Assembly (NCBI GenBank): GCA_020833055.1
Contig: JAJHQZ010000002.1
Span: forward strand, 130,301-194,300
Length of the DNA stretch: 64,000 nt
Source: Candidatus Korarchaeum sp.
Lineage (GTDB): Archaea; Korarchaeota; Korarchaeia; Korarchaeales; Korarchaeaceae
Direction: 5' to 3'
Under the pieces are notes generated by a model, which worked only from the letters and a program-made list of their open reading frames with translations, was not told the origin of the DNA and made no database searches. A program made the translations under genes and the position numbers. Positions 1 through 64,000 of this stretch are shown piece after piece (position 1 is the stretch's first letter; every line of letters starts with the position of its first letter).

Positions 1-870
1 ATAATACGGCAGGGCGTTGAGGACGAGTACCTTAGGCTCTGGGAGAGGATCTATAGTGATCCTGATTTCGACCCTCACATAGAGAGGGGGCTCATAGCTT
101 TCGAGATAAAAGCTGAACAGACATATCTCGGAGGCTATCCTCTGAGCTTAAGCGAATTCATGGATTATCCTGGGAGGGTCTCGAGGGGGAGATATCCAGC
201 CTCCAGGACTTTCACCGAGGAGATTTTGGCGGGCCAGATAAGGCTCCTGAGGAACAACTTCCCAAGGGTCAAGGTGTTCCTGAGGACAGGGCCCTACCGC
301 GACCTCGATAGAGTGATAGAGATCGCTAGCAGGGAAGGCGTTGATGCTATAACGCTAGATGGAGAGGGGACTGGAATTAGCTCTATAGCTGGTATAAGGA
401 TCCCAGCTCTAGTGTGTCTGGCCTCGATATCTAGAGCTAGGGAGAGGGGGATAGAGACCAGTATGATAATATCTGGGGTTCTTTACGATGGTTCCCACAT
501 ATTGAAATCTATCGCCTTGGGGGCCGATGCCGTCTCCCTCGGGGAGCCCACTGTCTACGCTTGCTTAGGTGGATCGAAGCTCAGCGGTCTCTTGAAGGAG
601 CTCCTCAGGAAGGACCTCGGGGAGCTAAGTGAGAACTTGCTCAAGGTAGCGACCAAGGGAGAGGGATGTAGGAGGGGCGTGATGAACTACTTGAAGAGCA
701 TCGAAGTCGAGGTGAAGGTCTTAGCATCCGTTCTGGGTAAGTATCATGTGAATAGTATTTGTAAGGAAGATATCTGTTCTTTAAGTAAGGAACTATCGGA
801 TCTATTCGGGATAAAATATATTTATGATCCAAAGACAGCTCAAAAGGATTGGGAGATAATCCAAAGGTGA
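1..870 (+). CDS. Glutamate-synthase-like FMN-binding domain protein (5' truncated)
   Basis: The reading frame is open from base 1, so the gene begins outside the window and only its C-terminal ~289 residues are visible. The visible part looks like the second half of an FMN-binding TIM barrel of the glutamate synthase / FMN-dehydrogenase type. A DGEGTG segment stands where glutamate synthases have DGGTG, and a later ISGVLYDG...ALGADAVSLG segment resembles the phosphate-binding strand (GG-x-GADV...ALGAD). The tail after it is a helical region typical of archaeal glutamate synthase domain proteins. The [3Fe-4S] cysteine region cannot be identified with confidence. The role is probably ammonia assimilation or a related flavin redox reaction. 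The family call is moderate and the exact substrate is not established. It is followed by argG after a 120-base gap, which suits nitrogen metabolism. Confidence 0.6.
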   Translation: MIRQGVEDEYLRLWERIYSDPDFDPHIERGLIAFEIKAEQTYLGGYPLSLSEFMDYPGRVSRGRYPASRTFTEEILAGQIRLLRNNFPRVKVFLRTGPYRDLDRVIEIASREGVDAITLDGEGTGISSIAGIRIPALVCLASISRARERGIETSMIISGVLYDGSHILKSIALGADAVSLGEPTVYACLGGSKLSGLLKELLRKDLGELSENLLKVATKGEGCRRGVMNYLKSIEVEVKVLASVLGKYHVNSICKEDICSLSKELSDLFGIKYIYDPKTAQKDWEIIQR

Positions 871-930
871 TGCCCCTCAATAGACGAGCGAGCACCCACG
901 CAGTAATGCGCCGATAACTGCAAGTTAACT

Positions 931-937
931 TTTTATA
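931..937 (+). promoter_or_regulatory. TATA box of argGH
   Basis: A TTTTATA motif sits in an AT-rich stretch. Archaeal transcription normally starts 24-30 bp downstream, here near 960. That is downstream of the ATG at 942 but upstream of the TTG at 993, so the box argues for the later start codon of argG. Confidence 0.6.
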
Positions 938-992
938 CTGGATGGGGCTCGGGGCCTCAGGTGAGTATTGTGAGTTACCGGAGATCCCTCGT

Positions 993-2231
993 TTGAGTTA
1001 TAACGTCTCAAAGGTAGTTCTGGCATATTCAGGAGGTCTCGATACCACTGTAGCGATAAAATGGTTCGAGGAACAGGGGATCGAAGTGATCACTTTCACA
1101 GCGGAACTAGGGCAAGGGGCTGAGTCGGATGAGATAGAGAGGAGGGCTTATGAGGCGGGATCCTCGAAGCACTACAGCCTCAATCTAATAGATGAGTTCG
1201 CTGAGGGTTACATAGCACCGGCCATAATGGCTAACGCATTGTACGAGGGCGAGTATCCCATCTCCAGCTCCCTATCTAGGCCCCTGATAGCTTCTAAGCT
1301 AGTTGAGATAGCTGAGAGGGAGGGAGCTGATGCCGTTGCTCATGGCTGCACATCCAAGGGGAACGATCAGATAAGGTTCGATATCACAGTCAGATCGCTC
1401 AATCCCGAGCTCAAGGTAATAGCCCCCACTAGGATATGGAGGTGGACTAGGAAGCAGGAATTAGAATACGCTGCATCCAGGGGTCTGAGGATCCCTGAGA
1501 GCCATAAGAAGTACTCAATAGATTCCAACATCTGGGGGAGGAGTATAGAGGGCGGAGCAGTGGAGGAACCCTGGAATGAGCCGCCCGAGGATGCTTTCGA
1601 GTGGACCTCACCTCCGGAGAGGGCTCCCAATGAACCTGAGTACATAGAGATAGGATTCGATATGGGTATTCCAGTCGCTTTGAATGGTGAGAGGATGAAG
1701 CTCAGCGATCTCGTGATGAAACTGAACTCTACAGCTGGGAAGCACGGCGTGGGGAGGATAGATCATATGGAGAGCAGGGTCATAGGATTTAAGAGCAGGG
1801 AGGTCTATGAAGCCCCCGCTGCTATCACACTGATAAAAGCTCACAAGGACCTTGAGAAAGCTATTTTGACTAGAAGAGAGCTCTCATTTAAGGAAATAGC
1901 TGATAGAGAATGGACTAATTTGGTGTATGAGGGGCTCTGGGGCGAGCCATTGAGGGAGAGCCTTCAGGAGCTTATAAAAGGCATGAATAAGTATGTATGC
2001 GGTGAAGTGAGGCTGAAGTTGTTCAAGGGGAGCCTTTCTGTCGTCGGAAGGAGATCCGATTACATGCTATACGACTTGAAGATAGCTGGCTATGATGAGG
2101 GATGGTATCCTACTGACGAGGAGGCCAGGGGGTTCATCAACGCGTGGGGTTTATATTCAGTGATGGCGAGGGCATTGAGGAGGAATGTACAGGAAGCCCG
2201 GGTTGGGGGATCAGAGCGATTGGCTCACTGA
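993..2231 (+). CDS. argG: Argininosuccinate synthase
   Basis: Catalyses ATP-dependent condensation of citrulline and aspartate to argininosuccinate, the penultimate step of arginine synthesis in the cytoplasm. The N-terminus carries the N-type PP-loop AYSGGLDT, followed by the conserved STS-type and SIDSNIWGRSIEGG-like segments of the family. Length is normal at about 410 residues. I chose the TTG at 993, giving MSYNVSKVVLAYSGG, because a TATA box at 931-937 would place transcription initiation downstream of the ATG at 942, and a GGAGA motif at 980-984 lies 8 bases before the TTG. If the ATG at 942 is used, 17 extra residues are added. The 3' end overlaps argH by 47 bases, so the two are surely co-transcribed. 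Confidence 0.95.
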   Translation: MSYNVSKVVLAYSGGLDTTVAIKWFEEQGIEVITFTAELGQGAESDEIERRAYEAGSSKHYSLNLIDEFAEGYIAPAIMANALYEGEYPISSSLSRPLIASKLVEIAEREGADAVAHGCTSKGNDQIRFDITVRSLNPELKVIAPTRIWRWTRKQELEYAASRGLRIPESHKKYSIDSNIWGRSIEGGAVEEPWNEPPEDAFEWTSPPERAPNEPEYIEIGFDMGIPVALNGERMKLSDLVMKLNSTAGKHGVGRIDHMESRVIGFKSREVYEAPAAITLIKAHKDLEKAILTRRELSFKEIADREWTNLVYEGLWGEPLRESLQELIKGMNKYVCGEVRLKLFKGSLSVVGRRSDYMLYDLKIAGYDEGWYPTDEEARGFINAWGLYSVMARALRRNVQEARVGGSERLAH

Positions 2232-3570
2232 GTTCATATCATCGATCGATTCCGATAGGAGGATATTCAGAGCTACTGTACTCACAGCACTTGCCCATCA
2301 AATACATCTTTTTGAATCCGGGCTCATCCCGAAAGAGGCCGCATTGACTATCTCCCTCCTCCTAGAGGCCCTAGATAAGGAGGATGAGATATTATCGAGA
2401 GGCTTCGAGGACGTTCATGAAGCTCTGGAGAGTTGGATAATTGAGAGAGCTGGGAATTTGGGTGGATGGCTCGCTTATGGGAAGAGCAGGAACGATCAAG
2501 TCGCCACAGCTCTCCGTTACGTGACTATAAGGGAGCTCATCTCCCTGCTCTGGGAGATCAACAGGCTGAGGGATTCTCTAATAGATGCGGCTCTCATGAA
2601 TTTGGAGAGGAGGATCCCTGCTTTCACGCATCTGCAACCAGCCCAGCCATCTACAGTATCCCACTACTTACTCTCGATAGAGTACGAGCTCTTCTATCAT
2701 TACAGGTCGATTTGGCACGTGATGAGGGAGATAGTTGACCTATGCCCCTTGGGCTCCGGGCCGGCTGCAGGGAGCTCAGTCCCAATGGATAGGGGGAGGT
2801 TAGCTGATCTCCTGGGATTCTCAGGTGTGGAGAGCAACACTCTTTTAGCTACGGGAAGCAGATCCTTTGAGACTATAGTACTCGGGATACTATCCTCCCT
2901 CATGGTCGTTTTGAGTAGGGTTTGCGAGGACCTCATAATATGGTCGACTCCGAACTTCAGCTTAGTCGAGCTACCTGATGATCACGTCTCGACCAGCAGC
3001 ATAATGCCTCAGAAGAGGAATCCCGTGACGCTCGAGGTTATCAGGGCCAAGGCTGGAGAAGTCATGGGTTGCCACTTCACAGTACTCTCTGTGATGAAGG
3101 GGCTCCCCAGTGGCTACAACCTGGACATTCAGGGGACGAATGAGCCCTTCCTCAGGGCAATCGATACGACGAAGGAGTCCCTGAAGGTCCTCTCTGATCT
3201 CATCAGGAGATCGAGATTCAGGGAGAGTGAGAGCGAGATAACTCTAGCGCAGTTCGTCGCTGAAGAGCTCGTTAGGAGGAGGGGGATAAGCTATAGGGAG
3301 GCTCATTCTATCCTAGCATCTGCTTTGAGGGAATCCGGATGGGATCTGAGGAAAGCGGTCCATTCCCTGGGGCTGGAGCTCCCCAGTTCTTATGAAGTTA
3401 AGGTCAGGGGAGGCCCCGATCCTGAGAGCCTGCGGGGGGAGCTGGAGGCCAGGAGGAGGTTGCTGAGAGATGATATATCGAGGTTAGTGGAATATGAAGC
3501 GGAGAAGATGGAAAGTGAGAGGAGATTGATAGATCTCGCGAGGAAATTGGCTGGAAAATCCCCTCAATGA
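2185..3570 (+). CDS. argH: Argininosuccinate lyase
   Basis: Splits argininosuccinate into arginine and fumarate, the last step of arginine synthesis. It is a member of the fumarase/aspartase superfamily. The signature loop SSIMPQKRNP is present around residue 272, and the HLQPAQP motif containing the catalytic histidine lies near residue 150. The 461 residues match the family. The start overlaps the end of argG by 47 bases with a GAGGAGG Shine-Dalgarno-like motif immediately before it, so coupled translation with argG is likely. A later TTG at 2203 is an alternative start. Confidence 0.95.
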   Translation: MYRKPGLGDQSDWLTEFISSIDSDRRIFRATVLTALAHQIHLFESGLIPKEAALTISLLLEALDKEDEILSRGFEDVHEALESWIIERAGNLGGWLAYGKSRNDQVATALRYVTIRELISLLWEINRLRDSLIDAALMNLERRIPAFTHLQPAQPSTVSHYLLSIEYELFYHYRSIWHVMREIVDLCPLGSGPAAGSSVPMDRGRLADLLGFSGVESNTLLATGSRSFETIVLGILSSLMVVLSRVCEDLIIWSTPNFSLVELPDDHVSTSSIMPQKRNPVTLEVIRAKAGEVMGCHFTVLSVMKGLPSGYNLDIQGTNEPFLRAIDTTKESLKVLSDLIRRSRFRESESEITLAQFVAEELVRRRGISYREAHSILASALRESGWDLRKAVHSLGLELPSSYEVKVRGGPDPESLRGELEARRRLLRDDISRLVEYEAEKMESERRLIDLARKLAGKSPQ

Positions 3571-3575
3571 TCATA

Positions 3576-3585
3576 GAATATTTAT
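3576..3585 (+). promoter_or_regulatory. TATA box of elp3
   Basis: GAATATTTAT is centred about 30 bp before the ATG at 3611 and falls in the 40-base gap after argH. The spacing implies a leaderless or nearly leaderless elp3 transcript, independent of argGH. Confidence 0.55.
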
Positions 3586-3610
3586 CATTAACTGCTCATT
3601 GAGATAGAGG

Positions 3611-5026
3611 ATGCTGAGAGGGGCCAGTAAATCCAGGATAGCCTCTGGCGTTGCTGTAGTATCGATAGCAGCTAGGCCATTCCCTTGCCCCCATGGGAGG
3701 TGTATATACTGCCCAGGCGGCGGGGAGACTCCTCAGAGTTACGTTGAGAGGAGTCCTATAGTTATGAGGGGCTCCAAGCTGAATTACGACCCCTACCTCC
3801 AGGTGACCCAGAGGCTAATGGATTTCTCGAGCATAGGGGTGCATCCCTCTAAAGTGGAGCTCATCGTAATGGGGGGTACTTTCAATGCCCAGCCCTTCGA
3901 TTACCAAGAGTGGTTCGTGAAGAGAGCTTTGGATGCCATGAACTCCTACATGGGACCGGAGGTAAGATCTAGGAGCTTGATAGAGGCTCAGGAGTTGAAT
4001 GAAACGGCATCAGTTAGATGCGTCGCTATGACCCTGGAGACTAGACCCGATTGGGCGATGGAGGATCATGTGGATAAGATGCTCTACCTAGGCTTCACTA
4101 GAGTGGAGCTAGGGGTCCAATCCATTTATGAGGACGTCTTAGAGAGGGTGAGGAGGGGCCACTCTACTATAGATACGATAGTGGCCACGAGGATCCTCAA
4201 GGATTCCGCTTATAAGGTGGGCTACCATTTAATGCCCGGGTTACCTGGAAGTGATTTGGATAGGGATCTAGAAGCCCTGAGGATCGTATTAAGCGATCCA
4301 TCCTTCAGGCCGGATATGCTTAAGATATATCCAACTCTCGTGATCCCCGGTACTCCGCTGTACGATATGTGGAGGAGGGGCGAGTATGAGGGGCTAACCG
4401 ATGAGGAGTTCGAGGAGTTCCTGAGGAAGGCCCTCCCTATTATACCGAGATGGGTGAGGCTTCAGCATGTCCAGAGGGATATACCAGAGGATTTCATAGC
4501 TGCTGGTCCTAAGAGGAGGAATTTGAGGCAGATAGTAGAGGAAAAGCTCTTGAAAAGCGGTATAAAGGTGGAGGAGATAAGGTTCAGGGAAGCGGGCAGG
4601 GTAGCTCACAAGGGGCTCTCCCCCGATTATTCATCAACGAGGATCGAGGTTATAGAGTATGAAGCGAGTGGGGGGACTGAGTTCTTCCTCTCTGTCGTTG
4701 ACAGGAATGACGTGCTCATCGGACTACTCAGGCTGAGGATCCCCTCCCCCCTAGCCCATAGGTGGGAAGTGGATGAGAGGACTAGCCTGATAAGGGAGCT
4801 CCATGTCTACGGGAGGATGGTTCCTATAGGAATGAGCCCCGGGGAGGAAGCTCAGCACAGGGGATACGGATCTAACTTAGTGAGAGAGGCTGAGAGGATA
4901 TCATTGGAGCTGGGGATGAAGAGGATTATTGTGATCTCCGGTATAGGGGCTAGGGAGTACTTCAGGAAGCTGGGATACAAGAAATTGAAAGGATCGTTTT
5001 ACATGGGGAAGGACCTCTCTGTATGA
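3611..5026 (+). CDS. elp3: Elp3-type tRNA uridine(34) acetyltransferase/radical SAM enzyme, short N-terminus
   Basis: Elp3 installs the carboxymethyl group at C5 of wobble uridine in tRNA. It uses a radical-SAM domain and a C-terminal GNAT domain that binds acetyl-CoA. The radical-SAM cluster motif CPHGRCIYC lies at about residues 26-34, followed by CPGG and the conserved ELIVMGGTF segment. The C-terminal 120 residues carry the GNAT fold (QHRGYGSNLVREAE). The protein has 471 residues, while archaeal Elp3 is usually above 500. The missing part is the N-terminal region before the SAM domain, which normally helps contact tRNA. An in-frame TAG at 3605-3607 and a TATA box at 3576-3585 show that the ATG at 3611 is really the start. 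Confidence 0.93.
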   Translation: MLRGASKSRIASGVAVVSIAARPFPCPHGRCIYCPGGGETPQSYVERSPIVMRGSKLNYDPYLQVTQRLMDFSSIGVHPSKVELIVMGGTFNAQPFDYQEWFVKRALDAMNSYMGPEVRSRSLIEAQELNETASVRCVAMTLETRPDWAMEDHVDKMLYLGFTRVELGVQSIYEDVLERVRRGHSTIDTIVATRILKDSAYKVGYHLMPGLPGSDLDRDLEALRIVLSDPSFRPDMLKIYPTLVIPGTPLYDMWRRGEYEGLTDEEFEEFLRKALPIIPRWVRLQHVQRDIPEDFIAAGPKRRNLRQIVEEKLLKSGIKVEEIRFREAGRVAHKGLSPDYSSTRIEVIEYEASGGTEFFLSVVDRNDVLIGLLRLRIPSPLAHRWEVDERTSLIRELHVYGRMVPIGMSPGEEAQHRGYGSNLVREAERISLELGMKRIIVISGIGAREYFRKLGYKKLKGSFYMGKDLSV

Positions 5027-5103
5027 TCTCACTCGATAAATAGTTATCCACTTCCCGCTCGGAACTCTCAGAGGGTAGATCTAAACATCCCAGGTAATTT
5101 GAT

Positions 5104-5679
5104 TCAACCGGCTGATGTCTCTAGACCGTCCCCTTGATAGATCTCCACGGAGTCTATGAGATCCATTAAGTCCTCTATTAAGGTCGGGGGGAATACTCTG
5201 AGCATAGATGTCCCATAAATTTCCGAGAGAAGGTTCTCGAGATCGTCTAAAGCTATATCTAGATCCTCGTCCTCTAGTTCATATACCGATGGATCTATGT
5301 AACTATTCCCGAGCACTATGATAGGTATCACTGCCCAGCTAACTCCTCCAGCGCTACCTCCGAATCTACTCGGGATTGGTAATATCCCATTGGAAGAGTA
5401 AGGGTTGAAGACATATATCTCAGAGCTCAATCCTCTCTTCTCCATGAACTCTATCATAGAAGCAGAGTTGACTGTTATCTCATCTAGAGTCATCTTGCTC
5501 AAGATGTCCGTTAAGTAATAGAGGACTGGTATTATCACTATCTTCACTCCAGATATCACTGGGATTGTCCTCCTTACCATAGAAGCTATTCTTGCTGCCT
5601 CATCATCGCTAACTCCCTTCAATGGGACTTCGTTCATCAATACAGGTATGCACAGGAGATCTATCACTTCAGGTAGCAA
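5104..5679 (-). CDS. Hypothetical acidic protein
   Basis: I do not recognise this 191-residue protein. It starts at a TTG preceded by a GGGGTGA motif, with a possible alternative GTG at 5667. It has no signal peptide or clear membrane segment. A hydrophobic strand-rich half is followed by a strongly acidic helical stretch near residues 135-155 (ELEDEDLDIALDDLENLL) and a conserved-looking GGSAGGVSW turn. It is convergent with elp3 and upstream of nothing obvious. The codon pattern (AGG/AGA arginine, ATA isoleucine) matches its neighbours, which supports a real gene. Confidence 0.7.
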   Translation of the reverse strand: MLPEVIDLLCIPVLMNEVPLKGVSDDEAARIASMVRRTIPVISGVKIVIIPVLYYLTDILSKMTLDEITVNSASMIEFMEKRGLSSEIYVFNPYSSNGILPIPSRFGGSAGGVSWAVIPIIVLGNSYIDPSVYELEDEDLDIALDDLENLLSEIYGTSMLRVFPPTLIEDLMDLIDSVEIYQGDGLETSAG

Positions 5680-5776
5680 TTTTCACCCCTCTGTAACCCC
5701 GAGGGCTACTCATAAATGTTACCGATACCGCTATATCTACAAAATTTTCAGCGAGAGACGAATTTCCTGCGCGATC

Positions 5777-6463
5777 TCAAGGCGAGCCTTGCTCCCAATC
5801 CCATCTCTCGGGCTTATCTATCTGGAACCCGCCCTTGGACTCCGGTTTTGAAGCTAATCTATACGTATAAGTCAATGATATATTACCTTTAGCAATGGAG
5901 ACATCTCCCCTAAGTACGTAACCTTCCTCCGGATCCACATAGAGCTTCGTTATCGTAGAGACGTTCTGCAGTGGGTAATTCAACGTGATGTTCGTGTAAT
6001 TATAAGCAGTTCTCGTCCCCCAGGGCATATCCAACTGAACTAGCCCCTCGTTCACCATTAGGACAGTTAAGTTCTCGTAGAGTAGGGATGGGAGGCTTAT
6101 GGATGAGACACCCACGAGCTCCTTAGGGAATGCTACCATATGGAAGAAAATTTTCCCACAATCCGCTTCAGATGTGTAATTTAGTATACATATTTCATAG
6201 TCTGGCCAAGAGAAATTCCTTATTATGAATGATTGTATCGTCTTGTTGATGGGCGATGTCACGTTACCATGAGCCAGGATGACGCTCTCCTCCAGGCTCA
6301 AAACTGAACCATTCCCCAAGGAGAAAGTGAGCTTCTTAGCAGAGGAATAAGCTTCCTTAAAGCTCCTACTTCCAGTGGTGCCTTTGCCTAATCCACCCAT
6401 TAATATGATCGCTACTATCACTACTACTAGCAGGGCAATTATGACTACTCCAACATTCCTCAT
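5777..6463 (-). CDS. Hypothetical single-pass membrane-anchored protein
   Basis: The 228-residue protein has an N-terminal hydrophobic segment (residues 4-24) followed by an external domain with many NxS/T sites (for example NGS, NVT, NKT, NFS, NYT). These fit an archaeal N-glycosylated surface protein. The rest is predicted beta-rich and is not a family I recognise. Translation starts at ATG with a GAGGGGG motif about 6 bases upstream. Function unknown. It is probably exposed on the outer face of the cytoplasmic membrane. Confidence 0.7.
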   Translation of the reverse strand: MRNVGVVIIALLVVVIVAIILMGGLGKGTTGSRSFKEAYSSAKKLTFSLGNGSVLSLEESVILAHGNVTSPINKTIQSFIIRNFSWPDYEICILNYTSEADCGKIFFHMVAFPKELVGVSSISLPSLLYENLTVLMVNEGLVQLDMPWGTRTAYNYTNITLNYPLQNVSTITKLYVDPEEGYVLRGDVSIAKGNISLTYTYRLASKPESKGGFQIDKPERWDWEQGSP

Positions 6464-6537
6464 AACGCATCCCCCTCAGGAACGCTCAGCCTTAATAAAC
6501 GTTCCTGAAGATTCTAGAGGGATTACGCTGTTAAAAA

Positions 6538-7809
6538 CTAGAAAACGAAATTCTCAGGTTCCAGAGATCTACCGACTACCTCTAACTTATCCGTCGGTAT
6601 CCTCTCCCCTCCGAATAGTTCAGCCTCCCTCTTACCTTGAACTAGTGCTGCCGCTATCCTCCCTATGGCATCCCCCTTCATTATACCGCTACCACTGTCA
6701 CCTGTGGCCACTACCATATTAGCTCTCCTGAAGACTACGGGATTGTGATCTACTGAGTTTATCATGTAGAGGCCCGCCCACATGTTATCCACTCTCGCCC
6801 CCTCAAGTTGTGGGAAGTACTTCACGACGATAGGATAGATGTTATCATAGTAGAAGGACTCCTCTGGCTCATCATCCGTCGAATAAGGCCTCATTTCATC
6901 AGAGAAACCGAGCCAAAGTGTCCCGTCTCTCTTATCAGCTCTTATATAGTGATCAGTCGGGAGTATCGTGAAGGGGAGGACTCCCTCTTCGTTGAAGTTT
7001 GGATTGTACAAGAGGGCCCTCTGCTCCTCAGTCCTGGGCCTCACTGTGAATATCTGTCTCTTCTTGGGCTTAGATATACAATCTATTCCCAGAGGATCTA
7101 GTAAAAGATGGGACCACCCACCGGCAGCTAAAACTAAATTTTTCGCCTTCAAAACCCCTTTATTCGTCTCAACACCAGAGAACTTAACTTTCTGCCAAGC
7201 TCTAGGTTCTCTAGGTATTCCAAGTCTCACTTCAGGCTCGACTATTACTCTCTCGACCTTCGTATTGAACTGGAAGTCTCCTCCCATCTCCCTTATCCTA
7301 TCCCTGTAGTAGTAAGCTAGCTTATCTGCATCTAAGTAACCGCACTTGAAACCGAAGATCCCGTAATCCACATTCATTATATTGAGTAACTCAGCCTCCT
7401 CATCCCCAGAGAAGTCATAATTCATCTTAAGCCTCTCCATAAGCTCCTCTCTCTTATATATCCTGATAGCCCCCATTCTCTCCAGCATCTTAGCTACTTC
7501 AGATATCCTCTCGAACTGTTCCTTGCTCCTGAGCACTAAGTAACCTACTTTCATCATCCCCAGGTCGTATCCCTCTTCCTCCTGCACATGGAGGAAGAAA
7601 TCGACTGAAGTCCCCGCTAACAATCTATTCGTCTGGGATGTGAATAAGTTAGCCCTGAAGGCAGCTGCACTCTTAGCAGTCGCTCCCTGGCCGACATCCC
7701 CCATCCTATCAACTATAAGGACGCTCTTCCCCGGATTCTCCCTAAGATAATGATAAGCAGTCGCCAGACCGAATATTCCAGCCCCGACTACTAAGAGATC
7801 TGCCTCCAA
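6538..7809 (-). CDS. FAD-dependent oxidoreductase, DAO family (glycine/sarcosine oxidase or GlpA-like)
   Basis: The N-terminus has the dinucleotide-binding motif GAGIFGLATAYHY at residues 8-20 followed by the conserved GATAKSAAAFR segment of the D-amino-acid oxidase superfamily. The C-terminus has the ATGDSGSGIMKGDAIGR flavin-binding segment. Length (423) fits SoxB/DadA-type proteins. Members oxidise amines such as sarcosine, proline, glycine or glycerol-3-phosphate; the substrate cannot be set from sequence. The start is a TTG about 27 bp downstream of a TATA-like element, so the message is probably leaderless. It is divergent, across a 58-base shared promoter region, from a membrane Fe-S oxidoreductase that could accept its electrons. 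Confidence 0.85.
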   Translation of the reverse strand: MEADLLVVGAGIFGLATAYHYLRENPGKSVLIVDRMGDVGQGATAKSAAAFRANLFTSQTNRLLAGTSVDFFLHVQEEEGYDLGMMKVGYLVLRSKEQFERISEVAKMLERMGAIRIYKREELMERLKMNYDFSGDEEAELLNIMNVDYGIFGFKCGYLDADKLAYYYRDRIREMGGDFQFNTKVERVIVEPEVRLGIPREPRAWQKVKFSGVETNKGVLKAKNLVLAAGGWSHLLLDPLGIDCISKPKKRQIFTVRPRTEEQRALLYNPNFNEEGVLPFTILPTDHYIRADKRDGTLWLGFSDEMRPYSTDDEPEESFYYDNIYPIVVKYFPQLEGARVDNMWAGLYMINSVDHNPVVFRRANMVVATGDSGSGIMKGDAIGRIAAALVQGKREAELFGGERIPTDKLEVVGRSLEPENFVF

Positions 7810-7867
7810 AATACCACCGAAATTTCACGACCATAAATATTAAAAATTTTATTGAATAGGAGCTGAG
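7810..7867. promoter_or_regulatory. Divergent promoter region
   Basis: A very AT-rich 58-base gap holds overlapping TATA-like elements (AATATTTATGG reading left, TATTAAAAAT reading right), each 25-28 bp from the start codon it serves. The sharing suggests co-regulation of the flavoprotein and the Fe-S oxidoreductase. Confidence 0.5.
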
Positions 7868-9742
7868 GTGTTAGAGTTGGTCGTAAGGGAGAGCTTCCCA
7901 CTGCTCCCATCCTACGTCCCCCCATTAATGTATGCTATCTTAATTCCTATAGCTATAGTGTTTCTATATGGAATTTACAGAATAGTCTCTAAATTCGAGC
8001 TAATGAGGGCCCTGAGGTCCCTGAATCTCGACTCCTTATTGAAGGGAGCTAAGAGAGTATTGAGTCAGAGGAGAGTTATTGAAAGGGCTAAAGGATTTCC
8101 CCACCTCTTCCTCTTCTTTGGAACACTCATACTATTCTTAGGGACTTTGACAGTATTCCTAGAGACTGATATACTGAGGCACTTCGGTATATCCATACTC
8201 AAGGACGCGACGTACTTCGCCTTCGAGTTCATCATGGATCTATTCGGTTTGATCTTCATTCTCGGAATAATTTTACTATTCCCGACGAGGGAGAGTGAGG
8301 GGAAGCTCCTCCTCTCAGGTCTGCTCTACATAGGGCTCACTGGGTTCTTAATGGAGGCCATAAGGATCCATAACATACCGAATGAAGCATCTCCCTACTC
8401 CTTCATCGGGAATCTATTATCAAATTACGTCGGATCACTCACGGGAATCTATCAAGTCCTTTGGTGGAGTCACGCTATCTTAGCTTTCCTAATGATAGCC
8501 TACCTACCGTACAGCAACCTCCTCCACTCGCTCACGGCTATAGTAACGTGCTCCCTAGAGGGGGATGAACTAGAGTTCCCAAAGGAACCTTTCCTCCTCC
8601 AAGAGATCGAGGACCTGGAGAGTTTAAGAGTAGGATTTGAGGACCCGAAGGAACTACCTTGGCATGAGAAGTATAGGCTCTCTGCTTGCGTGAAATGTGG
8701 GAGATGCACTGACTCATGCCCATCTAATATCATAGGGAGACCGCTCTCACCGAAGGAAGTGGTGATAGGATTGAGGGCATCCATACTAGGGGCTGATTAC
8801 GAGCTTAGAGATGATGCCGTCTGGTCTTGCGTTGCCTGTGGTGCGTGCGCATCCTCATGCCCCAACTACGTGAGCCCCTTCAGTTTCCTGATGGAGAGGA
8901 GGCGTAAACTCGTTTTAGATGGGAAGATAGATAAGAAGATGGGTGAGTTAATTAACAGCCTCAGGAGGTATAAGAACTCCCTATCAGTCCCGCAGAGAGG
9001 GAGATTGAGTTGGCTGAGCAGCGATGAGGATCCAGATTACTACATCTGGGTGGGCTGTCAATACTCCTTCGATCCCGTGGGGAAGAAGGTTGTGAGCAGG
9101 CTCGTGGATCTCCTGAGGAGCGTTGGCTTGAGGATAGCGAATCTAGGGGAGCTGGAGACGTGCTGCGGTGAGCCAGTGAGGAGGCTAGGTGAGGAAGGGA
9201 TGTTCCAGGAATTCGCTTTATCGAATTCGGAGATATTCAAGGAGCTGGGTGTCAAGAGACTGCTCGTTCTATGTCCTCATGGTCTCACGGTCTTCAGAAA
9301 GGAATATCCTAGGATAGTAAAGGATTGGAATGTTGAAGTGATTTCGCATGTGGAGCTCCTCTCCGATCTAATTAATAAGGGTAAGCTTGAGGTTGAGAAG
9401 TTCGATGAGCTCACTTTCCACGATCCTTGCAACTTAGCTAGGTTCAATGGGATCATCGAGGAACCTAGATTCATCCTTAAGATGACGGGTGCGTTCAGGG
9501 AGATGAGGAGGAGGGGTAAGGATACATTCTGCTGCGGGGCTGGAGGAGCTAACTACTGGTATCAGACCGGTGAGAGCCTGATGGCTAAGGAGAGAGTTAA
9601 GGAGGCGAGGGAGTTAGCTAAGAGTATAGTTGTAGCGTGTCCTTTCTGCTACGCGATGCTGAACGATGCTATTAAGGGCTTGGGGATCGAGGATATGAGA
9701 GTGCTAGAGATCTCGGAGCTAGTCTCGTCCCAAAAATCTTAA
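7868..9742 (+). CDS. Membrane Fe-S oxidoreductase with cytochrome-b-like N-terminus and two CCG domains (FadF/HdrD-type)
   Basis: The order of parts is five or so transmembrane helices in residues 15-225 (NarI-gamma-like), two [4Fe-4S] motifs (CVKCGRCTDSCP near 275 and CVACGACASSCP near 320), and then two cysteine-rich CCG domains (ETCCGEP...LCPHG and HDPCN...CCGAGG...CPFCY). This architecture is that of membrane oxidoreductases that pass electrons from ETF or flavoproteins to the quinone pool (FadF-like), and it is related to HdrD/GlpC. The GTG start has an AGGAG motif 5 bases upstream. Its divergent neighbour is an FAD amine-oxidase-type protein, and a fused beta-oxidation enzyme lies at 48.0-49.9 kb. 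Either could supply electrons; that link is inference. Confidence 0.87.
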   Translation: MLELVVRESFPLLPSYVPPLMYAILIPIAIVFLYGIYRIVSKFELMRALRSLNLDSLLKGAKRVLSQRRVIERAKGFPHLFLFFGTLILFLGTLTVFLETDILRHFGISILKDATYFAFEFIMDLFGLIFILGIILLFPTRESEGKLLLSGLLYIGLTGFLMEAIRIHNIPNEASPYSFIGNLLSNYVGSLTGIYQVLWWSHAILAFLMIAYLPYSNLLHSLTAIVTCSLEGDELEFPKEPFLLQEIEDLESLRVGFEDPKELPWHEKYRLSACVKCGRCTDSCPSNIIGRPLSPKEVVIGLRASILGADYELRDDAVWSCVACGACASSCPNYVSPFSFLMERRRKLVLDGKIDKKMGELINSLRRYKNSLSVPQRGRLSWLSSDEDPDYYIWVGCQYSFDPVGKKVVSRLVDLLRSVGLRIANLGELETCCGEPVRRLGEEGMFQEFALSNSEIFKELGVKRLLVLCPHGLTVFRKEYPRIVKDWNVEVISHVELLSDLINKGKLEVEKFDELTFHDPCNLARFNGIIEEPRFILKMTGAFREMRRRGKDTFCCGAGGANYWYQTGESLMAKERVKEARELAKSIVVACPFCYAMLNDAIKGLGIEDMRVLEISELVSSQKS

Positions 9743-9901
9743 TTTCTCACTCCATCAATCTTTCTATTGAATGGATTCTCATCGTCGGAAGCTGATGGGA
9801 TCGAGGCCCCTCTTTTTCCCTTGAGCAGTCTTTTGAGTTCCAGAATTTGTATGCCGTATGGATTTTCATAGGTCCATCGTCCCTAGAGGTGCTCAGTCAC
9901 A

Positions 9902-9909
9902 CTTATATC
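9902..9909 (+). promoter_or_regulatory. TATA box of purA
   Basis: CTTATATC lies 31-38 bases before the purA ATG, within a 197-base gap after the Fe-S oxidoreductase gene. The gap also has a pyrimidine-rich CCCCTCTTTTTCCC run near 9806-9821 that could end the upstream transcript. Confidence 0.5.
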
Positions 9910-9939
9910 TTTATCTAACTCCTAGCTCGCGTAATCGCG

Positions 9940-11274
9940 ATGCCCGCAATAGTCGTCGTTGGGATGCAGTTCGGAGATGAGAGCAAAGGAGCCGTTGTGG
10001 ACTTTCTAGCGGAATGGGCGGATCTAGTAGTGAGGTACAACGGTGGAAGTAATGCCGGCCATACTGTAGTAGTTGGGGGGAGGAAGTACAAGTTTCACTT
10101 AGTCCCTTCGGGCGCTCTCAGAGGGAAGAAGTGCGTTATAGGTGCGGGAGTTGCTTTCGATCCTGAAGTATTCATGGAGGAGATAAATGGGCTCAGGAAG
10201 GAGGGGAGGGATATCGATCTGATAGTATCCATGAAGGCAACGCTCCTCCTACCTTATCACAAGGAGTTAGATGCAGCTACAGCTGGAGAATCCCTCGGAA
10301 CTACGAGGAGGGGAATAGGGCCCGCATATCAGGACAAGATGGCCAGGATATCCGGGCTCAAAGTGAGGGACCTCTTCTCCGAGGATTTCCCTGAGAAGTT
10401 GAGGAGAGTTGTGAAAGTGAAGGAAGCTGAGTTGAGGAACGCAGGGGTATTGAAGGGGGATATAGATGATTACTTGAGTGAGATCCTCAGGAAAGCTGAG
10501 ACTTGGAGGGAATTCCTCAGGCCTTTCTTAGGCGAGGATCACATAGAGGTCAACGAAGCTATAGCTATGGGGAAGCTAGTGATATTCGAGGGGGCCCAGG
10601 GGACCATGCTAGATGTGGATCACGGTACTTACCCTTACGTCACTTCATCTAACACAATAGCTGGAGGGGCTTGCACGGGAGTTGGGGTGAGTCCCCTCTC
10701 AATAGATGCAGTGTTAGGGGTCTCTAAAGCTTATACATCTAGAGTAGGGGCTGGACCCTTCCCAACTGAGCTCTTCGGACCTGAAGCTGATCTGATAAGG
10801 GAGAGGGGCCATGAGTATGGGACTACGACTGGGAGGCCCAGGAGAGTGGGATGGCTGGATCTCCCCATGCTCAGATACTCGACTCTGATAAATGGGATTG
10901 GATACGTAGCTATTAGGAAATTAGATGTCCTCTCTGGCTTGGGTAAGCTTAAGGTAGCTGTAGCATATGAGATAGATGGGGAGGAGTTCAAAATAGCTCC
11001 CCCTTACGTCGATGAGTTGCAGAGAGCGAAGCCTGTATATGAGGAATTGGAGGGATGGAAGGAACTTGATTGGAGATCTGTAGTTAAAGAAGGGTGGGAG
11101 AGGATTCCTGAGGAAATGAAAGCTTACATAGAGTTCATTGAGAGGGAATTGAATGTTAAAATTGTGATGATAGGATTAGGGCCTGAGAGGGAGATGACTG
11201 TAGTGAGACCCGCATTGAGGGAGTTATTGCAACCGATAGCCGGACTTCACCGCGGGGGATCAAAGGTTATATAG
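9940..11274 (+). CDS. purA: Adenylosuccinate synthetase
   Basis: Joins IMP and aspartate using GTP to give adenylosuccinate, the first committed step to AMP. The N-terminal P-loop-like segment QFGDESKG (bacterial form QWGDEGKG) is at residues 10-17. The NAGHTV histidine segment and the GTTTGRPRR-x-GWLD IMP/aspartate-binding loop are present. At 444 residues this is the long form of the enzyme; from memory, several archaeal enzymes are nearer 340 residues. It reads toward the pyrimidine operon, with only 50 bases before it, so purine and pyrimidine genes may share transcription. Confidence 0.95.
   Translation: MPAIVVVGMQFGDESKGAVVDFLAEWADLVVRYNGGSNAGHTVVVGGRKYKFHLVPSGALRGKKCVIGAGVAFDPEVFMEEINGLRKEGRDIDLIVSMKATLLLPYHKELDAATAGESLGTTRRGIGPAYQDKMARISGLKVRDLFSEDFPEKLRRVVKVKEAELRNAGVLKGDIDDYLSEILRKAETWREFLRPFLGEDHIEVNEAIAMGKLVIFEGAQGTMLDVDHGTYPYVTSSNTIAGGACTGVGVSPLSIDAVLGVSKAYTSRVGAGPFPTELFGPEADLIRERGHEYGTTTGRPRRVGWLDLPMLRYSTLINGIGYVAIRKLDVLSGLGKLKVAVAYEIDGEEFKIAPPYVDELQRAKPVYEELEGWKELDWRSVVKEGWERIPEEMKAYIEFIERELNVKIVMIGLGPEREMTVVRPALRELLQPIAGLHRGGSKVI
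11267..11274 (+). promoter_or_regulatory. TATA-like box before the pyr operon
   Basis: TTATATAG overlaps the purA stop codon. If used, transcription would begin near 11297, about 30 bases before the ATG at 11327. It supports a pyrF start upstream of the TTG at 11394. Confidence 0.4.
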
Positions 11275-11326
11275 TAGATAGAGGGCCTTATGGAAGGGTT
11301 CCGATAGGTAGCAAGCTCTCCTCTAG

Positions 11327-11972
11327 ATGCTCTTCCCTCGATTCCAGGCTCATCATAGCGCTGGACTTCCCACCCAGGGATGTCAGGGGGATATTGAGCG
11401 AGCTTCACGACTTAGCAGTCGGGGTGAAAGTCGGCTTCCCAATAACTCTCTCCTTAGGGTTCGATGGGATAAGGGAACTCATGAGGGATTTCCCGGATTA
11501 CTACTGGATCGCTGATTACAAGCTCGCTGATATACCCGAGGTCGTCCAGTACGTCCTCAAGGGATTGGAGCAGGAGGGCTTCGATGCCTCGATAATACAC
11601 CTCTTCACGGGCCATAGGAGGTACGATGTCGGGATGGAATTGATAGGAGTCGTAGCTATGAGCCACCCGGAGGCGAAGTTCTTCAGGGGGAATTTCGAGA
11701 AGTTGTTGGATGAAGCTGAGCTCTTAGGCGTTGATGGGATAGTAGTAGGTGCTACTAGACCTGAGATGATAAGAGAAGCTAGGAGGAGGCTCCCAAACGT
11801 GAGGATATTCTCCCCCGGAGTGGGGGCTCAGGGGGCTGAACCAGGTTCAGCTATAGCTGCTGGAGCGGACTTCGAGATAGTGGGGAGGAGCATCCTGGGG
11901 AGCGAGAACCCGAGGCTGGAAGCTATGAGAGTTGTCGAAGCTCAGAGAGGTGTAATCCATGGACGCTCATGA
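11327..11972 (+). CDS. pyrF: Orotidine 5'-phosphate decarboxylase, start or frame uncertain
   Basis: Decarboxylates OMP to UMP, the last step of UMP synthesis. The clear OMPDC frame runs to 11972 and contains the catalytic K...DxKxxD set (KVGFP, then ADYKLADIP) and a C-terminal phosphate-binding region (SPGVGAQGAEPG...VGRSI). In that frame the first ATG, GTG or TTG is the TTG at 11394, which would remove the first strand. Yet the codons just upstream (about 11346-11393) read RLIIALDFPPRDVRGI, a typical OMPDC first strand with its ribose-binding Asp. The nearest ATG, 11327, is one base out of frame. Removing one C from the CCC at 11335-11337 would join it to this frame as MLFLDSRLIIALDF. The span given is therefore not a multiple of three. 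Non-standard initiation is the alternative. It overlaps pyrE by 14 bases. Confidence 0.85.
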
Positions 11973-12543
11973 GTTAGGGAAGATCCTCATCTCGAGGGGT
12001 ATGCTTAAGTTCGGGGAGTTCACGCTCACATCCGGTAAGAGGAGCAATATATACGTTGATCTGAGGCCTCTCCCATCTTTCCCAGAGGAATTCATGAGAA
12101 TAGCTACGGAGATGTCAAAGAGAATGAACGGAGATTTCGGTATATGCGGGGTCGCTGTAGGCGGGCTTCCACTAGCGACAGCTGTTGCGATCATATCCAG
12201 AAGGCCTCTGATATACGTGAGAAAGGAGAAGAAGGAGCATGGGACTGAGAGCCTCTTAGAAGGATTCTTGAACATGAGGAGCTACGTCATAATAGATGAT
12301 GTAGCCACGACGGGAGGCTCGATACTTAACGCCGCGAGGATCGTTAGGAGCTATGGATCCGATGTCAAGGAAGCTTGGGTAGTGGTAGATAGGATGCAGG
12401 GAGCAGCTGAGAGCCTGAAGGAAGAGGGTATAGAATTGAAGAGCCTCGCGACCCTCCCTAACATAGTGAAGCTTGTTCTGGATTCCCTCCCGGAGAGGGA
12501 GAGGTCTTACGCTCTTAAATACTTAGGGGAGGTGGGAGTATGA
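11959..12543 (+). CDS. pyrE: Orotate phosphoribosyltransferase
   Basis: Transfers the phosphoribosyl group of PRPP to orotate to give OMP. The PRPP-binding motif VIIDDVATTGGSI lies near residues 110-122, and the FTLTSGKRSNIYVDLR N-terminal segment is typical of OPRTs. At 194 residues it is the normal archaeal length. It overlaps pyrF by 14 bases and pyrB by 4 (ATGA), indicating a tightly coupled pyrF-E-B-I-K-C operon. Confidence 0.95.
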   Translation: MDAHELGKILISRGMLKFGEFTLTSGKRSNIYVDLRPLPSFPEEFMRIATEMSKRMNGDFGICGVAVGGLPLATAVAIISRRPLIYVRKEKKEHGTESLLEGFLNMRSYVIIDDVATTGGSILNAARIVRSYGSDVKEAWVVVDRMQGAAESLKEEGIELKSLATLPNIVKLVLDSLPERERSYALKYLGEVGV

Positions 12544-13430
12544 GTCTGAGGGGTAAGGATATAATCTCAATTTCGGATATGAAGAGAAGCGATCTAGAGA
12601 GGATCTTCAGGGTTGCTTCATCTAAATTCCAGGGGGATGAGCTCAAGGGGAAGATAATAGCGATGGCTTTCTTCGAGCCGAGCACTAGGACTAGATTCAG
12701 TTTCGAGACAGCTACCTTGAGATTGGGTGGTAATTATATAAGTTTCGAATCAGCCCACTCAACATCACTAGCTAAAGGTGAGAGCTTCTCAGATACCATA
12801 AGGATGCTGGATTCTTACGCTGATGGTATAGTCGTTAGGCATAGCTTGGAGGGGGCAGCTAAACTCGCAGCAGAGCTAGCTGAAGCCCCCGTCATAAATG
12901 CTGGGGATGGGACGAAGAACCATCCGACTCAGGCTATGATAGATCTCTACACGATATGGAAGGAGAGAGGCAATTTGGACAACTTAACTTACGGTGTGCT
13001 GGGAGATTTAAGGTATGGGAGGGCTGCCGCTAGTTTTCTAAAAGCTCTCAACCTTTATTCCCCCAGAAAAGTTTATCTAATATGCCCAGAAGGATTAAAA
13101 CCTAAACAGGAACTTCTGGACTCCCTTAAGATGCCATGGGAGTTCTCAGATCTGAAAGATGCTCTACCTGAGCTCGATGTCCTATACGTAACTAGGGTCC
13201 AGAAGGAGAGGTTCCCGGATCCCTCGGAGTACGAGAGAGTCAAGGGCAGCTATAAGGTGGATTCATCTATCCTCAAGGATGCTAAGGAGGGGCTCATGAT
13301 ACTCCATCCTCTCCCCAGGGTCGATGAGATCTCCTTGGACGTGGATTCCACTCCTTACGCTTATTACTTCAAGCAAGCAGCTAACGGAGTTCCCGTGAGG
13401 ATGGCACTATTATCGGAGGTGATACCATGA
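12540..13430 (+). CDS. pyrB: Aspartate carbamoyltransferase catalytic chain
   Basis: Condenses carbamoyl phosphate with aspartate, the committed step of pyrimidine synthesis. The carbamoyl-phosphate site STRTR is at about residues 45-49 ([12 protein letters not shown]), HPTQ is near residue 130, and the HPLPR aspartate-site loop is near residue 262. Length of 296 residues is slightly short but complete. ATGA overlaps link it to pyrE and pyrI. The adjacent regulatory chain implies an allosteric holoenzyme of PyrB trimers and PyrI dimers. Confidence 0.96.
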
Positions 13431-13900
13431 AGGAAGAGCTAGTAGTGAGGAGGATATCTGACGGAACTGTCATAGATCATATACCGGCTGGGAGAGCTCT
13501 GAGGGTACTCAAGCTCTTAGGGATAACTGGGGAAAGGGATGGTGTCGTGGCTCTCGTGATGAACGTTCCCAGCAAGAAGTTGGGTAAGAAGGACATAGTT
13601 AAGATAGAGGGAAGGGAGCTAAGTAAGGAGGAGGTTGATAAGATATCCTTGATAGCACCATCGGCTACTATAAACATAATCAGGAACTTCGAAGTAGCTT
13701 CAAAGAGGAGGGTCGAGCTCCCGAGGAGAGTCGTAGGGATATTGAGGTGCTTAAACCCTAATTGCGTCACTAACGCCCCTAGGGAGGCAGTCAAACCATC
13801 ATTCACACTCCTATCCGAGAGCCCTCTGAGGATGGTCTGTGAGTACTGCGGGGAGTATTTGAGAGAGGAGGATATAATTGAACAGCTATCAAGCGTATAG
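13427..13900 (+). CDS. pyrI: Aspartate carbamoyltransferase regulatory chain
   Basis: Binds nucleotide effectors and couples them to PyrB. The N-terminal allosteric domain starts [19 protein letters not shown]. The C-terminal zinc domain has the four expected cysteines (CLNPNC with four residues between, then CEYC). At 157 residues it has the normal length. It overlaps pyrB by 4 bases and is followed by pyrK 4 bases after the stop. Confidence 0.95.
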
Positions 13901-13904
13901 AGTA

Positions 13905-14696
13905 ATGAAGATAATTGAGAGTGAGAGGATAAGTGAGAAAGTTAAGAAGATAGTCCTGGAAGGGAACCTCGGATCTTCCCCCGGCCAGTACGCGATGATC
14001 TGGGTCCCTAAAGTGGGCGAGATACCCATAAGCATAGCTAGGGAGCCTAAGGGTGAGACTTGGATTTTAGTGGCTAAAGTGGGTAAGGTGAGCTCAGCTA
14101 TTCACTCCCTAAGGATCGGAGAGGAGCTATGGGTCAGAGGGCCATATGGGAGGGGTTTCAGCCTCAGGAGTGGGAAATGCTGCCTCATAGGGGGAGGCTA
14201 CGGTATAGCTCCCCTCATATCACTATCTGAGAGGCTCAGGGAGAGGGGCAATGCTAAGGTGAGGTTTTATGCAGGCTTCAAGAGGAGGGAAGAAGTAATT
14301 CTCGAGGACTTACTCAGTTCTATTTCCGATGAGCTCATAATAACTACTGAGGATGGATCATATGGGCTAAAGGGGAGAGTAGTTGAGCTAGTCGATTTCG
14401 ATTGGCCTGAAGCGATATACTCGGCCGGCCCCGAGGCTATGCTAGTCGAGGTAGTGAGGGAGGCCCTCAAGAGGAGTATATACGCTGAGGTCTCGATGGA
14501 GAGGCTGATAAGGTGCTCTATTGGGATCTGTGGATCCTGCTCTCTTGATCCACTTGGCCTCCTAGTCTGCAGAGACGGGCCTGTCTTCGATGCGAGTACC
14601 CTCAGCATGACGGAGGACTTCGGGAGATACTGGAGGGGTTTCGATGGGAGGAAGCTCCAGATAGGAGGTGAATCTATTGGCATGCTTCTGCGGTAA
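13905..14696 (+). CDS. pyrK: Dihydroorotate dehydrogenase electron-transfer subunit (PyrK-like ferredoxin reductase)
   Basis: PyrK passes electrons between NAD(H) and the dihydroorotate dehydrogenase PyrD through FAD and a [2Fe-2S] cluster. The protein shows an N-terminal FAD-binding barrel (PISIAR, VGKVSSAIHSL), the GGGYGIAPLISL NAD-binding loop, and C-terminal cluster cysteines CSIGICGSC...C. I prefer the ATG at 13905, four bases after the pyrI stop; a TTG at 13878 would add nine residues and overlap pyrI. No pyrD lies in this operon or window, so its partner must be encoded elsewhere or the electron path differs. The C-terminal end overlaps pyrC. Confidence 0.85.
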   Translation: MKIIESERISEKVKKIVLEGNLGSSPGQYAMIWVPKVGEIPISIAREPKGETWILVAKVGKVSSAIHSLRIGEELWVRGPYGRGFSLRSGKCCLIGGGYGIAPLISLSERLRERGNAKVRFYAGFKRREEVILEDLLSSISDELIITTEDGSYGLKGRVVELVDFDWPEAIYSAGPEAMLVEVVREALKRSIYAEVSMERLIRCSIGICGSCSLDPLGLLVCRDGPVFDASTLSMTEDFGRYWRGFDGRKLQIGGESIGMLLR

Positions 14697-15897
14697 GCTC
14701 ATGCTCCCTTGGGGCTTGATAGATGGATGCATTGAGGTGATAGGGGATAGGATAAGCTCTATCTCAATAGGGATGAGGGGGTGCGAGGAAGCCGACTTGA
14801 TACTGCCCGGTATGATCGACTTGCACGTGCACATGAGAGGGCTCTATCAGAGGCATAAGGGGGACTGGAGATCTGAATCATTGGCTGCTTTGAGCGGGGG
14901 AGTTACTGTCGTAGCTGATATGCCCAACAACGTTCCGAAGATAGATAGCAGGGAGAGGCTCGATATGAAAACAGAGGAGGCTAAGAGAGAGAGTTACGTA
15001 GACTTCCTCCTCTATACATCATTCCCATATTTGGATGAGAGGAGTTACGTTATAGGCATCAAAATCTACCCTGAGGATATGTATGAAGACCTCAATCCCG
15101 TTTTCAAGAGGGCTTCCGAGATGGGGAAGGAGGTAGTAGTTCATGCAGAGGATCCTCTGATCCTAAAGGAAGCTGAGAAGGTTTTCGATGTTAAGGAGCA
15201 TAATAAGGCGAGACCCGAGCTCGCTGAGAAAATAGCTGTGGATAGAGTTATCTCGCTAGCCCGTAGGCATGGGACCAAGCTCAGGATAGCCCATTCCACA
15301 CTCCCCTATACTTTAGCGGCAGTGAGCGAAGCAAAAGCAGAGGGGATGGAGGTGAAAGCTGAGGTAACGCCGCATCACCTCCTCTACAGCCCATCGGACG
15401 CTGATTCTCTGGGGAGCCTCTTCAAAGTGAATCCCCCCATAAGGGGTACGGGTGAGAAGCTCTTAGGGATGGTTAGAGCCGGATTCGCAGATTTCTTAGT
15501 GACAGATCATGCCCCTCACAGCCCTGAGGAGAAGTCCAAGGGGTATGAGGAGATGCCATCAGGCATTCCATGGTTGGATGCCCTCACTCCATTCTTAGTG
15601 CAATGCGTTGAGGAGGGGAAGCTCCCCTATAGGATACTATCTATGTACAGCGCGGACCCGGCTCTGCACCTGGGCTTGAGCAGGGGCTCATTGATACCCG
15701 GTAATTTAGCGGACCTCGTCATACTCAAGAGGGAGAGGTGGACCCTCAGGAAGGAGGAGCTCCACACGAAGGCGAGGGCCAGCCCTATAGAGGGGAAGGA
15801 GTTGAAGTGGAAAGTTAGCAAGGTATTCATCAGAGGAGAGCTTGCGTTTCACGATGGTCCCGTGGTCTCTGAGGGCTTCGGTGTACCCGCTCTCTGA
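14677..15897 (+). CDS. pyrC: Dihydroorotase
   Basis: Cyclises carbamoyl aspartate to dihydroorotate. The amidohydrolase metal motif DLHVHMRG, the DMPNN segment, the metal histidines in HAED and IAHST, and the TDHAPH catalytic segment are all present. A GGAGGTG Shine-Dalgarno motif at 14663-14669 sits 7 bases before the TTG at 14677, so I favour that start. The GTG at 14668 lies inside the ribosome-binding motif. The gene overlaps pyrK by 20 bases at its start and, tail to tail, the end of pyk by 49 bases; the overlapped C-terminal residues are outside the conserved core. Confidence 0.94.
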   Translation: MACFCGKLMLPWGLIDGCIEVIGDRISSISIGMRGCEEADLILPGMIDLHVHMRGLYQRHKGDWRSESLAALSGGVTVVADMPNNVPKIDSRERLDMKTEEAKRESYVDFLLYTSFPYLDERSYVIGIKIYPEDMYEDLNPVFKRASEMGKEVVVHAEDPLILKEAEKVFDVKEHNKARPELAEKIAVDRVISLARRHGTKLRIAHSTLPYTLAAVSEAKAEGMEVKAEVTPHHLLYSPSDADSLGSLFKVNPPIRGTGEKLLGMVRAGFADFLVTDHAPHSPEEKSKGYEEMPSGIPWLDALTPFLVQCVEEGKLPYRILSMYSADPALHLGLSRGSLIPGNLADLVILKRERWTLRKEELHTKARASPIEGKELKWKVSKVFIRGELAFHDGPVVSEGFGVPAL

Positions 15898-17282
15898 AGT
15901 TCCCTCACACTCAATATCCTGAGGGTGTTCGTCTTCGCCTCACCGTGAGGGTGGCCGTAAGTCACTACGATGCGATCTTCCTCCGATAATATGCCCCTAT
16001 CCATGCAGTAGCTCAGCGCGTAGCTCAGGGCCTCATCTAAATCTCCGGTCACATCTATCGTCTCAACGCCCCATGTGAGTGTGAGGAGCTGGCTCGTTCT
16101 CTTGTTGCTGCTAAGCGCTATTATCCTAGCTTTAGGCCTGTGTCTAGCGACGTGCCTCGCTGTATAACCTGAGTAAGTGAAGCAGAATATTACAGGACAT
16201 TTGAGGATCTCTGAAGCCTCTACAGCAGCCTTACCGATGAAAGAAGGTATCGTATCTATCGGGAAATCTAGCCTGCTCTCCAGAGAACTCTCAGCCATCT
16301 CAGCTATTATCCTCATCCATCTAACGCTGAGCACGGGGTACTTCCCTATAGCTGTCTCGGCTGACAGCATTATGGCATCGCTCCCATCAAGTATCGCATT
16401 GTAGACGTCAGTGACCTCAGCTCTGGTCGGTATGGGGCTTTGAGTCATGGATTCAAGCATCTCAGTCGCCGTTATCACGGGCTTAGCGTTCTGATTGGCG
16501 AGTCTTATCAATTTTTTCTGTATCTTCGGGACCTCCTGAAGTGGTAATTCGACGCCGAGATCCCCTCTAGCTACCATAATTCCATAGGATACGTCCAGTA
16601 TTTCCCTTATCCTCTCAACAGCTTCCTTGGTCTCTATCTTAGATATTATGGCCGGAGGATCGTCTGAGATAGATCTCATGAATTCCATCGCCTCTATAAC
16701 ATCTTCAGCTGATTTGACGAAGGATAGGGCTATGAAGTCAACTCCCTTGCTTATTGATGCCTTTATAGCCTCCTTATCCTCCTCAGTCAGGCCTCTGAGT
16801 TCGAAAGGTTTTGATGCGTGCACTGATCTCTTATCCCTGACGAGACCCCCCTGGATTACTTCGCACTTGAGTAGCTCTCCATTTACTTCCCTCACCCTGA
16901 GCCTTATCCTCCCCTCATCTATGTAGAGCTCATCATCCGGCTCCAGACCCCTTAAAACGCTCGATGGCTTTATCTTTATCTCTCCAATCCCCTCCTTACC
17001 ACTCACAGTGACTAGATCACCGTCCTCTATCTTGAGCTCCTTCCTGCCCATGTGCGTCCTTACCTCGGGCCCCTGAAGGTCGGACATGAGGCCCACTCTG
17101 ATCCCCAGCTCATAGGAAGCCCTTCTTATCATCTCTATTTGCTCTATCTTCTCTTCTATAGTCCCATGGGAGAAGTTCAGCCTGGCTATGCTCATCCCCT
17201 CAGCTATCATGCCCTTCAGTACTTCTATTTGGGATGAGGAAGGTCCTATAGTCGCTATTATCTTCGTTTTCTGCATGGTCAT
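15849..17282 (-). CDS. pyk: Pyruvate kinase
   Basis: Converts PEP and ADP to pyruvate and ATP at the end of glycolysis. The family start TKIIATIGPSS, the ARLNFSHG segment, the metal and substrate motif ISKIETKEAVERI, MVARGDLGVE, and TATEMLESM are all visible. The ORF extends to 17324, but the extra 14 residues look non-coding, and a TATA-like AACTTTTAG at about 17304-17312 sits about 26 bp before the ATG at 17282, which I take as a leaderless start (17276 is the alternative). A ~20-residue C-terminal tail overlaps the end of pyrC on the other strand. Confidence 0.95.
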   Translation of the reverse strand: MTMQKTKIIATIGPSSSQIEVLKGMIAEGMSIARLNFSHGTIEEKIEQIEMIRRASYELGIRVGLMSDLQGPEVRTHMGRKELKIEDGDLVTVSGKEGIGEIKIKPSSVLRGLEPDDELYIDEGRIRLRVREVNGELLKCEVIQGGLVRDKRSVHASKPFELRGLTEEDKEAIKASISKGVDFIALSFVKSAEDVIEAMEFMRSISDDPPAIISKIETKEAVERIREILDVSYGIMVARGDLGVELPLQEVPKIQKKLIRLANQNAKPVITATEMLESMTQSPIPTRAEVTDVYNAILDGSDAIMLSAETAIGKYPVLSVRWMRIIAEMAESSLESRLDFPIDTIPSFIGKAAVEASEILKCPVIFCFTYSGYTARHVARHRPKARIIALSSNKRTSQLLTLTWGVETIDVTGDLDEALSYALSYCMDRGILSEEDRIVVTYGHPHGEAKTNTLRILSVRELQRAGTPKPSETTGPS

Positions 17283-17303
17283 CGGGCTGATGATACAGTA
17301 AGG

Positions 17304-17313
17304 ACTAAAAGTT
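17304..17313. promoter_or_regulatory. Shared TATA-like element of pyk and the nuclease-fold gene
   Basis: The CTAAAAGTT box is about 26 bp from pyk's ATG on one side and 25 bp from the GTG at 17333 on the other, so two divergent leaderless transcripts may use the same small AT-rich element. Confidence 0.4.
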
Positions 17314-17332
17314 ATTGATGCCATACTCGTGA

Positions 17333-17962
17333 GTGCCGAACGAGAGGGTTTTCAGATCAGATCTGAGGAAACTGGCCTCGAGATTAGAGGAGAAAGGGAT
17401 TGTTCCAAGCGGTAGGCTGGATCCCCTCATAAATAAGCTCTCCGATCTTCATAAGAGGGGATTAGTCAAGATAAATCATTCAGCTATGGAAATAGTGATT
17501 GCAGCTCATTTCATTTCAAAGGGATATGAGGTGGACGTTGAGGTCCCAATAAATGATCTGAAATGTGATCTTCTATGTTTAAATGATATTAAGGTGATAA
17601 TTGAGGTAGAAACTGGTTACGTTCCGCCTGAGCACGCTCTAGATCCCGATAACTTCTGCAGAGCTAGAATTGCGAGCAAGATAGCTAGGTACAGCATTCA
17701 CTCTGACAGGTTTTATTTAGCGGCTCCGCCCACATACCTAATGGAGATACCGACCTTCGTCCTACTGCCCCCCGATGAGAGGAATGAGGATGAGTTGATT
17801 AAGTGGAAATCGCTCCTGGATTCTTACTACACTAACCCCCCGATACCTCTGGAGATGTTGAGGATTTGCAAGCTCAATGGGATACTCATAACTTCTGTTG
17901 ATGATGGTAGGGTAACTGAATTGGGCCCATCCACATATCTGAGGCTCCTAAAGGGGATATGA
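17333..17962 (+). CDS. Uncharacterised protein with a possible PD-(D/E)xK nuclease fold
   Basis: The 209-residue protein starts at a GTG, with an in-frame stop immediately upstream. Residues about 75-90 read DLKCDLLCLNDIKVIIEVETG, where an Asp and a downstream E-x-E on successive beta strands resemble the D...ExK-type metal core of restriction-endonuclease-like folds; the final Lys is not evident. An N-terminal helical domain precedes it. This may be a nuclease or an inactive relative. I do not know the family name. It is a monocistronic gene, divergent from pyk. Confidence 0.7.
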   Translation: MPNERVFRSDLRKLASRLEEKGIVPSGRLDPLINKLSDLHKRGLVKINHSAMEIVIAAHFISKGYEVDVEVPINDLKCDLLCLNDIKVIIEVETGYVPPEHALDPDNFCRARIASKIARYSIHSDRFYLAAPPTYLMEIPTFVLLPPDERNEDELIKWKSLLDSYYTNPPIPLEMLRICKLNGILITSVDDGRVTELGPSTYLRLLKGI

Positions 17963-18053
17963 GGGGCTTTCGGGGGTTCCCGTGGAAACGGGAATCAGCC
18001 ACTCCTTGGAGCGCTGGTTTCAGAGGTCTCTCTGATCCCCCTCTCCCGGCCCC
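17963..18053 (+). ncRNA. Candidate structured RNA with a four-way junction
   Basis: This GC-rich 91-base stretch between two convergent genes folds into a closed multi-branch structure. The outer helix is GGGGC 17963-17967 with GCCCC 18049-18053. An internal loop follows, then GGGGG 17972-17976 with CCCCC 18037-18041. Inside are three hairpins: a perfect 7-bp stem 17977-17994 with a GGAA tetraloop, a stem 17996-18016 whose inner CTC/GAG closes a CTTG loop, and a 6-bp stem 18020-18035 with loop GTCT. The GGAA (GNRA) and CTTG loops are stable only when read on the plus strand, which sets the likely strand. It does not match tRNA, since it has no T-loop, and I do not recognise the class. A long terminator or convergent-gene buffer is the alternative. 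Confidence 0.5.
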
Positions 18054-18088
18054 AGTTAGCGTGAAGCACTGCCTAATAAACTTTCCCA

Positions 18089-18706
18089 TCAACTCAGCCT
18101 AGAGATGAGGACTTCCCTATTGAACTGATTTTGAATTTCCGTTCCCATCTTGATGATCTGGGGTCCGATGGATGAGAGGAGCCATGAGCCCTCTATCTGA
18201 GCTATCTTAGGCATTGACTCATGCCCCATGCGACTAAGAGCTTTAAGCGAGGATGTAGTTAGTACCTGCTCCCTCCTGAGGCCTAACCATATCTCCACCG
18301 CCTCCTCTACAGCATTCATGAGCTTTTCGGTCGGCCTCCCGATTGCGATTCCGGGGCATCTTGGATCTAAGTATATGTAGAATGTCCCCAGCTTACTGGA
18401 GAAAGCCGCTTCCTCCCTCCTCCCATATTCCGGGTTTTTGAAGATGTAGAATGGCCAGAGCTTGCATGCCCTCGGTTTCATACCGAGCATCTGCAGATAG
18501 CAGAGGTGGGAGCTCAGGAGGAAGGGGCAGCTCCTACCTTCCTTCCTCAGGAAGAACCTGTCCTTCCTGATCTCTACGTAATACCTCCCTAATTTCCTAG
18601 ATATCTCTAGGGCTTCATTGGGTCTCAGGGGCACCGAGAAGTGAGAGCAGCAGATCCCGCATGCATTACACTCGAAGGAATGGATGTAGCTCCACGGGAG
18701 GTACAT
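18089..18706 (-). CDS. YkgJ-family cysteine cluster protein
   Basis: A CNACGICC motif (CxxCxxCC) at residues 13-20 and later cysteines in CPF, CYL, CKLWPF and CPG match the zinc/iron-chelating YkgJ-type family (UPF0153). Members bind a metal or Fe-S centre, but their reaction is largely unknown. At 205 residues it is longer than minimal members, with a helical C-terminal half. A GGAGGT motif lies just upstream of the ATG. It may be in one unit with the membrane protein gene upstream. Confidence 0.75.
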   Translation of the reverse strand: MYLPWSYIHSFECNACGICCSHFSVPLRPNEALEISRKLGRYYVEIRKDRFFLRKEGRSCPFLLSSHLCYLQMLGMKPRACKLWPFYIFKNPEYGRREEAAFSSKLGTFYIYLDPRCPGIAIGRPTEKLMNAVEEAVEIWLGLRREQVLTTSSLKALSRMGHESMPKIAQIEGSWLLSSIGPQIIKMGTEIQNQFNREVLISRLS

Positions 18707-18778
18707 GCATACCTCCGATCGATCGAGCTTAATGGATTCTTAAGCTTTTCTATGAATTGCATTCAAAAAGGTGAGGAG

Positions 18779-19336
18779 TTATTTCGTCCTCGAGCCCCTC
18801 AAGAATGTAGTATGGGCCAAGTAGAAGTAGATGGATGGGAGGAAGATGAGGGGTCCGAGTATCGTAAGGAAGGAACATGTAAGGTTCGTTAAACATAGCG
18901 TGGATGGATACTTGTAGCCACCTCCCAGATAGATGGCTACTATTATCGCTAAGAGACCGGCTAAAGATATTATTATGTCCCCTGAGGAGCGGGGTCGAAT
19001 TCTCGGGCTCTCGAAATCGGAAGCCGCTGATACCACTACTAAAGTGCTGAACATACCGTATACATACCCCTCAATGACAGGATCCCCCGATACTATGAGG
19101 AGAAGTGAGACTACCACTGCTACTGACGGAAATATCAGGATGGCCAGCTCGCTAGCTCTCCTCGCGATACTCTCATCTACGGATTCCCTCACAAAAAGTA
19201 GTCGTATCGCTGGGAGGATAGGGAATAGTGAGTAGAGGAGAGGTGGCAATATATGGAATCCGAAATACCCGAGGATGAATAGTATCACAGCGATGATGGA
19301 TAATACGGCGAGCGTGAGTTTATTAAGGGAAGTCAT
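18779..19336 (-). CDS. Hypothetical multi-pass membrane protein
   Basis: The 185-residue protein has about six hydrophobic segments separated by short charged loops, including a cytoplasmic-looking RESVDESIARRASE loop near residue 50. No catalytic motif is recognised. The ATG has a GGAGGGG motif nearby and a TATATA-rich promoter about 30-40 bp upstream (19365-19376). Function unknown. Confidence 0.75.
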   Translation of the reverse strand: MTSLNKLTLAVLSIIAVILFILGYFGFHILPPLLYSLFPILPAIRLLFVRESVDESIARRASELAILIFPSVAVVVSLLLIVSGDPVIEGYVYGMFSTLVVVSAASDFESPRIRPRSSGDIIISLAGLLAIIVAIYLGGGYKYPSTLCLTNLTCSFLTILGPLIFLPSIYFYLAHTTFLRGSRTK

Positions 19337-19460
19337 GATAACCCCTCCTTTTTACGGGAAGTAAAAAATATATAAATTTGGGGGAGGGACTCCAATTTTT
19401 CAAACATATCCCATCTATTAAAAATGAATGTTCCAGATACGGAGGCTTCGAGCTGAAAAA

Positions 19461-20864
19461 TTAGGATAGGAGGAAAACTAAGTAATCCACCAGCCCAAGA
19501 CCGAGGACGACGGAGAGGATCCCAACTATCGCGAGTACGTATAGCTCAGGATCCTTTGAGCTCTCCCTAGCCCCCAGCTCAGGCGGGTTCGCGAAGTACA
19601 TGTACCTCAAAACCAATGCGTAATAACCTACGGATATCCCGCTGTTTATAACTCCCAGCAAGGCTAGCCATGGAGCTATGTCCATCACTGAGAAGAAGAT
19701 GTACATGAACTTGCTCCAGAAACCTATCAAGGGCGGCATACCCATGAGGCTCAATATTAGTATCGTGATCATTGATCCCGATAGCCTCATGATCCTCCCG
19801 GATCCCTTGAGCCCATCTAGAGTGAGCTCGAAGCCCTTCCTACTAAAGTAGCCGAGTCCCACGAATATCCCTATCTTAGCGAGCACATAAGTAGTTACCT
19901 GCAGCCCTATGGCTTGAAGAGCTAATTTCGTGGAGCCCAGGGCTGCGAAAGCTATAAGGAAGTACCCTGCTTGAGCTATGCTTGAGTACGCCATCATCCT
20001 CTGGACGTTCCTCTGGACAAGGGCAGCTAGATTCCCATAGAACATCGTGAGTATAGATAGGATAGCCATCGCTGCGAACCAGTAATCACTTATAGCCGGA
20101 ATTAGAGGTTGCAGAACTCTTATGAATGCTCCTATACTTATGAGCTTCACTACCCCTGAGACGAATGAGACTAAGAGTGGATTAGCGCCGCCGTAGACAT
20201 CTGGCAACCAAGCGTGGAAAGGGAAGACTCCCATCTTGAACCCTACTGCAGCTACTAATATGAGGACCCCTAGCACTAATATTTCCCTGAGTTGAGTCGC
20301 TACATAGCTTAACTGAATTAATTGGCTCTCCCTCGTCACCCCGAGGACGAGAGCGAAGCCGAAGATGAGGAGGGAGGATGAAGCCACGCCCATCAGGGAG
20401 TACTTAACGGAGGCCTCGAGGGATGCCTCATCCTTCCTCATGCCCACTATGACGTAGGAGGCTACAGCGACTAGGGCCCAGGAAGCTATGACTACGGAAG
20501 CGTCATTAGCGTAGAGGATGAAGAGGACTCCGAGTAGGGAGAGCAGGATGAGGGAGTAGAGGCTAGGAGCCGTGCTCCAGTCCTTAGCTTGAGATAGTGA
20601 GGCCAGCACAACTAAGAAGGAGCCGAAGGCTGCTATGGATGCTATGTAGGTCGATAGGGGATCTACCCTTATGAGTCCGCTGAACATAACCCCGCTCTCC
20701 CTCATGAGGAGAGCTAGGAGGATCATAGATGCTGCTGTAGATATTAGAGCTATGTAAGGGCCTGTCCTCACTCCTTTAAGGTAATCTATAGCCGGTATTA
20801 TGAGGCCAGCGGCTGAGAGGATCGCGAATATCGACCACATTATGAGCTCCATCATCCCACCCAC
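19461..20864 (-). CDS. nuoN: NADH-quinone oxidoreductase-type subunit N (antiporter-like)
   Basis: A proton-pumping membrane-arm subunit of complex I with about 14 hydrophobic segments in 467 residues. It carries the antiporter-family core (VGFKMGVFPFHAWLPDVYGGA, then QRNVQRMMAYSSIAQAGY), including the conserved lysine in helix 7 and the broken-helix histidine region. It is the last gene of the nuo operon, overlapping nuoL by 13 bases. Of the three antiporter-like subunits here its H-A-W-L-P-D-V-Y motif is the NuoN type. Confidence 0.9.
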   Translation of the reverse strand: MGGMMELIMWSIFAILSAAGLIIPAIDYLKGVRTGPYIALISTAASMILLALLMRESGVMFSGLIRVDPLSTYIASIAAFGSFLVVLASLSQAKDWSTAPSLYSLILLSLLGVLFILYANDASVVIASWALVAVASYVIVGMRKDEASLEASVKYSLMGVASSSLLIFGFALVLGVTRESQLIQLSYVATQLREILVLGVLILVAAVGFKMGVFPFHAWLPDVYGGANPLLVSFVSGVVKLISIGAFIRVLQPLIPAISDYWFAAMAILSILTMFYGNLAALVQRNVQRMMAYSSIAQAGYFLIAFAALGSTKLALQAIGLQVTTYVLAKIGIFVGLGYFSRKGFELTLDGLKGSGRIMRLSGSMITILILSLMGMPPLIGFWSKFMYIFFSVMDIAPWLALLGVINSGISVGYYALVLRYMYFANPPELGARESSKDPELYVLAIVGILSVVLGLGLVDYLVFLLS

Positions 20865-22924
20865 ATCACCAACAGCAACACCAATAGGAGGCCCAAGACG
20901 AATATCGTGAGATAGTGGTTCACCAGCCCTGTCTGAATCCTCCTGAAGAAGGATCCGAGGGAGGTGAATCCTCTCACGACCCTCTCATGGTAGGTATCAT
21001 CCACTACCTCCGTCTCGAAGTACTTGAAGCCGAAGTAACTGAGCCACTCCGTGAGCTTTGGTATTAGGGTATGGTAGAACCCATCTATTATCAGCGAGTC
21101 GAAGTACTTGAAGACGTTCCTGGACAGCCAGGAGAAGGATCCCACTATCGCTTTGTAATATAGGGCATTTATGTACCACCTATCGTAGAGGAAGTCGTGA
21201 ATAGCCTTCCCAAGAGAGCTGCTCCTCATCGAGGATATACTTCTGAGACCTCCCTCAGTCAAGTAGAGGGATAGAGCCACTATTATGCCCAAGGAGACGA
21301 TGCTTAGGGATGATATCAGGAGCTCTGGATCCAAGTGCAGCTCCGGATGGAACTCCTCATGAATCCCTATGACTCTCATCACCATCCCGGAGAGTAAGCT
21401 AGTCCCTAGGATGGGCCAGAGCATCCCTAGGAGGAAGGATATTAGAGCTAAGATCAGGTAGGGAAGTAGCATTATGGGATGGGCTTCGTGAGCGTGATGG
21501 GCTCTCCCGATTATGAAAGTCCTTATCAATAGTCTGGTGGAGTAGAAAGCAGTGAGGCCAGCTGTTATGAGGCCTAGAATGTAAGCGATGTATATCCCGG
21601 AGTCCTTAGCCACTTCTAGCACCATGTCCTTCGTCCAGAACCCCATGAATGGTGGTATTCCCATTAAACTCAGGGCAGCGAGGCTAATGGATAGGAAGGA
21701 CCATCTCATGAACTTCCAGAGGCCGCCCATATCGTCTATGAACCTAGAGTGCACGGCATGTATCATCGCACCAGCTACGAGGAAGAGGGATGCTTTGAAT
21801 ATAGCGTGACTCATAAGATGGGAGAAGCCGGCTAGGAAGCCCAATGGAAACTCTGTTATTAGGCCAGCAGCCCCTAAAGCTAGGAACATGTAACCGAGTT
21901 GAGATGCAGTTGAGAAAGCCAATATTAGCTTCAACTCCCTCGAGACTAGAGCTTGCGATGCCATCAGGAACGCTGTGAATGCCCCTATTATAGCTACAAC
22001 TGAGAAGAAGCCATGGACTTGACTCTCAGCTATGGGGACTTCGTGAGCAGCTAGCACGAATATGGGGGAGAACCTGAGCAAGAAGTAGACTCCGGCTTTC
22101 ACCATAGTCGCTGCGTGTATTAAAGCGCTGACTGAAGTCGGGCCTGTCATAGCTGTAACTAACCACTCGTGGAACGGGAATTGAGCTGATTTAGCGAAAG
22201 CCCCCAGGGAGAATATCAGTAGGAAGGGGAGGAGCAGGCCTCTCTCAGCCATAGGTCCAGCCCAATCAGCGACCCTCTCCGAGATTTCTATTATTGAGAA
22301 GCTCTTAGTGAAGTAGTAGAGGACCCCTATCCCGGCTATGAAGCCGACATCCCCTAACCTCGTGAAGACTATTGCTCTGAGCCCGCTGTGGCTCGGTGTG
22401 AACCACATCGGGGTTCCGAAAGCCTTCCTCCCTATATCTCCGACGCATCTCTCCTCCTCATCAGTGTACCAGTGGCCTATGAGGGCGTAAGAAGCTAATC
22501 CAGTTCCCTCCCATCCCAGGAACATGGTAATTAAATTATCGGCCAGGACCAAGAGGAGCATGCTACCGACGAAGAAATCGAAGAAGAACCAGTATCTCGT
22601 TAGCCCTGGGTCCCCTTCCATATACTTCAGGCTGTAAGCAGCTATTAAGAAGCTCAACCATGAGACTATCAGCGACATGAACCCACTCAATGAATCCACG
22701 TAAGTCCCAAGGGATATTCCCAGCGATGGTACCCATTGATAGCTCATGTGAATGGGCTCCCCGGCCCTAAGGAATTCCTGAAGTGAGAGAGTGGAGAAGA
22801 GGGCCGAGGCTAGTATCGCTAGTACGGCTATTATGTCCCTCGCCTTCCCCCTCAGGATCAGGGAGAGCAGAGCGCCGATGAAGGGGAGGGACCAAGTCAG
22901 GAGGGCGTAATCCATAGCTTTCAC
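20852..22924 (-). CDS. nuoL: NADH-quinone oxidoreductase-type subunit L
   Basis: The largest membrane-arm subunit (690 residues). It has the FLGWEGTGLASYALIGHWY segment, the QFPFHEWLVTAMTGPTSVSALIHAATMVKAG core and a long C-terminal lateral-helix region ending in a final transmembrane helix. It pumps protons (or sodium) coupled to quinone reduction. It overlaps nuoM by 4 bases and nuoN by 13, in the order A-B-C-D-H-I-J-K-M-L-N. Confidence 0.93.
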   Translation of the reverse strand: MKAMDYALLTWSLPFIGALLSLILRGKARDIIAVLAILASALFSTLSLQEFLRAGEPIHMSYQWVPSLGISLGTYVDSLSGFMSLIVSWLSFLIAAYSLKYMEGDPGLTRYWFFFDFFVGSMLLLVLADNLITMFLGWEGTGLASYALIGHWYTDEEERCVGDIGRKAFGTPMWFTPSHSGLRAIVFTRLGDVGFIAGIGVLYYFTKSFSIIEISERVADWAGPMAERGLLLPFLLIFSLGAFAKSAQFPFHEWLVTAMTGPTSVSALIHAATMVKAGVYFLLRFSPIFVLAAHEVPIAESQVHGFFSVVAIIGAFTAFLMASQALVSRELKLILAFSTASQLGYMFLALGAAGLITEFPLGFLAGFSHLMSHAIFKASLFLVAGAMIHAVHSRFIDDMGGLWKFMRWSFLSISLAALSLMGIPPFMGFWTKDMVLEVAKDSGIYIAYILGLITAGLTAFYSTRLLIRTFIIGRAHHAHEAHPIMLLPYLILALISFLLGMLWPILGTSLLSGMVMRVIGIHEEFHPELHLDPELLISSLSIVSLGIIVALSLYLTEGGLRSISSMRSSSLGKAIHDFLYDRWYINALYYKAIVGSFSWLSRNVFKYFDSLIIDGFYHTLIPKLTEWLSYFGFKYFETEVVDDTYHERVVRGFTSLGSFFRRIQTGLVNHYLTIFVLGLLLVLLLVMWVG

Positions 22925-24444
22925 CCTAGCAGGGAGCTCAATGACCTTACCATCGGATCTATCAGGAGCTGAGGTACCAAGAAGAGCAGTAAGCCCATGG
23001 CCGCTATAACTATCATTGGCAGTAAGAGGTCGTAACCAGCTTCCTTAGCGTGCTCAGATGCCTCTGATTCTTGGCCGAAGAAGATCCTCCTCATCGTCAC
23101 GAAAGAATATGCTGTTGACAATCCTATGCCAACTAGGAGAAGCGATACTATCAGAGTGAATTGGCCTATCCTCATCGCTAGATCTGAGACGCCAGCCAAT
23201 ATGAGTATCTCGCTCCAGAGGCCCAAGGATGGCGGTACCCCTGTTATGTGCATGAACCCTATTAACGCTAGAGCCGCTGTAATTGGCATCTTAGTTGCCA
23301 GGCCTCCCATCTTTGAGATGCTCCTGAGACCGTGGAGTTGAGTTATCAGGACTCCCGCTGTTGCGAAGAGAAGTGCTTTGCCCACAGCGTGAGCAGCGTA
23401 ATGGAGGAGGGCGCCCGCCATCCCCATGGAGGTGACGCTAGCTATACCCATCAGCAGGTACCCCATCTGGGAGACGCTGGAGTAAGCCAGGAACCTCTTG
23501 AAGTCATCTTGAGCTAGAGCCATCAGACCTCCATAGATTATCGTGAGCAGAGCTAGCCCTAGGAGATAGGGGGATATGGAAGCGAAATCCGATGGGAATA
23601 GGACGTAAGCTATCCTTATGAGCGCATAACCAGCTATCCCTATCAAGTTCGGGGAAAGGAGAGCTGATACAGGCGTTGGAGCCTCAGCATGGGCATAGGG
23701 CAGCCATATATGGACCCCGAAGACTGCCATCTTCACGAAGAGACCTATTAGGATCGCTATGAAGACTGACATCCTCATCGCTTCCGGCAGGAGTTCACCT
23801 AAGCCCATATTGGCCACTCCCTTAATCGGGTTGAAGAAATCGAAAGTCCTAGCATTGAGTCCGAGTAAAAGGACTCCTATCAGAAATGCTAAAGCCCCTA
23901 CATGCGTCCAGATTAAGTAGAGGAGGGCTATCCTCTCCCTCCTACCGTAACCGTAGAAAGCTATGAGGAGGAAGCTGGGGAGGAGTGAGACCTCTAAGAA
24001 GAGGTAGAATTCCACTAAGTTAGTCGATAGGACAGTTCCCATCATAGCGGCTGAGAACATAACGTAAAGCATGAAGTATATACCCCAGCTAGCCGGTCTC
24101 TGCCCTTCCCTCTCCATCTCCTCGAACCTGTGCTCCATGTACCTCAGCGAGTAGATCGATATCATAGAAGTGACGACACCTATCGAGAGAGCTACTGGAG
24201 CCGATATCGGATCTAAGAGCATAGAGAAGTTCCCTAGCGTGGGATTAGATAGTACTACGGGATCTAAGACAGGTTCCCTCAATCCTGATATGAAGGAGAG
24301 CCATATCACGGCTGCGAGCGGTATCAGGAGAAGTATCGTGGATATTATAGTGAGCTCCCTCTTCCCCTTCAAAAACGGGAGGAATAGGGAGGCTAGTATG
24401 GGTATAACTACTGAGAGGAATAATACCGGGACATTCAGGATCAT
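22921..24444 (-). CDS. nuoM: NADH-quinone oxidoreductase-type subunit M
   Basis: A 507-residue antiporter-like subunit. It has the FYLFLEVSLLPSFLLI glutamate helix, VKMAVFGVHIWLPYAHAEAPTPVSALLSP and FKRFLAYSSVSQMGYLLMG, all diagnostic of NuoM/ND4. It begins 4 bases after nuoK ends and overlaps nuoL by 4 bases. It forms part of the membrane arm. Confidence 0.93.
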   Translation of the reverse strand: MILNVPVLFLSVVIPILASLFLPFLKGKRELTIISTILLLIPLAAVIWLSFISGLREPVLDPVVLSNPTLGNFSMLLDPISAPVALSIGVVTSMISIYSLRYMEHRFEEMEREGQRPASWGIYFMLYVMFSAAMMGTVLSTNLVEFYLFLEVSLLPSFLLIAFYGYGRRERIALLYLIWTHVGALAFLIGVLLLGLNARTFDFFNPIKGVANMGLGELLPEAMRMSVFIAILIGLFVKMAVFGVHIWLPYAHAEAPTPVSALLSPNLIGIAGYALIRIAYVLFPSDFASISPYLLGLALLTIIYGGLMALAQDDFKRFLAYSSVSQMGYLLMGIASVTSMGMAGALLHYAAHAVGKALLFATAGVLITQLHGLRSISKMGGLATKMPITAALALIGFMHITGVPPSLGLWSEILILAGVSDLAMRIGQFTLIVSLLLVGIGLSTAYSFVTMRRIFFGQESEASEHAKEAGYDLLLPMIVIAAMGLLLFLVPQLLIDPMVRSLSSLLG

Positions 24445-24448
24445 GATT

Positions 24449-24760
24449 TTACCCCCTGAATCTCCTCAACTCGTACGTATCCAGGGTCCCCCTCATCCTG
24501 AACATCATTATAGCTATCGAGACTATGACACCGACCTCCGCGGCCGATAGGGATATCGATATTATAGCGATAGCCCCTCCTATCGGCCCGTAACTCGCAT
24601 CCAAGGAGGCTAGGGAGAGGAGGGACAGAAGGGCTGCATTAAAAATTATCTCGGCTGAGAGGAGCATCCTTATCATATTCCTCCTAGTCAGGAGACCGTA
24701 TATACCGAAGGACAGGAGAACGGCTGATAATATGAGGTACCAATATGCTTCCATAATCAC
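24449..24760 (-). CDS. nuoK: NADH-quinone oxidoreductase-type subunit K
   Basis: A 103-residue, three-helix subunit with the family pattern IYGLLTRRNMIRMLLSAEIIFNAALL (conserved Glu in helix 2) and a second acidic residue in AAEVGVIVSI. It sits at the interface between the Q-module and the antiporter subunits. The ATGA overlap with nuoJ shows coupled translation. Confidence 0.9.
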   Translation of the reverse strand: MIMEAYWYLILSAVLLSFGIYGLLTRRNMIRMLLSAEIIFNAALLSLLSLASLDASYGPIGGAIAIISISLSAAEVGVIVSIAIMMFRMRGTLDTYELRRFRG

Positions 24761-25239
24761 ACCTCCCTTCTAGCTAGAGTTATCGCTTCGATGAGGGTCG
24801 TAACTAATGCGAGAGTCGCTATGAGGAGGGCCAACCAGTACCTCTCTATCAGGAGGGATGTGAGGCCCCTGAACTCCAAGTAGAATGAGGGCCTCCCTAT
24901 CGGAACCATGAGGATGCTTGAGAGAACTAGAATCATAAGCACTATGGAAGCGACTGCTAGAGCCCTTATCCCGGGCTCTACTGTGGGAGCTTCCCTCATC
25001 ATAACGAGCGAGAACAGTATGAAAGTGACAGCTGCGCCTACGTAAACGACTAGATGGAATAGAGCTATTATGGGGAAGCCCAAGAGAGTGAACAATATGG
25101 AGTTAGCTATACCGAGCATAGAGAGGAAGAAAGCCGAGTAAACTATGGATCTGTGGAAGACTATCAGTGCTGAGGATATTAAAGCTAGAGCCGAGGATAG
25201 GAGGAATATCATAAAGTTAGGATCGATCTGAAGGTTCAT
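24757..25239 (-). CDS. nuoJ: NADH-quinone oxidoreductase-type subunit J
   Basis: A 160-residue, five-helix membrane subunit. The VVYVGAAVTFILFSLVMM segment corresponds to the ND6/NuoJ helix with the conserved Tyr-Val-Gly-Ala that undergoes a pi-bulge change in complex I. It overlaps nuoI by 23 bases and nuoK by 4. Confidence 0.88.
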   Translation of the reverse strand: MNLQIDPNFMIFLLSSALALISSALIVFHRSIVYSAFFLSMLGIANSILFTLLGFPIIALFHLVVYVGAAVTFILFSLVMMREAPTVEPGIRALAVASIVLMILVLSSILMVPIGRPSFYLEFRGLTSLLIERYWLALLIATLALVTTLIEAITLARREV

Positions 25240-25714
25240 ATACTATCCCCCTCCTCTCATCCAATATCGCTTTAACCTTCCTGGGCTCCCTATCGTAAAC
25301 GGGCTTGGGGACGCCCTTACTGAACTCCTGGGGAGGATATATCTGCTCCTCGTACGTGTAATAAGCTACATCGTGAACCTTCGTGAACCTCAATGAGTTA
25401 GTAGGACATATATCCACGCAGAAACCGCAGAAAACGCACCTAGTATAATTTATCCCGGGCCTCTTAACGACCTTCCCCTCCCTCTCAGATTCCTCCTTGG
25501 ATACGTACATCTTCATGGCATCAGCCGGACATACCATAGCGCAGAGGGAGCACTTTATACAGGAATCCCAATCGTACTCTATCATCCCCCTGTAATTCTC
25601 TGGAAGGTCCTCTATCTCATCAGGGTACATTATAGTCAATCTAGGCCCTAAGAAGAGGTACTTCATCCCGGTGAATATCGCCCTGAGATGCCTAAATGTC
25701 CTCTCAACTTGCAA
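25217..25714 (-). CDS. nuoI: NADH-quinone oxidoreductase-type subunit I (two [4Fe-4S])
   Basis: A ferredoxin-like subunit carrying clusters N6a and N6b. Two motifs CIKCSLCAMVCPADAM (near 52-67) and CVFCGFCVDICPTNSL (near 93-108) hold eight cysteines. The N-terminus contains the amphipathic helix that touches the membrane arm. With NuoEFG absent, NuoI is the natural entry point for electrons, possibly from reduced ferredoxin; this is inference from gene content. Confidence 0.93.
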   Translation of the reverse strand: MQVERTFRHLRAIFTGMKYLFLGPRLTIMYPDEIEDLPENYRGMIEYDWDSCIKCSLCAMVCPADAMKMYVSKEESEREGKVVKRPGINYTRCVFCGFCVDICPTNSLRFTKVHDVAYYTYEEQIYPPQEFSKGVPKPVYDREPRKVKAILDERRGIVYEPSDRS

Positions 25715-26708
25715 ACCTCACACCTCCCATTATCAGGACTAATGATAGCAGGATGGACAGTATGGATAGGGGGAAAGCTATCCTCCATCCTATGTTCACA
25801 GCTTGATCTATCCTGAACCTCGGATAGACAGCCCTGAGGAAGGCTCCGAAGGCTACTAATATGAATGCCTTCAGGAATAGCAAGCCTCCGGAGATGAAGG
25901 GATCTGGGGACGGGGATGGGTTCCAACCACCTAAGAAGAGTATTGAGTAGATCAAGCTCAATACGTATAGCTTTATGTAAGATGCACCCATCACCAATCC
26001 ATAGATTATCCCACTGTACTCAGTGTAAGGCCCCGCTACTATCTCGCTCTCAGCCTCTGGTATCTCGAACGGGAACTTAGATGTAGACATGTAAATCAAT
26101 ACTAGCATGTTGGCTGCAGCTATCGGGTTCAGGAAGACCCCCCATATCCTTCTCTGGGCTTCAGCTATCTCAACGAGGTCCAGCGAGTTGTAGAGTACGG
26201 CCATAGAGAGGGCGGAGAGGAATATCGGTGTCTCATATGAGGTCACTAGATAGCCCTCTCTAACGCTCCCTATCAGCGAGAACTTATTGTTACTAGCCCA
26301 TCCCATTATCAGAGTGAAGATAGGGGCTAACGTCGTCAGGGCGAGGGCTATTAAGAGGGAGAGGTCACTCCTGAAAGCGTAGTATGTGGGGCTGATCGGT
26401 ATTATGATTAAGGGGAGGTAAGCTAGGCCGAAAAGGAAGGCAGGGGTTAATAAGAAGGCCGCTTTATCCACTTCCTTAGGTATTATCGGTTCTTGGAAGA
26501 GGTACCTGAGTAAATCAGCTACAGTCTGTATAACTCCTCCCAAGGGTTTCAGTACGTAGAGCGGACCGTATCTGAGCTGCACTTTAGCTGCTATCTTCCT
26601 CTCGAGCCATATTATTATGAGCAGCAGGACGAAGGCAGCTATAAGACCAGGGAAAACCAAGGGAATGAATATATATGGCTGTAATAAGAGATCGATTATG
26701 CTCATCAT
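25704..26708 (-). CDS. nuoH: NADH-quinone oxidoreductase-type subunit H
   Basis: A 334-residue quinone-tunnel subunit with about eight helices. It has the conserved WLERKIAAKVQLRYGPLYV segment (WxERKxxxxxQxRxGP), AEAQRRIWG and KFPFEIPEAESEIVAGPYTEYSGI. These are diagnostic for NuoH/ND1 rather than hydrogenase subunits. It overlaps nuoD by 4 bases and nuoI by 11. Confidence 0.94.
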   Translation of the reverse strand: MMSIIDLLLQPYIFIPLVFPGLIAAFVLLLIIIWLERKIAAKVQLRYGPLYVLKPLGGVIQTVADLLRYLFQEPIIPKEVDKAAFLLTPAFLFGLAYLPLIIIPISPTYYAFRSDLSLLIALALTTLAPIFTLIMGWASNNKFSLIGSVREGYLVTSYETPIFLSALSMAVLYNSLDLVEIAEAQRRIWGVFLNPIAAANMLVLIYMSTSKFPFEIPEAESEIVAGPYTEYSGIIYGLVMGASYIKLYVLSLIYSILFLGGWNPSPSPDPFISGGLLFLKAFILVAFGAFLRAVYPRFRIDQAVNIGWRIAFPLSILSILLSLVLIMGGVRFAS

Positions 26709-27874
26709 CTATCAGCCTCCGGAGGGAAGTAATCCAAGCTACCGTAAATCGCGGGGATATCAGCTACTCTAGCTCCCTTAGTCAAATGCTCGAATAATAT
26801 CACATTCCTGAATGATGGAGTGACCATCCTCAATCTATATGGGCTGAGCTTCCCATCGCTTATCACATGGAAGACTACTTCTCCCCTCCCACCTTCGACT
26901 CTGGAGATAGCTTCCCCAGCCGGGACCCTGAGGTTCGCGAATACAGAGGGGAACTTGACTATCCCTTTCTGCTTCATATCCTCCCTCAGTTTAGGCGGTA
27001 TCAATTTCTCATAACTTTCATGAAGTATTGGGCCCTCAGGTATCTCTCTTAGGACCTGTCTTATTATCTTGATGCTCTCCATTATCTCCCTGACCCTGAC
27101 CATAACTCTAGCGTAACAATCCCCTTCTTTCTCCGTGATAACTTCGAAGTCCAGATATGGATAAGCTGCATAAGGCTCAGCCCTCCTGACGTCGTAAGCA
27201 ACACCGCTAGCCCTCAGATTGGGTCCCGTCACCCCGAGCTTTATCGCATCCTCCCTGCTAAGCACACCAACGCCCTCTAATCTAGCCCTGACGACTGGGT
27301 TGTTGAAGTATATATCGAAGTAGTCCTTCATCCTGCCTTCCAGATACTTCAGAGCCCTCTCAGCTCTCTCAGCGAACCCCTTCGGGAGGTCCCTCCTCAC
27401 CCCGCCGGGTATTATGTAGGAGTAAGTCAGCCTAGCTCCAGTCAGCTCCTGGGCTAATTCTAGGAAGGGCTCCCTATCCCCGAAGCACCACATATATGCT
27501 GTTGATGAACCTATCATTACTCCATGAATTCCTAAGCCATAGAGATGGCTGTGGATCCTATTTATCTCAGCTAGCAGCGTCCTCAAGTACTTAGCTCTCT
27601 CCGGGGGATCTATACCAAGGAGCTTCTCTAGCGCCATGACGTATGCTAAGTTATTAGCAGTAGTATCTGCTAGGGAGGGCCTCTCAATAAGTGGAATTAT
27701 CTGGAGGAACTTCTTTACCTCAGCTAGCTTCTCAACAGATCTGTGGACATAACCTATGTTTGGCCTCAGCTCTACCACTATATCGCCATCTACCTTAGCT
27801 ACGAGCCTCATATGCCCAGAAGCTGGATGCTGAGGACCTATCAGGAGTTCCAAAGTCCTCTCCTCTAAGCTCAT
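26705..27874 (-). CDS. nuoD: NADH-quinone oxidoreductase-type subunit D (49 kDa)
   Basis: A 389-residue quinone-site subunit. It has IGPQHPASGH at the N-terminus, the YVHRSVEKLAE helix, and the C-terminal SRVEGGRGEVVFHVISDG segment. The NiFe-hydrogenase cysteine pairs at both ends are missing, so this is NuoD and not a hydrogenase large subunit. It overlaps nuoC by 4 bases and nuoH by 4. Confidence 0.94.
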   Translation of the reverse strand: MSLEERTLELLIGPQHPASGHMRLVAKVDGDIVVELRPNIGYVHRSVEKLAEVKKFLQIIPLIERPSLADTTANNLAYVMALEKLLGIDPPERAKYLRTLLAEINRIHSHLYGLGIHGVMIGSSTAYMWCFGDREPFLELAQELTGARLTYSYIIPGGVRRDLPKGFAERAERALKYLEGRMKDYFDIYFNNPVVRARLEGVGVLSREDAIKLGVTGPNLRASGVAYDVRRAEPYAAYPYLDFEVITEKEGDCYARVMVRVREIMESIKIIRQVLREIPEGPILHESYEKLIPPKLREDMKQKGIVKFPSVFANLRVPAGEAISRVEGGRGEVVFHVISDGKLSPYRLRMVTPSFRNVILFEHLTKGARVADIPAIYGSLDYFPPEADR

Positions 27875-28341
27875 GCATCTATCCCCTCCACCTTGACTTT
27901 GAACTCCTTCCTCAGAGGGGGTATTCCCTCGTAACTCTCAGGTAGGAGGAGCCTCTCCCCCATCCTCGGGTTCCCCTCGAACTCTATACCCATCAGATCA
28001 TGTTCCTCATGCTCCTGGTAGAGGACACTAGGCCAAACACTTAGGAGGGAGCTCATTCTCGGATCATCATATGGAAGGGAGGTCCTAAGGCTCACTAGGA
28101 AGTATGAGAGAGGCGCTTCATATGAAGATGCTATGTAAATGACTTCGAACCTCTCCCCCGGGTAATCCACGGCAGTCACGGATTTGACGTGATCGAATCC
28201 CATCCTCTTGAGCTTCTCAGCCACTTCGACGATCTTATCCCTGCTGACCTTCACATCTATTACATTGGGTCCCCTAACTGAGATCTCGGCTATTCCCCTG
28301 AGTTCCTCCTCAATTTTAATTTTCAGATCCTCAATCCTCAT
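27871..28341 (-). CDS. nuoC: NADH-quinone oxidoreductase-type subunit C (30 kDa)
   Basis: A 156-residue hydrophilic subunit with the family pattern SVTAVDYPGERFEVIYI and the C-terminal EHEEHDLMGIEFEGNPRM...LPESYEGIPPLRKEF. It packs against NuoD. It is encoded separately from nuoD here, overlapping it by 4 bases. Confidence 0.92.
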   Translation of the reverse strand: MRIEDLKIKIEEELRGIAEISVRGPNVIDVKVSRDKIVEVAEKLKRMGFDHVKSVTAVDYPGERFEVIYIASSYEAPLSYFLVSLRTSLPYDDPRMSSLLSVWPSVLYQEHEEHDLMGIEFEGNPRMGERLLLPESYEGIPPLRKEFKVKVEGIDA

Positions 28342-28855
28342 ACTTCACCAGCTCCCCTCTCCTTATCTTCCTCTGGAGCATTATTATCGCTTGAGCGACG
28401 GCCTCGGGCCTGGGTGGGCATCCAGGTATGAAGACATTGACCGGTAGTATGTCCATGGGCCTCACTATGTTATAGCTATTCCAGAATATCCCCCCATCTA
28501 TCGCACAAGCCCCCATCCCGATGACGAACTTCGGCTCAGGCATCTGCTCGTAAACCCATATCGCAGCTTCAGCCATCTTCTTGCTCAGAGTCCCCTCGAT
28601 GAAGAGGAGGTTGCACTGCCTTATCCCTATGAATGGGAGGAATCCCAGCCTCTCAGTATCGTACTTAGACGCTGCTGAAGCTGCAAATTCAGCCCCGCAG
28701 CATGCTGTCGTGAAGTGAACGGGCCAGAGTGAGAAAGCTATCCCCCAATCCCTGAGGTCCCTTATGGGCCTCTTATTAACGAGCCAAGCTGCTGCCTTCC
28801 TAGCGGATCTCTCTAAGTTACCTATCAAGATGGAGCCCTCTAGGGCGCAGACCAT
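28331..28855 (-). CDS. nuoB: NADH-quinone oxidoreductase-type subunit B (cluster N2)
   Basis: A 174-residue subunit that holds the terminal [4Fe-4S] cluster N2. The ligands are the adjacent pair in TTACCGAE plus the cysteines in MGACAIDGG and IPGCPPRPE, and the RLGFLPF segment follows the family. It overlaps nuoA by 16 bases and nuoC by 11. Confidence 0.94.
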   Translation of the reverse strand: MVCALEGSILIGNLERSARKAAAWLVNKRPIRDLRDWGIAFSLWPVHFTTACCGAEFAASAASKYDTERLGFLPFIGIRQCNLLFIEGTLSKKMAEAAIWVYEQMPEPKFVIGMGACAIDGGIFWNSYNIVRPMDILPVNVFIPGCPPRPEAVAQAIIMLQRKIRRGELVKYED

Positions 28856-29232
28856 AGTTCCAGCCTCCTCGCTGAGTGCAACCCGAAGATCAACGGAGGG
28901 ATCATCAGTCCCAAGATCCCTGTGAAGAGGAGGAGAGCACTCAAGGGATACTTATAGCTCTCCAAGAGGAAGAGGAATGAGTATATCATTATGGGCTCTA
29001 TAGTGAGGAAGAGGAGGAGAAATGGATAATATTGCATCATCAATAACCCTCTAGCCCTCCCTACAGGAGGGTTAGCGCACTCATACCTCTCCCTCTTCTT
29101 GGGGAAATCCCTAGATGGTGAGATAATTTTCCCAAGAGCTATGCCTATGATTCCCAAACCTATCCCTAAAATAAGGCCTATTGAGAATGTCACTAACACT
29201 AATAGCCCCTGTGAAGTAGATGTTATATCCAT
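28840..29232 (-). CDS. nuoA: NADH-quinone oxidoreductase-type subunit A
   Basis: A 130-residue, three-helix subunit with a conserved loop KKRERYECANPPVGRAR that corresponds to the ND3 loop (E-x-Y-E-C-G-x-x-P), including its cysteine. It is the first gene of the nuo operon. A GTTTTTAAC TATA-like element at 29263-29272 and a GGGGT motif before the ATG mark the promoter and leader. Confidence 0.9.
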   Translation of the reverse strand: MDITSTSQGLLVLVTFSIGLILGIGLGIIGIALGKIISPSRDFPKKRERYECANPPVGRARGLLMMQYYPFLLLFLTIEPIMIYSFLFLLESYKYPLSALLLFTGILGLMIPPLIFGLHSARRLELWSAP

Positions 29233-29262
29233 GCTATTTACCCCGTTTACACGAAACTGAAT

Positions 29263-29272
29263 TGTTAAAAAC
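29263..29272 (-). promoter_or_regulatory. TATA box of the nuo operon
   Basis: Reading on the minus strand, AGTTTTTAAC is centred about 35 bp before the nuoA ATG, giving a leader of roughly 9 bases. The rest of the 227-base gap up to cobO is extremely AT-rich (long A/T runs), with no visible gene. Confidence 0.5.
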
Positions 29273-29459
29273 TTTTCTATTCATATCCTGACTTTCTTTT
29301 ATGAAAATTTTCCATAATAGGAAATAACAGGTCAGTGTTACTAAATTTCTACTAACTTTATTTTATATCCAGTGCTTTATAGAAAAATTATAACAGAATT
29401 TTCATTACTAATTTGAATCAAATCAAGATTAAAAAATAAATATAGCTGAGGAATTAAAA

Positions 29460-29960
29460 TTAAAACTCTATCCCTTTCCTGGCTGCAATCCCCTTAGTAT
29501 ATGGATGTTTAATATCTAAGAACTCAGTGATATAATCAGATGAATCATAGAAGGATTTCGGAGCGTACCTCCCAGTGAGCACGACCTCCGTCGAGAGGGC
29601 TCTCTCATTCAAAATACTTAAGACATCATCCTCTTTGATAACCCCCAGATGGACGGCTACGCACACTTCATCAAGCACGACCAGAGTATAATTTCCGGAT
29701 CTCAGGGCCTCTCTCGAGTCCTCAAGCGCCTTCTTAGCTATCTCATATTCCTTCTCATCCACGTATCCTCTGATGAACTTACCCGTCCCATACTGCCTCA
29801 CCTCTATCCCGACTTTAGATGCAGAGATCACTTCACCACTAGGCAGGCCCTTCAAGAACTGTATTACTAGGACCTTCCCTCCCCATCCCGCATTCCTCAT
29901 AGCCAATCCGAAAGCAGCCGTAGTCTTCCCCTTCCCATTGCCTGTATAAAGGTGGATCAT
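29460..29960 (-). CDS. cobO: Cob(I)alamin adenosyltransferase, CobO/BtuR type
   Basis: Transfers the adenosyl group of ATP to cob(I)alamin, forming the adenosylcobalamin cofactor. The N-terminal P-loop TGNGKGKTTAAFG follows MIHLY directly, and the LDEVCVAV segment matches the Walker B part of CobO. The ORF extends 17 codons further upstream, into nrdJ, but the ATG at 29960 begins the family's usual N-terminus and lies 2 bases after the nrdJ stop. Co-transcription with a B12-dependent reductase makes the functional link strong. Confidence 0.92.
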   Translation of the reverse strand: MIHLYTGNGKGKTTAAFGLAMRNAGWGGKVLVIQFLKGLPSGEVISASKVGIEVRQYGTGKFIRGYVDEKEYEIAKKALEDSREALRSGNYTLVVLDEVCVAVHLGVIKEDDVLSILNERALSTEVVLTGRYAPKSFYDSSDYITEFLDIKHPYTKGIAARKGIEF

Positions 29961-29962
29961 GC

Positions 29963-32593
29963 TTAAGTCACCACGCAAGCCGACCAACCGCAGTCGAGAC
30001 AGGTGACACAATCCTCCCTGTAAACTAACCTAGTGCTGCCGCACTCCGGGCAAGTCTCTACGTGATTAGGCTGAGTTGGAGGCTTGAAGACAGGCTGAGC
30101 TTGTGGTTTCTCCTCGACTTTGGCCTTCCTCAATTGAGGAAGTTCTATTCCTAAGGATACCATCATCTTGAGTGTCTCATTCTCTATAAAGCTCACGTAC
30201 TCCCCTCTCCTCTGCGTAGGAGTTATAAGTACTTGAGCTGATTTAGAGCCATCCCTGTATACAGTTATCCCCTTCAACCCCAGCCTGTGCGCGAAGAGGT
30301 ATGCCTTCTCTATATCGGAGACAGAGACCCAATTGGGCATGTTTATCGTCTTACTCACAGCTGCGCATATCCATCTCGATATCTCAGCTTCAGCCCTTAT
30401 GTGATCCCACCAGGGGATATCGTAAGCGACTAAGAAGACACGCTTCATCCTCTCGATTACATCTTCCTTTCCCTCCGGAGCTTCTATGCCATATAGAGAT
30501 CCTCCATTCTCAGCTATATCTTTCAAGATCTTCTCACTGTACAGACCATTCTCCTTGAGCTGCCTCTCGAACTCCACGTCCACGTAGAAGAAGGAGCCCA
30601 CGGTCACTCTCTTCTCAAACACTAGAGCGAATTGGGGCTCTATCCCTGAGGATACTTCAGCTATCATTGAAATTGAGCCAGTTGGAGCTATAGTAGTTAC
30701 TTCGGCATTCCTTATGCCGTTCTTCATTATCTGCTCCCTTAAGAGATCCCAATCCAAGTTCCATATCTCGGGATGGTAGAACCCCTCTACTGGCATCTCT
30801 CCCCTCACATAACCAGATTTCGGGAAGAGAGGGAAGCTCCCTCTCTCCTTAGCTCTCTCCACGCTCTCCAACATAGCGAAGTATGTTAAGTACTCAGCAG
30901 CTTTCCTCATGAAGCTGAAGCCCTCCTCACTATTGTACGGGATCCCTAATGCGAAGAGAGCATCCGCCAGACCCATTAACCCGAGCCCTACTTTCCTAGT
31001 CTTCTTAGTCATCTTCTCTATCTCAAGTATTGGGAACTTATTTACATCGATTATGTTATCTAAGAAGCGCAGTGCCTTCCTAATATCTTTGGAATATTCA
31101 TCCCAATCGAAAGTAACTAAACCATTCTCCCTCCTTACGTAAGCGTATAGGTTCATGCTCCCCAAGTTGCACGACTCATAAGGATAAAGTGGCTCCTCCC
31201 CGCAGGGGTTCGTGGACTTTATTTCCCCTAAGTACTCCCTCAATATATTCCTCTTATTTATATTATCAGCGAAGAGGACTCCCGGATCTCCAGTTCTCCA
31301 TGCCATCTCAGCTATCTTCCTGAAGACCTCCCTAGGATCTACAGTACCCCAAACCTCCCCGTTCCTGGGGTTTATCAGAGGGTAATCCTTCCCCTCCTCA
31401 TAATACTTCCAGAAGTCCTCCGTTATCATGACGGATAAGTTGAAGTTCTCAAGGTTCCCCGGCTTAGCTTTCGCCTCTATGAACTTAATTATGTCCGGAT
31501 GCCATATCTCAAGTATCCCCATGTTAGCCCCTCTCCTCCTCCCTCCCTGCTTCACGACATCCGTTATCACGTCTATTATCCTCATGAAACTGACTGGTCC
31601 CGATGCTTGACCTCCCGTAGATCTCACTATATCCCCTTGGGGCCTGAGCTTCGAGTAGTTTATCCCCACCCCCCCTCCGGATTTGAATATCATAGCCGCT
31701 TCAGTCGCTGCCCTCATTATCGACTCTAGAGAGTCCTCTATCGGGAGGACGAAGCATGCTGAGAGTTGCCCCAGCATAGTTCCAGCGTTGAAGAGGGTGG
31801 GTGAATTCGGTAAGAACTTGAGATCTACCATGAGCCTATAATAATCTAAGAAGTCTTTATAGTGGTGATCGAACTTCCCTTTCCTCAGCATATCGAAGAA
31901 TTCGGACCAACTCACTCTCATCTTACCCTGTGAGTTTAGCTCGTCATAGAGAGCTTTCATCCTCTCTAAGTGATGGGCATTCCAAACGAAGGGGGGAGCT
32001 AAATGATTCTCGGGATCCCCTCCCCCGAGTCCTACTTTCCCAGCCCACTCCTCGGGATTGAAGTACTCAGTTGGATGAACTTCTTGCTTGCCCTCCTTAT
32101 CGAAGACCAATGGATCGTAGAGGATATCGGGTATGACGACTAATGAGGCTATCCTTATGAATAATCCCTTGGGGTCCTCTAAGAACTTCCCATCGGGCCC
32201 CTTCTGTAAGTATCTAGTAGCTAAAAGCCTTACAGCATTCAGAGAAAGCCTCTTATCTACATCATCTACGTAATCCTTCCCTAGAATTGCCATCTTCTCC
32301 TTCCTTATCTTCTCCCTCTCCTTCCTGTAGACTATGTAAGCTTTAGCTACCTCGAATAGATCGTATTTCATTAAAGCGAGCTCCACTATATCCTGAATCT
32401 CCTCAACATGCGGAGGCCTCTCATCACTGAAAGTATTGTCTATTACATCTAGGACGTATTTAACGACCTTATCCAAAATAGCCTCATCGAATTTCCCGAC
32501 TTCACGCATAGCCATTTCAATTGCTCTCCTAATCCTAGAGGAATCGAATTCAACGACTCTACCATCTCTTTTGACTACCTTCGTTACCCTCAT
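29963..32593 (-). CDS. nrdJ: Adenosylcobalamin-dependent (class II) ribonucleotide reductase
   Basis: Reduces ribonucleotides to deoxyribonucleotides for DNA synthesis using an adenosylcobalamin-generated thiyl radical. An N-terminal ATP-cone (residues 3-90, VVKRDGRVVEFDSSRI) precedes the reductase barrel. Key segments are NSPTLFNAG...SACF (redox cysteine), NPCGEEPLYPYESCNLG (radical-site cysteine and Glu), and ATTIAPTGSIS-type loops. The C-terminus ends in a zinc ribbon (CPEC...CLDC) and a CVVT tail that can shuttle electrons. At 876 residues it is typical of long archaeal forms. A GGAGTGA motif is 4 bases before the ATG. cobO follows 2 bases after the stop. Confidence 0.95.
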   Translation of the reverse strand: MRVTKVVKRDGRVVEFDSSRIRRAIEMAMREVGKFDEAILDKVVKYVLDVIDNTFSDERPPHVEEIQDIVELALMKYDLFEVAKAYIVYRKEREKIRKEKMAILGKDYVDDVDKRLSLNAVRLLATRYLQKGPDGKFLEDPKGLFIRIASLVVIPDILYDPLVFDKEGKQEVHPTEYFNPEEWAGKVGLGGGDPENHLAPPFVWNAHHLERMKALYDELNSQGKMRVSWSEFFDMLRKGKFDHHYKDFLDYYRLMVDLKFLPNSPTLFNAGTMLGQLSACFVLPIEDSLESIMRAATEAAMIFKSGGGVGINYSKLRPQGDIVRSTGGQASGPVSFMRIIDVITDVVKQGGRRRGANMGILEIWHPDIIKFIEAKAKPGNLENFNLSVMITEDFWKYYEEGKDYPLINPRNGEVWGTVDPREVFRKIAEMAWRTGDPGVLFADNINKRNILREYLGEIKSTNPCGEEPLYPYESCNLGSMNLYAYVRRENGLVTFDWDEYSKDIRKALRFLDNIIDVNKFPILEIEKMTKKTRKVGLGLMGLADALFALGIPYNSEEGFSFMRKAAEYLTYFAMLESVERAKERGSFPLFPKSGYVRGEMPVEGFYHPEIWNLDWDLLREQIMKNGIRNAEVTTIAPTGSISMIAEVSSGIEPQFALVFEKRVTVGSFFYVDVEFERQLKENGLYSEKILKDIAENGGSLYGIEAPEGKEDVIERMKRVFLVAYDIPWWDHIRAEAEISRWICAAVSKTINMPNWVSVSDIEKAYLFAHRLGLKGITVYRDGSKSAQVLITPTQRRGEYVSFIENETLKMMVSLGIELPQLRKAKVEEKPQAQPVFKPPTQPNHVETCPECGSTRLVYREDCVTCLDCGWSACVVT

Positions 32594-32814
32594 TTTTCAC
32601 TCCATTCGCTATAGGCGTACTTGCTTTATGAACTGTTAGGTATATTTTTCAGCTCCGAATCCTCATTTATACGTTAAATCTTAAGCAAAATATTGTAAAT
32701 TAGAAAAAGAAAATATGGATAGTTCGGGAAATCTGAAATTCAAAGGCGCCCCCTTATATTTGAGTGTTAAAAAGGGATCTCCTTAAGAGAGAGGAGGCTT
32801 AGTTGAATATTAAA

Positions 32815-33348
32815 TTACTTTTCTAATCTCTTAGGAAGTGTGACTCCTCTCTGCCCTTGATACGCACCAGAGTAAGGCTTTTCAACTTTTTCCTCCGTTC
32901 TGAAGAAAACTACGTGGAGGAACCTTATACCCCTATAGAGCCTCACGGGAGCGGGCCTAGTCCACATGACCTCTATCGTTAATTGACCCTCGAAACCAGC
33001 ATCTACGAGAGTAGGGGCCGCTATGAAGCCCCATCTAGCTATCGAGCTTCTCAACCCGCAGAGGGCTGCGACATCATCTGGCATCTTTATGTACTCTTCG
33101 GTCACTAACAGTATGGATGTATTCCCCGGTATTATTATCCCCTCATCTGAGAACCTCCTGATTGTGAAGTGGAGCGATGGATCGTCCTTAGTCGGATCTA
33201 TGACCTCGCCTCTAACAATAGGGAAAGCTATCTCAGGCCCTATCCTCATATCCACACCGTTCTCTCTGATGGAATCTTCATATAGCGGATCTATTACGAG
33301 CTTGCCCTCCTCTATGAGGGACCTTATCGCCTTATCCGAGAGGAGCAT
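32815..33348 (-). CDS. dcd: dCTP deaminase
   Basis: Deaminates dCTP to dUTP (some archaeal forms also cleave dUTP to dUMP), feeding dTMP synthesis. The dUTPase-like fold motifs are visible: SIRENGVDMRIG, the ALCGLRSSIARWGF catalytic segment with its Arg, and VDAGFEGQLTIEV. The length of 177 matches. A TATA-like ATTTATTTTTCC element is 24 bp before the ATG, so it is probably leaderless and separate from the asd transcript. It sits next to nrdJ, another deoxynucleotide gene. Confidence 0.93.
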   Translation of the reverse strand: MLLSDKAIRSLIEEGKLVIDPLYEDSIRENGVDMRIGPEIAFPIVRGEVIDPTKDDPSLHFTIRRFSDEGIIIPGNTSILLVTEEYIKMPDDVAALCGLRSSIARWGFIAAPTLVDAGFEGQLTIEVMWTRPAPVRLYRGIRFLHVVFFRTEEKVEKPYSGAYQGQRGVTLPKRLEK

Positions 33349-33378
33349 ATCCCTTAAAGCATCGGGAAAAATAAATGT

Positions 33379-34422
33379 TTATATGAATCCCTTGGAGCGC
33401 ATGAGCTCCGCTAAGAGTATAGCACCTCCGGCCGCACCCCTTATCGTGTTATGCCCATGTGAAATGAAGAGAAGTGACCTTTTACTGACCCCTCTCCTGA
33501 TCCTCCCGATAGAGACGCTCATACCCCTACCAGCTAGCCTATCGTACCTGGGCTGCGGCCTGTCTCCCTCCTCCCTCACTATTATCACCCTCTCAGGAGA
33601 GGACGGGAGGCTCCTGACATCCGGACCAGGATCGAATCCCTCAAGCAATCTCTTCGCATCTTCAACGTCCACTTCCTCTTCGAACTCAGCATGTATAGCT
33701 ACCGTATGCCCGTCTAATACAGGCACTCTTACGCAAGTCGCTTGAACATTGAAATTAGCGTTCTCGACTTTACCATCGACTAACTTCCCTAATATCTTCT
33801 TGGATTCCCTCTCGACTTTCTCCTCCTCCTCTGGTATGAAGGGGATCAAGTTATCGATGATATCGTATGAAGGCACCCCCGGATAACCAGCGCCGGATAT
33901 AGCTTGGTAGCTAGCTACATCCAGCCTCTTGAGTGAGTAAGAATCATTCAATGGCTTGAGGGGGATCACTATCATAGTCGTCGTGCAGTTAGGACTCGTA
34001 GCCGTGGGCCCAACCCCGGCCCTTCTCTGAATATCTAAGAGCGCTAGATGGTCCTTGTTCACCTCCGGTATAACTAAGGGCACTGTAGGGTCCATCCTGA
34101 GGAAGCTGGAGTTACTGACCATCGGAATCCCTGAGTTCATTATTTCCCTCTCTATAGAGGCTTCTCCCGAGGGAAGGGATGAGAATACCAGATCCACTCC
34201 CCTCAAGTTCCTCAATTCCGTCTCCACGATGACTAGGTCTTTAACTTGCTCCGGTATATCGCTATCTAAGATCCAGTTGACAGCATCCCCGTACTTCCTC
34301 CCCACGCTGGTCTTCCCCGTTATGACCTCTATCTCGAACCAAGGATGGCCATTCAGAAGTTGAACGAACCTCTGGCCCACTGCACCAGTCCCTCCTAGGA
34401 TCGCTACCTTCAATCCGATCAC
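33379..34422 (-). CDS. asd: Aspartate-semialdehyde dehydrogenase
   Basis: Reduces aspartyl phosphate to aspartate semialdehyde for lysine, threonine and methionine synthesis. The N-terminus has the NADP motif LGGTGAVGQRFVQL, the active site is SPNCTTTM, and ATCVRVPVLDGHT carries the substrate Arg and His region. The ORF begins at 34470, but the GTG at 34422 overlaps the lysC stop as GTGA and yields VIGLKVAILGG, the expected N-terminus. A TTG at 34413 is the alternative. It is the second gene of a lysC-asd unit. Confidence 0.95.
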   Translation of the reverse strand: MIGLKVAILGGTGAVGQRFVQLLNGHPWFEIEVITGKTSVGRKYGDAVNWILDSDIPEQVKDLVIVETELRNLRGVDLVFSSLPSGEASIEREIMNSGIPMVSNSSFLRMDPTVPLVIPEVNKDHLALLDIQRRAGVGPTATSPNCTTTMIVIPLKPLNDSYSLKRLDVASYQAISGAGYPGVPSYDIIDNLIPFIPEEEEKVERESKKILGKLVDGKVENANFNVQATCVRVPVLDGHTVAIHAEFEEEVDVEDAKRLLEGFDPGPDVRSLPSSPERVIIVREEGDRPQPRYDRLAGRGMSVSIGRIRRGVSKRSLLFISHGHNTIRGAAGGAILLAELMRSKGFI

Positions 34423-35582
34423 CCCAAAGCCGCCTCTAATTCGGAAGCAGCAACTTCCCTGTTCTTCCAATCGACGAAGACCGCTATCTTATTATGGACC
34501 GTCTGCAGACCGTGTATATTTATTCCCATCGATGCGAGAGGGTCTGATATCTTACTTATGACTCCTGGGACATCTTCTATAGCTCCTCCCCATACCTTTA
34601 TCATCGCTAGATCCTTCTTTACGGAAATAGCTTTCACTACTCCTCTCTCGACGAGCGGGTGCACCTTCTTGACGACTTCCTCCGGAGGCTCGTCTAAGTA
34701 AAGTATGACCGCTTTGTCCAGCTTGCTCTCGGATAGAGGCCTGAGGTCTAGACCATCAAGATCCCCATCCACGATCAGCGTTACCATGCTCACCGGCTTC
34801 TCATGAACCTCGACTTTCAGCTCGGGTATATGACCGCTTATTATCGTCCCTCCCCTGACGAAGCTTCCGCCGTCTATCGAGAGGACCCTCATCCTAACCG
34901 TTGGGGAGAGATACCTCACCGCTTTGTGATGCAAAACTTTAGCTCCTCCCATAGAGAGCGTCAAAGCCTCTTCAGCGCTTAAGTTGCTCAATTTATGGGC
35001 ATTCCCTGCTATCTTGGGGTCTGCGCTCATTATGCCACCCGAGTCCTTCACTAGGACTACCTCATCCGCCCTTAGGCATCTGGCTAGTATAACAGCGGTT
35101 GTATCGCTTCCCCCTCTTCCCAGAGTCGTCAACTTCCCATCCCTCGTCTTACCGACGTAGCCGCAAACTACTGGCACACACTTACCCAACATGTGCTCGA
35201 TGTTCGAGATAGCTGCACCGCATGTAGTTGGAATGTCGGGATCCGCGTCCCCGAAACTGCTATCTGTGTAGATAGGCCATATCGGGGAGCAGGGATCTAT
35301 AGCTACTGATGGGACCCCTATCGAGTTCAGAGCTGAGGCCATCAGCCTAGCTGAGAGCACCTCCCCTAGTCCCGCTATAGCATCTAAAATCTCTCCCGAG
35401 GCCCCGACTTTCCTCGCCACCTCTATTAACTGATCAGTCTGACCCTTCATAGCTGAGACCACTAGCAATATCTCATTCCCAGCCTCGAAGTCCCGCTTAG
35501 TGATCTCAGCGGCCCTCATGAAATCCTCTGGGGAGGAGAGCACGGATCCTCCGAGCTTGACCACTACCCTCTTTCCCACCAT
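34419..35582 (-). CDS. lysC: Aspartate kinase
   Basis: Phosphorylates aspartate at the head of the aspartate amino-acid family. VVKLGGSVL at the N-terminus and TLGRGGSDTTAVILA in the kinase domain are diagnostic. Residues about 260-387 form two ACT domains, the usual site of feedback inhibition by lysine or threonine. At 387 residues it is normal. It overlaps the upstream winged-helix gene by 19 bases and asd by 4. Confidence 0.94.
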   Translation of the reverse strand: MVGKRVVVKLGGSVLSSPEDFMRAAEITKRDFEAGNEILLVVSAMKGQTDQLIEVARKVGASGEILDAIAGLGEVLSARLMASALNSIGVPSVAIDPCSPIWPIYTDSSFGDADPDIPTTCGAAISNIEHMLGKCVPVVCGYVGKTRDGKLTTLGRGGSDTTAVILARCLRADEVVLVKDSGGIMSADPKIAGNAHKLSNLSAEEALTLSMGGAKVLHHKAVRYLSPTVRMRVLSIDGGSFVRGGTIISGHIPELKVEVHEKPVSMVTLIVDGDLDGLDLRPLSESKLDKAVILYLDEPPEEVVKKVHPLVERGVVKAISVKKDLAMIKVWGGAIEDVPGVISKISDPLASMGINIHGLQTVHNKIAVFVDWKNREVAASELEAALG

Positions 35583-35932
35583 CTCACCCCACTCAAAGCT
35601 TGGGCTATCACCCTCCCTGCTTCAGTGAGCTTTATCGGACTTCCATCACCGAACTCTATGAGTTTAAGTCTCCTCAAATCCCTTAGGGCGAACCAGAATG
35701 ATGAAAGTGGTATATTGAACTCTTCATTCGCTATCTTAGCCATAGAACTAGCTGAGATCTTGTTCTCGTACTTCAAAGTCAGTGTAAGTACTGCCTTCTG
35801 TCTTGGGCTCAACTTGAATAGACCGAATAAAATCAAGGACTCCCTGAGGGAGGGATCTATCATCGATATTGGCGGGGCATCACCACTCCCCATTGGCGGG
35901 GCTTCACCTGAAATTGGCGGGCCATCACCCAT
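35564..35932 (-). CDS. Small winged-helix DNA-binding protein with an N-terminal repeat tail
   Basis: A 122-residue protein. Residues about 35-110 form a winged helix-turn-helix (SPRQKAVLTLTL...SASSMAKIANEEF...LRDLRRLKLIEF), of the MarR/ArsR-like shape. The first 23 residues are three near-repeats of G(D/E)(G/A)PP(I/M)(S/G) that come from a 17-base DNA repeat at 35868-35929. If translation instead began at the Met before IDPSLRE, the repeats would be 5' untranslated. It is first in an operon with lysC and asd, which suggests local regulation of aspartate metabolism, but the target is unknown. Confidence 0.75.
   Translation of the reverse strand: MGDGPPISGEAPPMGSGDAPPISMIDPSLRESLILFGLFKLSPRQKAVLTLTLKYENKISASSMAKIANEEFNIPLSSFWFALRDLRRLKLIEFGDGSPIKLTEAGRVIAQALSGVRWWERG
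35868..35929. repeat. Three 17-base direct repeats at the start of the winged-helix gene
   Basis: Copies at 35868-35884, 35892-35908 and 35913-35929 read ATTGGCGGG(G/C)C(A/T)TCACC, with starts 24 and 21 bases apart. Both spacings are about two DNA turns and a multiple of three, so the repeat can be an operator array, a protein repeat or both. Confidence 0.75.
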
Positions 35933-35985
35933 CCCTCCGCTGAAGTGAGCTCCCTTTACACTCTCAATTTAAAAAGTTAACGGCA

Positions 35986-36000
35986 GTACGAAGTTCGTAC
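35986..36000. promoter_or_regulatory. Perfect palindrome (operator candidate) in a divergent promoter
   Basis: GTACGAA-G-TTCGTAC is an exact 7-1-7 inverted repeat. It lies 5 bases upstream of the TATA-like TATATTTATT (36006-36015) of the 36045 operon and about 10 bases beyond the TATA element (35967-35976) of the lysC operon, an ideal place for a dimeric winged-helix regulator. Two such regulators are encoded next to it. Confidence 0.6.
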
Positions 36001-36005
36001 ACGCG

Positions 36006-36015
36006 TATATTTATT
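36006..36015 (+). promoter_or_regulatory. TATA box of the 36045 operon
   Basis: TATATTTATT is centred about 35 bp before the GTG at 36045, giving a leader of about 8 bases. It adjoins the palindrome at 35986-36000. Confidence 0.5.
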
Positions 36016-36044
36016 AAGAAGAGTTCTTTACTTATTTAACTAAG

Positions 36045-36707
36045 GTGGCTGAAGTGAGCGATCTGGAGGATACCCTATATAGAGTTGGTAAACTGCTGAT
36101 CTCCCCTAGGGAGGCATTCTACGTCCATTTAGCCGGGAAATATTCCCTCTCTCTCCCAATATTAGTGTATTTAGTCATTAGTTTCTCCTCATCCTCTCTA
36201 TTAGTGAAGTCGATCGCGAGGGTCCTAGGGATACCTAGGATAGGATTCCTCCCTGAGGTGATTTTGGAGTTCTCAGGAGCGATAGGCGTCACTATCTCAG
36301 TTTCCTGGCTCATCTTATATGCCACATTGATACACTTAATCGCGAGGATAATGGGTCATCTGAGCGGTAAGTGGGATGAAGTTCTGAGCGCTTTAGCGTT
36401 CTCATCTGTGCCACAATCCCTCACAGTATTCTCGATGAGTCTATCTTATATACTCAGTAGCTACGAGTTCCTGTTGATCTCCCTAATCTTAGTACCCCTC
36501 ACATACATATGGTCCCTCTACATATTGATCGAGGAAGTCTCACTGATATACGATTCTAGCATAGGCAGATCGATATTAATATCATTCTTTGGACCATTCT
36601 CATTCATAATAGTATCTATTCTCCTCTTCTCTATAATAGGTATACCCGGATTGATAATACCAGTGGTCTCTATGATCGTCATATATTACTGGAGGGAGAT
36701 GAGATGA
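36045..36707 (+). CDS. Yip1-like multi-pass membrane protein
   Basis: The 220-residue protein has a short cytoplasmic N-terminus with an ISPREAFYV segment, then about five hydrophobic helices. The pattern PREAF...LPILVYL...L(G)GxGxWDExLSALAFSSVPQ resembles the Yip1/DUF1282-type membrane family. The role in prokaryotes is not established. The start is a GTG, with another GTG at 36054. It overlaps the next gene by 4 bases, making it first in a five-gene operon to 39516. Confidence 0.7.
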   Translation: MAEVSDLEDTLYRVGKLLISPREAFYVHLAGKYSLSLPILVYLVISFSSSSLLVKSIARVLGIPRIGFLPEVILEFSGAIGVTISVSWLILYATLIHLIARIMGHLSGKWDEVLSALAFSSVPQSLTVFSMSLSYILSSYEFLLISLILVPLTYIWSLYILIEEVSLIYDSSIGRSILISFFGPFSFIIVSILLFSIIGIPGLIIPVVSMIVIYYWREMR

Positions 36708-37330
36708 AGGGAGAGACGCTAGGCGCCTTCCTACTCGCGTTAATGATATTCACATTCTCTGTCTCCCTGATCCCCCTCAGTTACATGAGTTATGGGTCCT
36801 CAGGGGAGATCGTCAGGTTCGAGGGGAAACGCATAGAGATACGCATGGACTTCGGGATCTTGGAGTTCGGTGAGACGAATGGATCTGAACCTTACGCAGT
36901 TATGAGGGGATCCTTGTCATATAAGGAGGGGAAATTTGAAGGATCTATCGGTAGCATCTCTATCTACATCCCTGAGAATTGGAAGGGCTCAGTCAGAGTG
37001 ACTATGAGTTCGGGGATCGTCGCACTCAATGGTAGTGAGATAAATGAGCTAGATATCAAGATGGGCTTGGGTCTCGTTCAAGGGGAGATGATAGCCCTCA
37101 AGAGAGTGTTAATAGATATGAGGACTGGAGCCGTGCGCTTAATGCTGAGGGTCCGGGAGAGTTCAGGGGCGATAGTGAAGTTAAATTGCGACCGCTTCTA
37201 CTTGAGGTACGATGGCGGTAGCTTGAGGGGAGAGAATGCGAATATGACGCTCTGGGAGGGAGAGCTACCGCTTCAAGTTGTTATCAGAACTAATATCGCG
37301 GAGCTCGATGTAATCAGGATGAAGGGTTGA
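36704..37330 (+). CDS. Hypothetical anchored beta-rich protein
   Basis: The 208-residue protein has an N-terminal hydrophobic segment (about residues 6-28) that acts as a signal or anchor, followed by repeated beta-strand pairs (EGKRIEIRMDFGILEF, GSIGSISIYIPENW, GIVALNGSEINELDIK, GEMIALKRVLIDMR). The regular strand repeats recall DUF4097-type beta-helix domains, which are often found next to DUF1700/PspC-like and wHTH genes. It is an extracytoplasmic protein of unknown function and overlaps its neighbour by 4 bases. Confidence 0.7.
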   Translation: MKGETLGAFLLALMIFTFSVSLIPLSYMSYGSSGEIVRFEGKRIEIRMDFGILEFGETNGSEPYAVMRGSLSYKEGKFEGSIGSISIYIPENWKGSVRVTMSSGIVALNGSEINELDIKMGLGLVQGEMIALKRVLIDMRTGAVRLMLRVRESSGAIVKLNCDRFYLRYDGGSLRGENANMTLWEGELPLQVVIRTNIAELDVIRMKG

Positions 37331-37336
37331 TGCGTC

Positions 37337-38002
37337 TTGTACGAGAGGATCAAGATCTATAGGGCTAAGAAGTTGATCGATGCTTTAAGTAGTGAGAGCA
37401 AACTGAAGATCTTGAGGAGGTTATTGGAGAGTCCCGCATCAGCCACAGATTTAGCTAATGAGTTCGGTTTAACTCTCCCAGCGATAACACTACATTTGAA
37501 GGACCTAGAGGAAGCTGGCCTCATAAAGACAGTTGAAGTGAGGAGGGGGAAGGGGAGGCCCGCTAAACTCTACGCATTGACCAGCAAGAGGATCAGCATA
37601 AATATACACCTTAATGAGCTCTTAGGCCTCCCTGAGGAGGATCTGGATTCCTTAGCGCAGGAATACGTTAAGAGGAAGATCGAAAGTGGTTTCAGCGGGA
37701 TAAGTGTAACGGACATAATGGAGACACTCCTAGTCGATAGAGCGACTGCAGCTGCTATAAGCGAGAGGCTCCAGTCAGACCCCCTCCCGATACTAGAGGC
37801 CTTAGGTAAGAAGATACTCGAGAGCTTCGAGGATAGGACTACTGTCACAGAGTTAACGAAGAAGCTGAGATCCGATAGATATTGGATCTTGAGGGCCCTC
37901 AGGAACCTCGAGGAGATGGGCTTAGTCAAGGTTAAGGAAGGTACTGTAGTGAGGGGTGAGGGGAGTGGAGGGCACGGTTCATTGGATGATAGAAGTAGTT
38001 AA
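37337..38002 (+). CDS. Transcriptional regulator with two winged-helix domains (ArsR-like plus second wHTH)
   Basis: The 221-residue protein starts at a TTG. Residues about 12-85 form an ArsR-type winged helix (ALSSESKLKILRRLLESPASATDLANEFGLTLPAITLHLKDLEEAGLI then a basic wing RRGKGRPAKLYALT). Residues 165-210 form a second wHTH (TTVTELTKKLRSDRYWILRALRNLEEMGLV). No metal-binding cysteines are visible. It lies inside the membrane-protein operon and may bind the palindrome at 35986-36000; that link is inference. Confidence 0.82.
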   Translation: MYERIKIYRAKKLIDALSSESKLKILRRLLESPASATDLANEFGLTLPAITLHLKDLEEAGLIKTVEVRRGKGRPAKLYALTSKRISINIHLNELLGLPEEDLDSLAQEYVKRKIESGFSGISVTDIMETLLVDRATAAAISERLQSDPLPILEALGKKILESFEDRTTVTELTKKLRSDRYWILRALRNLEEMGLVKVKEGTVVRGEGSGGHGSLDDRSS

Positions 38003-38684
38003 GGAGTGGGTTAGGGAATTAGGAGCCTTAGGTATATTCCTAGGGGTTATGTTAGAGACGCTGATAACGATAATACCATCGCCCCTCGTCCCGATGATAG
38101 CGGGTTTCTCCCTCATACCGGGTGGTTCGGGAATGATGGAAGCTCTCTACATTTCAACTCTTTTAATAGGTGTAATTGGGAGCCTGGCAGCCACATTAGG
38201 GGCTCTGCTGCACTATCTCATAGGCCTATATGGCGGGAGGGCGCTCATCGACAGATATGGGAAGTATCTGGGGACGAATTCCAGTGAGTTAGATGAGATA
38301 CTCATGAAGATATCCGGGAAAAATGAGATTATCTCGATTTTCATCCTGAGATCAGTTCCTGTATTTCCCCTATCGGTCGTCTCCCTCGGAGCGGGCATGA
38401 TGGGGATGAGGATCCTCCCCTACACTTTGGCTACTCTTGGCGGGACCTTCTTGAGGTACTCATTCCTCGGAATGCTCGGCTTCATGGTCGGGGAGGCTTA
38501 TGAGGAGGTATCCTCCTGGATAGACAGCGTGGAGAATCTCTTAATATTTGCCTCCGTAACGATAGTCCTGCTATACCTAGGGATCAAGAGGGTGAAGGGG
38601 GATGACTCCGGAGTTCTTAGGAAGGGTCTTCCTCAAGGAGATAGGAGGGAAGCTGAGGAGAATCGAGGTGAGAGAGGTAACTGA
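37986..38684 (+). CDS. DedA-family membrane protein
   Basis: DedA/SNARE-associated proteins are inner-membrane proteins implicated in lipid carrier flipping and membrane homeostasis. The N-terminal E-x-x-x-x-x-PSPLVPMIAGF segment, the GxLxxYxxGxxGGRxxxxRYG region (YLIGLYGGRALIDRYG) and the FxxRxxPxxPxxVSLxAG segment (FILRSVPVFPLSVVSLGAGM) fit the family. I chose the ATG at 37986; the ORF start at 37956 would extend into the upstream regulator. Its hydrophilic tail overlaps the next gene by 83 bases and is probably not conserved. Confidence 0.85.
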   Translation: MIEVVKEWVRELGALGIFLGVMLETLITIIPSPLVPMIAGFSLIPGGSGMMEALYISTLLIGVIGSLAATLGALLHYLIGLYGGRALIDRYGKYLGTNSSELDEILMKISGKNEIISIFILRSVPVFPLSVVSLGAGMMGMRILPYTLATLGGTFLRYSFLGMLGFMVGEAYEEVSSWIDSVENLLIFASVTIVLLYLGIKRVKGDDSGVLRKGLPQGDRREAEENRGERGN

Positions 38685-39516
38685 TCCTGAGGATATGAGG
38701 AAACTAATTGATGTCCAAGTGTCCGCCTGGGGGATGCAGGACAGAGATGAGGCCGTCCCGTCGCATGTGCTAAAAGCGGCTTCAGATAACTCAGGTATAG
38801 TCGTAGCTGCCTTCGATATGGATACTGGAGAGGCTCTAGCATTCGCATGGGGCTTCCTCGCTATGGATGAGAGGGGTCTCTATCATTACTCCCATCAGAG
38901 CGCTGTCGTCGATGAGGCGAAGGGCTCTGGTCTGGGATTCATCATAAAGCAAGCTCAGAGGGAAGCAGCGATGAAGAGAGGTCTGAGAAGGGCTAAATGG
39001 ACTTTCGATCCATTACAAGCATTGAACACGAGGTTCAACTTAGGGAAGCTGGGTGTCGTCAGCTGGGAGTACCACGTCAATTATTACGGTTACATGGGAG
39101 ATTCAATAAACAGAGGGTTGAGGACGGACAGGTTGAAGGCTTGGTGGTTCCTCGATAGCGAGAGAGTGATTAGGAAAGCGAGAGGTGAGCTGGAATCACC
39201 GAGTTACGAGGACGCATTAGCGGCTGGTGCTGAAGAAGTAATCGAATTCGATTCTGAGGGGAAACCCTGCGGTTTCAGGAAAATAGATGGTGATCTAGTC
39301 CTAGTGGAGATCCCTAGGAGTATTGAAGAAGCTAGAGCTAAGAATTCAGTTGAGATTTGGAGGAATTGTACAGCGGAGGCGATGATATATTACATGGAGA
39401 GGGGATATATAGATTTCGAAGCTGTAATCGATAAGAGGAGCGGTAGAGTATTCCATTTGCTCTGGAGGAACTCTTTAGATGATATATTGAGCGGCTCCTC
39501 GATAAAACTTCAATGA
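38602..39516 (+). CDS. GNAT-superfamily acetyltransferase, COG3375-like
   Basis: The 304-residue protein has the acyl-CoA loop GSGLGFIIKQAQREAA near residue 115, followed by KWTFDPLQALNTRFNLGKLG, a combination typical of the COG3375 group of GNAT-like proteins. The substrate is unknown. A GGTGAAGGGGG motif just before the ATG at 38602 supports this start although it overlaps dedA by 83 bases; a GTG at 38668 is the alternative. It is the last gene of the operon and convergent with rpoL, which it overlaps by 7 bases. Confidence 0.75.
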   Translation: MTPEFLGRVFLKEIGGKLRRIEVREVTDPEDMRKLIDVQVSAWGMQDRDEAVPSHVLKAASDNSGIVVAAFDMDTGEALAFAWGFLAMDERGLYHYSHQSAVVDEAKGSGLGFIIKQAQREAAMKRGLRRAKWTFDPLQALNTRFNLGKLGVVSWEYHVNYYGYMGDSINRGLRTDRLKAWWFLDSERVIRKARGELESPSYEDALAAGAEEVIEFDSEGKPCGFRKIDGDLVLVEIPRSIEEARAKNSVEIWRNCTAEAMIYYMERGYIDFEAVIDKRSGRVFHLLWRNSLDDILSGSSIKLQ

Positions 39517-39806
39517 TCGACCTTAAGGGAACTCAACTCCTCAATGAAACTATTCTCTATGACCTCATACTTCCTGATGAGTTCCCTGATAGCTCCCTTC
39601 AGCACTTCCCTCGGGTTCAAGCCCTCCCTGACCCTGAGGAACAGTATCGATTCTTCCTTGAGTGGGTGAGGGACATCGTAACCGGCGAACTCCACTCCAT
39701 CGAGGGAGTTCAACTCCTCAACCAGGGGGCTCAGTAGGGTATGCGTCTCTCCCCTTATGAGAACTCTTATCTCATTTCTCGAGACATTAACTACCTCAAT
39801 CTCCAT
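39510..39806 (-). CDS. rpoL: DNA-directed RNA polymerase subunit L (Rpo11)
   Basis: Pairs with Rpo3 (D) to form the alpha-like assembly platform of archaeal RNA polymerase. The 98-residue protein has the family core ETHTLLSPLVEELNSLDGVEFAGYDVPHPL, matching the E-x-HTL...V-x-x-A-x-Y-x-x-PHPL signature. It overlaps the DUF2067-like gene by 11 bases and is the last gene of the trmJ-to-rpoL cluster. Confidence 0.9.
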   Translation of the reverse strand: MEIEVVNVSRNEIRVLIRGETHTLLSPLVEELNSLDGVEFAGYDVPHPLKEESILFLRVREGLNPREVLKGAIRELIRKYEVIENSFIEELSSLKVDH

Positions 39807-40425
39807 AATCCTCCCTCCCTACGAGCTTCTTTATCAATTCCCTCATCACGAGCTCGGGATCTGCTTTGAACCGCCAGAGCCCTTCATCATCTTTCTCCAT
39901 GAACCCCTCCTCCTCAGCTAGTTCTAGGACATCGAAGGGAGAGACACCGGAGTTGACTGAGACAGCTATTATCACTTCCCTAGCCTTCCTCTGCTTAACT
40001 TCATATTTTATCTCCTCAGATAGGGACCTCAGCTCGTGCATCAGACCTATCATCTCCTCCGGCTCTAGTGTCGTATGGAGTACGTCCTCCTTCCAAATAG
40101 CCGTGAGGCCAGCTGCCTTGAGGGAGAGGGTCAATAAGCTCATAGAGATACTACCGTGCTCTGATAACCAATCTGATGGATATCTATAGAGCCCCCCTAC
40201 TGGATTCCTGACCATCCTGAAGTTCCTATAAGATCTCCTCACTATAGCTTCAGAATCCCTGAGTTCCTCTTTATCCCCAAATAAGGTTATTTTCAAGCCC
40301 GAATCTACTGAATATTTACAAGAGTAATCTCTACCTCTCATTCTCTTCTCTAAGTACTCCAAAAAATCCGAAAGCTCAGATTTTTCTAGTGAGAGGACTA
40401 GAGTTCGCTTCCCCTCTCCTGACAT
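39796..40425 (-). CDS. DUF2067-like archaeal conserved protein
   Basis: A 209-residue cytoplasmic protein with an N-terminal ferredoxin-like alpha/beta part (residues 5-75) and a helical C-terminus that ends in a wHTH-like segment (FDVLELAEEEGFMEKDDEGLWRFKADPELVMRELI). I place it in the archaeal DUF2067 group because of its size and its position between rpoL and csl4. Function unknown. It overlaps csl4 by 50 bases, which is long and suggests tight translational coupling. Confidence 0.6.
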   Translation of the reverse strand: MSGEGKRTLVLSLEKSELSDFLEYLEKRMRGRDYSCKYSVDSGLKITLFGDKEELRDSEAIVRRSYRNFRMVRNPVGGLYRYPSDWLSEHGSISMSLLTLSLKAAGLTAIWKEDVLHTTLEPEEMIGLMHELRSLSEEIKYEVKQRKAREVIIAVSVNSGVSPFDVLELAEEEGFMEKDDEGLWRFKADPELVMRELIKKLVGREDYGD

Positions 40426-40981
40426 TCATCAACCCTTCCTTGAAGGGGTTCCACCCGTACTTACTGCTCAACCTCTTATCGAGGTATATCTTACCGCAGT
40501 TCCTACATATTAAAGTATATCCGACCCCCCTGTCTAGCAGAGATCCGCAAGACTCACATATGCTCCTAATCACACCGAGCTCATGAGATCCCTCCATCGT
40601 TACTGTGACGATACCGTTTTCAACGCTCTCTATCTTGACTATAACGATATCACTCGGTCTAGCTCCTATATTCGAGCCCCTCTTCGGCATGGTAGCGTGG
40701 ACAGGAGGTACGAGGAGGCTGACCCTAGGTCTTAGGAGCAGTGTCAGGAAGAGGTTGAAGTTACTCCTATCGGCGCTCCTTATCTCACCCAAAGCGATTT
40801 CTCCAGGTTTAACTGGTAATATTGGTCTCTTAATAGGCTTAACGTTGACTTCTAATTCCTTCCTCTCCAAGAAACCGAGGTGGGAGGAGTAAAGGACTCC
40901 CTCACTCTCGAATATCCCCTCAGCCCCAACGTATTCTTCTACAACACCTATCCTCTCTCCAGGGACGACGATCTCCCTCAT
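40376..40981 (-). CDS. csl4: Exosome subunit Csl4
   Basis: Cap subunit of the archaeal RNA exosome, which binds RNA and recruits partners such as DnaG. The N-terminal domain starts VVPGERIGVVEEYVGAEGIFE. The central S1 RNA-binding domain runs from about residue 60 to 145 (GEIALGEI...VVKIESVENGIVTVTM). The C-terminal zinc ribbon has two CxxC pairs (CESC and CRNC). The 201 residues match. It overlaps the methyltransferase gene by 4 bases. Confidence 0.9.
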   Translation of the reverse strand: MREIVVPGERIGVVEEYVGAEGIFESEGVLYSSHLGFLERKELEVNVKPIKRPILPVKPGEIALGEIRSADRSNFNLFLTLLLRPRVSLLVPPVHATMPKRGSNIGARPSDIVIVKIESVENGIVTVTMEGSHELGVIRSICESCGSLLDRGVGYTLICRNCGKIYLDKRLSSKYGWNPFKEGLMNVRRGEANSSPLTRKI

Positions 40982-41601
40982 CCGACCACCTCAAACCTCA
41001 ATATCTCCACGGGGATCTCGACGACCCTCTTCTTATGATGGGGGAATATCCTCTTGAGGGGGAAGGGCCACCTCTCTACGTGCGTGAGGACAGCCCCCCT
41101 CCTCAGAGCGAACTCCCTCAAGAACTCAGAATTTCCAGCTGAATGCAGGGAATAAACTACCTTAGCTCTCCTCAGAGCGACATCCAGGAATTTAGTATCC
41201 GCGTGCCTCCTCCGAGTGCCGAAGGGAGGGTTCTGGATCACTGTATCCACTTCCTCTGAGAAATCTCTCACATCCATCACCAAAAATCTAGCTCTTTCAA
41301 GCAACCCTAACCTCTCAGCATTTCTCTTAGCGACCTCTACGGCTTCTGGATCTAAATCTATTCCGATAACTGAGGATGCACCGTAAAGGAGTGCTCCTAT
41401 CGCGAGTATCCCATTCCCGCACCCTAAGTCTGCGATGTACTTATTCTCGAGATCTCCCATCATATAGCACATATGTATGAGAGCAGCAGCTAAGTTAGCT
41501 GGCGTGGGGCATTGTTCAAGAGAAGGTTTCGGGTCCCTCAGTCCCTCTAGCTGTTGCAAAATTATTTCAAGCTCCCTCTTCGTCCTTACCCTCAGCCCCA
41601 T
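40978..41601 (-). CDS. METTL5/PrmA-like RNA or protein methyltransferase
   Basis: An SAM-dependent methyltransferase with the DLGCGNGILAIGALLYG binding loop and the catalytic NPPFGT motif, typical of N6-adenine or glutamine methylation. The N-terminal LEQCPTPANLAA segment is characteristic of the archaeal METTL5-like group (consensus LEQYPTP), and METTL5 methylates an adenine of the small-subunit rRNA. Its place beside rpl10e and csl4 supports an RNA target. It overlaps rpl10e by 35 bases. Confidence 0.85.
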   Translation of the reverse strand: MGLRVRTKRELEIILQQLEGLRDPKPSLEQCPTPANLAAALIHMCYMMGDLENKYIADLGCGNGILAIGALLYGASSVIGIDLDPEAVEVAKRNAERLGLLERARFLVMDVRDFSEEVDTVIQNPPFGTRRRHADTKFLDVALRRAKVVYSLHSAGNSEFLREFALRRGAVLTHVERWPFPLKRIFPHHKKRVVEIPVEILRFEVVG

Positions 41602-42103
41602 CCAACTTGATCACATCTATCCTAGTCATATAAGGTATCTTGAGCTTAGCCAACTTCATGCAGTATTTAGCTGCCTCTAAGTGCTGGCCATTGACTCTCA
41701 AGAACATTATCACATCGCCTCTCCTTATCTGCGCTGCTCTCGCATCAGGCTTCCCGAAAGCTAATCTCATCCCCTTCTGAAGTCTCTCAGCTTTATGGAC
41801 ACCAGCCATAGCGTGCTTCCTCAGGATATGGTGAGGATAGGGGACTACCTTGAAGAAATAAGCTTCATCAGAAGGTACAGCCTTCCTTATCTGAGATATT
41901 ACTGTCATCCTAGCTGCTTCTAGAGCGTTGCTCCTGACTTGAAAACTAGCTTCAGCCACTATCCTCACTTCATACTCGAACTTCCCATGGACGTTACCAT
42001 GATCGAACTTCGTTATCTTACTGTATGGTATGCTCTTTATGTACTCCTTCCTCGTATAAGGCCTCTGAAGGGCCCTGTAGTTCCTAGCTGGTCTCAGGGA
42101 CAT
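41567..42103 (-). CDS. rpl10e: 50S ribosomal protein L10e (uL16 family)
   Basis: Large-subunit protein near the A- and P-site tRNAs. The archaeal/eukaryotic N-terminus RPARNYR...RPYTRKEYIKSIP and the segment HHILRKHAMAGVHKAERLQKGMR near residue 90-115 identify it. At 178 residues it is normal. It overlaps trmJ by 20 bases and the methyltransferase gene by 35. Confidence 0.95.
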   Translation of the reverse strand: MSLRPARNYRALQRPYTRKEYIKSIPYSKITKFDHGNVHGKFEYEVRIVAEASFQVRSNALEAARMTVISQIRKAVPSDEAYFFKVVPYPHHILRKHAMAGVHKAERLQKGMRLAFGKPDARAAQIRRGDVIMFLRVNGQHLEAAKYCMKLAKLKIPYMTRIDVIKLDGAEGKDEEGA

Positions 42104-42815
42104 GACCTTTCACCCTAGCTAGAGCATCCCTCACAGCCTTTATAATACCTAACGCTTGGGACGCTTCCTCCTCAGAGATACCGCAGGGGAAGGTCCTCTC
42201 GAAAACCCTCCTCATAGTGAAGAGGAACCTCTCCTTGTCACGCACTCCCCCTACTAGGTCGATTATATCGCCTAGATATCTCATCATCACTTCCCTAACT
42301 TCCCTAGGCGCAGGCCTGACGTTAAACCTAGAGGAGTCCTTGAAAGCTAGGAAGAATTCGTAAAGGATTATTGAAGCTGCATTCGCTACATTTAAGGCTG
42401 GATACTCCTCGCTAGCTGGTATCGTCACTACTATATCGCAGTAAGAGAGTTCCTCAGTAGTCAACCCTATCGACTCCCTCCCAAGGACGAGGCCGTATAC
42501 AGCATCCCAACTAATGTTAGAGATGAAGTCCCTTATCGGGATAGCTCTCCTCTCTACAGAATATCTGCTGACTCTGGCGGTAGTCCCTATCATCAGATCG
42601 ACCCCCTTCCTCGCCTCCTCGAGCGTCGTCAAGATCTCCATCCTCTCTATAATGTCTCTAGCTCTCATAGCCGCAGCTATCGCCCTATCGAAGCTCTCGA
42701 ACATAGGCCTAACGACCCTGAGCTTATCGAAACCGAAGTTCTTCATAGCCCTAGCTATCATCCCCACGTTATCAGCTTTCTCAGGTTCCACTAATATCAC
42801 TATTAGATCGGGCAT
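42084..42815 (-). CDS. trmJ: TrmJ-like tRNA 2'-O-methyltransferase (SPOUT, TrmH family)
   Basis: The SPOUT knot motifs are present: VEPEKADNVGMIARAMKNFGF (N-terminal Asn and Arg of the family), LVLGRESIGLTTEEL, and IPASEEYPALNVANAASIILYE. TrmJ methylates the 2'-OH of position 32 of tRNA; archaeal TrmJ acts on cytidine 32. A C-terminal helical domain of about 75 residues follows. It heads the trmJ-to-rpoL operon. A TATA-like ATTTTAATTT about 26 bp upstream suggests a leaderless start. Confidence 0.88.
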   Translation of the reverse strand: MPDLIVILVEPEKADNVGMIARAMKNFGFDKLRVVRPMFESFDRAIAAAMRARDIIERMEILTTLEEARKGVDLMIGTTARVSRYSVERRAIPIRDFISNISWDAVYGLVLGRESIGLTTEELSYCDIVVTIPASEEYPALNVANAASIILYEFFLAFKDSSRFNVRPAPREVREVMMRYLGDIIDLVGGVRDKERFLFTMRRVFERTFPCGISEEEASQALGIIKAVRDALARVKGHVPETS

Positions 42816-42827
42816 CGGCTCATTGAA

Positions 42828-42848
42828 AAAAGCTAAATTAAAATCTGA
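42828..42848. promoter_or_regulatory. Shared AT-rich divergent promoter of trmJ and the phosphatidyltransferase gene
   Basis: AAAAGCTAAATTAAAATCTG contains TATA-like sites readable in both directions, about 26 bp from the trmJ ATG and about 30 bp from the ATG at 42870. Confidence 0.45.
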
Positions 42849-42869
42849 GTCCCCTTGCTGGGAGTACTG

Positions 42870-43439
42870 ATGCTCGAACGCTTGAGAGGTATTTCCTCTA
42901 AGTTATTCGATGGTTTAGCTGAGATAGCAGTTAAGATAGGGATTAGTGCGAATCTCATCACTATATTAGGGTTCATCTCATTCTTAATATCTATTGTAAG
43001 TCTCTACTTCAGGAAGTCTCTCTTAGCCTCTCTTTTCATATTACTGGGTGGTTTCTTCGATGTGATGGATGGATCCGTAGCTAGGAAGAGAGGGGACTCG
43101 GGAGTTGAAGGGGCATTCATAGACTCCGTTGTAGATAGAGTTGAGGACGGCCTCCTCTTCCTCTTCATGGGGATCTATTCGAGAGAGCTCCTCTGGGCCG
43201 CTCTCACTATACACTCATCGATGCTCACGAGCTACATAAGATCGAGGTCCGAGTCCCTCGGGGTCAGGGGGACGGAGTTCAGTTTAACGGGGAGGGGGGA
43301 GAGGATATTGTTATCAGCGTTATTCTGCGCGATAGATAAAGTGGATTTAGGTCTCATCATAATATCTATCTTGAGTTACTTGACTTGCATCGAGAGATCT
43401 TACATATTCTTCAGGGAAATTAAGAAAAAAGGATCATAG
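42870..43439 (+). CDS. CDP-alcohol phosphatidyltransferase (archaetidylinositol phosphate synthase-like)
   Basis: An integral membrane enzyme that joins a CDP-lipid to a polar alcohol. The catalytic signature D-G-x2-A-R-x8-G-x3-D-x3-D is intact: DGSVARKRGDSGVEGAFIDSVVDR, near residues 72-95. About six helices follow in 190 residues. In archaea the natural product is archaetidylinositol phosphate or a related phospholipid, but the alcohol acceptor cannot be set by sequence alone. The ATG at 42870 is preferred over the TTG at 42855. It is convergent with aEF-2 and overlaps its end by 6 bases. Confidence 0.88.
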   Translation: MLERLRGISSKLFDGLAEIAVKIGISANLITILGFISFLISIVSLYFRKSLLASLFILLGGFFDVMDGSVARKRGDSGVEGAFIDSVVDRVEDGLLFLFMGIYSRELLWAALTIHSSMLTSYIRSRSESLGVRGTEFSLTGRGERILLSALFCAIDKVDLGLIIISILSYLTCIERSYIFFREIKKKGS

Positions 43440-45653
43440 GGTATCCATGTACTCCTCTGCTTTCGGAAGCTCTTCCTTCATCCCCTTCCTTCTCCTTATC
43501 TCTAGTGCTATCTGCTCCATGAGACCCTTCGGTAATGGCTCCCAGTGAGAGAACTTCGTCTGCCAGAAGGCCCTACCGCTCGTCATACTCCTCATCTCAT
43601 TGCTGAACCCGCCTAAGGTCTCTCTCACAGGTATGAACCCCTTGACTATGCTTATCCTTCCCCTCTCCTCTATCCCGACTATCTTCCCCCTCTTCTGCGA
43701 GATCAGAGATATTACGGAGCCTATCAGTTCAGGTGGTGTGGAGACCTGTATCTCATATATCGGTTCTAGGAGCACGGGATTTGCGCTCAGCATAGCACCG
43801 AATATCGCCTTTCTAACAGCTGGAGTGAGTTGAGCTGGTCCTCTGTGTGCCGGATCCTCATGTATCATCGCGTTAACCAGCCTTATAGCTACACCCATGA
43901 CGGGCTCTCCAGCTAGGGGCCCTTCCTTCATGACCCACATGAACCCCTGCCTCAAGATCTCCCTCACTTCATCCAGTCTCTGAACACCCACTGTCCTGTT
44001 TATGAAGAGGTTGCAATTCTCTTCATCTATTGTCCATACGTTCCTAGCGTCCTCAGTATCCATCTTACCCTCTTCCCTAAGGATCCTAGCTAGAGTCCTG
44101 CTGTCCATCCTCTCATTGACCCTTCCCTCCCTGATGAGCGTTATCACCTCTTCGTTCAATGGGGAGGCTGTCACCCAGATCCTGTTCAGTTTATTCGGGG
44201 ATTTTGCTAAAACAACATCGCTCGCCCCTCTGACGCTCTCCCTATAGACTACTGTCGGTTCGCTGACATCGAACTCTAGACCAGCCTTCCTGACTTCATA
44301 TAGAGATATCTCTAAGTGAAGCTCCCCAGTACCTTTGAGTAATATCTCGCCCGTCTCCTGGTTGTGTATCATTACTAAATTCGGATCCTGAAGCGTGAGT
44401 TTCCTCAAGGTATCTATGAGCTTCGGTAGGTCCTGGGGATTCTTAGCTTCGACTGAAACTGTCACCACAGGCTCAGTTACGTATCTTATAGCTTCGAATC
44501 CCGAGATAACCCTGTCCTTTATCGCATCAGCGACTACAGTCTCCCCTGAGCTAGCTGACGTCAACCCCAGAACTGCTGCTATATTGCCCGCTGGTATCTC
44601 ATCCATCCTCATCCTATATGGACCCATATATATGCTCGTCTGCTGTATCTTCTGCTTCTTCTTCGCATTTATCAGATAGACATCCTCACCCTCACGCAAG
44701 GTCCCACTGAAAACTCTGCCCGTCACTACTATACCTGCGTGCGGATCTATCCTAACTGCATTAACTCCCATTATGAGGGGTCCATTCGGATCGCAATTCT
44801 TAAGCGCATTGAAGAGCTCCTCATCATGCTTATCCCTCCAGAGTTTCTCGACTCTGTAGGACTGGGCTTCAATGGGATCCGGGACGTGGAGAGAGACCAT
44901 ATCGAGCAGAGCTTCATGAACAGGTATCTCCCTCTTTAGAGCTAAACCATCAGGATCCTCCTTATATACATCTATTATATCGGAGAACTTAATCCCCTTC
45001 TTCATAGCTATAGAGTTCGTCAGACCCCACCCATGGAGAGCGGAACCGAAGGCAACGCTATCATTGTCCCACTTCACCTTCCACTTCTCCCTGAACTCCG
45101 GCTCGCCATAAGCTTCTATCAATCCATTGAAATCCCTTATTATCCTGAGTATCTTCTGCTGTATCTCTTGAGGGGTCAGCTTGAGCTCCTTTATGAGTCT
45201 ATCTATCTTATTTATGAAGAGCAGGGGCCTCACCCTCTCCTCTAGCGCCTGCCTCGTCACAGTCTCTGTCTGGACCATCACTTCCTCCACAGAATCGACG
45301 ACGACTATAGCACCATCTATGACCCTGAGGGACCTAGTGACGTGACCAGTGAAGTCTATGTGGCCCGGGGTATCCACGAGATTTACCGCGAATTCCCTCC
45401 CATCCCTCTGATAGTAGAGAGATATGTTAGCTGCTTTTATCGTTATCCCCCTCTGTTGCTCTATCTCATGATAGTCCAGGGCTCTCATCTCCCCAGCCAT
45501 CTTCTCGCTTATCATTCCCGCAGCCGATAGTAAGTTGTCAGAGAGCGTCGTCTTCCCATGATCGACGTGCGCTATTATCCCTATATTCCTAATGTTCCTA
45601 GGATCCCTCATAAGCTCTTGAAGGTGGTCTATCACCTTCTTGTACTTCTGCAA
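43434..45653 (-). CDS. fusA: Translation elongation factor 2 (aEF-2)
   Basis: GTPase that drives translocation of the ribosome. The GTP motifs are AHVDHGKTT (G1), DTPGHIDF (G3) and NKID (G4). Domain IV has HEDPAHRGPAQ; the His of AHRG corresponds to the residue modified to diphthamide in other archaea and eukaryotes. The 739 residues are normal. The start is a TTG (MQKYKKVIDHLQELMRDPRN), forced by an in-frame stop just upstream. A CTTTTTAAC TATA-like element lies about 38 bp before it. Confidence 0.96.
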   Translation of the reverse strand: MQKYKKVIDHLQELMRDPRNIRNIGIIAHVDHGKTTLSDNLLSAAGMISEKMAGEMRALDYHEIEQQRGITIKAANISLYYQRDGREFAVNLVDTPGHIDFTGHVTRSLRVIDGAIVVVDSVEEVMVQTETVTRQALEERVRPLLFINKIDRLIKELKLTPQEIQQKILRIIRDFNGLIEAYGEPEFREKWKVKWDNDSVAFGSALHGWGLTNSIAMKKGIKFSDIIDVYKEDPDGLALKREIPVHEALLDMVSLHVPDPIEAQSYRVEKLWRDKHDEELFNALKNCDPNGPLIMGVNAVRIDPHAGIVVTGRVFSGTLREGEDVYLINAKKKQKIQQTSIYMGPYRMRMDEIPAGNIAAVLGLTSASSGETVVADAIKDRVISGFEAIRYVTEPVVTVSVEAKNPQDLPKLIDTLRKLTLQDPNLVMIHNQETGEILLKGTGELHLEISLYEVRKAGLEFDVSEPTVVYRESVRGASDVVLAKSPNKLNRIWVTASPLNEEVITLIREGRVNERMDSRTLARILREEGKMDTEDARNVWTIDEENCNLFINRTVGVQRLDEVREILRQGFMWVMKEGPLAGEPVMGVAIRLVNAMIHEDPAHRGPAQLTPAVRKAIFGAMLSANPVLLEPIYEIQVSTPPELIGSVISLISQKRGKIVGIEERGRISIVKGFIPVRETLGGFSNEMRSMTSGRAFWQTKFSHWEPLPKGLMEQIALEIRRRKGMKEELPKAEEYMDTL

Positions 45654-45728
45654 CGCTTAATCACCAGTATCAGCTCATCCCCATGGGTTAAAAAGGTTTA
45701 TCATGAGGGGGGTCCTACCCGACTAACA

Positions 45729-45737
45729 GTTTTAAAT
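45729..45737 (+). promoter_or_regulatory. TATA box of the AAA+ gene
   Basis: GTTTTAAAT is centred 28 bp before the GTG at 45761, consistent with a leaderless transcript. Confidence 0.5.
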
Positions 45738-45760
45738 CGATCCTATTGACATGACGGGGA

Positions 45761-47026
45761 GTGGTTGAATTGAGATCTGTGAGCTCAAGTCACTATCAGA
45801 AGCTCTTCGGACTGACTAGAAATCCATTCCTCAGGTCCTCTCTAGTTGAACTTGAGGACCCTACTTCTATATTCAGTAAACAATGGGTCGATGACGTTCT
45901 AGATTCTCTAGCTGCTGAGACGATGTCAGGAGTGGCATCAGCTTTCGTAACGATAACGGGACCCCCTGGATCCGGGAGGAGCCTGAGGCTCCATCTCCTC
46001 AAGTATTCTTATTACAGAGCTGAGTTAGAGGGGATATATCAGGAGATATCCGCTGTGGAGGGGCCCGATGCCATAGATAGCATACTATCTACTGTATATG
46101 AGAGATCCAGGGGGTTATCTAAGGCCTTGAAGAAGTTATTCCTCGGGATGCCCGATACTCTGACCGAGGAGGAGCTCCTGAACTTGAAGGCCTCTCCAGC
46201 AGATGCCGGTGATATGATAGTTAAATCTTTGAACTCAATAGCCCCCACAGCGCTCCTCCTCGATGACGTGCATAACATGCTCTACACAGATGAGAGGTGG
46301 TCCTTCTTCTTCTTCGAGATGTTGAGGGAGATAGTATCTGTGATGCCCGAGGGCATCCTAATAGTTACGACTATGAGCGATGAAGCTTACGATGAGGTAG
46401 ACAAGAGGTTCCCAGCCCTGACATCTAGGGTCCATGAGAGGATAACTATCCCGCCCCTGACCGATGATGAAGCGATAAATCTCGTATCCAGGAGGCTCAG
46501 CGCTTTCAGGAGCAGGCTCCCCGAAGCCCCATTGGAGCCCCTGACGGAGGAAGTAATCATCGCTGCTAATAGATTAGCTGAGGGCATACCTGGGAAGCTC
46601 CTGGATTTCCTAGCTAAGAGCTTAGATGTCGCAACTATCTTAGGGAGGAGCAGAGTGGATATGTACGTTTTCGATAGGGTAATGGATGCTGAAGCTGAGA
46701 TCCTAGATTACATAAAGAGAGCACCTCCTAAGATGAGGAGGGAGCTCGAGATAATAATCAGGAACTTCAATGGAGGACCTGTGCTCCTGGAGAAAGTCGC
46801 TATAGAGGCCGAGACTCCCCTATCTATAGCATATTCTAGGCTCGAGGCTTTAGTAGTCGCTGGCCTCCTCGAGAAGGATAGAGCCGGGAGGTATTACGTC
46901 CCTAGGGAGGCTATGAGGATCGAGAGAAAGGAGGAGCCAAAAATAGATATGAAGAAGGAAGAAAGGCAAAGAGGGATATCAAAGAGTATATTGAGGTTGA
47001 AAAGAGCTAGAAGAAGCTTCTTTTGA
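45761..47026 (+). CDS. AAA+ ATPase with a Walker A Lys-to-Arg change (ExeA/Orc-like) and C-terminal winged helix
   Basis: The 421-residue protein begins with HYQKLFGLTRNPF, like the ExeA/TniB/Orc-type AAA+ group. Walker A is GPPGSGRS at residues 67-74, so the invariant Lys is Arg73. Walker B is LLLDD at about 165-169, with Asp instead of the catalytic Glu after it. A sensor-like TTMSDE segment follows near 205, and after residue 310 comes a helical plus winged-helix part. The tail is strongly basic (RLKRARRSFF). It might be a replication-initiator relative, a partner to transposition-like systems, or a structural scaffold. The GTG start is 28 bp after a TATA box. Confidence 0.75.
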   Translation: MVELRSVSSSHYQKLFGLTRNPFLRSSLVELEDPTSIFSKQWVDDVLDSLAAETMSGVASAFVTITGPPGSGRSLRLHLLKYSYYRAELEGIYQEISAVEGPDAIDSILSTVYERSRGLSKALKKLFLGMPDTLTEEELLNLKASPADAGDMIVKSLNSIAPTALLLDDVHNMLYTDERWSFFFFEMLREIVSVMPEGILIVTTMSDEAYDEVDKRFPALTSRVHERITIPPLTDDEAINLVSRRLSAFRSRLPEAPLEPLTEEVIIAANRLAEGIPGKLLDFLAKSLDVATILGRSRVDMYVFDRVMDAEAEILDYIKRAPPKMRRELEIIIRNFNGGPVLLEKVAIEAETPLSIAYSRLEALVVAGLLEKDRAGRYYVPREAMRIERKEEPKIDMKKEERQRGISKSILRLKRARRSFF

Positions 47027-47067
47027 CGAACAGATGTCCTTTCGACTCTAAGAGCTTGAACCAAATT

Positions 47068-47075
47068 GTTTAAAT
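47068..47075 (+). promoter_or_regulatory. TATA box of acdB
   Basis: GTTTAAAT lies about 34 bp before the ATG at 47106. The surrounding gap is 79 bases. Confidence 0.45.
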
Positions 47076-47105
47076 TTTTTGCATAATAGTGTGGATCGGG
47101 GTACC

Positions 47106-47798
47106 ATGAGCACTAGGGACCTGTTGCTCAAAGTTAAGGAGGACGGGAGGAACTTCCTCCTGGAGCACGAGGCCAAGTACTTCATCTCCAGTTACGGGAT
47201 CCCGGTGACAAATATGAGATTGGCGGAGAGCGAGGAAGAGGCCGTAAATTTTTCAAAGGAGATAGGCTTCCCAGTAGTCCTCAAGATAGTATCCCCACAA
47301 GTGATCCATAAGAGTGACGTAGGGGGTGTGAAGGTAAACTTGAGGAATGAAGAGGAAGTGAGGAGAGCTTACAGGGAGATAATCGAGAACGTCAAGAGGA
47401 AAGTTCCGAATGCTGAGATAGAGGGGATCTTAGTTCAGGAATACGCACCCCCCGGTGTTGAGTTGATAATAGGACTTCTGAGGGACCCGCAGTTCGGACC
47501 CACTGTCATGTTCGGGCTCGGAGGTGTCTTCGTCGAGCTCTTCAGGGATGTTTCATTCAGAGTGGCCCCTCTATCGGAGCAGGATGCTGAATCAATGATA
47601 AAGGAGGTGAAGGCATACAAGCTCCTCACTGGCTTCAGGGGGATGGAACCAGTCGATATAGAGGCGATAAAGGACGCTTTAATAAGGGCAGGGAGGATAG
47701 GGATTGAGAACGAGGAGATCGCTGAGATGGACCTCAACCCAGTTATAGCATACCCCAAAGGTATAAAAGTAGTTGATGCCAGGATAATCCTGAGGTGA
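47106..47798 (+). CDS. acdB: ADP-forming acetyl/acyl-CoA synthetase, beta subunit
   Basis: The beta subunit of ACD, which makes ATP from acyl-CoA in peptide and sugar fermentation. It has an ATP-grasp domain: YGIPV, GFPVVLKIVSPQVIHKSDVGGVKVNL, the EGILVQEYAPPGVELIIGLLRDPQFG segment and a DLNPVIAYP end. Its 230 residues match the separately encoded beta subunit rather than the fused form. The alpha subunit is not in the window. The ORF could start at 47079, but the ATG at 47106 follows a TATA box properly. The PRC-barrel gene follows after 4 bases. Confidence 0.9.
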   Translation: MSTRDLLLKVKEDGRNFLLEHEAKYFISSYGIPVTNMRLAESEEEAVNFSKEIGFPVVLKIVSPQVIHKSDVGGVKVNLRNEEEVRRAYREIIENVKRKVPNAEIEGILVQEYAPPGVELIIGLLRDPQFGPTVMFGLGGVFVELFRDVSFRVAPLSEQDAESMIKEVKAYKLLTGFRGMEPVDIEAIKDALIRAGRIGIENEEIAEMDLNPVIAYPKGIKVVDARIILR

Positions 47799-47802
47799 GG
47801 GC

Positions 47803-48009
47803 TTGGCTAGGAAGATATCTGAGCTTTATGAGATGCAGGTGTATTCGAGCGATGGCGTCTTCTTAGGAGTAACTGAGGACTTCACTTTCGATGATGTAGA
47901 GGGCAGGCTCGTTGAAATAGAGATAAACACGGGGAGGAGGGGGGAGAAGAGGAGGATCCCTTACGATTCAGTCAAGGCTTGCAAGGACATCTACATAGTG
48001 GAGATATGA
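47803..48009 (+). CDS. Small PRC-barrel domain protein
   Basis: A 68-residue protein starting at TTG. MARKISELYEMQVYSSDGVFLGVTEDFTFDD and the RIPYDSVKACKDIYIVE end match the PRC-barrel fold, a small beta barrel used in RNA-processing and photosynthetic proteins and common as stand-alone archaeal proteins. Function unknown. It is co-transcribed with acdB. Confidence 0.75.
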   Translation: MARKISELYEMQVYSSDGVFLGVTEDFTFDDVEGRLVEIEINTGRRGEKRRIPYDSVKACKDIYIVEI

Positions 48010-49944
48010 TTATCTCCCCTTAAACTCCGGCTTCCTCTTCTCCAAGAAGGCGTTTATCCCCTCCCCCGAATCCTCAGTCGAGAAGACGAGCCCGAAGGCT
48101 AGGGATTCTATATCGTATTTTTGTCCGTTTAGTAACGCTTTATATATTGAGATAGCTATTGGAGGCCTCTCAGCTATCTTCATAGCTAGATTCCTAGTTT
48201 CCTCCTCTAGGCTCTCATGCTTAACGACCCTGTTGATGAGGCCTATCCTCAGGGCCTCATCAGCAGTTATCATATCCCCGGTGAACATGAGTTCCTTGGC
48301 CTTAGAGATACCAACTAATTCAGGGAGCCTGAAAGATCCTCCAGCCCCTGTTATTATCCCCAGAGTTATCTCGGGTTGACCGAACTGAGCTCTCTCACTC
48401 GCCACTCTTATATCACAAGCCATAGCTAACTCCAGCCCTCCTCCGAGGGCGAATCCATTTATCATAGCTATAACGGGCTTTGGAAACTCATGTATCTCCC
48501 TGAAAGCTTTGTTTAACTTTTTAGATAAGTTGAACGCATCTATAGGGCTGATCCCCTTGAAACCCCTTATATCAGCCCCCGCGCAGAAAGCCTTACCCTC
48601 ACCAGTTATCACTACTACCCTTATCTCCTCCTTCCTCGCCTCCTCAAGAGCTGATAGGATCCCTCTGACCATATCATCATCTAGGGCGTTCAATCTCTCC
48701 GGCCTGTTCAACTTTATCCAAGCGATCGGAGGGGTCTCTCTGTAGATAACTGGACCGAACTCCTCCTGCTTAATACCGTAATCGAAGAATCCCCTGCCCG
48801 AGTTAATACCTAACTCCCCTCTAGCTACTTTCTCACTTATCAGAGGATCTACAGTATACTCAGGGAGTCCGAATTCCTTAGCTTTCCTCTCTATGATTCC
48901 CTTTATTTTATCCAATCCGTACTCATCAGCCATCCTCAGGGGGCCCTTGGGAAAGTTCAAGCCCAATATCACGGCCCTATCTATCTCCTCAGCGGAAGCC
49001 ACACCGTTCCTGAGGAGCCAAGCGGCTTCATTCACTGCCATGCAGAGAACTTCCATTGGGTCGAAATCTGCATCAGGATTAGGTGGGATCTGGGGCCTTC
49101 CCTTACTCCAATCATAAAACCCATGGCCTGTCTTAGCGCCCAACATCCCCTTACTCACTAACTCGTACCACTTAGAGCAGGGCTTGAGAGCGAAGCCCCT
49201 CCTCACCATAGAATCGATTATATCCTTCATCACATCCAAGCCTATGTAATCGGAGAGCTCGAAAGCTCCCATGGGAAGCCCCGCTCTCCCCTTTAAGGAA
49301 CTATCTATGAGTATTATATCCTTTCCCTCTCTCTCAGCTATTAGGCAAGCTTCATTGAGCCATCTAACTAAGATCCTGTTCACTATGAATCCCGGGACGT
49401 CCTTCTTCACCAATATGGGCTCCTTCCCCATGGATTTAGCTAACTCAATAGTCTTCCTCACGGTCTCCTCAGAAGTCCTATCTCCCCTAACGACCTCGAC
49501 GAGCTTCATCAACTGAGGCGGATTGAAAAAGTGCATCCCTATGAATCTATCGGGCCTTGAAGTGACTGCTGCTAACTCCGATATGGGCAAGCTGCTGGTG
49601 TTAGTCGCGAATACTGTGTGAGGGGGAGCTATCCTATCTATCTCCCTGAATACCTCTGCTTTAATATCGAAGACCTCTGGAATTGCTTCTATAACGAAAT
49701 CTACGTCCTTTACTGCTGATCCCAAGTCTGTGGTCCCATGTATCCTGCTTAAAACGGACTCCATCTCCTCCTTACTGATTTTTCCCTTCTCTAAGAATTT
49801 ATTTAGGCTCGCCTTTATTCTCTCTATCCCTTTTTGGATGAGTTCATCGCTCACATCCCTCAAGTGGACCTCATGACCTGCCATAGCGGCTACTTGAGCT
49901 ATCCCATGGCCCATCGTTCCAGCTCCTAAAACAGCTATCCTCAT
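48010..49944 (-). CDS. Bifunctional 3-hydroxyacyl-CoA dehydrogenase / enoyl-CoA hydratase
   Basis: A fused enzyme with a dehydrogenase at residues 1-375 (VLGAGTMGHGIAQVAAMAGHEV NAD site; FFNPPQLMKLVEVV with the catalytic His context) and a crotonase-fold hydratase at about 390-644. In the hydratase GGGLELAMACD and FGQPEITLG contain both catalytic Glu residues and GKAFCAGADIRGF holds the oxyanion loop. The HAD-first order is the one seen in crenarchaeal crotonyl-CoA hydratase/3-hydroxybutyryl-CoA dehydrogenase. It may act in fatty-acid or butyrate-type metabolism in either direction. Confidence 0.92.
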   Translation of the reverse strand: MRIAVLGAGTMGHGIAQVAAMAGHEVHLRDVSDELIQKGIERIKASLNKFLEKGKISKEEMESVLSRIHGTTDLGSAVKDVDFVIEAIPEVFDIKAEVFREIDRIAPPHTVFATNTSSLPISELAAVTSRPDRFIGMHFFNPPQLMKLVEVVRGDRTSEETVRKTIELAKSMGKEPILVKKDVPGFIVNRILVRWLNEACLIAEREGKDIILIDSSLKGRAGLPMGAFELSDYIGLDVMKDIIDSMVRRGFALKPCSKWYELVSKGMLGAKTGHGFYDWSKGRPQIPPNPDADFDPMEVLCMAVNEAAWLLRNGVASAEEIDRAVILGLNFPKGPLRMADEYGLDKIKGIIERKAKEFGLPEYTVDPLISEKVARGELGINSGRGFFDYGIKQEEFGPVIYRETPPIAWIKLNRPERLNALDDDMVRGILSALEEARKEEIRVVVITGEGKAFCAGADIRGFKGISPIDAFNLSKKLNKAFREIHEFPKPVIAMINGFALGGGLELAMACDIRVASERAQFGQPEITLGIITGAGGSFRLPELVGISKAKELMFTGDMITADEALRIGLINRVVKHESLEEETRNLAMKIAERPPIAISIYKALLNGQKYDIESLAFGLVFSTEDSGEGINAFLEKRKPEFKGR

Positions 49945-49990
49945 TGATACCCCCGAGTGAGAGAGGGGATTTAAAGAAAAATGTTTTCGT

Positions 49991-50254
49991 TCAAGCGAAG
50001 GAAGCTATGAGTTCCTTCTCCTTCATCCTGTCCTTCTCCTCGAAGAGGTAGAGCTTAGCCATATCAGTGCCTTCCTCGAGGATAGCTACAACTGGGATGA
50101 TCCTCCCGGTTTCGTCCTCAGCCACGCCAGCATAGATGACCAGAGGAGGTAGTTCGTAATCGTATACTCTCCTCACCTCTGCGATATCGAGGCTCCTTAT
50201 ACCTCGGGGAGGATTGGGGAAATCGGTCCAATCGATCACCATCATAACTATCAC
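49991..50254 (-). CDS. Small hypothetical protein
   Basis: An 87-residue unknown. It starts MIVMMVIDWTDF (alternative Met at residues 4 and 5), has two beta strands around YELPPLVIYAGV...GRIIPVVAIL, and a charged helix at the end. No family recognised. The divergent arrangement with the winged-helix gene at 50437 and an intervening hairpin suggests a shared control region. Confidence 0.6.
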   Translation of the reverse strand: MIVMMVIDWTDFPNPPRGIRSLDIAEVRRVYDYELPPLVIYAGVAEDETGRIIPVVAILEEGTDMAKLYLFEEKDRMKEKELIASFA

Positions 50255-50333
50255 CGGGGATTCGAGCGAGTAGTATATTATAATTATAATTCAACAATTG
50301 ACGTACTCAGTAGAGGTCACGTGCAGGACCCAT

Positions 50334-50364
50334 CGAATGATAAAAATTTGTATTTTTTCATTCG
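50334..50364. promoter_or_regulatory. 13-bp inverted repeat with a TTGT loop
   Basis: CGAATGA(T)AAAAAT - TTGT - ATTTTTTCATTCG pairs fully apart from one bulged T. It lies between the divergent genes at 49991 and 50437, about 32 bases upstream of the TATA-like ATATTTATAAG (50396-50405). It could be an operator or a terminator hairpin. Confidence 0.55.
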
Positions 50365-50395
50365 CTAGAGCTGTCTTAACGCTCCTCCCCCCTCA

Positions 50396-50405
50396 ATATT
50401 TATAA
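50396..50405 (+). promoter_or_regulatory. TATA box of the small winged-helix gene
   Basis: ATATTTATAA is centred about 36 bp before the ATG at 50437, with a CCGGGGA motif 4 bases before the start codon. Confidence 0.5.
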
Positions 50406-50436
50406 GTAAATTCTCACTCGAAAGTCCGGGGAGCGT

Positions 50437-50676
50437 ATGCCCTGCAGCAGGAGATCCCCGGCTAAGAAGGAAGTCAAGGAGAAGGAGGAGGCAAAACTAG
50501 ATGATTTATCTAAAAAGATACTGGATGTCATGAAAAAGATGGGAAGGCCCGCTAAATGTGGAGAAATCGCGAAAGAGCTAGGAGTACCCGTACAACAGGT
50601 AACTGGGAAAATGAGGTCCCTCGTCAAGTCCGGATTGGTCAAGAAAGCTGAAGAAGGAACGTACAAACTCCCTTAA
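50437..50676 (+). CDS. Small winged-helix DNA-binding protein
   Basis: A 79-residue protein with a basic N-terminal tail (CSRRSPAKKEVKEKEE) and one winged helix (ILDVMKKMGRPAKCGEIAKELGVPVQQVTGKMRSLVKSGLVKK). It resembles archaeal transcription factors of the MarR/TFB-like HTH type but has no effector domain. Autoregulation through the nearby inverted repeat is possible (inference). Confidence 0.75.
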   Translation: MPCSRRSPAKKEVKEKEEAKLDDLSKKILDVMKKMGRPAKCGEIAKELGVPVQQVTGKMRSLVKSGLVKKAEEGTYKLP

Positions 50677-50732
50677 CTTTTTTGAGATAACTCTAAGTTA
50701 TGAAGTTCTGAAACCTTAAATAGAGGGATCTT

Positions 50733-52349
50733 ATGAGGCTTTACTGGGACCCGTTGGAAAACGTCCCGCTAGTCTCTAGGGGATGCTCGAGGGAAGCATT
50801 TACCGTCCCCATATCCAAGGTCAGCGATCCTAGACCAGCGTTCGATTGGGATATCAAATTATTGAAGGGAGTCCTCGAGGCTCAATTCGGTGCGGGAGCT
50901 TATGAGGACTTAATAATCAATGAAGTAGTCCTCTTGGGGAGGGCACCCTACTTAGATACATCTTACGAAGTGATAGCCGATGGAACTGTATTAGGGCACC
51001 TCTTCTTCGATATATATGAGTTCAAGTGGTACTTCAGGCCCGATCCTCCCTCTATAATCAGGATAGGGCATAGGATCGAGAGGAGGAGTATGTACGGCAG
51101 GAGAGGGGAGGAGATAGGGGAGGCCGAGCCGGGAGATCCTAAGTACTTACTACTTGAGAACGGGATAGCTGAGAGAATCGGGAACAAATATGTAGTCATC
51201 AAGGAATTTAAAAAGAGAATTAAAGAACCATTGGATGTTAAAAATAGCTGGGGTAAAGTCATTTCGATGAACGAACCTTCAGTTTTGTCTAGGGAGTTCG
51301 AATCCATTAAAATGATTTGGCGATTGACGAAAGGGAGGGGAGTCGTGGTGTCCTTCTCGGGAGGTAAGGACAGCTCAGTGCTGTTGGAACTCGTGAGGAG
51401 AAGCGATATCGATTTCCTGATTTACTTCAATGACACTGGATTGGAGCTGCCTGAGACAATCAGCTTCGTTGAGAGTGTAGGTTGCGATATAGTCGGGGAA
51501 GCTGGTGATTCGTTCTGGAGGAACCTCGACCACTTCGGCCCCCCTGCGAGGGATTATAGGTGGTGCTGCAAAGTGATAAAGCTCATGCCGACATATAGAG
51601 CCCTCAAACACCTCAGACCTGGCTTAACTTTAGTGGGTCAGAGGAGGTACGAATCCTCAGCTAGGATGCGTAGCCCCTATCTGTGGAGGAACGAATGGCT
51701 CCCCGGCTTCCTGACAGCCGCTCCATTGAACGATTGGAGCAACTTGCAGGCATGGTTATACATAAGGATAAGGGGATTGAGGATAAATCCGCTCTACTTC
51801 GAGGGATTTGAGAGGTTAGGATGCTACTTATGTCCAGCATCGCGACTATCGGATTACATTAGATTGAGGGAGAGGTATAGCTCTCTCTGGGAGAGATGGG
51901 AGGGATTCCTGATGAGATACGCGAGGGAGAGGGGTTACGATACTTGCTGGCTGACATACGGGATGTGGAGATGGGTTGATCCTCCTGAGAGGATGAGGAA
52001 GCTCTGCGGAACTGTCAGGGAGAAGCCGATAAAGGTATCTATAGATGGAACGATCTCAGTGAGTGAACTAGACTACGAGAGATTCATTAACCTCTCCCGC
52101 ACCTCAAGGAGCACCATGAAGGTCCTGAAGGATAGGTTAATTCTCAGCGAGGATCCTATTGAGGCCCTGAGAATATTAGTTAGGGCCAATCTTTGTACGG
52201 GATGCGGAGTCTGCTTAGAATACTGTGAGAGGAAAGCTATAAAGCTCTCAGAGAAGGCCTCAGTAGGCGATTCATGTGATAGATGCGGGCTCTGTAATGA
52301 AGTATGTCCCCTCTCATCTTACTTCATGAAGTTAATTGATATCTCATAG
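50733..52349 (+). CDS. PAPS-reductase-family PP-loop protein fused to a two-[4Fe-4S] ferredoxin domain
   Basis: The order is an N-terminal domain of unknown, possibly PUA-like, type (residues 1-190), a PP-loop ATP-binding domain of the CysH/COG0175 class (SFSGGKDSSVLLEL near 210, then the CKV and CYLCPASR cysteines of the family), and a C-terminal ferredoxin with CTGCGVCLEYCE and CDRCGLCNEVCP motifs. It most likely activates a substrate by adenylation and moves sulfur or electrons. True PAPS reduction is only one option. Its 538 residues are typical of the archaeal fusion. The ferredoxin end overlaps the following convergent gene by 6 bases. Confidence 0.82.
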   Translation: MRLYWDPLENVPLVSRGCSREAFTVPISKVSDPRPAFDWDIKLLKGVLEAQFGAGAYEDLIINEVVLLGRAPYLDTSYEVIADGTVLGHLFFDIYEFKWYFRPDPPSIIRIGHRIERRSMYGRRGEEIGEAEPGDPKYLLLENGIAERIGNKYVVIKEFKKRIKEPLDVKNSWGKVISMNEPSVLSREFESIKMIWRLTKGRGVVVSFSGGKDSSVLLELVRRSDIDFLIYFNDTGLELPETISFVESVGCDIVGEAGDSFWRNLDHFGPPARDYRWCCKVIKLMPTYRALKHLRPGLTLVGQRRYESSARMRSPYLWRNEWLPGFLTAAPLNDWSNLQAWLYIRIRGLRINPLYFEGFERLGCYLCPASRLSDYIRLRERYSSLWERWEGFLMRYARERGYDTCWLTYGMWRWVDPPERMRKLCGTVREKPIKVSIDGTISVSELDYERFINLSRTSRSTMKVLKDRLILSEDPIEALRILVRANLCTGCGVCLEYCERKAIKLSEKASVGDSCDRCGLCNEVCPLSSYFMKLIDIS

Positions 52350-52970
52350 CTTTATGTTCAGTTTTCCAGCTTCCTCCCTTAGGACGGATTCTATCGCCCC
52401 CTTGCCCCTCTCAGTCGGTTTAGCTGGTTCGCCGGGGTCGCCCTGGCCTTCAGCCTCTATCAGCATCCCCTCGCTCACGAACTTATCGAACCTCCTCGGA
52501 GGTAGTATTGCGAAAGCCACCCTCCCCCTCACATCCAAGTTCGTGACAATATCATATCTATCTTTAGCATCGATCAGCAATGCTTTAAGGCCATCGAACC
52601 CCTCAGATCTGACTATCGTCCCCCAGAAGCAATCAGTACCACTATAAATCCTCTTCTCCCTCCCTATCCTCTTCCTAAGGCCTGAAAAAATTATGGATGC
52701 GAATCTAATCCTAGCTGCATTCAGAAAATCGTTAGGTGAGCGGCATGATCCTCTAGCTTGAAGCCATGCCCCCCTCAGATCCTCCCCTATCCTCTCGATC
52801 CCTTCGAGCATCCCGTTAGCCTCCAGTTCCTCGAGGGGTAAGAAGCTGTAAACTACCCTCTGGACCTCACTGCTAACATACCTCAAGTCCAAGCCCTTGA
52901 TCATCTTACCCGGGACTTCCTTCAGGTATGCAGCAGCTATCTCAACCGCTAATAACCTCGGGTCCTTCAA
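52344..52970 (-). CDS. RNA-binding protein with C-terminal EMAP/tRNA-binding OB domain (COG2517-like)
   Basis: The 208-residue protein is helical at the N-terminus; its C-terminal ~85 residues have EMAP-type pattern, including the VAFAILPPRRFDKFVSEGMLIEA ending that matches the ...G-x-x-SEGM-x-L-A signature of tRNA-binding domains. These domains bind tRNA or structured RNA. Translation starts at a TTG. It follows the secreted gene with the two stops and starts almost touching. Confidence 0.72.
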   Translation of the reverse strand: MKDPRLLAVEIAAAYLKEVPGKMIKGLDLRYVSSEVQRVVYSFLPLEELEANGMLEGIERIGEDLRGAWLQARGSCRSPNDFLNAARIRFASIIFSGLRKRIGREKRIYSGTDCFWGTIVRSEGFDGLKALLIDAKDRYDIVTNLDVRGRVAFAILPPRRFDKFVSEGMLIEAEGQGDPGEPAKPTERGKGAIESVLREEAGKLNIKL

Positions 52971-52974
52971 GCTC

Positions 52975-54435
52975 TCAAGAGCCCCCGGCCAAGAGGCTTA
53001 TCTCACTCATCTCAACGATGCCGTTTCCATTATCTACCCACCCTATTAAGTAAGTCCCTGTCGAGAGCATCCCCATGTTCTGGGAGAGCCAGATTAGGCC
53101 CGCTCTGGTCCCATATCTCGTGACCCCGGCTACTGAGCAGTAGTAACCCTCCCCTACCCTAGATATCTTTATCACAGCATAATCTATGCGACCGTAACTA
53201 GCCCAAAACTCCTTCCCGTTGAATTCTACGCCGCCATATAACCCGTCCTTCCTCTTAAGGAACTTGAAGGAAGGATCTCCCTGATAAGACGGATCAGCCC
53301 CAGGTCCCCCTAGAGCTATCCTGTAGATACCAGATGCAGAACCGATCGACTTGAAGATCGAGAGATCCTTGTTCATATTCACGTCCGTATTGGGGCCTAT
53401 CACCTCGAAGGAACTAGCATCGGGCATACCATCGTAAAGCAACCATCCGGTATCTGGGACGTAATCCCTGTATATCATCGATGCCCTAACTATAATGCCG
53501 AACTTCCCTCCTCTACTGGAGATTTGACTTAACACTGGTAGTAGTTTTATATCGAATTCCACAGCCTTGCTTATCATTATCCCAGAGCCAGTGCCCGCGT
53601 AAACCGTGAAGGGGAACCATTTCCTACCATTGAAGGTGCATTCGTAACTGTAACCACCTGTGAGGTCAACTCCGTTCGTCTCGTTCATATCAACATCTAT
53701 ATCCACGAAGTAGTTCCTAGTTAGCTTCGCTCCCGGTCCTCCCAACTCGCATTTGACACCATCCTGGCTCGAGGGGACTAGGGCCAAGTAGACTCTGGAG
53801 AGGTCATCCAGCACGTAAACTTCCTTATAATCTATGGGAGCTATGGCATTCCCCTGCTGCCCCGAGATCTGGGGTATCTTGTACTCCGCGTAATCCCCAT
53901 CTATAGACGCCCTACCGCTGTTAGAGAGGAGGTAGGAGATCTTTATGATATCCTTAGCTAAGATATCGAAGTAAGATTTGAATCTGAAGGAACCCTTGAC
54001 GTATTTCCCGAGATCAGTATCTATCACTAATTTGTCTCCCGATGCCTTTATCGAGCAAGAAGACGCTTTCGTCTCCTCCCATTGCAGCTTGACGTCGTTG
54101 AATGCGAGGACGACGCAGCTCCCGCTCATGTTCTTAGGACTCATGTAAAACGCTAGTTGATAGTCCGCGCCCTTCACCTCCCCTGAAGTCGAACCCCCTT
54201 CCTTCAAATCCAAGAATATCCTTCCAGTATAGTAATCTATCCTATCGTCAAAGCCTGAATATGTACTGACCTGGAAGATCATGCTCTGCCCCTCCAGTTT
54301 AACTTCCAGTGATTTCACGTCAGCTTGCGGTGCGGATCTGAGCTCCAGCGGATCGTACCACGCCTTAGTTGGGCTCCCCTCTACAGTAGCGAATGTGAGT
54401 AAGAGCGGGATTAGGAGAGTCAAGTATCGCTTCAT
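52975..54435 (-). CDS. Secreted hypothetical protein
   Basis: The ORF begins at 54507, but the ATG at 54435 starts a clear signal peptide (MKRYLTLLIPLLLTFATVEG) and has a GGAGGTG Shine-Dalgarno motif 6 bases before it. The ~486-residue protein has a beta-rich, glycine- and serine-containing extracellular region with several NxS/T sites and several cysteines that could form disulfides. No known domain or catalytic motif was recognised. It is probably a cell-envelope or glycan-interacting protein. Confidence 0.72.
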   Translation of the reverse strand: MKRYLTLLIPLLLTFATVEGSPTKAWYDPLELRSAPQADVKSLEVKLEGQSMIFQVSTYSGFDDRIDYYTGRIFLDLKEGGSTSGEVKGADYQLAFYMSPKNMSGSCVVLAFNDVKLQWEETKASSCSIKASGDKLVIDTDLGKYVKGSFRFKSYFDILAKDIIKISYLLSNSGRASIDGDYAEYKIPQISGQQGNAIAPIDYKEVYVLDDLSRVYLALVPSSQDGVKCELGGPGAKLTRNYFVDIDVDMNETNGVDLTGGYSYECTFNGRKWFPFTVYAGTGSGIMISKAVEFDIKLLPVLSQISSRGGKFGIIVRASMIYRDYVPDTGWLLYDGMPDASSFEVIGPNTDVNMNKDLSIFKSIGSASGIYRIALGGPGADPSYQGDPSFKFLKRKDGLYGGVEFNGKEFWASYGRIDYAVIKISRVGEGYYCSVAGVTRYGTRAGLIWLSQNMGMLSTGTYLIGWVDNGNGIVEMSEISLLAGGS

Positions 54436-54515
54436 GAAACCACCTCCGGATTCAAGGCACTTCAAATAAAAAAGAACCCTAGAGCCCGTCGTTGATAAGT
54501 TAGGCACAAGTTAAA

Positions 54516-55862
54516 TCACTTGAGGAGCTCTTCCTCATACTTCCTGAGATGATCTACAGCTTCTTTAACATCGCTGAACCTCAATGAGACTTCCTCAACG
54601 TCCTCAATCCCTATTGACTTCTTCCCCTCGGACCTAGCTTTGACGCCAGCTATACCGAGTATCTGGACAGCGTATCTCAAAGACCTCTCCTCACCCAGTT
54701 TCCTGAGGAACTTCAGAGCATCCTCACTGACTTCTATTCCCTCTTCCTTAGCTCTTATCCTGAGTATATGCTCTATCTCATCCCCATTGTATTTATCCGT
54801 CACTATTATGACTAGCCTATCCAGTAGATCTAAGGGCATCCCGAACGGGGCCTCTATCTCAGTCCCCCTTATCCTCGTTATACCCCTGTTCGTAGCTAGT
54901 ATTATTATCGGGACGAGTTCGCTCTCCATAGCCCTGCTTATGAAACTGAGAGCCTCTATATCCATCATATGGGCATCGTCTATGAACATAACTCCCGGGA
55001 TTATCTCAGCCCTTCCCGCTTCCACCCAGTCCTTGACTTGCTGATCGACAGCTGCCCTCACCTCGGGGTCTATCTCCCTCTCCCCGACCCCGAAGAGGAG
55101 GGAGAAGAATCCACCTCTCCTCCTAGCGTACATATTATCGAGGTCATCGAGTGTCATCACGTAGACGAACTCCTTCTCCTTCAGCACAGTCCCATCCGGC
55201 CTTGGAACTATCTGTTCAGCTTCCAGGTCGTATGTGTAAGATTCCTTAGTCCTCCCTATTTTAGATACCCTCCCGCTCTCCGCATCTATCATTATGACAT
55301 CTCCCTCACTTATCCCGAACTCCATGAGCTGCCTAGCGACATTAGGACCAACTCTGAGCCTCTTCTCCTCGCTAGTAGTCTTCAGAGTTATTACGGCCTC
55401 TTGAGGGACCTTAATGAAAGGATTGTATGGGCTGGATCCCGTCTTTATATCTATCTCAGTCACTTCCCCCTCATAAACCTTCCTCATCTCCCTTACCTTC
55501 ACCCCTATAGCCTTCCTCATCGCCTCCATGAGCACTTCGGTCTTCTTCCTCTCAGCGCTGTATATCTCTGAACCACTCAGCTGGATGAACGGGACCCCCT
55601 CTCCCAACTCCCTAGCTATAGCGACAGCTATAGCTGTCTTCCCCGTCCCAGGGGGACCAGCTAATAGTACCGCTTTCCCGCTCAGTCTCCCCTCTCTCGC
55701 CATCTTAACTACTAGCCCAGCTGCTTCCCTAGCCCTGAGCTGACCCACGAGGCCGTCTGCAGCGAACTTGGCCTTCCCCCTCTCATCGAGGCCCAATCCC
55801 TTTATGTGGCTATGAGCACCTATCCTCTCTACCTTAACTCCCCTTATCTCCTCTATCTCCAT
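54516..55862 (-). CDS. TIP49 (RuvB-like) AAA+ ATPase
   Basis: Archaeal relative of eukaryotic RUVBL1/2, a chaperone-like helicase of chromatin and snoRNP assembly complexes. GLVGQ, Walker A GPPGTGKT (residues 69-76) and the FIQLSGSEIYS segment are diagnostic, and an OB-fold insertion of about 160 residues (120-280) is present as in TIP49. Walker B reads FIDDAHMMD, where eukaryotic members have DE-VH, so the catalytic Glu is Asp. ATNRG (sensor I) and the SLRYAVQIL C-terminal helix follow. It is downstream of the anchored protein gene at 55895 with a 32-base gap. Confidence 0.92.
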   Translation of the reverse strand: MEIEEIRGVKVERIGAHSHIKGLGLDERGKAKFAADGLVGQLRAREAAGLVVKMAREGRLSGKAVLLAGPPGTGKTAIAVAIARELGEGVPFIQLSGSEIYSAERKKTEVLMEAMRKAIGVKVREMRKVYEGEVTEIDIKTGSSPYNPFIKVPQEAVITLKTTSEEKRLRVGPNVARQLMEFGISEGDVIMIDAESGRVSKIGRTKESYTYDLEAEQIVPRPDGTVLKEKEFVYVMTLDDLDNMYARRRGGFFSLLFGVGEREIDPEVRAAVDQQVKDWVEAGRAEIIPGVMFIDDAHMMDIEALSFISRAMESELVPIIILATNRGITRIRGTEIEAPFGMPLDLLDRLVIIVTDKYNGDEIEHILRIRAKEEGIEVSEDALKFLRKLGEERSLRYAVQILGIAGVKARSEGKKSIGIEDVEEVSLRFSDVKEAVDHLRKYEEELLK

Positions 55863-55894
55863 CCGCTCACCGATCTAACGTCTTGAGTGGATTT

Positions 55895-56713
55895 TTACGC
55901 TTTACCCCTCCCCCTCCTCCAGATGTAGAGGAGGATCGCGGCTACTATAATGACTATTACAGCTATAATGGGGAGAGCCATCTGACTCAGTACGTTTCCA
56001 ATACCGAAAGGAGGTTGAGTTGGCTTAACGTATGTTTCATTCAGCACCACAACATTATCCTTCAGTATGATGCTGTACTTCGATGAAGCGATCTCATAAG
56101 TCATGTTTATCTTTAGATCGTAACTACCTGGCCTGAAGTTGACTGGGACAGCTAAAATTAGCTTCAGATCCTTGGAGCCATTCATAGGAAGATCCCCTAT
56201 CTTCCCGTAGATAGCGAACTCCCTTACCCTCATCATCCTCTCCCCGAATATTGGGAAAGGAGCTTCTATCTCTAGGGCGACATTGCTTAGGTTCAGGGGA
56301 GCCCTATTCTCTATGGTCAAAGTTACATTCTTAGTTTCTCCCCTCATTATCTCCGCTAGAGGCTGAGGTTTCACTATTATCATCCCCCTTATGGCTATAA
56401 CATTAGCCTCTATCTCCGCTACTTTATCGCCGTCCTTGAATATCTCAGCATGGAGCTTATGCGCTCCAGGGCTCAAAGGTCTTATCGTCACTTTATAGCA
56501 GCCCATCTCATCGGCTACACCCTCCTGGAAGAATGATCCGTCTACGTAGAGCTTTGCTGTCAAATTTCTCGCGATTGGAGATGTTAAGCAAACGCTCCCA
56601 CTGACAGGGAGCTCTGCTGGGACGTAGATTGGGACATCTATTTTTATTGGGGCTGCGAGGGGCTGTAAGATCGGAAATAAGATGAGAAGTATTACAGCTA
56701 CTGATGGACGCAT
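55895..56713 (-). CDS. Secreted or anchored surface protein with Ig-like CARDB/COG1361-type region
   Basis: The ORF extends to 56809, but the ATG at 56713 begins a signal peptide (MRPSVAVILLILFPILQPLAAP) and has a GGGGTGA motif 3 bases upstream and a TATA box at 56746-56756. The external part has beta-sandwich repeats (APLNLSNVALEIEAP, MNGSKDLKLILAVPVNFRPGSYDLKI) like COG1361 archaeal surface proteins. A final transmembrane helix (ALPIIAVIVIIVAAILLYIW) with a basic end anchors it. It may display the protein on the outside of the membrane. It lies just upstream of TIP49. Confidence 0.75.
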   Translation of the reverse strand: MRPSVAVILLILFPILQPLAAPIKIDVPIYVPAELPVSGSVCLTSPIARNLTAKLYVDGSFFQEGVADEMGCYKVTIRPLSPGAHKLHAEIFKDGDKVAEIEANVIAIRGMIIVKPQPLAEIMRGETKNVTLTIENRAPLNLSNVALEIEAPFPIFGERMMRVREFAIYGKIGDLPMNGSKDLKLILAVPVNFRPGSYDLKINMTYEIASSKYSIILKDNVVVLNETYVKPTQPPFGIGNVLSQMALPIIAVIVIIVAAILLYIWRRGRGKA

Positions 56714-57046
56714 CTTCACCCCTTTACTATTTACTGGGAAATAATCTTTTATAAGGATATCGATGGCGGAGAAAGGATGCGTTTTTATAATGCGCTGAGC
56801 GATGATCAACTATAATTGATCCATCCCCCTTACCAGCGAATTTTTAGATCTTAAATGGGGAATCCGGGAGCTATCACGATACCCTGTGATGGAATGCTGA
56901 GTCATATCTTCATCACAGAAGAGGCAGCGACCCATCTCCGGAGCCCAAGCAATATGCATTATGACACACCTCGGGTTCGAGATAACATTTAAAGATCTCT
57001 GAATACATAAGCTGACTCCGATAGTTTGAATTGCCAGGTGAGAGAT
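56714..57046. other. 333-base divergent gap
   Basis: The region holds a TATA box at 56746-56756 for the minus-strand surface protein and a CATTTAAAG TATA-like box at 56986-56994 for the transporter. It also has an inverted repeat CTGTGATG 56884-56891 / CATCACAG 56911-56918. No tRNA or coding frame was supported. Confidence 0.55.
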
Positions 57047-57877
57047 GTGAGTAAATCCAAGAGCGGCGTGATACCACTTCTATTAGCGGCATTCCTCTGG
57101 AGCACTATAGGTTTAGCGACTAAGCGCGCCTTGAATGCAGGCTCAGATGCCTTCTGGATAGGAGGGATGAGGGCTGGAGTCAGCGCTGTACTCTCCCTGA
57201 TTTTCCTGAGGAGGAGGGTGCTCGATTTTAAGTTGGCCCTCATAGGCATCTTCTTCACGGGCCCCCTCTATCTAATATATGTCTTCAGCGTCATGCACTC
57301 TGGCATTGGGATAGCTGCCGTGCTCCTCTACACAGCCCCCGTCATAGTGATAATACTCGCGAAGTTCTTGCTGAATGAGAGCTTGAACACGAGGAAGCTC
57401 ATAGCCCTCATCTTATCTCTCTCGGGAATAGTTGCCATAGGGTTGAGGGGAGGGGGAAATCTGGACTTAGTTGCGATAGCCCTGGGATTGGGGAGCAGCT
57501 TATCCTACTCGGGCATAATACTAGGTGTCCGGAAACTTGCCGTTTCCGGATACGATGAGATAGAGCTCGGCCTGGGCCCTCAGGTCTGGGCAGCTTTAGA
57601 GCTCCTCCCCCTCTTATCTCTCTCCAGAGGAAGCCTCAATCTCGATTCTATGATCTCAATCGTTTATTTGGGTATCTTCCCATCCTTCTTAGCTTATTAC
57701 TTGCATGCGATGGGGCTCAAGAGGATCGAAGCTGGTCCAGCTAGCATAATATCGAACTTAGAGCCGATATCTGCGTTAATTCTGGGTATCTTTCTCGGGG
57801 AGCAGCCCGGATTACTTGGATTCTTGGGGTCGGCTCTAATAATATCGAGCGCAATTATAGTGAGTTGGAGGAGATAA
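57047..57877 (+). CDS. EamA/DMT-family permease
   Basis: A 277-residue transporter with ten hydrophobic segments in two EamA halves (residues ~10-135 and ~150-275). The first begins LLLAAFLWSTIGLATKRAL and the second has SYSGIILGVRKLA and GLKRIEAGPASIISNLEPISALILG. Substrates of this family are metabolites such as amino acids or nucleotide sugars, so the cargo is unknown. The GTG at 57047 with an AGGTGAGA motif upstream is the best start; a TTG at 57026 is the ORF start. Confidence 0.85.
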   Translation: MSKSKSGVIPLLLAAFLWSTIGLATKRALNAGSDAFWIGGMRAGVSAVLSLIFLRRRVLDFKLALIGIFFTGPLYLIYVFSVMHSGIGIAAVLLYTAPVIVIILAKFLLNESLNTRKLIALILSLSGIVAIGLRGGGNLDLVAIALGLGSSLSYSGIILGVRKLAVSGYDEIELGLGPQVWAALELLPLLSLSRGSLNLDSMISIVYLGIFPSFLAYYLHAMGLKRIEAGPASIISNLEPISALILGIFLGEQPGLLGFLGSALIISSAIIVSWRR

Positions 57878-57885
57878 AAGAGAGG

Positions 57886-60045
57886 TTATTTACGCCTCCT
57901 CAAGTAGATCACGAGCAATATTACGATCACTAAGATCGAGATCAGTACAGCTGGTATTAGTGAGATAACCTCCTGCGGTGTTACGGTCTCCTCCCTGACC
58001 TCTGTCTTCGGAGTCGTGGTCGATTTGAGGATTGAGTTCGCCTCCCTTATGAGGGAGCTAGCTGAACTCAGTGCTCTAGCTATATCTCTCAGCCTCTCCT
58101 GATAGAGGGCCTTCGTCTCCTTCAGGTGGTTCTCGATAGATCTCATCTCAGCATCGTAGTTCGTGATATTGGCCATGGACTTCTCCCTCAGGGAGTTATA
58201 CTCCTTCCAGAGGTCTATTGGTGGCGCTAAATGGCCCAGGGCTCCCCAGGTTATCCTCTCATAATTCGGGGATTTGTGCAGGAGCTCCCTCTTGAATACT
58301 TCGTAACTGTAGAACGAATCGTACCAGTTTATGCTCACGGATTCTATCATCGAAAGGGCTTCATTGACATCGCCTCTCTTCAAAGCATCTAAAGCGGAGC
58401 TCAGGAAGAGCGCATCGGACTCAACTTGCTGATGCGGGTATATCGTGTTATCCCAGGGATCGAGAGCTGTAAGTTCCGATAGCATGATATAAGCAGCTTC
58501 CCTCAGCTTTGAATTCACTTTCACTATTACATCCGATGATACATTCTTACTCAAGTTCCTGAACTCGGAGAATGCTTTCTCAAGCTCCTCAACTCCCTTC
58601 ATGAGTTCTTCAGGCTCAGCTCCGAGTTGCTTCATCCTAGTCACATTCAAATTCTCCCTCAAGTGAGCAGCCCTCGCGCTGAAGTCATAGGGTAGGAGCT
58701 CGGACTTATCCAGCCTTATGAGGATCTTAGCTGTCAGGGAGATTATCTTCCCTAAGTAATCCCAATCAATTATCTCGGGGGAATCGAACTGAGTATGATA
58801 TATGTTCTGACGGAACCAGGGGGAGAATGTATCCAAGTTTATGCTGGGAACGCCTGCAGCTGCGTAAGGCCATGCCTCGGTCCAGCACCAGACATCTTCC
58901 AATTCTCCTCTTCCGTAAGGCAGGAGCTCCTTGCTCTCATCGAGGATCTCTGAGATAAATGTGGAGAGCTCTGGGGAGGCATACACACCTAAGGGAGCAC
59001 CTTTAATTGCCATCCCCTCGAGGTTTATGTAAGCTATTGCCTTCTTCCTCCACTCGGGATGAGCTTGAGTTATACGCCACCAAGCACCTATGAGCCAATC
59101 GTAATAAGCATCTACAATCCCGTACTCCTCAGCTGTGTGCGTCATGAATACTAAAGTCCTCTCCGGGACGTAACCGCTCTCCTTTATGGCTTTAGCTAAA
59201 GTTAGAAGCGCAGCCACAGCACCAGTATCATCCATAGCTCCATAGAACCAAGCATCGTGATGCGCCGCTATCAGTATGTACTCATCAGCCCTCCTCCCGG
59301 GGATGTAGCCTATAGTGTTCCATCCAGTACCACGCTTCAAAGTAGCGAGGTTCACCATCTTAGCCTCTACAGGACCTGATTTCAGCATCTCAATTATTTC
59401 CTGAGCGTCTTCCTTACTTATAACTATCATCGGAATGAAATCCGAGCTGTAGAGACCATCGAAAGAATGTAAAGCGTTGGGGTGCTGAGCGTAGCTTCCA
59501 TTAGGCGGATTGAAGAGGATCACGCCTTTGGCCCCGTGGATCATCGCTTCATGAGCTATCATATTGAGCCAGCTGATATCAGGATTCCAGTACGCGAGGA
59601 CGAGCTTCCCACTGACATTCAAACCTTCGTAATTGCCTCTAGTACCATCTCCCACGTACACGATCTCGCCGCTTATCCCCTCACTCCCAGTCCCCGGGAC
59701 GCCCCCGAAGGAGGAGGCTATGATCACCTTGCCGTTGCTGAGCTCCAATCTAGCCCCCTTGAATTCCCAAGCATCTAATGGGACGGGTTCCAAGGAGACG
59801 TTGACTAAACCCATCTTCCTCATCTCCTCAGCGATGAAATTAGCTGTTTCTAGGTCCTCAGGAGTCCCTGCCACTCTAAAACCCAGGAATTTAGGCTCTT
59901 TGTATGATCCGATACTCGTTAACTTATTCTCGATGTACTTCGCGTACTCTATATCTATTTTCCCGATGACTTTCTCCTCCTCGGCTGAGGCGGGGAGGAG
60001 GCTTAAGAGGAGGAGGGATATGAGGGCGAGGGTTACAGCTCTCAT
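57886..60045 (-). CDS. Secreted, membrane-anchored M28-family metallopeptidase
   Basis: A zinc aminopeptidase-like protein of 719 residues. It has a signal peptide (residues 1-21), a PA-type insertion around residues 125-220, an M28 catalytic core (AAHHDAWFYGAMDDTG, TAEEYG and the FSPW...HTQFDSPE segment holding the metal ligands), a long helical region (450-680) with coiled-coil heptads, and a C-terminal transmembrane anchor (LIPAVLISILVIVILLVIYL). It would cleave peptides outside the cell, consistent with peptide use as carbon source. A TATA-like ATATAAAT lies about 36 bp upstream of the ATG. Confidence 0.88.
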   Translation of the reverse strand: MRAVTLALISLLLLSLLPASAEEEKVIGKIDIEYAKYIENKLTSIGSYKEPKFLGFRVAGTPEDLETANFIAEEMRKMGLVNVSLEPVPLDAWEFKGARLELSNGKVIIASSFGGVPGTGSEGISGEIVYVGDGTRGNYEGLNVSGKLVLAYWNPDISWLNMIAHEAMIHGAKGVILFNPPNGSYAQHPNALHSFDGLYSSDFIPMIVISKEDAQEIIEMLKSGPVEAKMVNLATLKRGTGWNTIGYIPGRRADEYILIAAHHDAWFYGAMDDTGAVAALLTLAKAIKESGYVPERTLVFMTHTAEEYGIVDAYYDWLIGAWWRITQAHPEWRKKAIAYINLEGMAIKGAPLGVYASPELSTFISEILDESKELLPYGRGELEDVWCWTEAWPYAAAGVPSINLDTFSPWFRQNIYHTQFDSPEIIDWDYLGKIISLTAKILIRLDKSELLPYDFSARAAHLRENLNVTRMKQLGAEPEELMKGVEELEKAFSEFRNLSKNVSSDVIVKVNSKLREAAYIMLSELTALDPWDNTIYPHQQVESDALFLSSALDALKRGDVNEALSMIESVSINWYDSFYSYEVFKRELLHKSPNYERITWGALGHLAPPIDLWKEYNSLREKSMANITNYDAEMRSIENHLKETKALYQERLRDIARALSSASSLIREANSILKSTTTPKTEVREETVTPQEVISLIPAVLISILVIVILLVIYLRRRK

Positions 60046-60284
60046 AAATAACCCCTTGCTATGGAAGAGGAATTACCATATAAATGTTATGTTAAAAATG
60101 CTAATTTTTATAAGTTTTTCTGAATTTTTTCCATATTCATTCAACGCAAGCTCGTACGCTTACCTCGACTTGCCGGGGGCCTTCGGCAGATATTCAGGGC
60201 TTGAGAAAACGATTCTATCTTAGTGAGATAATTATGCTAAGTGAAAAGGGAAGTATGAATTTGTAGCTGGTCTTAGATCCTCAA
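60046..60284. other. 239-base gap with a GC-rich island
   Basis: The left half is AT-rich with the M28 promoter on the minus strand. A GC-rich island (about 60145-60202) can pair CAAGC (60147) with GCTTG (60198) around a TGCCG...CGGCA stem. A 44-codon frame (60089-60223, plus strand) also crosses it but has no ribosome-binding site, so neither RNA nor protein is established. Confidence 0.3.
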
Positions 60285-61481
60285 CTAAGATTTGCAGGGA
60301 GGTATGTCCTCCAAGTAAACGACATCAGCTCGCTCCAGGAGTGGGCTAATTTCCGTGTCAATATTCGGATCCACCCTGACTATGAAAGCTCCCGAGGGTA
60401 GATTCATCTGGACCAGCCCTATAACGTAGAGCTCATCTCCATCCGGGAGGATATCGTATATGATGGAGTTATCCTGCCAAGTACTATCCCTTTTGACGAA
60501 TATCTCCTGTATATTCTTGAAGCTCGGGGAGTCCGGAGTGGGCGTCTCGATTATTCCTATTAATCCAGCGAATATGCATTCATCGTGACCGAATACATAA
60601 ACTCTGTTATTCACTACCTTCGCCCTAGTCCAGCAATTCCTGAACCCAGTTTCGAATAATGGTTCCCAAATACTCTCCCTCAATATGCTCCCATTCCTAT
60701 CTACGTAGATGTAGCGGCACGCGGGACCTTCGATCGTCAGAAGGAAGCTGTCCCTATAGCTGTATATGTAAGTGCGACCTACGTCTTCCTCAGTCTCATA
60801 TATTTCCTTCTCGAGCTCCAAGTTGCCTTGTTCGTCAAAGCTCAGGAGCATCAGTTTGTAGGGCTTGCTATCTCCCGAAACGTATGGTACATATATTTTA
60901 TCATTAACTTCTATAGTTAATGAATCTCGTATCCACTCGGTGACTTCATTAGCATCCAAGACCCTGAATGATCTAATCAGATTACCGTTTCCATCGAATA
61001 TATCGAGATAATAGTAATTCCCTTTAAACTCTATTGCATAAATTTTATTATTTACTACTCTGAAATCCGTGAAGTTCCCATCAACAGACCATATCAAGTT
61101 GAGCTCCGAATCGAACATAGCTATGCTCCCGACCCGCGTTGGCGGATACCATTTCTGCATCGATACGAATCTATCCTCATCATAATTCTCAGCTTTCCAT
61201 ATATTATATTTGAGCTTCGCATAGCATAAGGGACTCAAATCCTCCGAGAAAATGACGGCGACTCCTCCCCCTAATGCGTAAATCTTATCCTTCATCCTCA
61301 GGAGCGCGTAGGCGGGGGCTCCATCTCCTATGAAGATAGCATCTCTTCCGACGGAGAGTTCTTTCGATGAACTACTGGTGTGAGAGCTACCGCCATGCTC
61401 ATTTTGAGGTACTCTCATGACTGAAATTGCTAAAATTGCTGCCACGACAAGGATTATTAATACGGCCAGCCTGATGCCCAT
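60285..61481 (-). CDS. Membrane-anchored beta-propeller-like surface protein, copy 1
   Basis: The 398-residue protein has an N-terminal transmembrane anchor (residues 4-22), a serine/threonine-rich linker, and then about six blades with a repeated K-(I/V)-Y-(A/V) strand (KIYALGG, KIYAIEF, KIYVPYV, RVYVFGH, ELYVIGL), each followed by an acidic-aspartate turn. The end DVVYLEDIPPCKS is identical in copy 2 at 62584. Cysteines are conserved between the copies. It is probably an extracellular binding scaffold. TATA box 61503-61515 is 27 bp from the ATG. Confidence 0.75.
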   Translation of the reverse strand: MGIRLAVLIILVVAAILAISVMRVPQNEHGGSSHTSSSSKELSVGRDAIFIGDGAPAYALLRMKDKIYALGGGVAVIFSEDLSPLCYAKLKYNIWKAENYDEDRFVSMQKWYPPTRVGSIAMFDSELNLIWSVDGNFTDFRVVNNKIYAIEFKGNYYYLDIFDGNGNLIRSFRVLDANEVTEWIRDSLTIEVNDKIYVPYVSGDSKPYKLMLLSFDEQGNLELEKEIYETEEDVGRTYIYSYRDSFLLTIEGPACRYIYVDRNGSILRESIWEPLFETGFRNCWTRAKVVNNRVYVFGHDECIFAGLIGIIETPTPDSPSFKNIQEIFVKRDSTWQDNSIIYDILPDGDELYVIGLVQMNLPSGAFIVRVDPNIDTEISPLLERADVVYLEDIPPCKS

Positions 61482-61569
61482 CGCCCGAATTAACTTAAAA
61501 CAGATTTATATACTTTTCAATGTTCGCCCATGGAAATCTTAATATTTCGTCACAGCGATAATTCGGTGT
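61482..61569. promoter_or_regulatory. Divergent promoter between copy 1 genes
   Basis: TATA-like GATTTATATACTT (61503-61515) serves the minus-strand gene and CTTAATATTT (61538-61547) the plus-strand gene, each about 27 bp from its ATG. The layout and part of the sequence recur in the second copy at 63865-63966. Confidence 0.55.
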
Positions 61570-62445
61570 ATGAGAGCGCTAGCTACTCTGCTCACATTGA
61601 TGATAATCCCTATCGTATATGGAATAGCTCAGCCGGATAATTCGAGTCAATGGTTCGGCCCGGAATTCATAGAGTGGAAGAAGAGTGAAGATGAGGGAAC
61701 AAATATAACAGAATTGAAGGAATTATGGGAGGAGATAAAGAACGCGCCGACGCCAGAGTTGATACCAGAGCCCAACGTATACGTTCCAGGGAAGGGATTT
61801 GTCACAGACTCCTACTTGAATTTCATCACACTGCTGAGGATAAACGAGATGGATATTTACTCCGACAAACTCGGAAATACTCTCTACGTTTACAGGAATG
61901 AGAAGCTCATATTGGAGAGAGTGACCGATAGCCAGTTCAAAGGTACCTATTTCCTAGTCTTTAATGAAACTGGACATTGTTTAAATTGTAAAGATGGCCC
62001 TCAGACGTTCTCAAGCTATAAAGATTACAACTGGATAGGGAATTATACTGAAGAAAATTATCCAGATTTTCGAAAAATACATGTAAAGTATTTCATACAG
62101 GCCGAGCTGCAGGGCTATATTTCTTGTGTTTCTTGGAATGAGAGTAAAGTACGTATCCTGCTGAGATCAGGCGGGCACCCCCGCGGGGGAAAGGTCATCT
62201 CACTATTCGAGGCTGAGCTATTTAGCGAGGCCAATTTCCGTAAGGGTGGAGGTTGGCAGCTCTATGGCTATTCTGATTATCCTGATGGAGGGGCTTCTTA
62301 CATAAGGGGGAAGACGGTAAAGGTCTCAGTGGGGCTCTCTTACTATGCACAATATCCTTCCCTAGCGAGCAGGAGCTTCGGTCGTCCTTATGTCATCACT
62401 CTACACTCCAGATTCTACCATCAATTCGCGATAGTGAGAGAATGA
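61570..62445 (+). CDS. Secreted hypothetical protein paired with the propeller gene
   Basis: The 291-residue protein has a signal peptide (MRALATLLTLMIIPIVYGIAQ), a charged acidic helix (residues 33-55) and a beta-rich C-terminal half with NxS/T sites and a CLNC pair near residue 137. I do not recognise the family. The gene is divergent from copy 1 of the propeller protein and would be secreted. A similar start (MRDLLLVSLLI) appears at 63967 next to propeller copy 2. Confidence 0.7.
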   Translation: MRALATLLTLMIIPIVYGIAQPDNSSQWFGPEFIEWKKSEDEGTNITELKELWEEIKNAPTPELIPEPNVYVPGKGFVTDSYLNFITLLRINEMDIYSDKLGNTLYVYRNEKLILERVTDSQFKGTYFLVFNETGHCLNCKDGPQTFSSYKDYNWIGNYTEENYPDFRKIHVKYFIQAELQGYISCVSWNESKVRILLRSGGHPRGGKVISLFEAELFSEANFRKGGGWQLYGYSDYPDGGASYIRGKTVKVSVGLSYYAQYPSLASRSFGRPYVITLHSRFYHQFAIVRE

Positions 62446-62583
62446 ACTACTCCCCTTTCTATGATCCTCCAATCGCTCTTGAAACCGTATGGGCTTCGGT
62501 CGAGGAGCAGCTCACTCGAGGTATTTTTAGCAGTAGATACGATGATCTTAGAAAATTGGTTACGGCTGGTCTTAAGTTCTCAA

Positions 62584-63864
62584 CTAAGATTTGCAGGGAG
62601 GTATGTCCTCCAAGTAAACCACATCAGCGTGCTCGAGAAGGGAGGTGATATCCTCATTTAGATAAGGGTCCACTCTAGCTATGAAAGCGCCGGATGGCGG
62701 ATGCATCTGAACCAGTCCTATAACATAAAGCTTATCATTAAGGAGGACATCTCTCACGAGCGAATTGCTCTGCCAAGTACTATCCCTTTTGACGAATATC
62801 TCCTGCGCTTTCGTGTAGTAGAATGATCCATTCACATATATCGATTCATTTATTAAGCCCACGTAACCAGCGAATAAATTGGGATCATAGCCGAATATAT
62901 ACGCTCTACCATTGAACACCTTCGCATCAGCCGCGCATCCCTCCCTGAACGGGGGCTTCCATCGAGCCTCCCCCAAAAAGTTACCATCCCTATCTACGTA
63001 TATGTAGCGGCAGGAGGAACTTGAAACTGCCAGGAGGAGTCCGTTCTTATGGCTGAATATATGAGCAACGCCTTCCGGCTCTTTGGTCTCATAAATTTCC
63101 TTCTTGAGCTCCAAGTTGCCTTCCTCATCGAACCTCAGGAGCATCAGTTTGTAAGGCTTGTCATCTCCTCTCGATATATATGGTACATATATTTTACTAT
63201 CGTTCACTTCTAATGTTAATGAATATTGCTGCCTCTCCTCGACCTCTTCATCATCTAATACTTTAAATGATTTGATTAAATTACCGTTTCCATCGAATAT
63301 ATCGAGATAACTAGAATTCCCTCTGTGCTCTATTGCATAAATTTTATTATTTGCTACTTCGAAATCCGTGAAGTTCCCGTTAACGGACCATATCTGATCG
63401 AACTTGTAATCGAACATCGTTATATTGCTTCCGGCCGCTGCGAGCGTTTCTGAATACCAGTACCAAATTGACATTGCTACAAAGCGATCCTCATCGTACT
63501 TCTCAGCTCTCCATAACTCATGCTTGAGTTTCGCATGGCATATCGGCCTCAGATCCTCGGAGAGAATTACTGCAACTCCCTCATCATAACCGCCTAACGC
63601 ATATATCTTATCCTTAATCTTCAGGATAGCATCGCTGGGTACATCGAGCCTCTTCTTCGGATCCTTTCGATCTATGAAGATAGCATCCCTCCCGGTTGTG
63701 GATAACGTCGTTGAATTGTCATGCTCTATAAGACTGCTGGTATTAGGGCTAGTGTTATGAACCTGTGTATTAGAATGGCCAATCTGAGTTATTTCCATCG
63801 AGATTACTGCGGATATGATAACTATGAGGATTACAGTAACCAGGAATGCCTTCTTATTCATCAT
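62584..63864 (-). CDS. Membrane-anchored beta-propeller-like surface protein, copy 2
   Basis: A 426-residue paralogue of the protein at 60285-61481. An N-terminal anchor (AFLVTVILIVIISAVISM), an S/T-rich linker and the same blade sequence order follow, with GRDAIFI near the start, YLDIFDGNGNLIKSFKVLDDEEV in the middle, FVKRDSTWQ in the final blades and an identical DVVYLEDIPPCKS terminus. Copy 2 has ~28 extra residues, mostly in the linker and blade loops. A TATA-like box (63882-63896) is 25 bp from the first ATG, so the message is leaderless. Confidence 0.75.
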   Translation of the reverse strand: MMNKKAFLVTVILIVIISAVISMEITQIGHSNTQVHNTSPNTSSLIEHDNSTTLSTTGRDAIFIDRKDPKKRLDVPSDAILKIKDKIYALGGYDEGVAVILSEDLRPICHAKLKHELWRAEKYDEDRFVAMSIWYWYSETLAAAGSNITMFDYKFDQIWSVNGNFTDFEVANNKIYAIEHRGNSSYLDIFDGNGNLIKSFKVLDDEEVEERQQYSLTLEVNDSKIYVPYISRGDDKPYKLMLLRFDEEGNLELKKEIYETKEPEGVAHIFSHKNGLLLAVSSSSCRYIYVDRDGNFLGEARWKPPFREGCAADAKVFNGRAYIFGYDPNLFAGYVGLINESIYVNGSFYYTKAQEIFVKRDSTWQSNSLVRDVLLNDKLYVIGLVQMHPPSGAFIARVDPYLNEDITSLLEHADVVYLEDIPPCKS

Positions 63865-63966
63865 CCAATAATACAGTAAATCATAAATATAAATTTCTCG
63901 TCATTCGTCGTATATATAGCTATCGCATGAAAATCTCTATATTATTTTTCCTTCTCTATTCGGATT
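63865..63966. promoter_or_regulatory. Divergent promoter between copy 2 genes
   Basis: TATA-like CATAAATATAAATTT (63882-63896) reads left and CTATATTATT (63937-63945) reads right, about 25-26 bp from the two start codons. The sequence before the right-hand ATG resembles that before 61570 (ATTCGG then ATGAGAG). Confidence 0.5.
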
Positions 63967-64000
63967 ATGAGAGACCTTCTATTAGTTTCCCTACTCATAT
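63967..64000 (+). CDS. Start of a secreted protein gene, cut by the window end
   Basis: ATG at 63967 opens the frame MRDLLLVSLLI, a typical signal-peptide start, to the last base. It is 26 bp after a TATA-like element and begins with the same ATGAGAG as the gene at 61570. It is very probably the second copy of that gene; the rest lies outside the window. Confidence 0.6.
   Translation, partial: MRDLLLVSLLI

Follow-up and report, generated by a model that had tools for sequence, protein, structure and literature searches.

Splicing at bulge-helix-bulge (BHB) motifs is known in archaea for tRNA introns, rRNA, a few mRNAs and the SRP RNA of Thermoproteus, and GC-rich (hgc) ncRNAs occur in AT-rich archaeal genomes. 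The BHB geometry is the target of the archaeal splicing endonuclease (PMC7714728; PMC4731332), and in a crystal structure of an archaeal enzyme with an A-rich bulge RNA the scissile phosphate lies between bulge bases 2 and 3 (PMC12397907). The SRP RNA of Thermoproteus has a TATA promoter upstream and is circularised at a BHB (PMC4731332), and in the circular 23S rRNA of M. acetivorans a GNRA tetraloop caps the BHB junction (PMC12918454). The korarchaeal tRNA-splicing endonuclease, EndA, is of the alpha2 type with a broad-specificity loop, and the organism has non-canonical introns (PMC4033280).

The window analysed here is a stretch of 64,000 nt from Candidatus Korarchaeum sp. (contig JAJHQZ010000002.1). 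The element under study occupies 17963-18053, between the convergent ORFs 17333-17962 (plus strand) and 18089-18706 (minus strand). The latter encodes a CxxCxxCC-type protein; the former encodes a protein of 209 aa that is conserved across the genus and has no Pfam match. The odd base composition reported in the first-pass annotation was confirmed, the G+C content of the 91 nt element being 65 % against 48 % for the window, a level reached by 0.03 % of 91 nt windows. Folding of the plus strand (-44.3 kcal/mol, z -2.2) likewise reproduced the closing helix, the 5 bp GGGGG/CCCCC helix and the three hairpins described there. However, the minus strand folds better (-45.3 kcal/mol, z -3.2). The proposal that the gap between the convergent genes encodes, on the plus strand, a structured ncRNA of uncharacterised kind built around a four-way junction holds for the RNA, which shows compensatory changes and has no Rfam match, but not for the strand, as homologues, promoter and G-U pairs all point to the minus strand. 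The same reading overlooked a BHB at the base of the RNA that is probably the key to its production. That an ncRNA gene exists here is near certain, and comparison of homologues makes the RNA and its strand as good as established. We annotate it as a structured ncRNA precursor of about 91 nt (17963-18053, minus strand).

No second copy of the element was found in the genome of the window's own species (G000). A DNA search of relatives returned four further loci, in which the similarity is centred on the element, and eight longer forms of about 122 nt lie at the same site in other genomes of the genus. The 5′ core (CGGGAAAGGG) and the 3′ core (CCCCCGAAA) are common to long and short forms. Scans of 29 genomes of the phylum with the core patterns found exactly one copy in 13 of the 16 genomes of the genus and zero copies outside it. 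These homologues share one locus, and relative to the window every one of them is encoded on the minus strand. A covariance model built from the long forms (R1) agreed with the scans for the long forms, and recovered neither the short forms nor anything outside the genus. What ties the long to the short forms is their shared place, strand, promoter and core motif, and not the covariance model. Two weak R1 matches (G012 C1 and G002 C43) proved on inspection to be without such an element. A single core-pattern match in genome contigs (a proteobacterial MAG) and three in viral contigs, where the fold is absent, were attributed to chance. A homologue was not found in G002 or G013, and in G006 the RNA is missing at the locus, where the two flanking genes are about 25 bp apart. 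In G005, the gene next to the RNA is not the usual partner, which is found on a separate contig; the RNA is therefore not an appendage of the partner gene. A search of other genera for a BHB element behind the neighbouring CxxCxxCC gene found none.

The ends of the minus-strand RNA can pair into a BHB. In the window, the fold places the 5′ strand of an outer helix h′ (GGGGC, 18049-18053) opposite GCCCC (17963-17967), a pairing partner also seen in homologues, and next to it CGGG (18045-18048) and CCCG (17971-17974) can form the central helix H. The 5′ bulge is AGA (18042-18044), where the crystal structure (PMC12397907) suggests by analogy a cut between 18043 and 18042, and the 3′ bulge is AAA (17968-17970), where the cut is predicted between 17969 and 17968. 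Both strands of H and the 3′ bulge are invariant in 13/13 homologues, and the 5′ bulge (AAA, AGA or AUA) is exactly 3 nt in every one. However, we note that this invariance is partly ascertained, because the motifs used to collect the homologues held part of the BHB, and that H, as it never varies, is not itself supported by covariation.

In the long forms, comparison shows the full geometry. Their unconstrained minimum-energy (MFE) fold has a 4 bp CGGG/CCCG helix with a 3 nt AAA bulge 3′ of each strand, flanked by an inner helix GGGGA/UCCCC and an outer helix UUGC/GCAA or a variant (CUGC/GCAG, UUGU/A...) with compensatory change at two pairs. The BHB is the MFE fold in 7/8 long forms, and the probability of its helix in these seven is 0.95-1.0 at 37 °C. 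The flanking helices h′ and h covary, with C-G to U-A beside H in G003 and G014 and A-U to U-A in G007, although the outer helix of these three genomes has only 2 pairs in strict BHB register. The lengths of the G-run and C-run also match in 7/8 long forms (GGGG with 7 C, GGG with 6 C); G008 breaks the rule. In the short forms, including that of the window, the geometry is available yet weaker. With only five C residues the BHB inner helix is 2 bp, and for the same reason the BHB helix competes with the 5 bp GGGGG/CCCCC stem. Helix H is also the MFE pairing in the short form of G011, whereas it is a minority conformer in G000 (probability 0.07 at 37 °C and 0.23 at 70 °C); the other short forms range from 0.23 to 0.99 at 37 °C.

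A scan for BHB-like sites, with 20 stretches of the closest relative, G010, as background, ranked the window's site best in the window and joint fourth in 464 kb on both strands. Sites at its score occur about 8 times per 928 kb single strand, ours included, and no site in the 464 kb equals the score of 36 reached by the long forms. The top background match sits in apparent coding sequence, and as such sites arise by chance in coding DNA it is the combination of position, promoter and conservation that carries the case. The same scan recovered, as a positive control, the canonical 16S rRNA BHB in G010 (CGTG[aat]/CACG[aag]) and G001. The 16S rRNA flanks of these two genomes (L123, L125) form canonical BHB processing stems with an h′ of 12 bp; for the 16S flanks of G012 and G000 the scan gave only a weaker or shifted candidate.

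We consider this probably to be a stand-alone gene, with EndA excising the entire body of the RNA at the BHB and RtcB closing it into a circle. The gene, on the minus strand with its 5′ end near 18053 and its 3′ end near 17963, would be transcribed from its own strong archaeal promoter, and the two transcript ends would pair into the BHB. Cleavage by EndA in both bulges would then free the whole body from two very short end pieces (11 and 6 nt in the window), and RtcB would close the body into a circle, of 74 nt in the window (17969-18042, minus strand) and 105-114 nt in the species with long forms. In the species of the window, which has the weaker BHB with a 2 bp inner helix, cleavage would depend on korarchaeal EndA being as broadly specific as has been proposed. 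Joining of 17969 to 18042 would place CCCCCGAA before AGGGGG, and at the junction CCCCC-GAA^A-GGGGG the joined ends would become a GAAA tetraloop on the GGGGG/CCCCC stem. In a circular fold of the G000 RNA, the GAAA-capped stem has a probability of 0.99 at 37 °C and 0.84 at 70 °C, and a GAAA-capped circle, with joined ends C-GAA^A-G on a G/C stem, is predicted for 13/13 homologues. In the genomes examined, a single ORF with two endonuclease domains encodes EndA, and RtcB is present too. Circularisation is likely on this analysis, and the product, with four arms and no free ends, would suit a hyperthermophile.

Like the permuted SRP RNA of Thermoproteus (PMC4731332), the korarchaeal RNA is encoded by a gene that stands alone behind a TATA box and has ends that can form a BHB. 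In Thermoproteus the tRNA-splicing endonuclease cleaves these ends, and their ligation gives a circle in which a loop is restored (PMC4731332), steps that are predicted here. However, the Thermoproteus RNA is a permuted form of a known RNA, whereas the korarchaeal RNA is far smaller and matches no known family. As in archaeal 16S and 23S rRNA processing, the BHB is at the base of the RNA, predicted here to be excised, and has 3 nt A-rich bulges, and the predicted circle would be capped by a GNRA tetraloop as is the 23S circle of M. acetivorans (PMC12918454), but the rRNA BHB is part of the rRNA transcript and the korarchaeal RNA has a small gene to itself. The motif and the predicted enzymes are shared with the tRNA introns of archaea and the circular intron RNAs that these give. 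Here, in contrast, no gene is interrupted, the end pieces are 11 and 6 nt, and the 'intron' would be the whole product. The hgc ncRNAs are also structured RNAs made conspicuous by base composition, although our RNA has no Rfam match to any of them. On balance, we lean towards a dedicated circular ncRNA gene that is practically without exons, from which the tRNA-splicing machinery would make a four-armed circle with a junction pre-designed as a GNRA tetraloop. If this is true, tRNA-splicing enzymes also make dedicated small circular RNAs, from a free-standing gene that exists only for excision as a circle.

A possible, though clearly less probable, reading is that the RNA is a linear trans-acting or structural ncRNA that keeps its ends, its conserved CGGGARA/GAAA internal loop serving to bind a protein or ligand and not as a splicing site. 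The MFE fold of 4/5 short forms does have a 7×4 internal loop at this position in place of a BHB, and that loop is the most conserved part. However, the long forms pair the same bases as a BHB in their MFE fold, their flanking helices covary in the BHB register, and the bulges are exactly 3+3 nt in 13/13 homologues, all of which speaks against this reading.

A search of homologues for compensatory changes, as the first-pass annotation had suggested, found them in the helices. In the long-form alignment, 13 pairs have changed on both sides where 6.3 were expected, a count reached in 0/500 shuffles, and sliding the pair partners abolishes the signal. A hand structural alignment gave 11 double-changed pairs for the long forms (0/1000 shuffles) and three for the short forms (32/1000 shuffles). 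Hairpin 1 (UCAGAG/CUCUGA, 18020-18035), hairpin 2 (17996-18016) and hairpin 3 (UUCCCGU/ACGGGAA, 17977-17994), all found in the fold of the minus strand, show double changes from A-U to G-C in G012, from C-G to U-A in G012 and from U-A to C-G, respectively. Stable tetraloops had been thought to exist only on the plus strand, but in the minus sense hairpin 2 of the long forms has a GNRA loop, as it does in the short forms of G011 and G005. Most of the compensatory changes fall in the RNA body and not in the ends, an argument for the body as the product that has the function. This tells against the improbable idea that the BHB is a processing signal alone, with EndA trimming a disposable leader or intron relic and the product degraded or left linear, even though cleavage at a BHB is no proof of a stable circle and the end pieces are too short for a product.

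The strand was read from pairing and from the promoter. In the minus sense, all counted cells of the hand alignment across homologues include 57 G-U pairs and 2 A-C; on the plus strand the 57 G-U pairs would be mismatches, and this fixes the minus strand. An alignment of the four loci from the DNA search also puts the conserved features, including the promoter-like GGGAAAGTTTATTA, on the minus strand. The TATA box TTTATTA (18074-18080) is centred about 24 nt upstream of the first base of the RNA, and the BRE GGGAAAG (18081-18087) is adjacent, both on the minus strand. TTTATTA is found in 12/13 homologues (CTTATTA in G012) at near-constant spacing to CGGGA, and an A/G-rich form of the BRE is conserved upstream in 13/13. 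The TATA-to-RNA spacing, measured from the centre to the first base of the outer helix, is comparable with that of tRNA genes of G010; the RNA has its own promoter with proper spacing and strand. A plus-strand ncRNA, or a DNA-level element such as a terminator or cruciform between convergent genes, is very improbable: the plus strand folds too and the element directly follows the stop codon of 17333-17962 (plus strand), but the excess of G-U over A-C pairs, the near-fixed promoter and the different neighbour in G005 are all at odds with it. An ordinary GC-rich spacer without function, as restriction to one genus and the closed gap in G006 might suggest, is scarcely credible and already refuted by comparison, as compensatory changes, promoter and core are kept across 13 genomes.

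Rfam searches at gathering and relaxed thresholds gave chance matches only and no family, and a literature search found no paper describing the RNA. It is an RNA unknown to Rfam and so far known from one genus of heat-loving archaea. A tRNA, including permuted or split forms, was rejected, as ARAGORN reported none, the T-loop motif is absent and the arm sizes do not fit. A C/D box sRNA was rejected because box C (RUGAUGA) is present in 0/13 homologues and box D (CUGA) is not conserved. There was no H/ACA family match in Rfam, and ANA is found only inside the GAAA bulge or farther 3′ at varying distance. A protein-coding ORF was rejected, as the frame is not kept: single-base indels separate homologues, and differences between them reach about 40 nt. 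A kink-turn reading of the CGGGARA/GAAA loop was dropped on inspection by hand, as A is opposite the second base of the bulged strand where the standard kink-turn has G.

The loops, some of them GNRA, vary among homologues, and the helices and junction are conserved. As conservation of these two and of the promoter exceeds that of any exposed antisense-like loop, the RNA would most likely serve as a structural scaffold in a small ribonucleoprotein.

Other non-coding parts of the window were also noted. The 788 nt gap at 49945-50732 is without an ORF of at least 150 aa or an Rfam match and contains a distant 13 nt inverted repeat, and the gap at 28856-29459 (604 nt), also without an ORF of at least 150 aa, is AT-rich (38 % GC). 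Three tandem copies of a 21-24 nt unit (ATTGGCGGGGCATCACC) are present at 35865-35935, in the 462 nt gap before ORF 36045-36707, and are possibly an operator or a structured leader.
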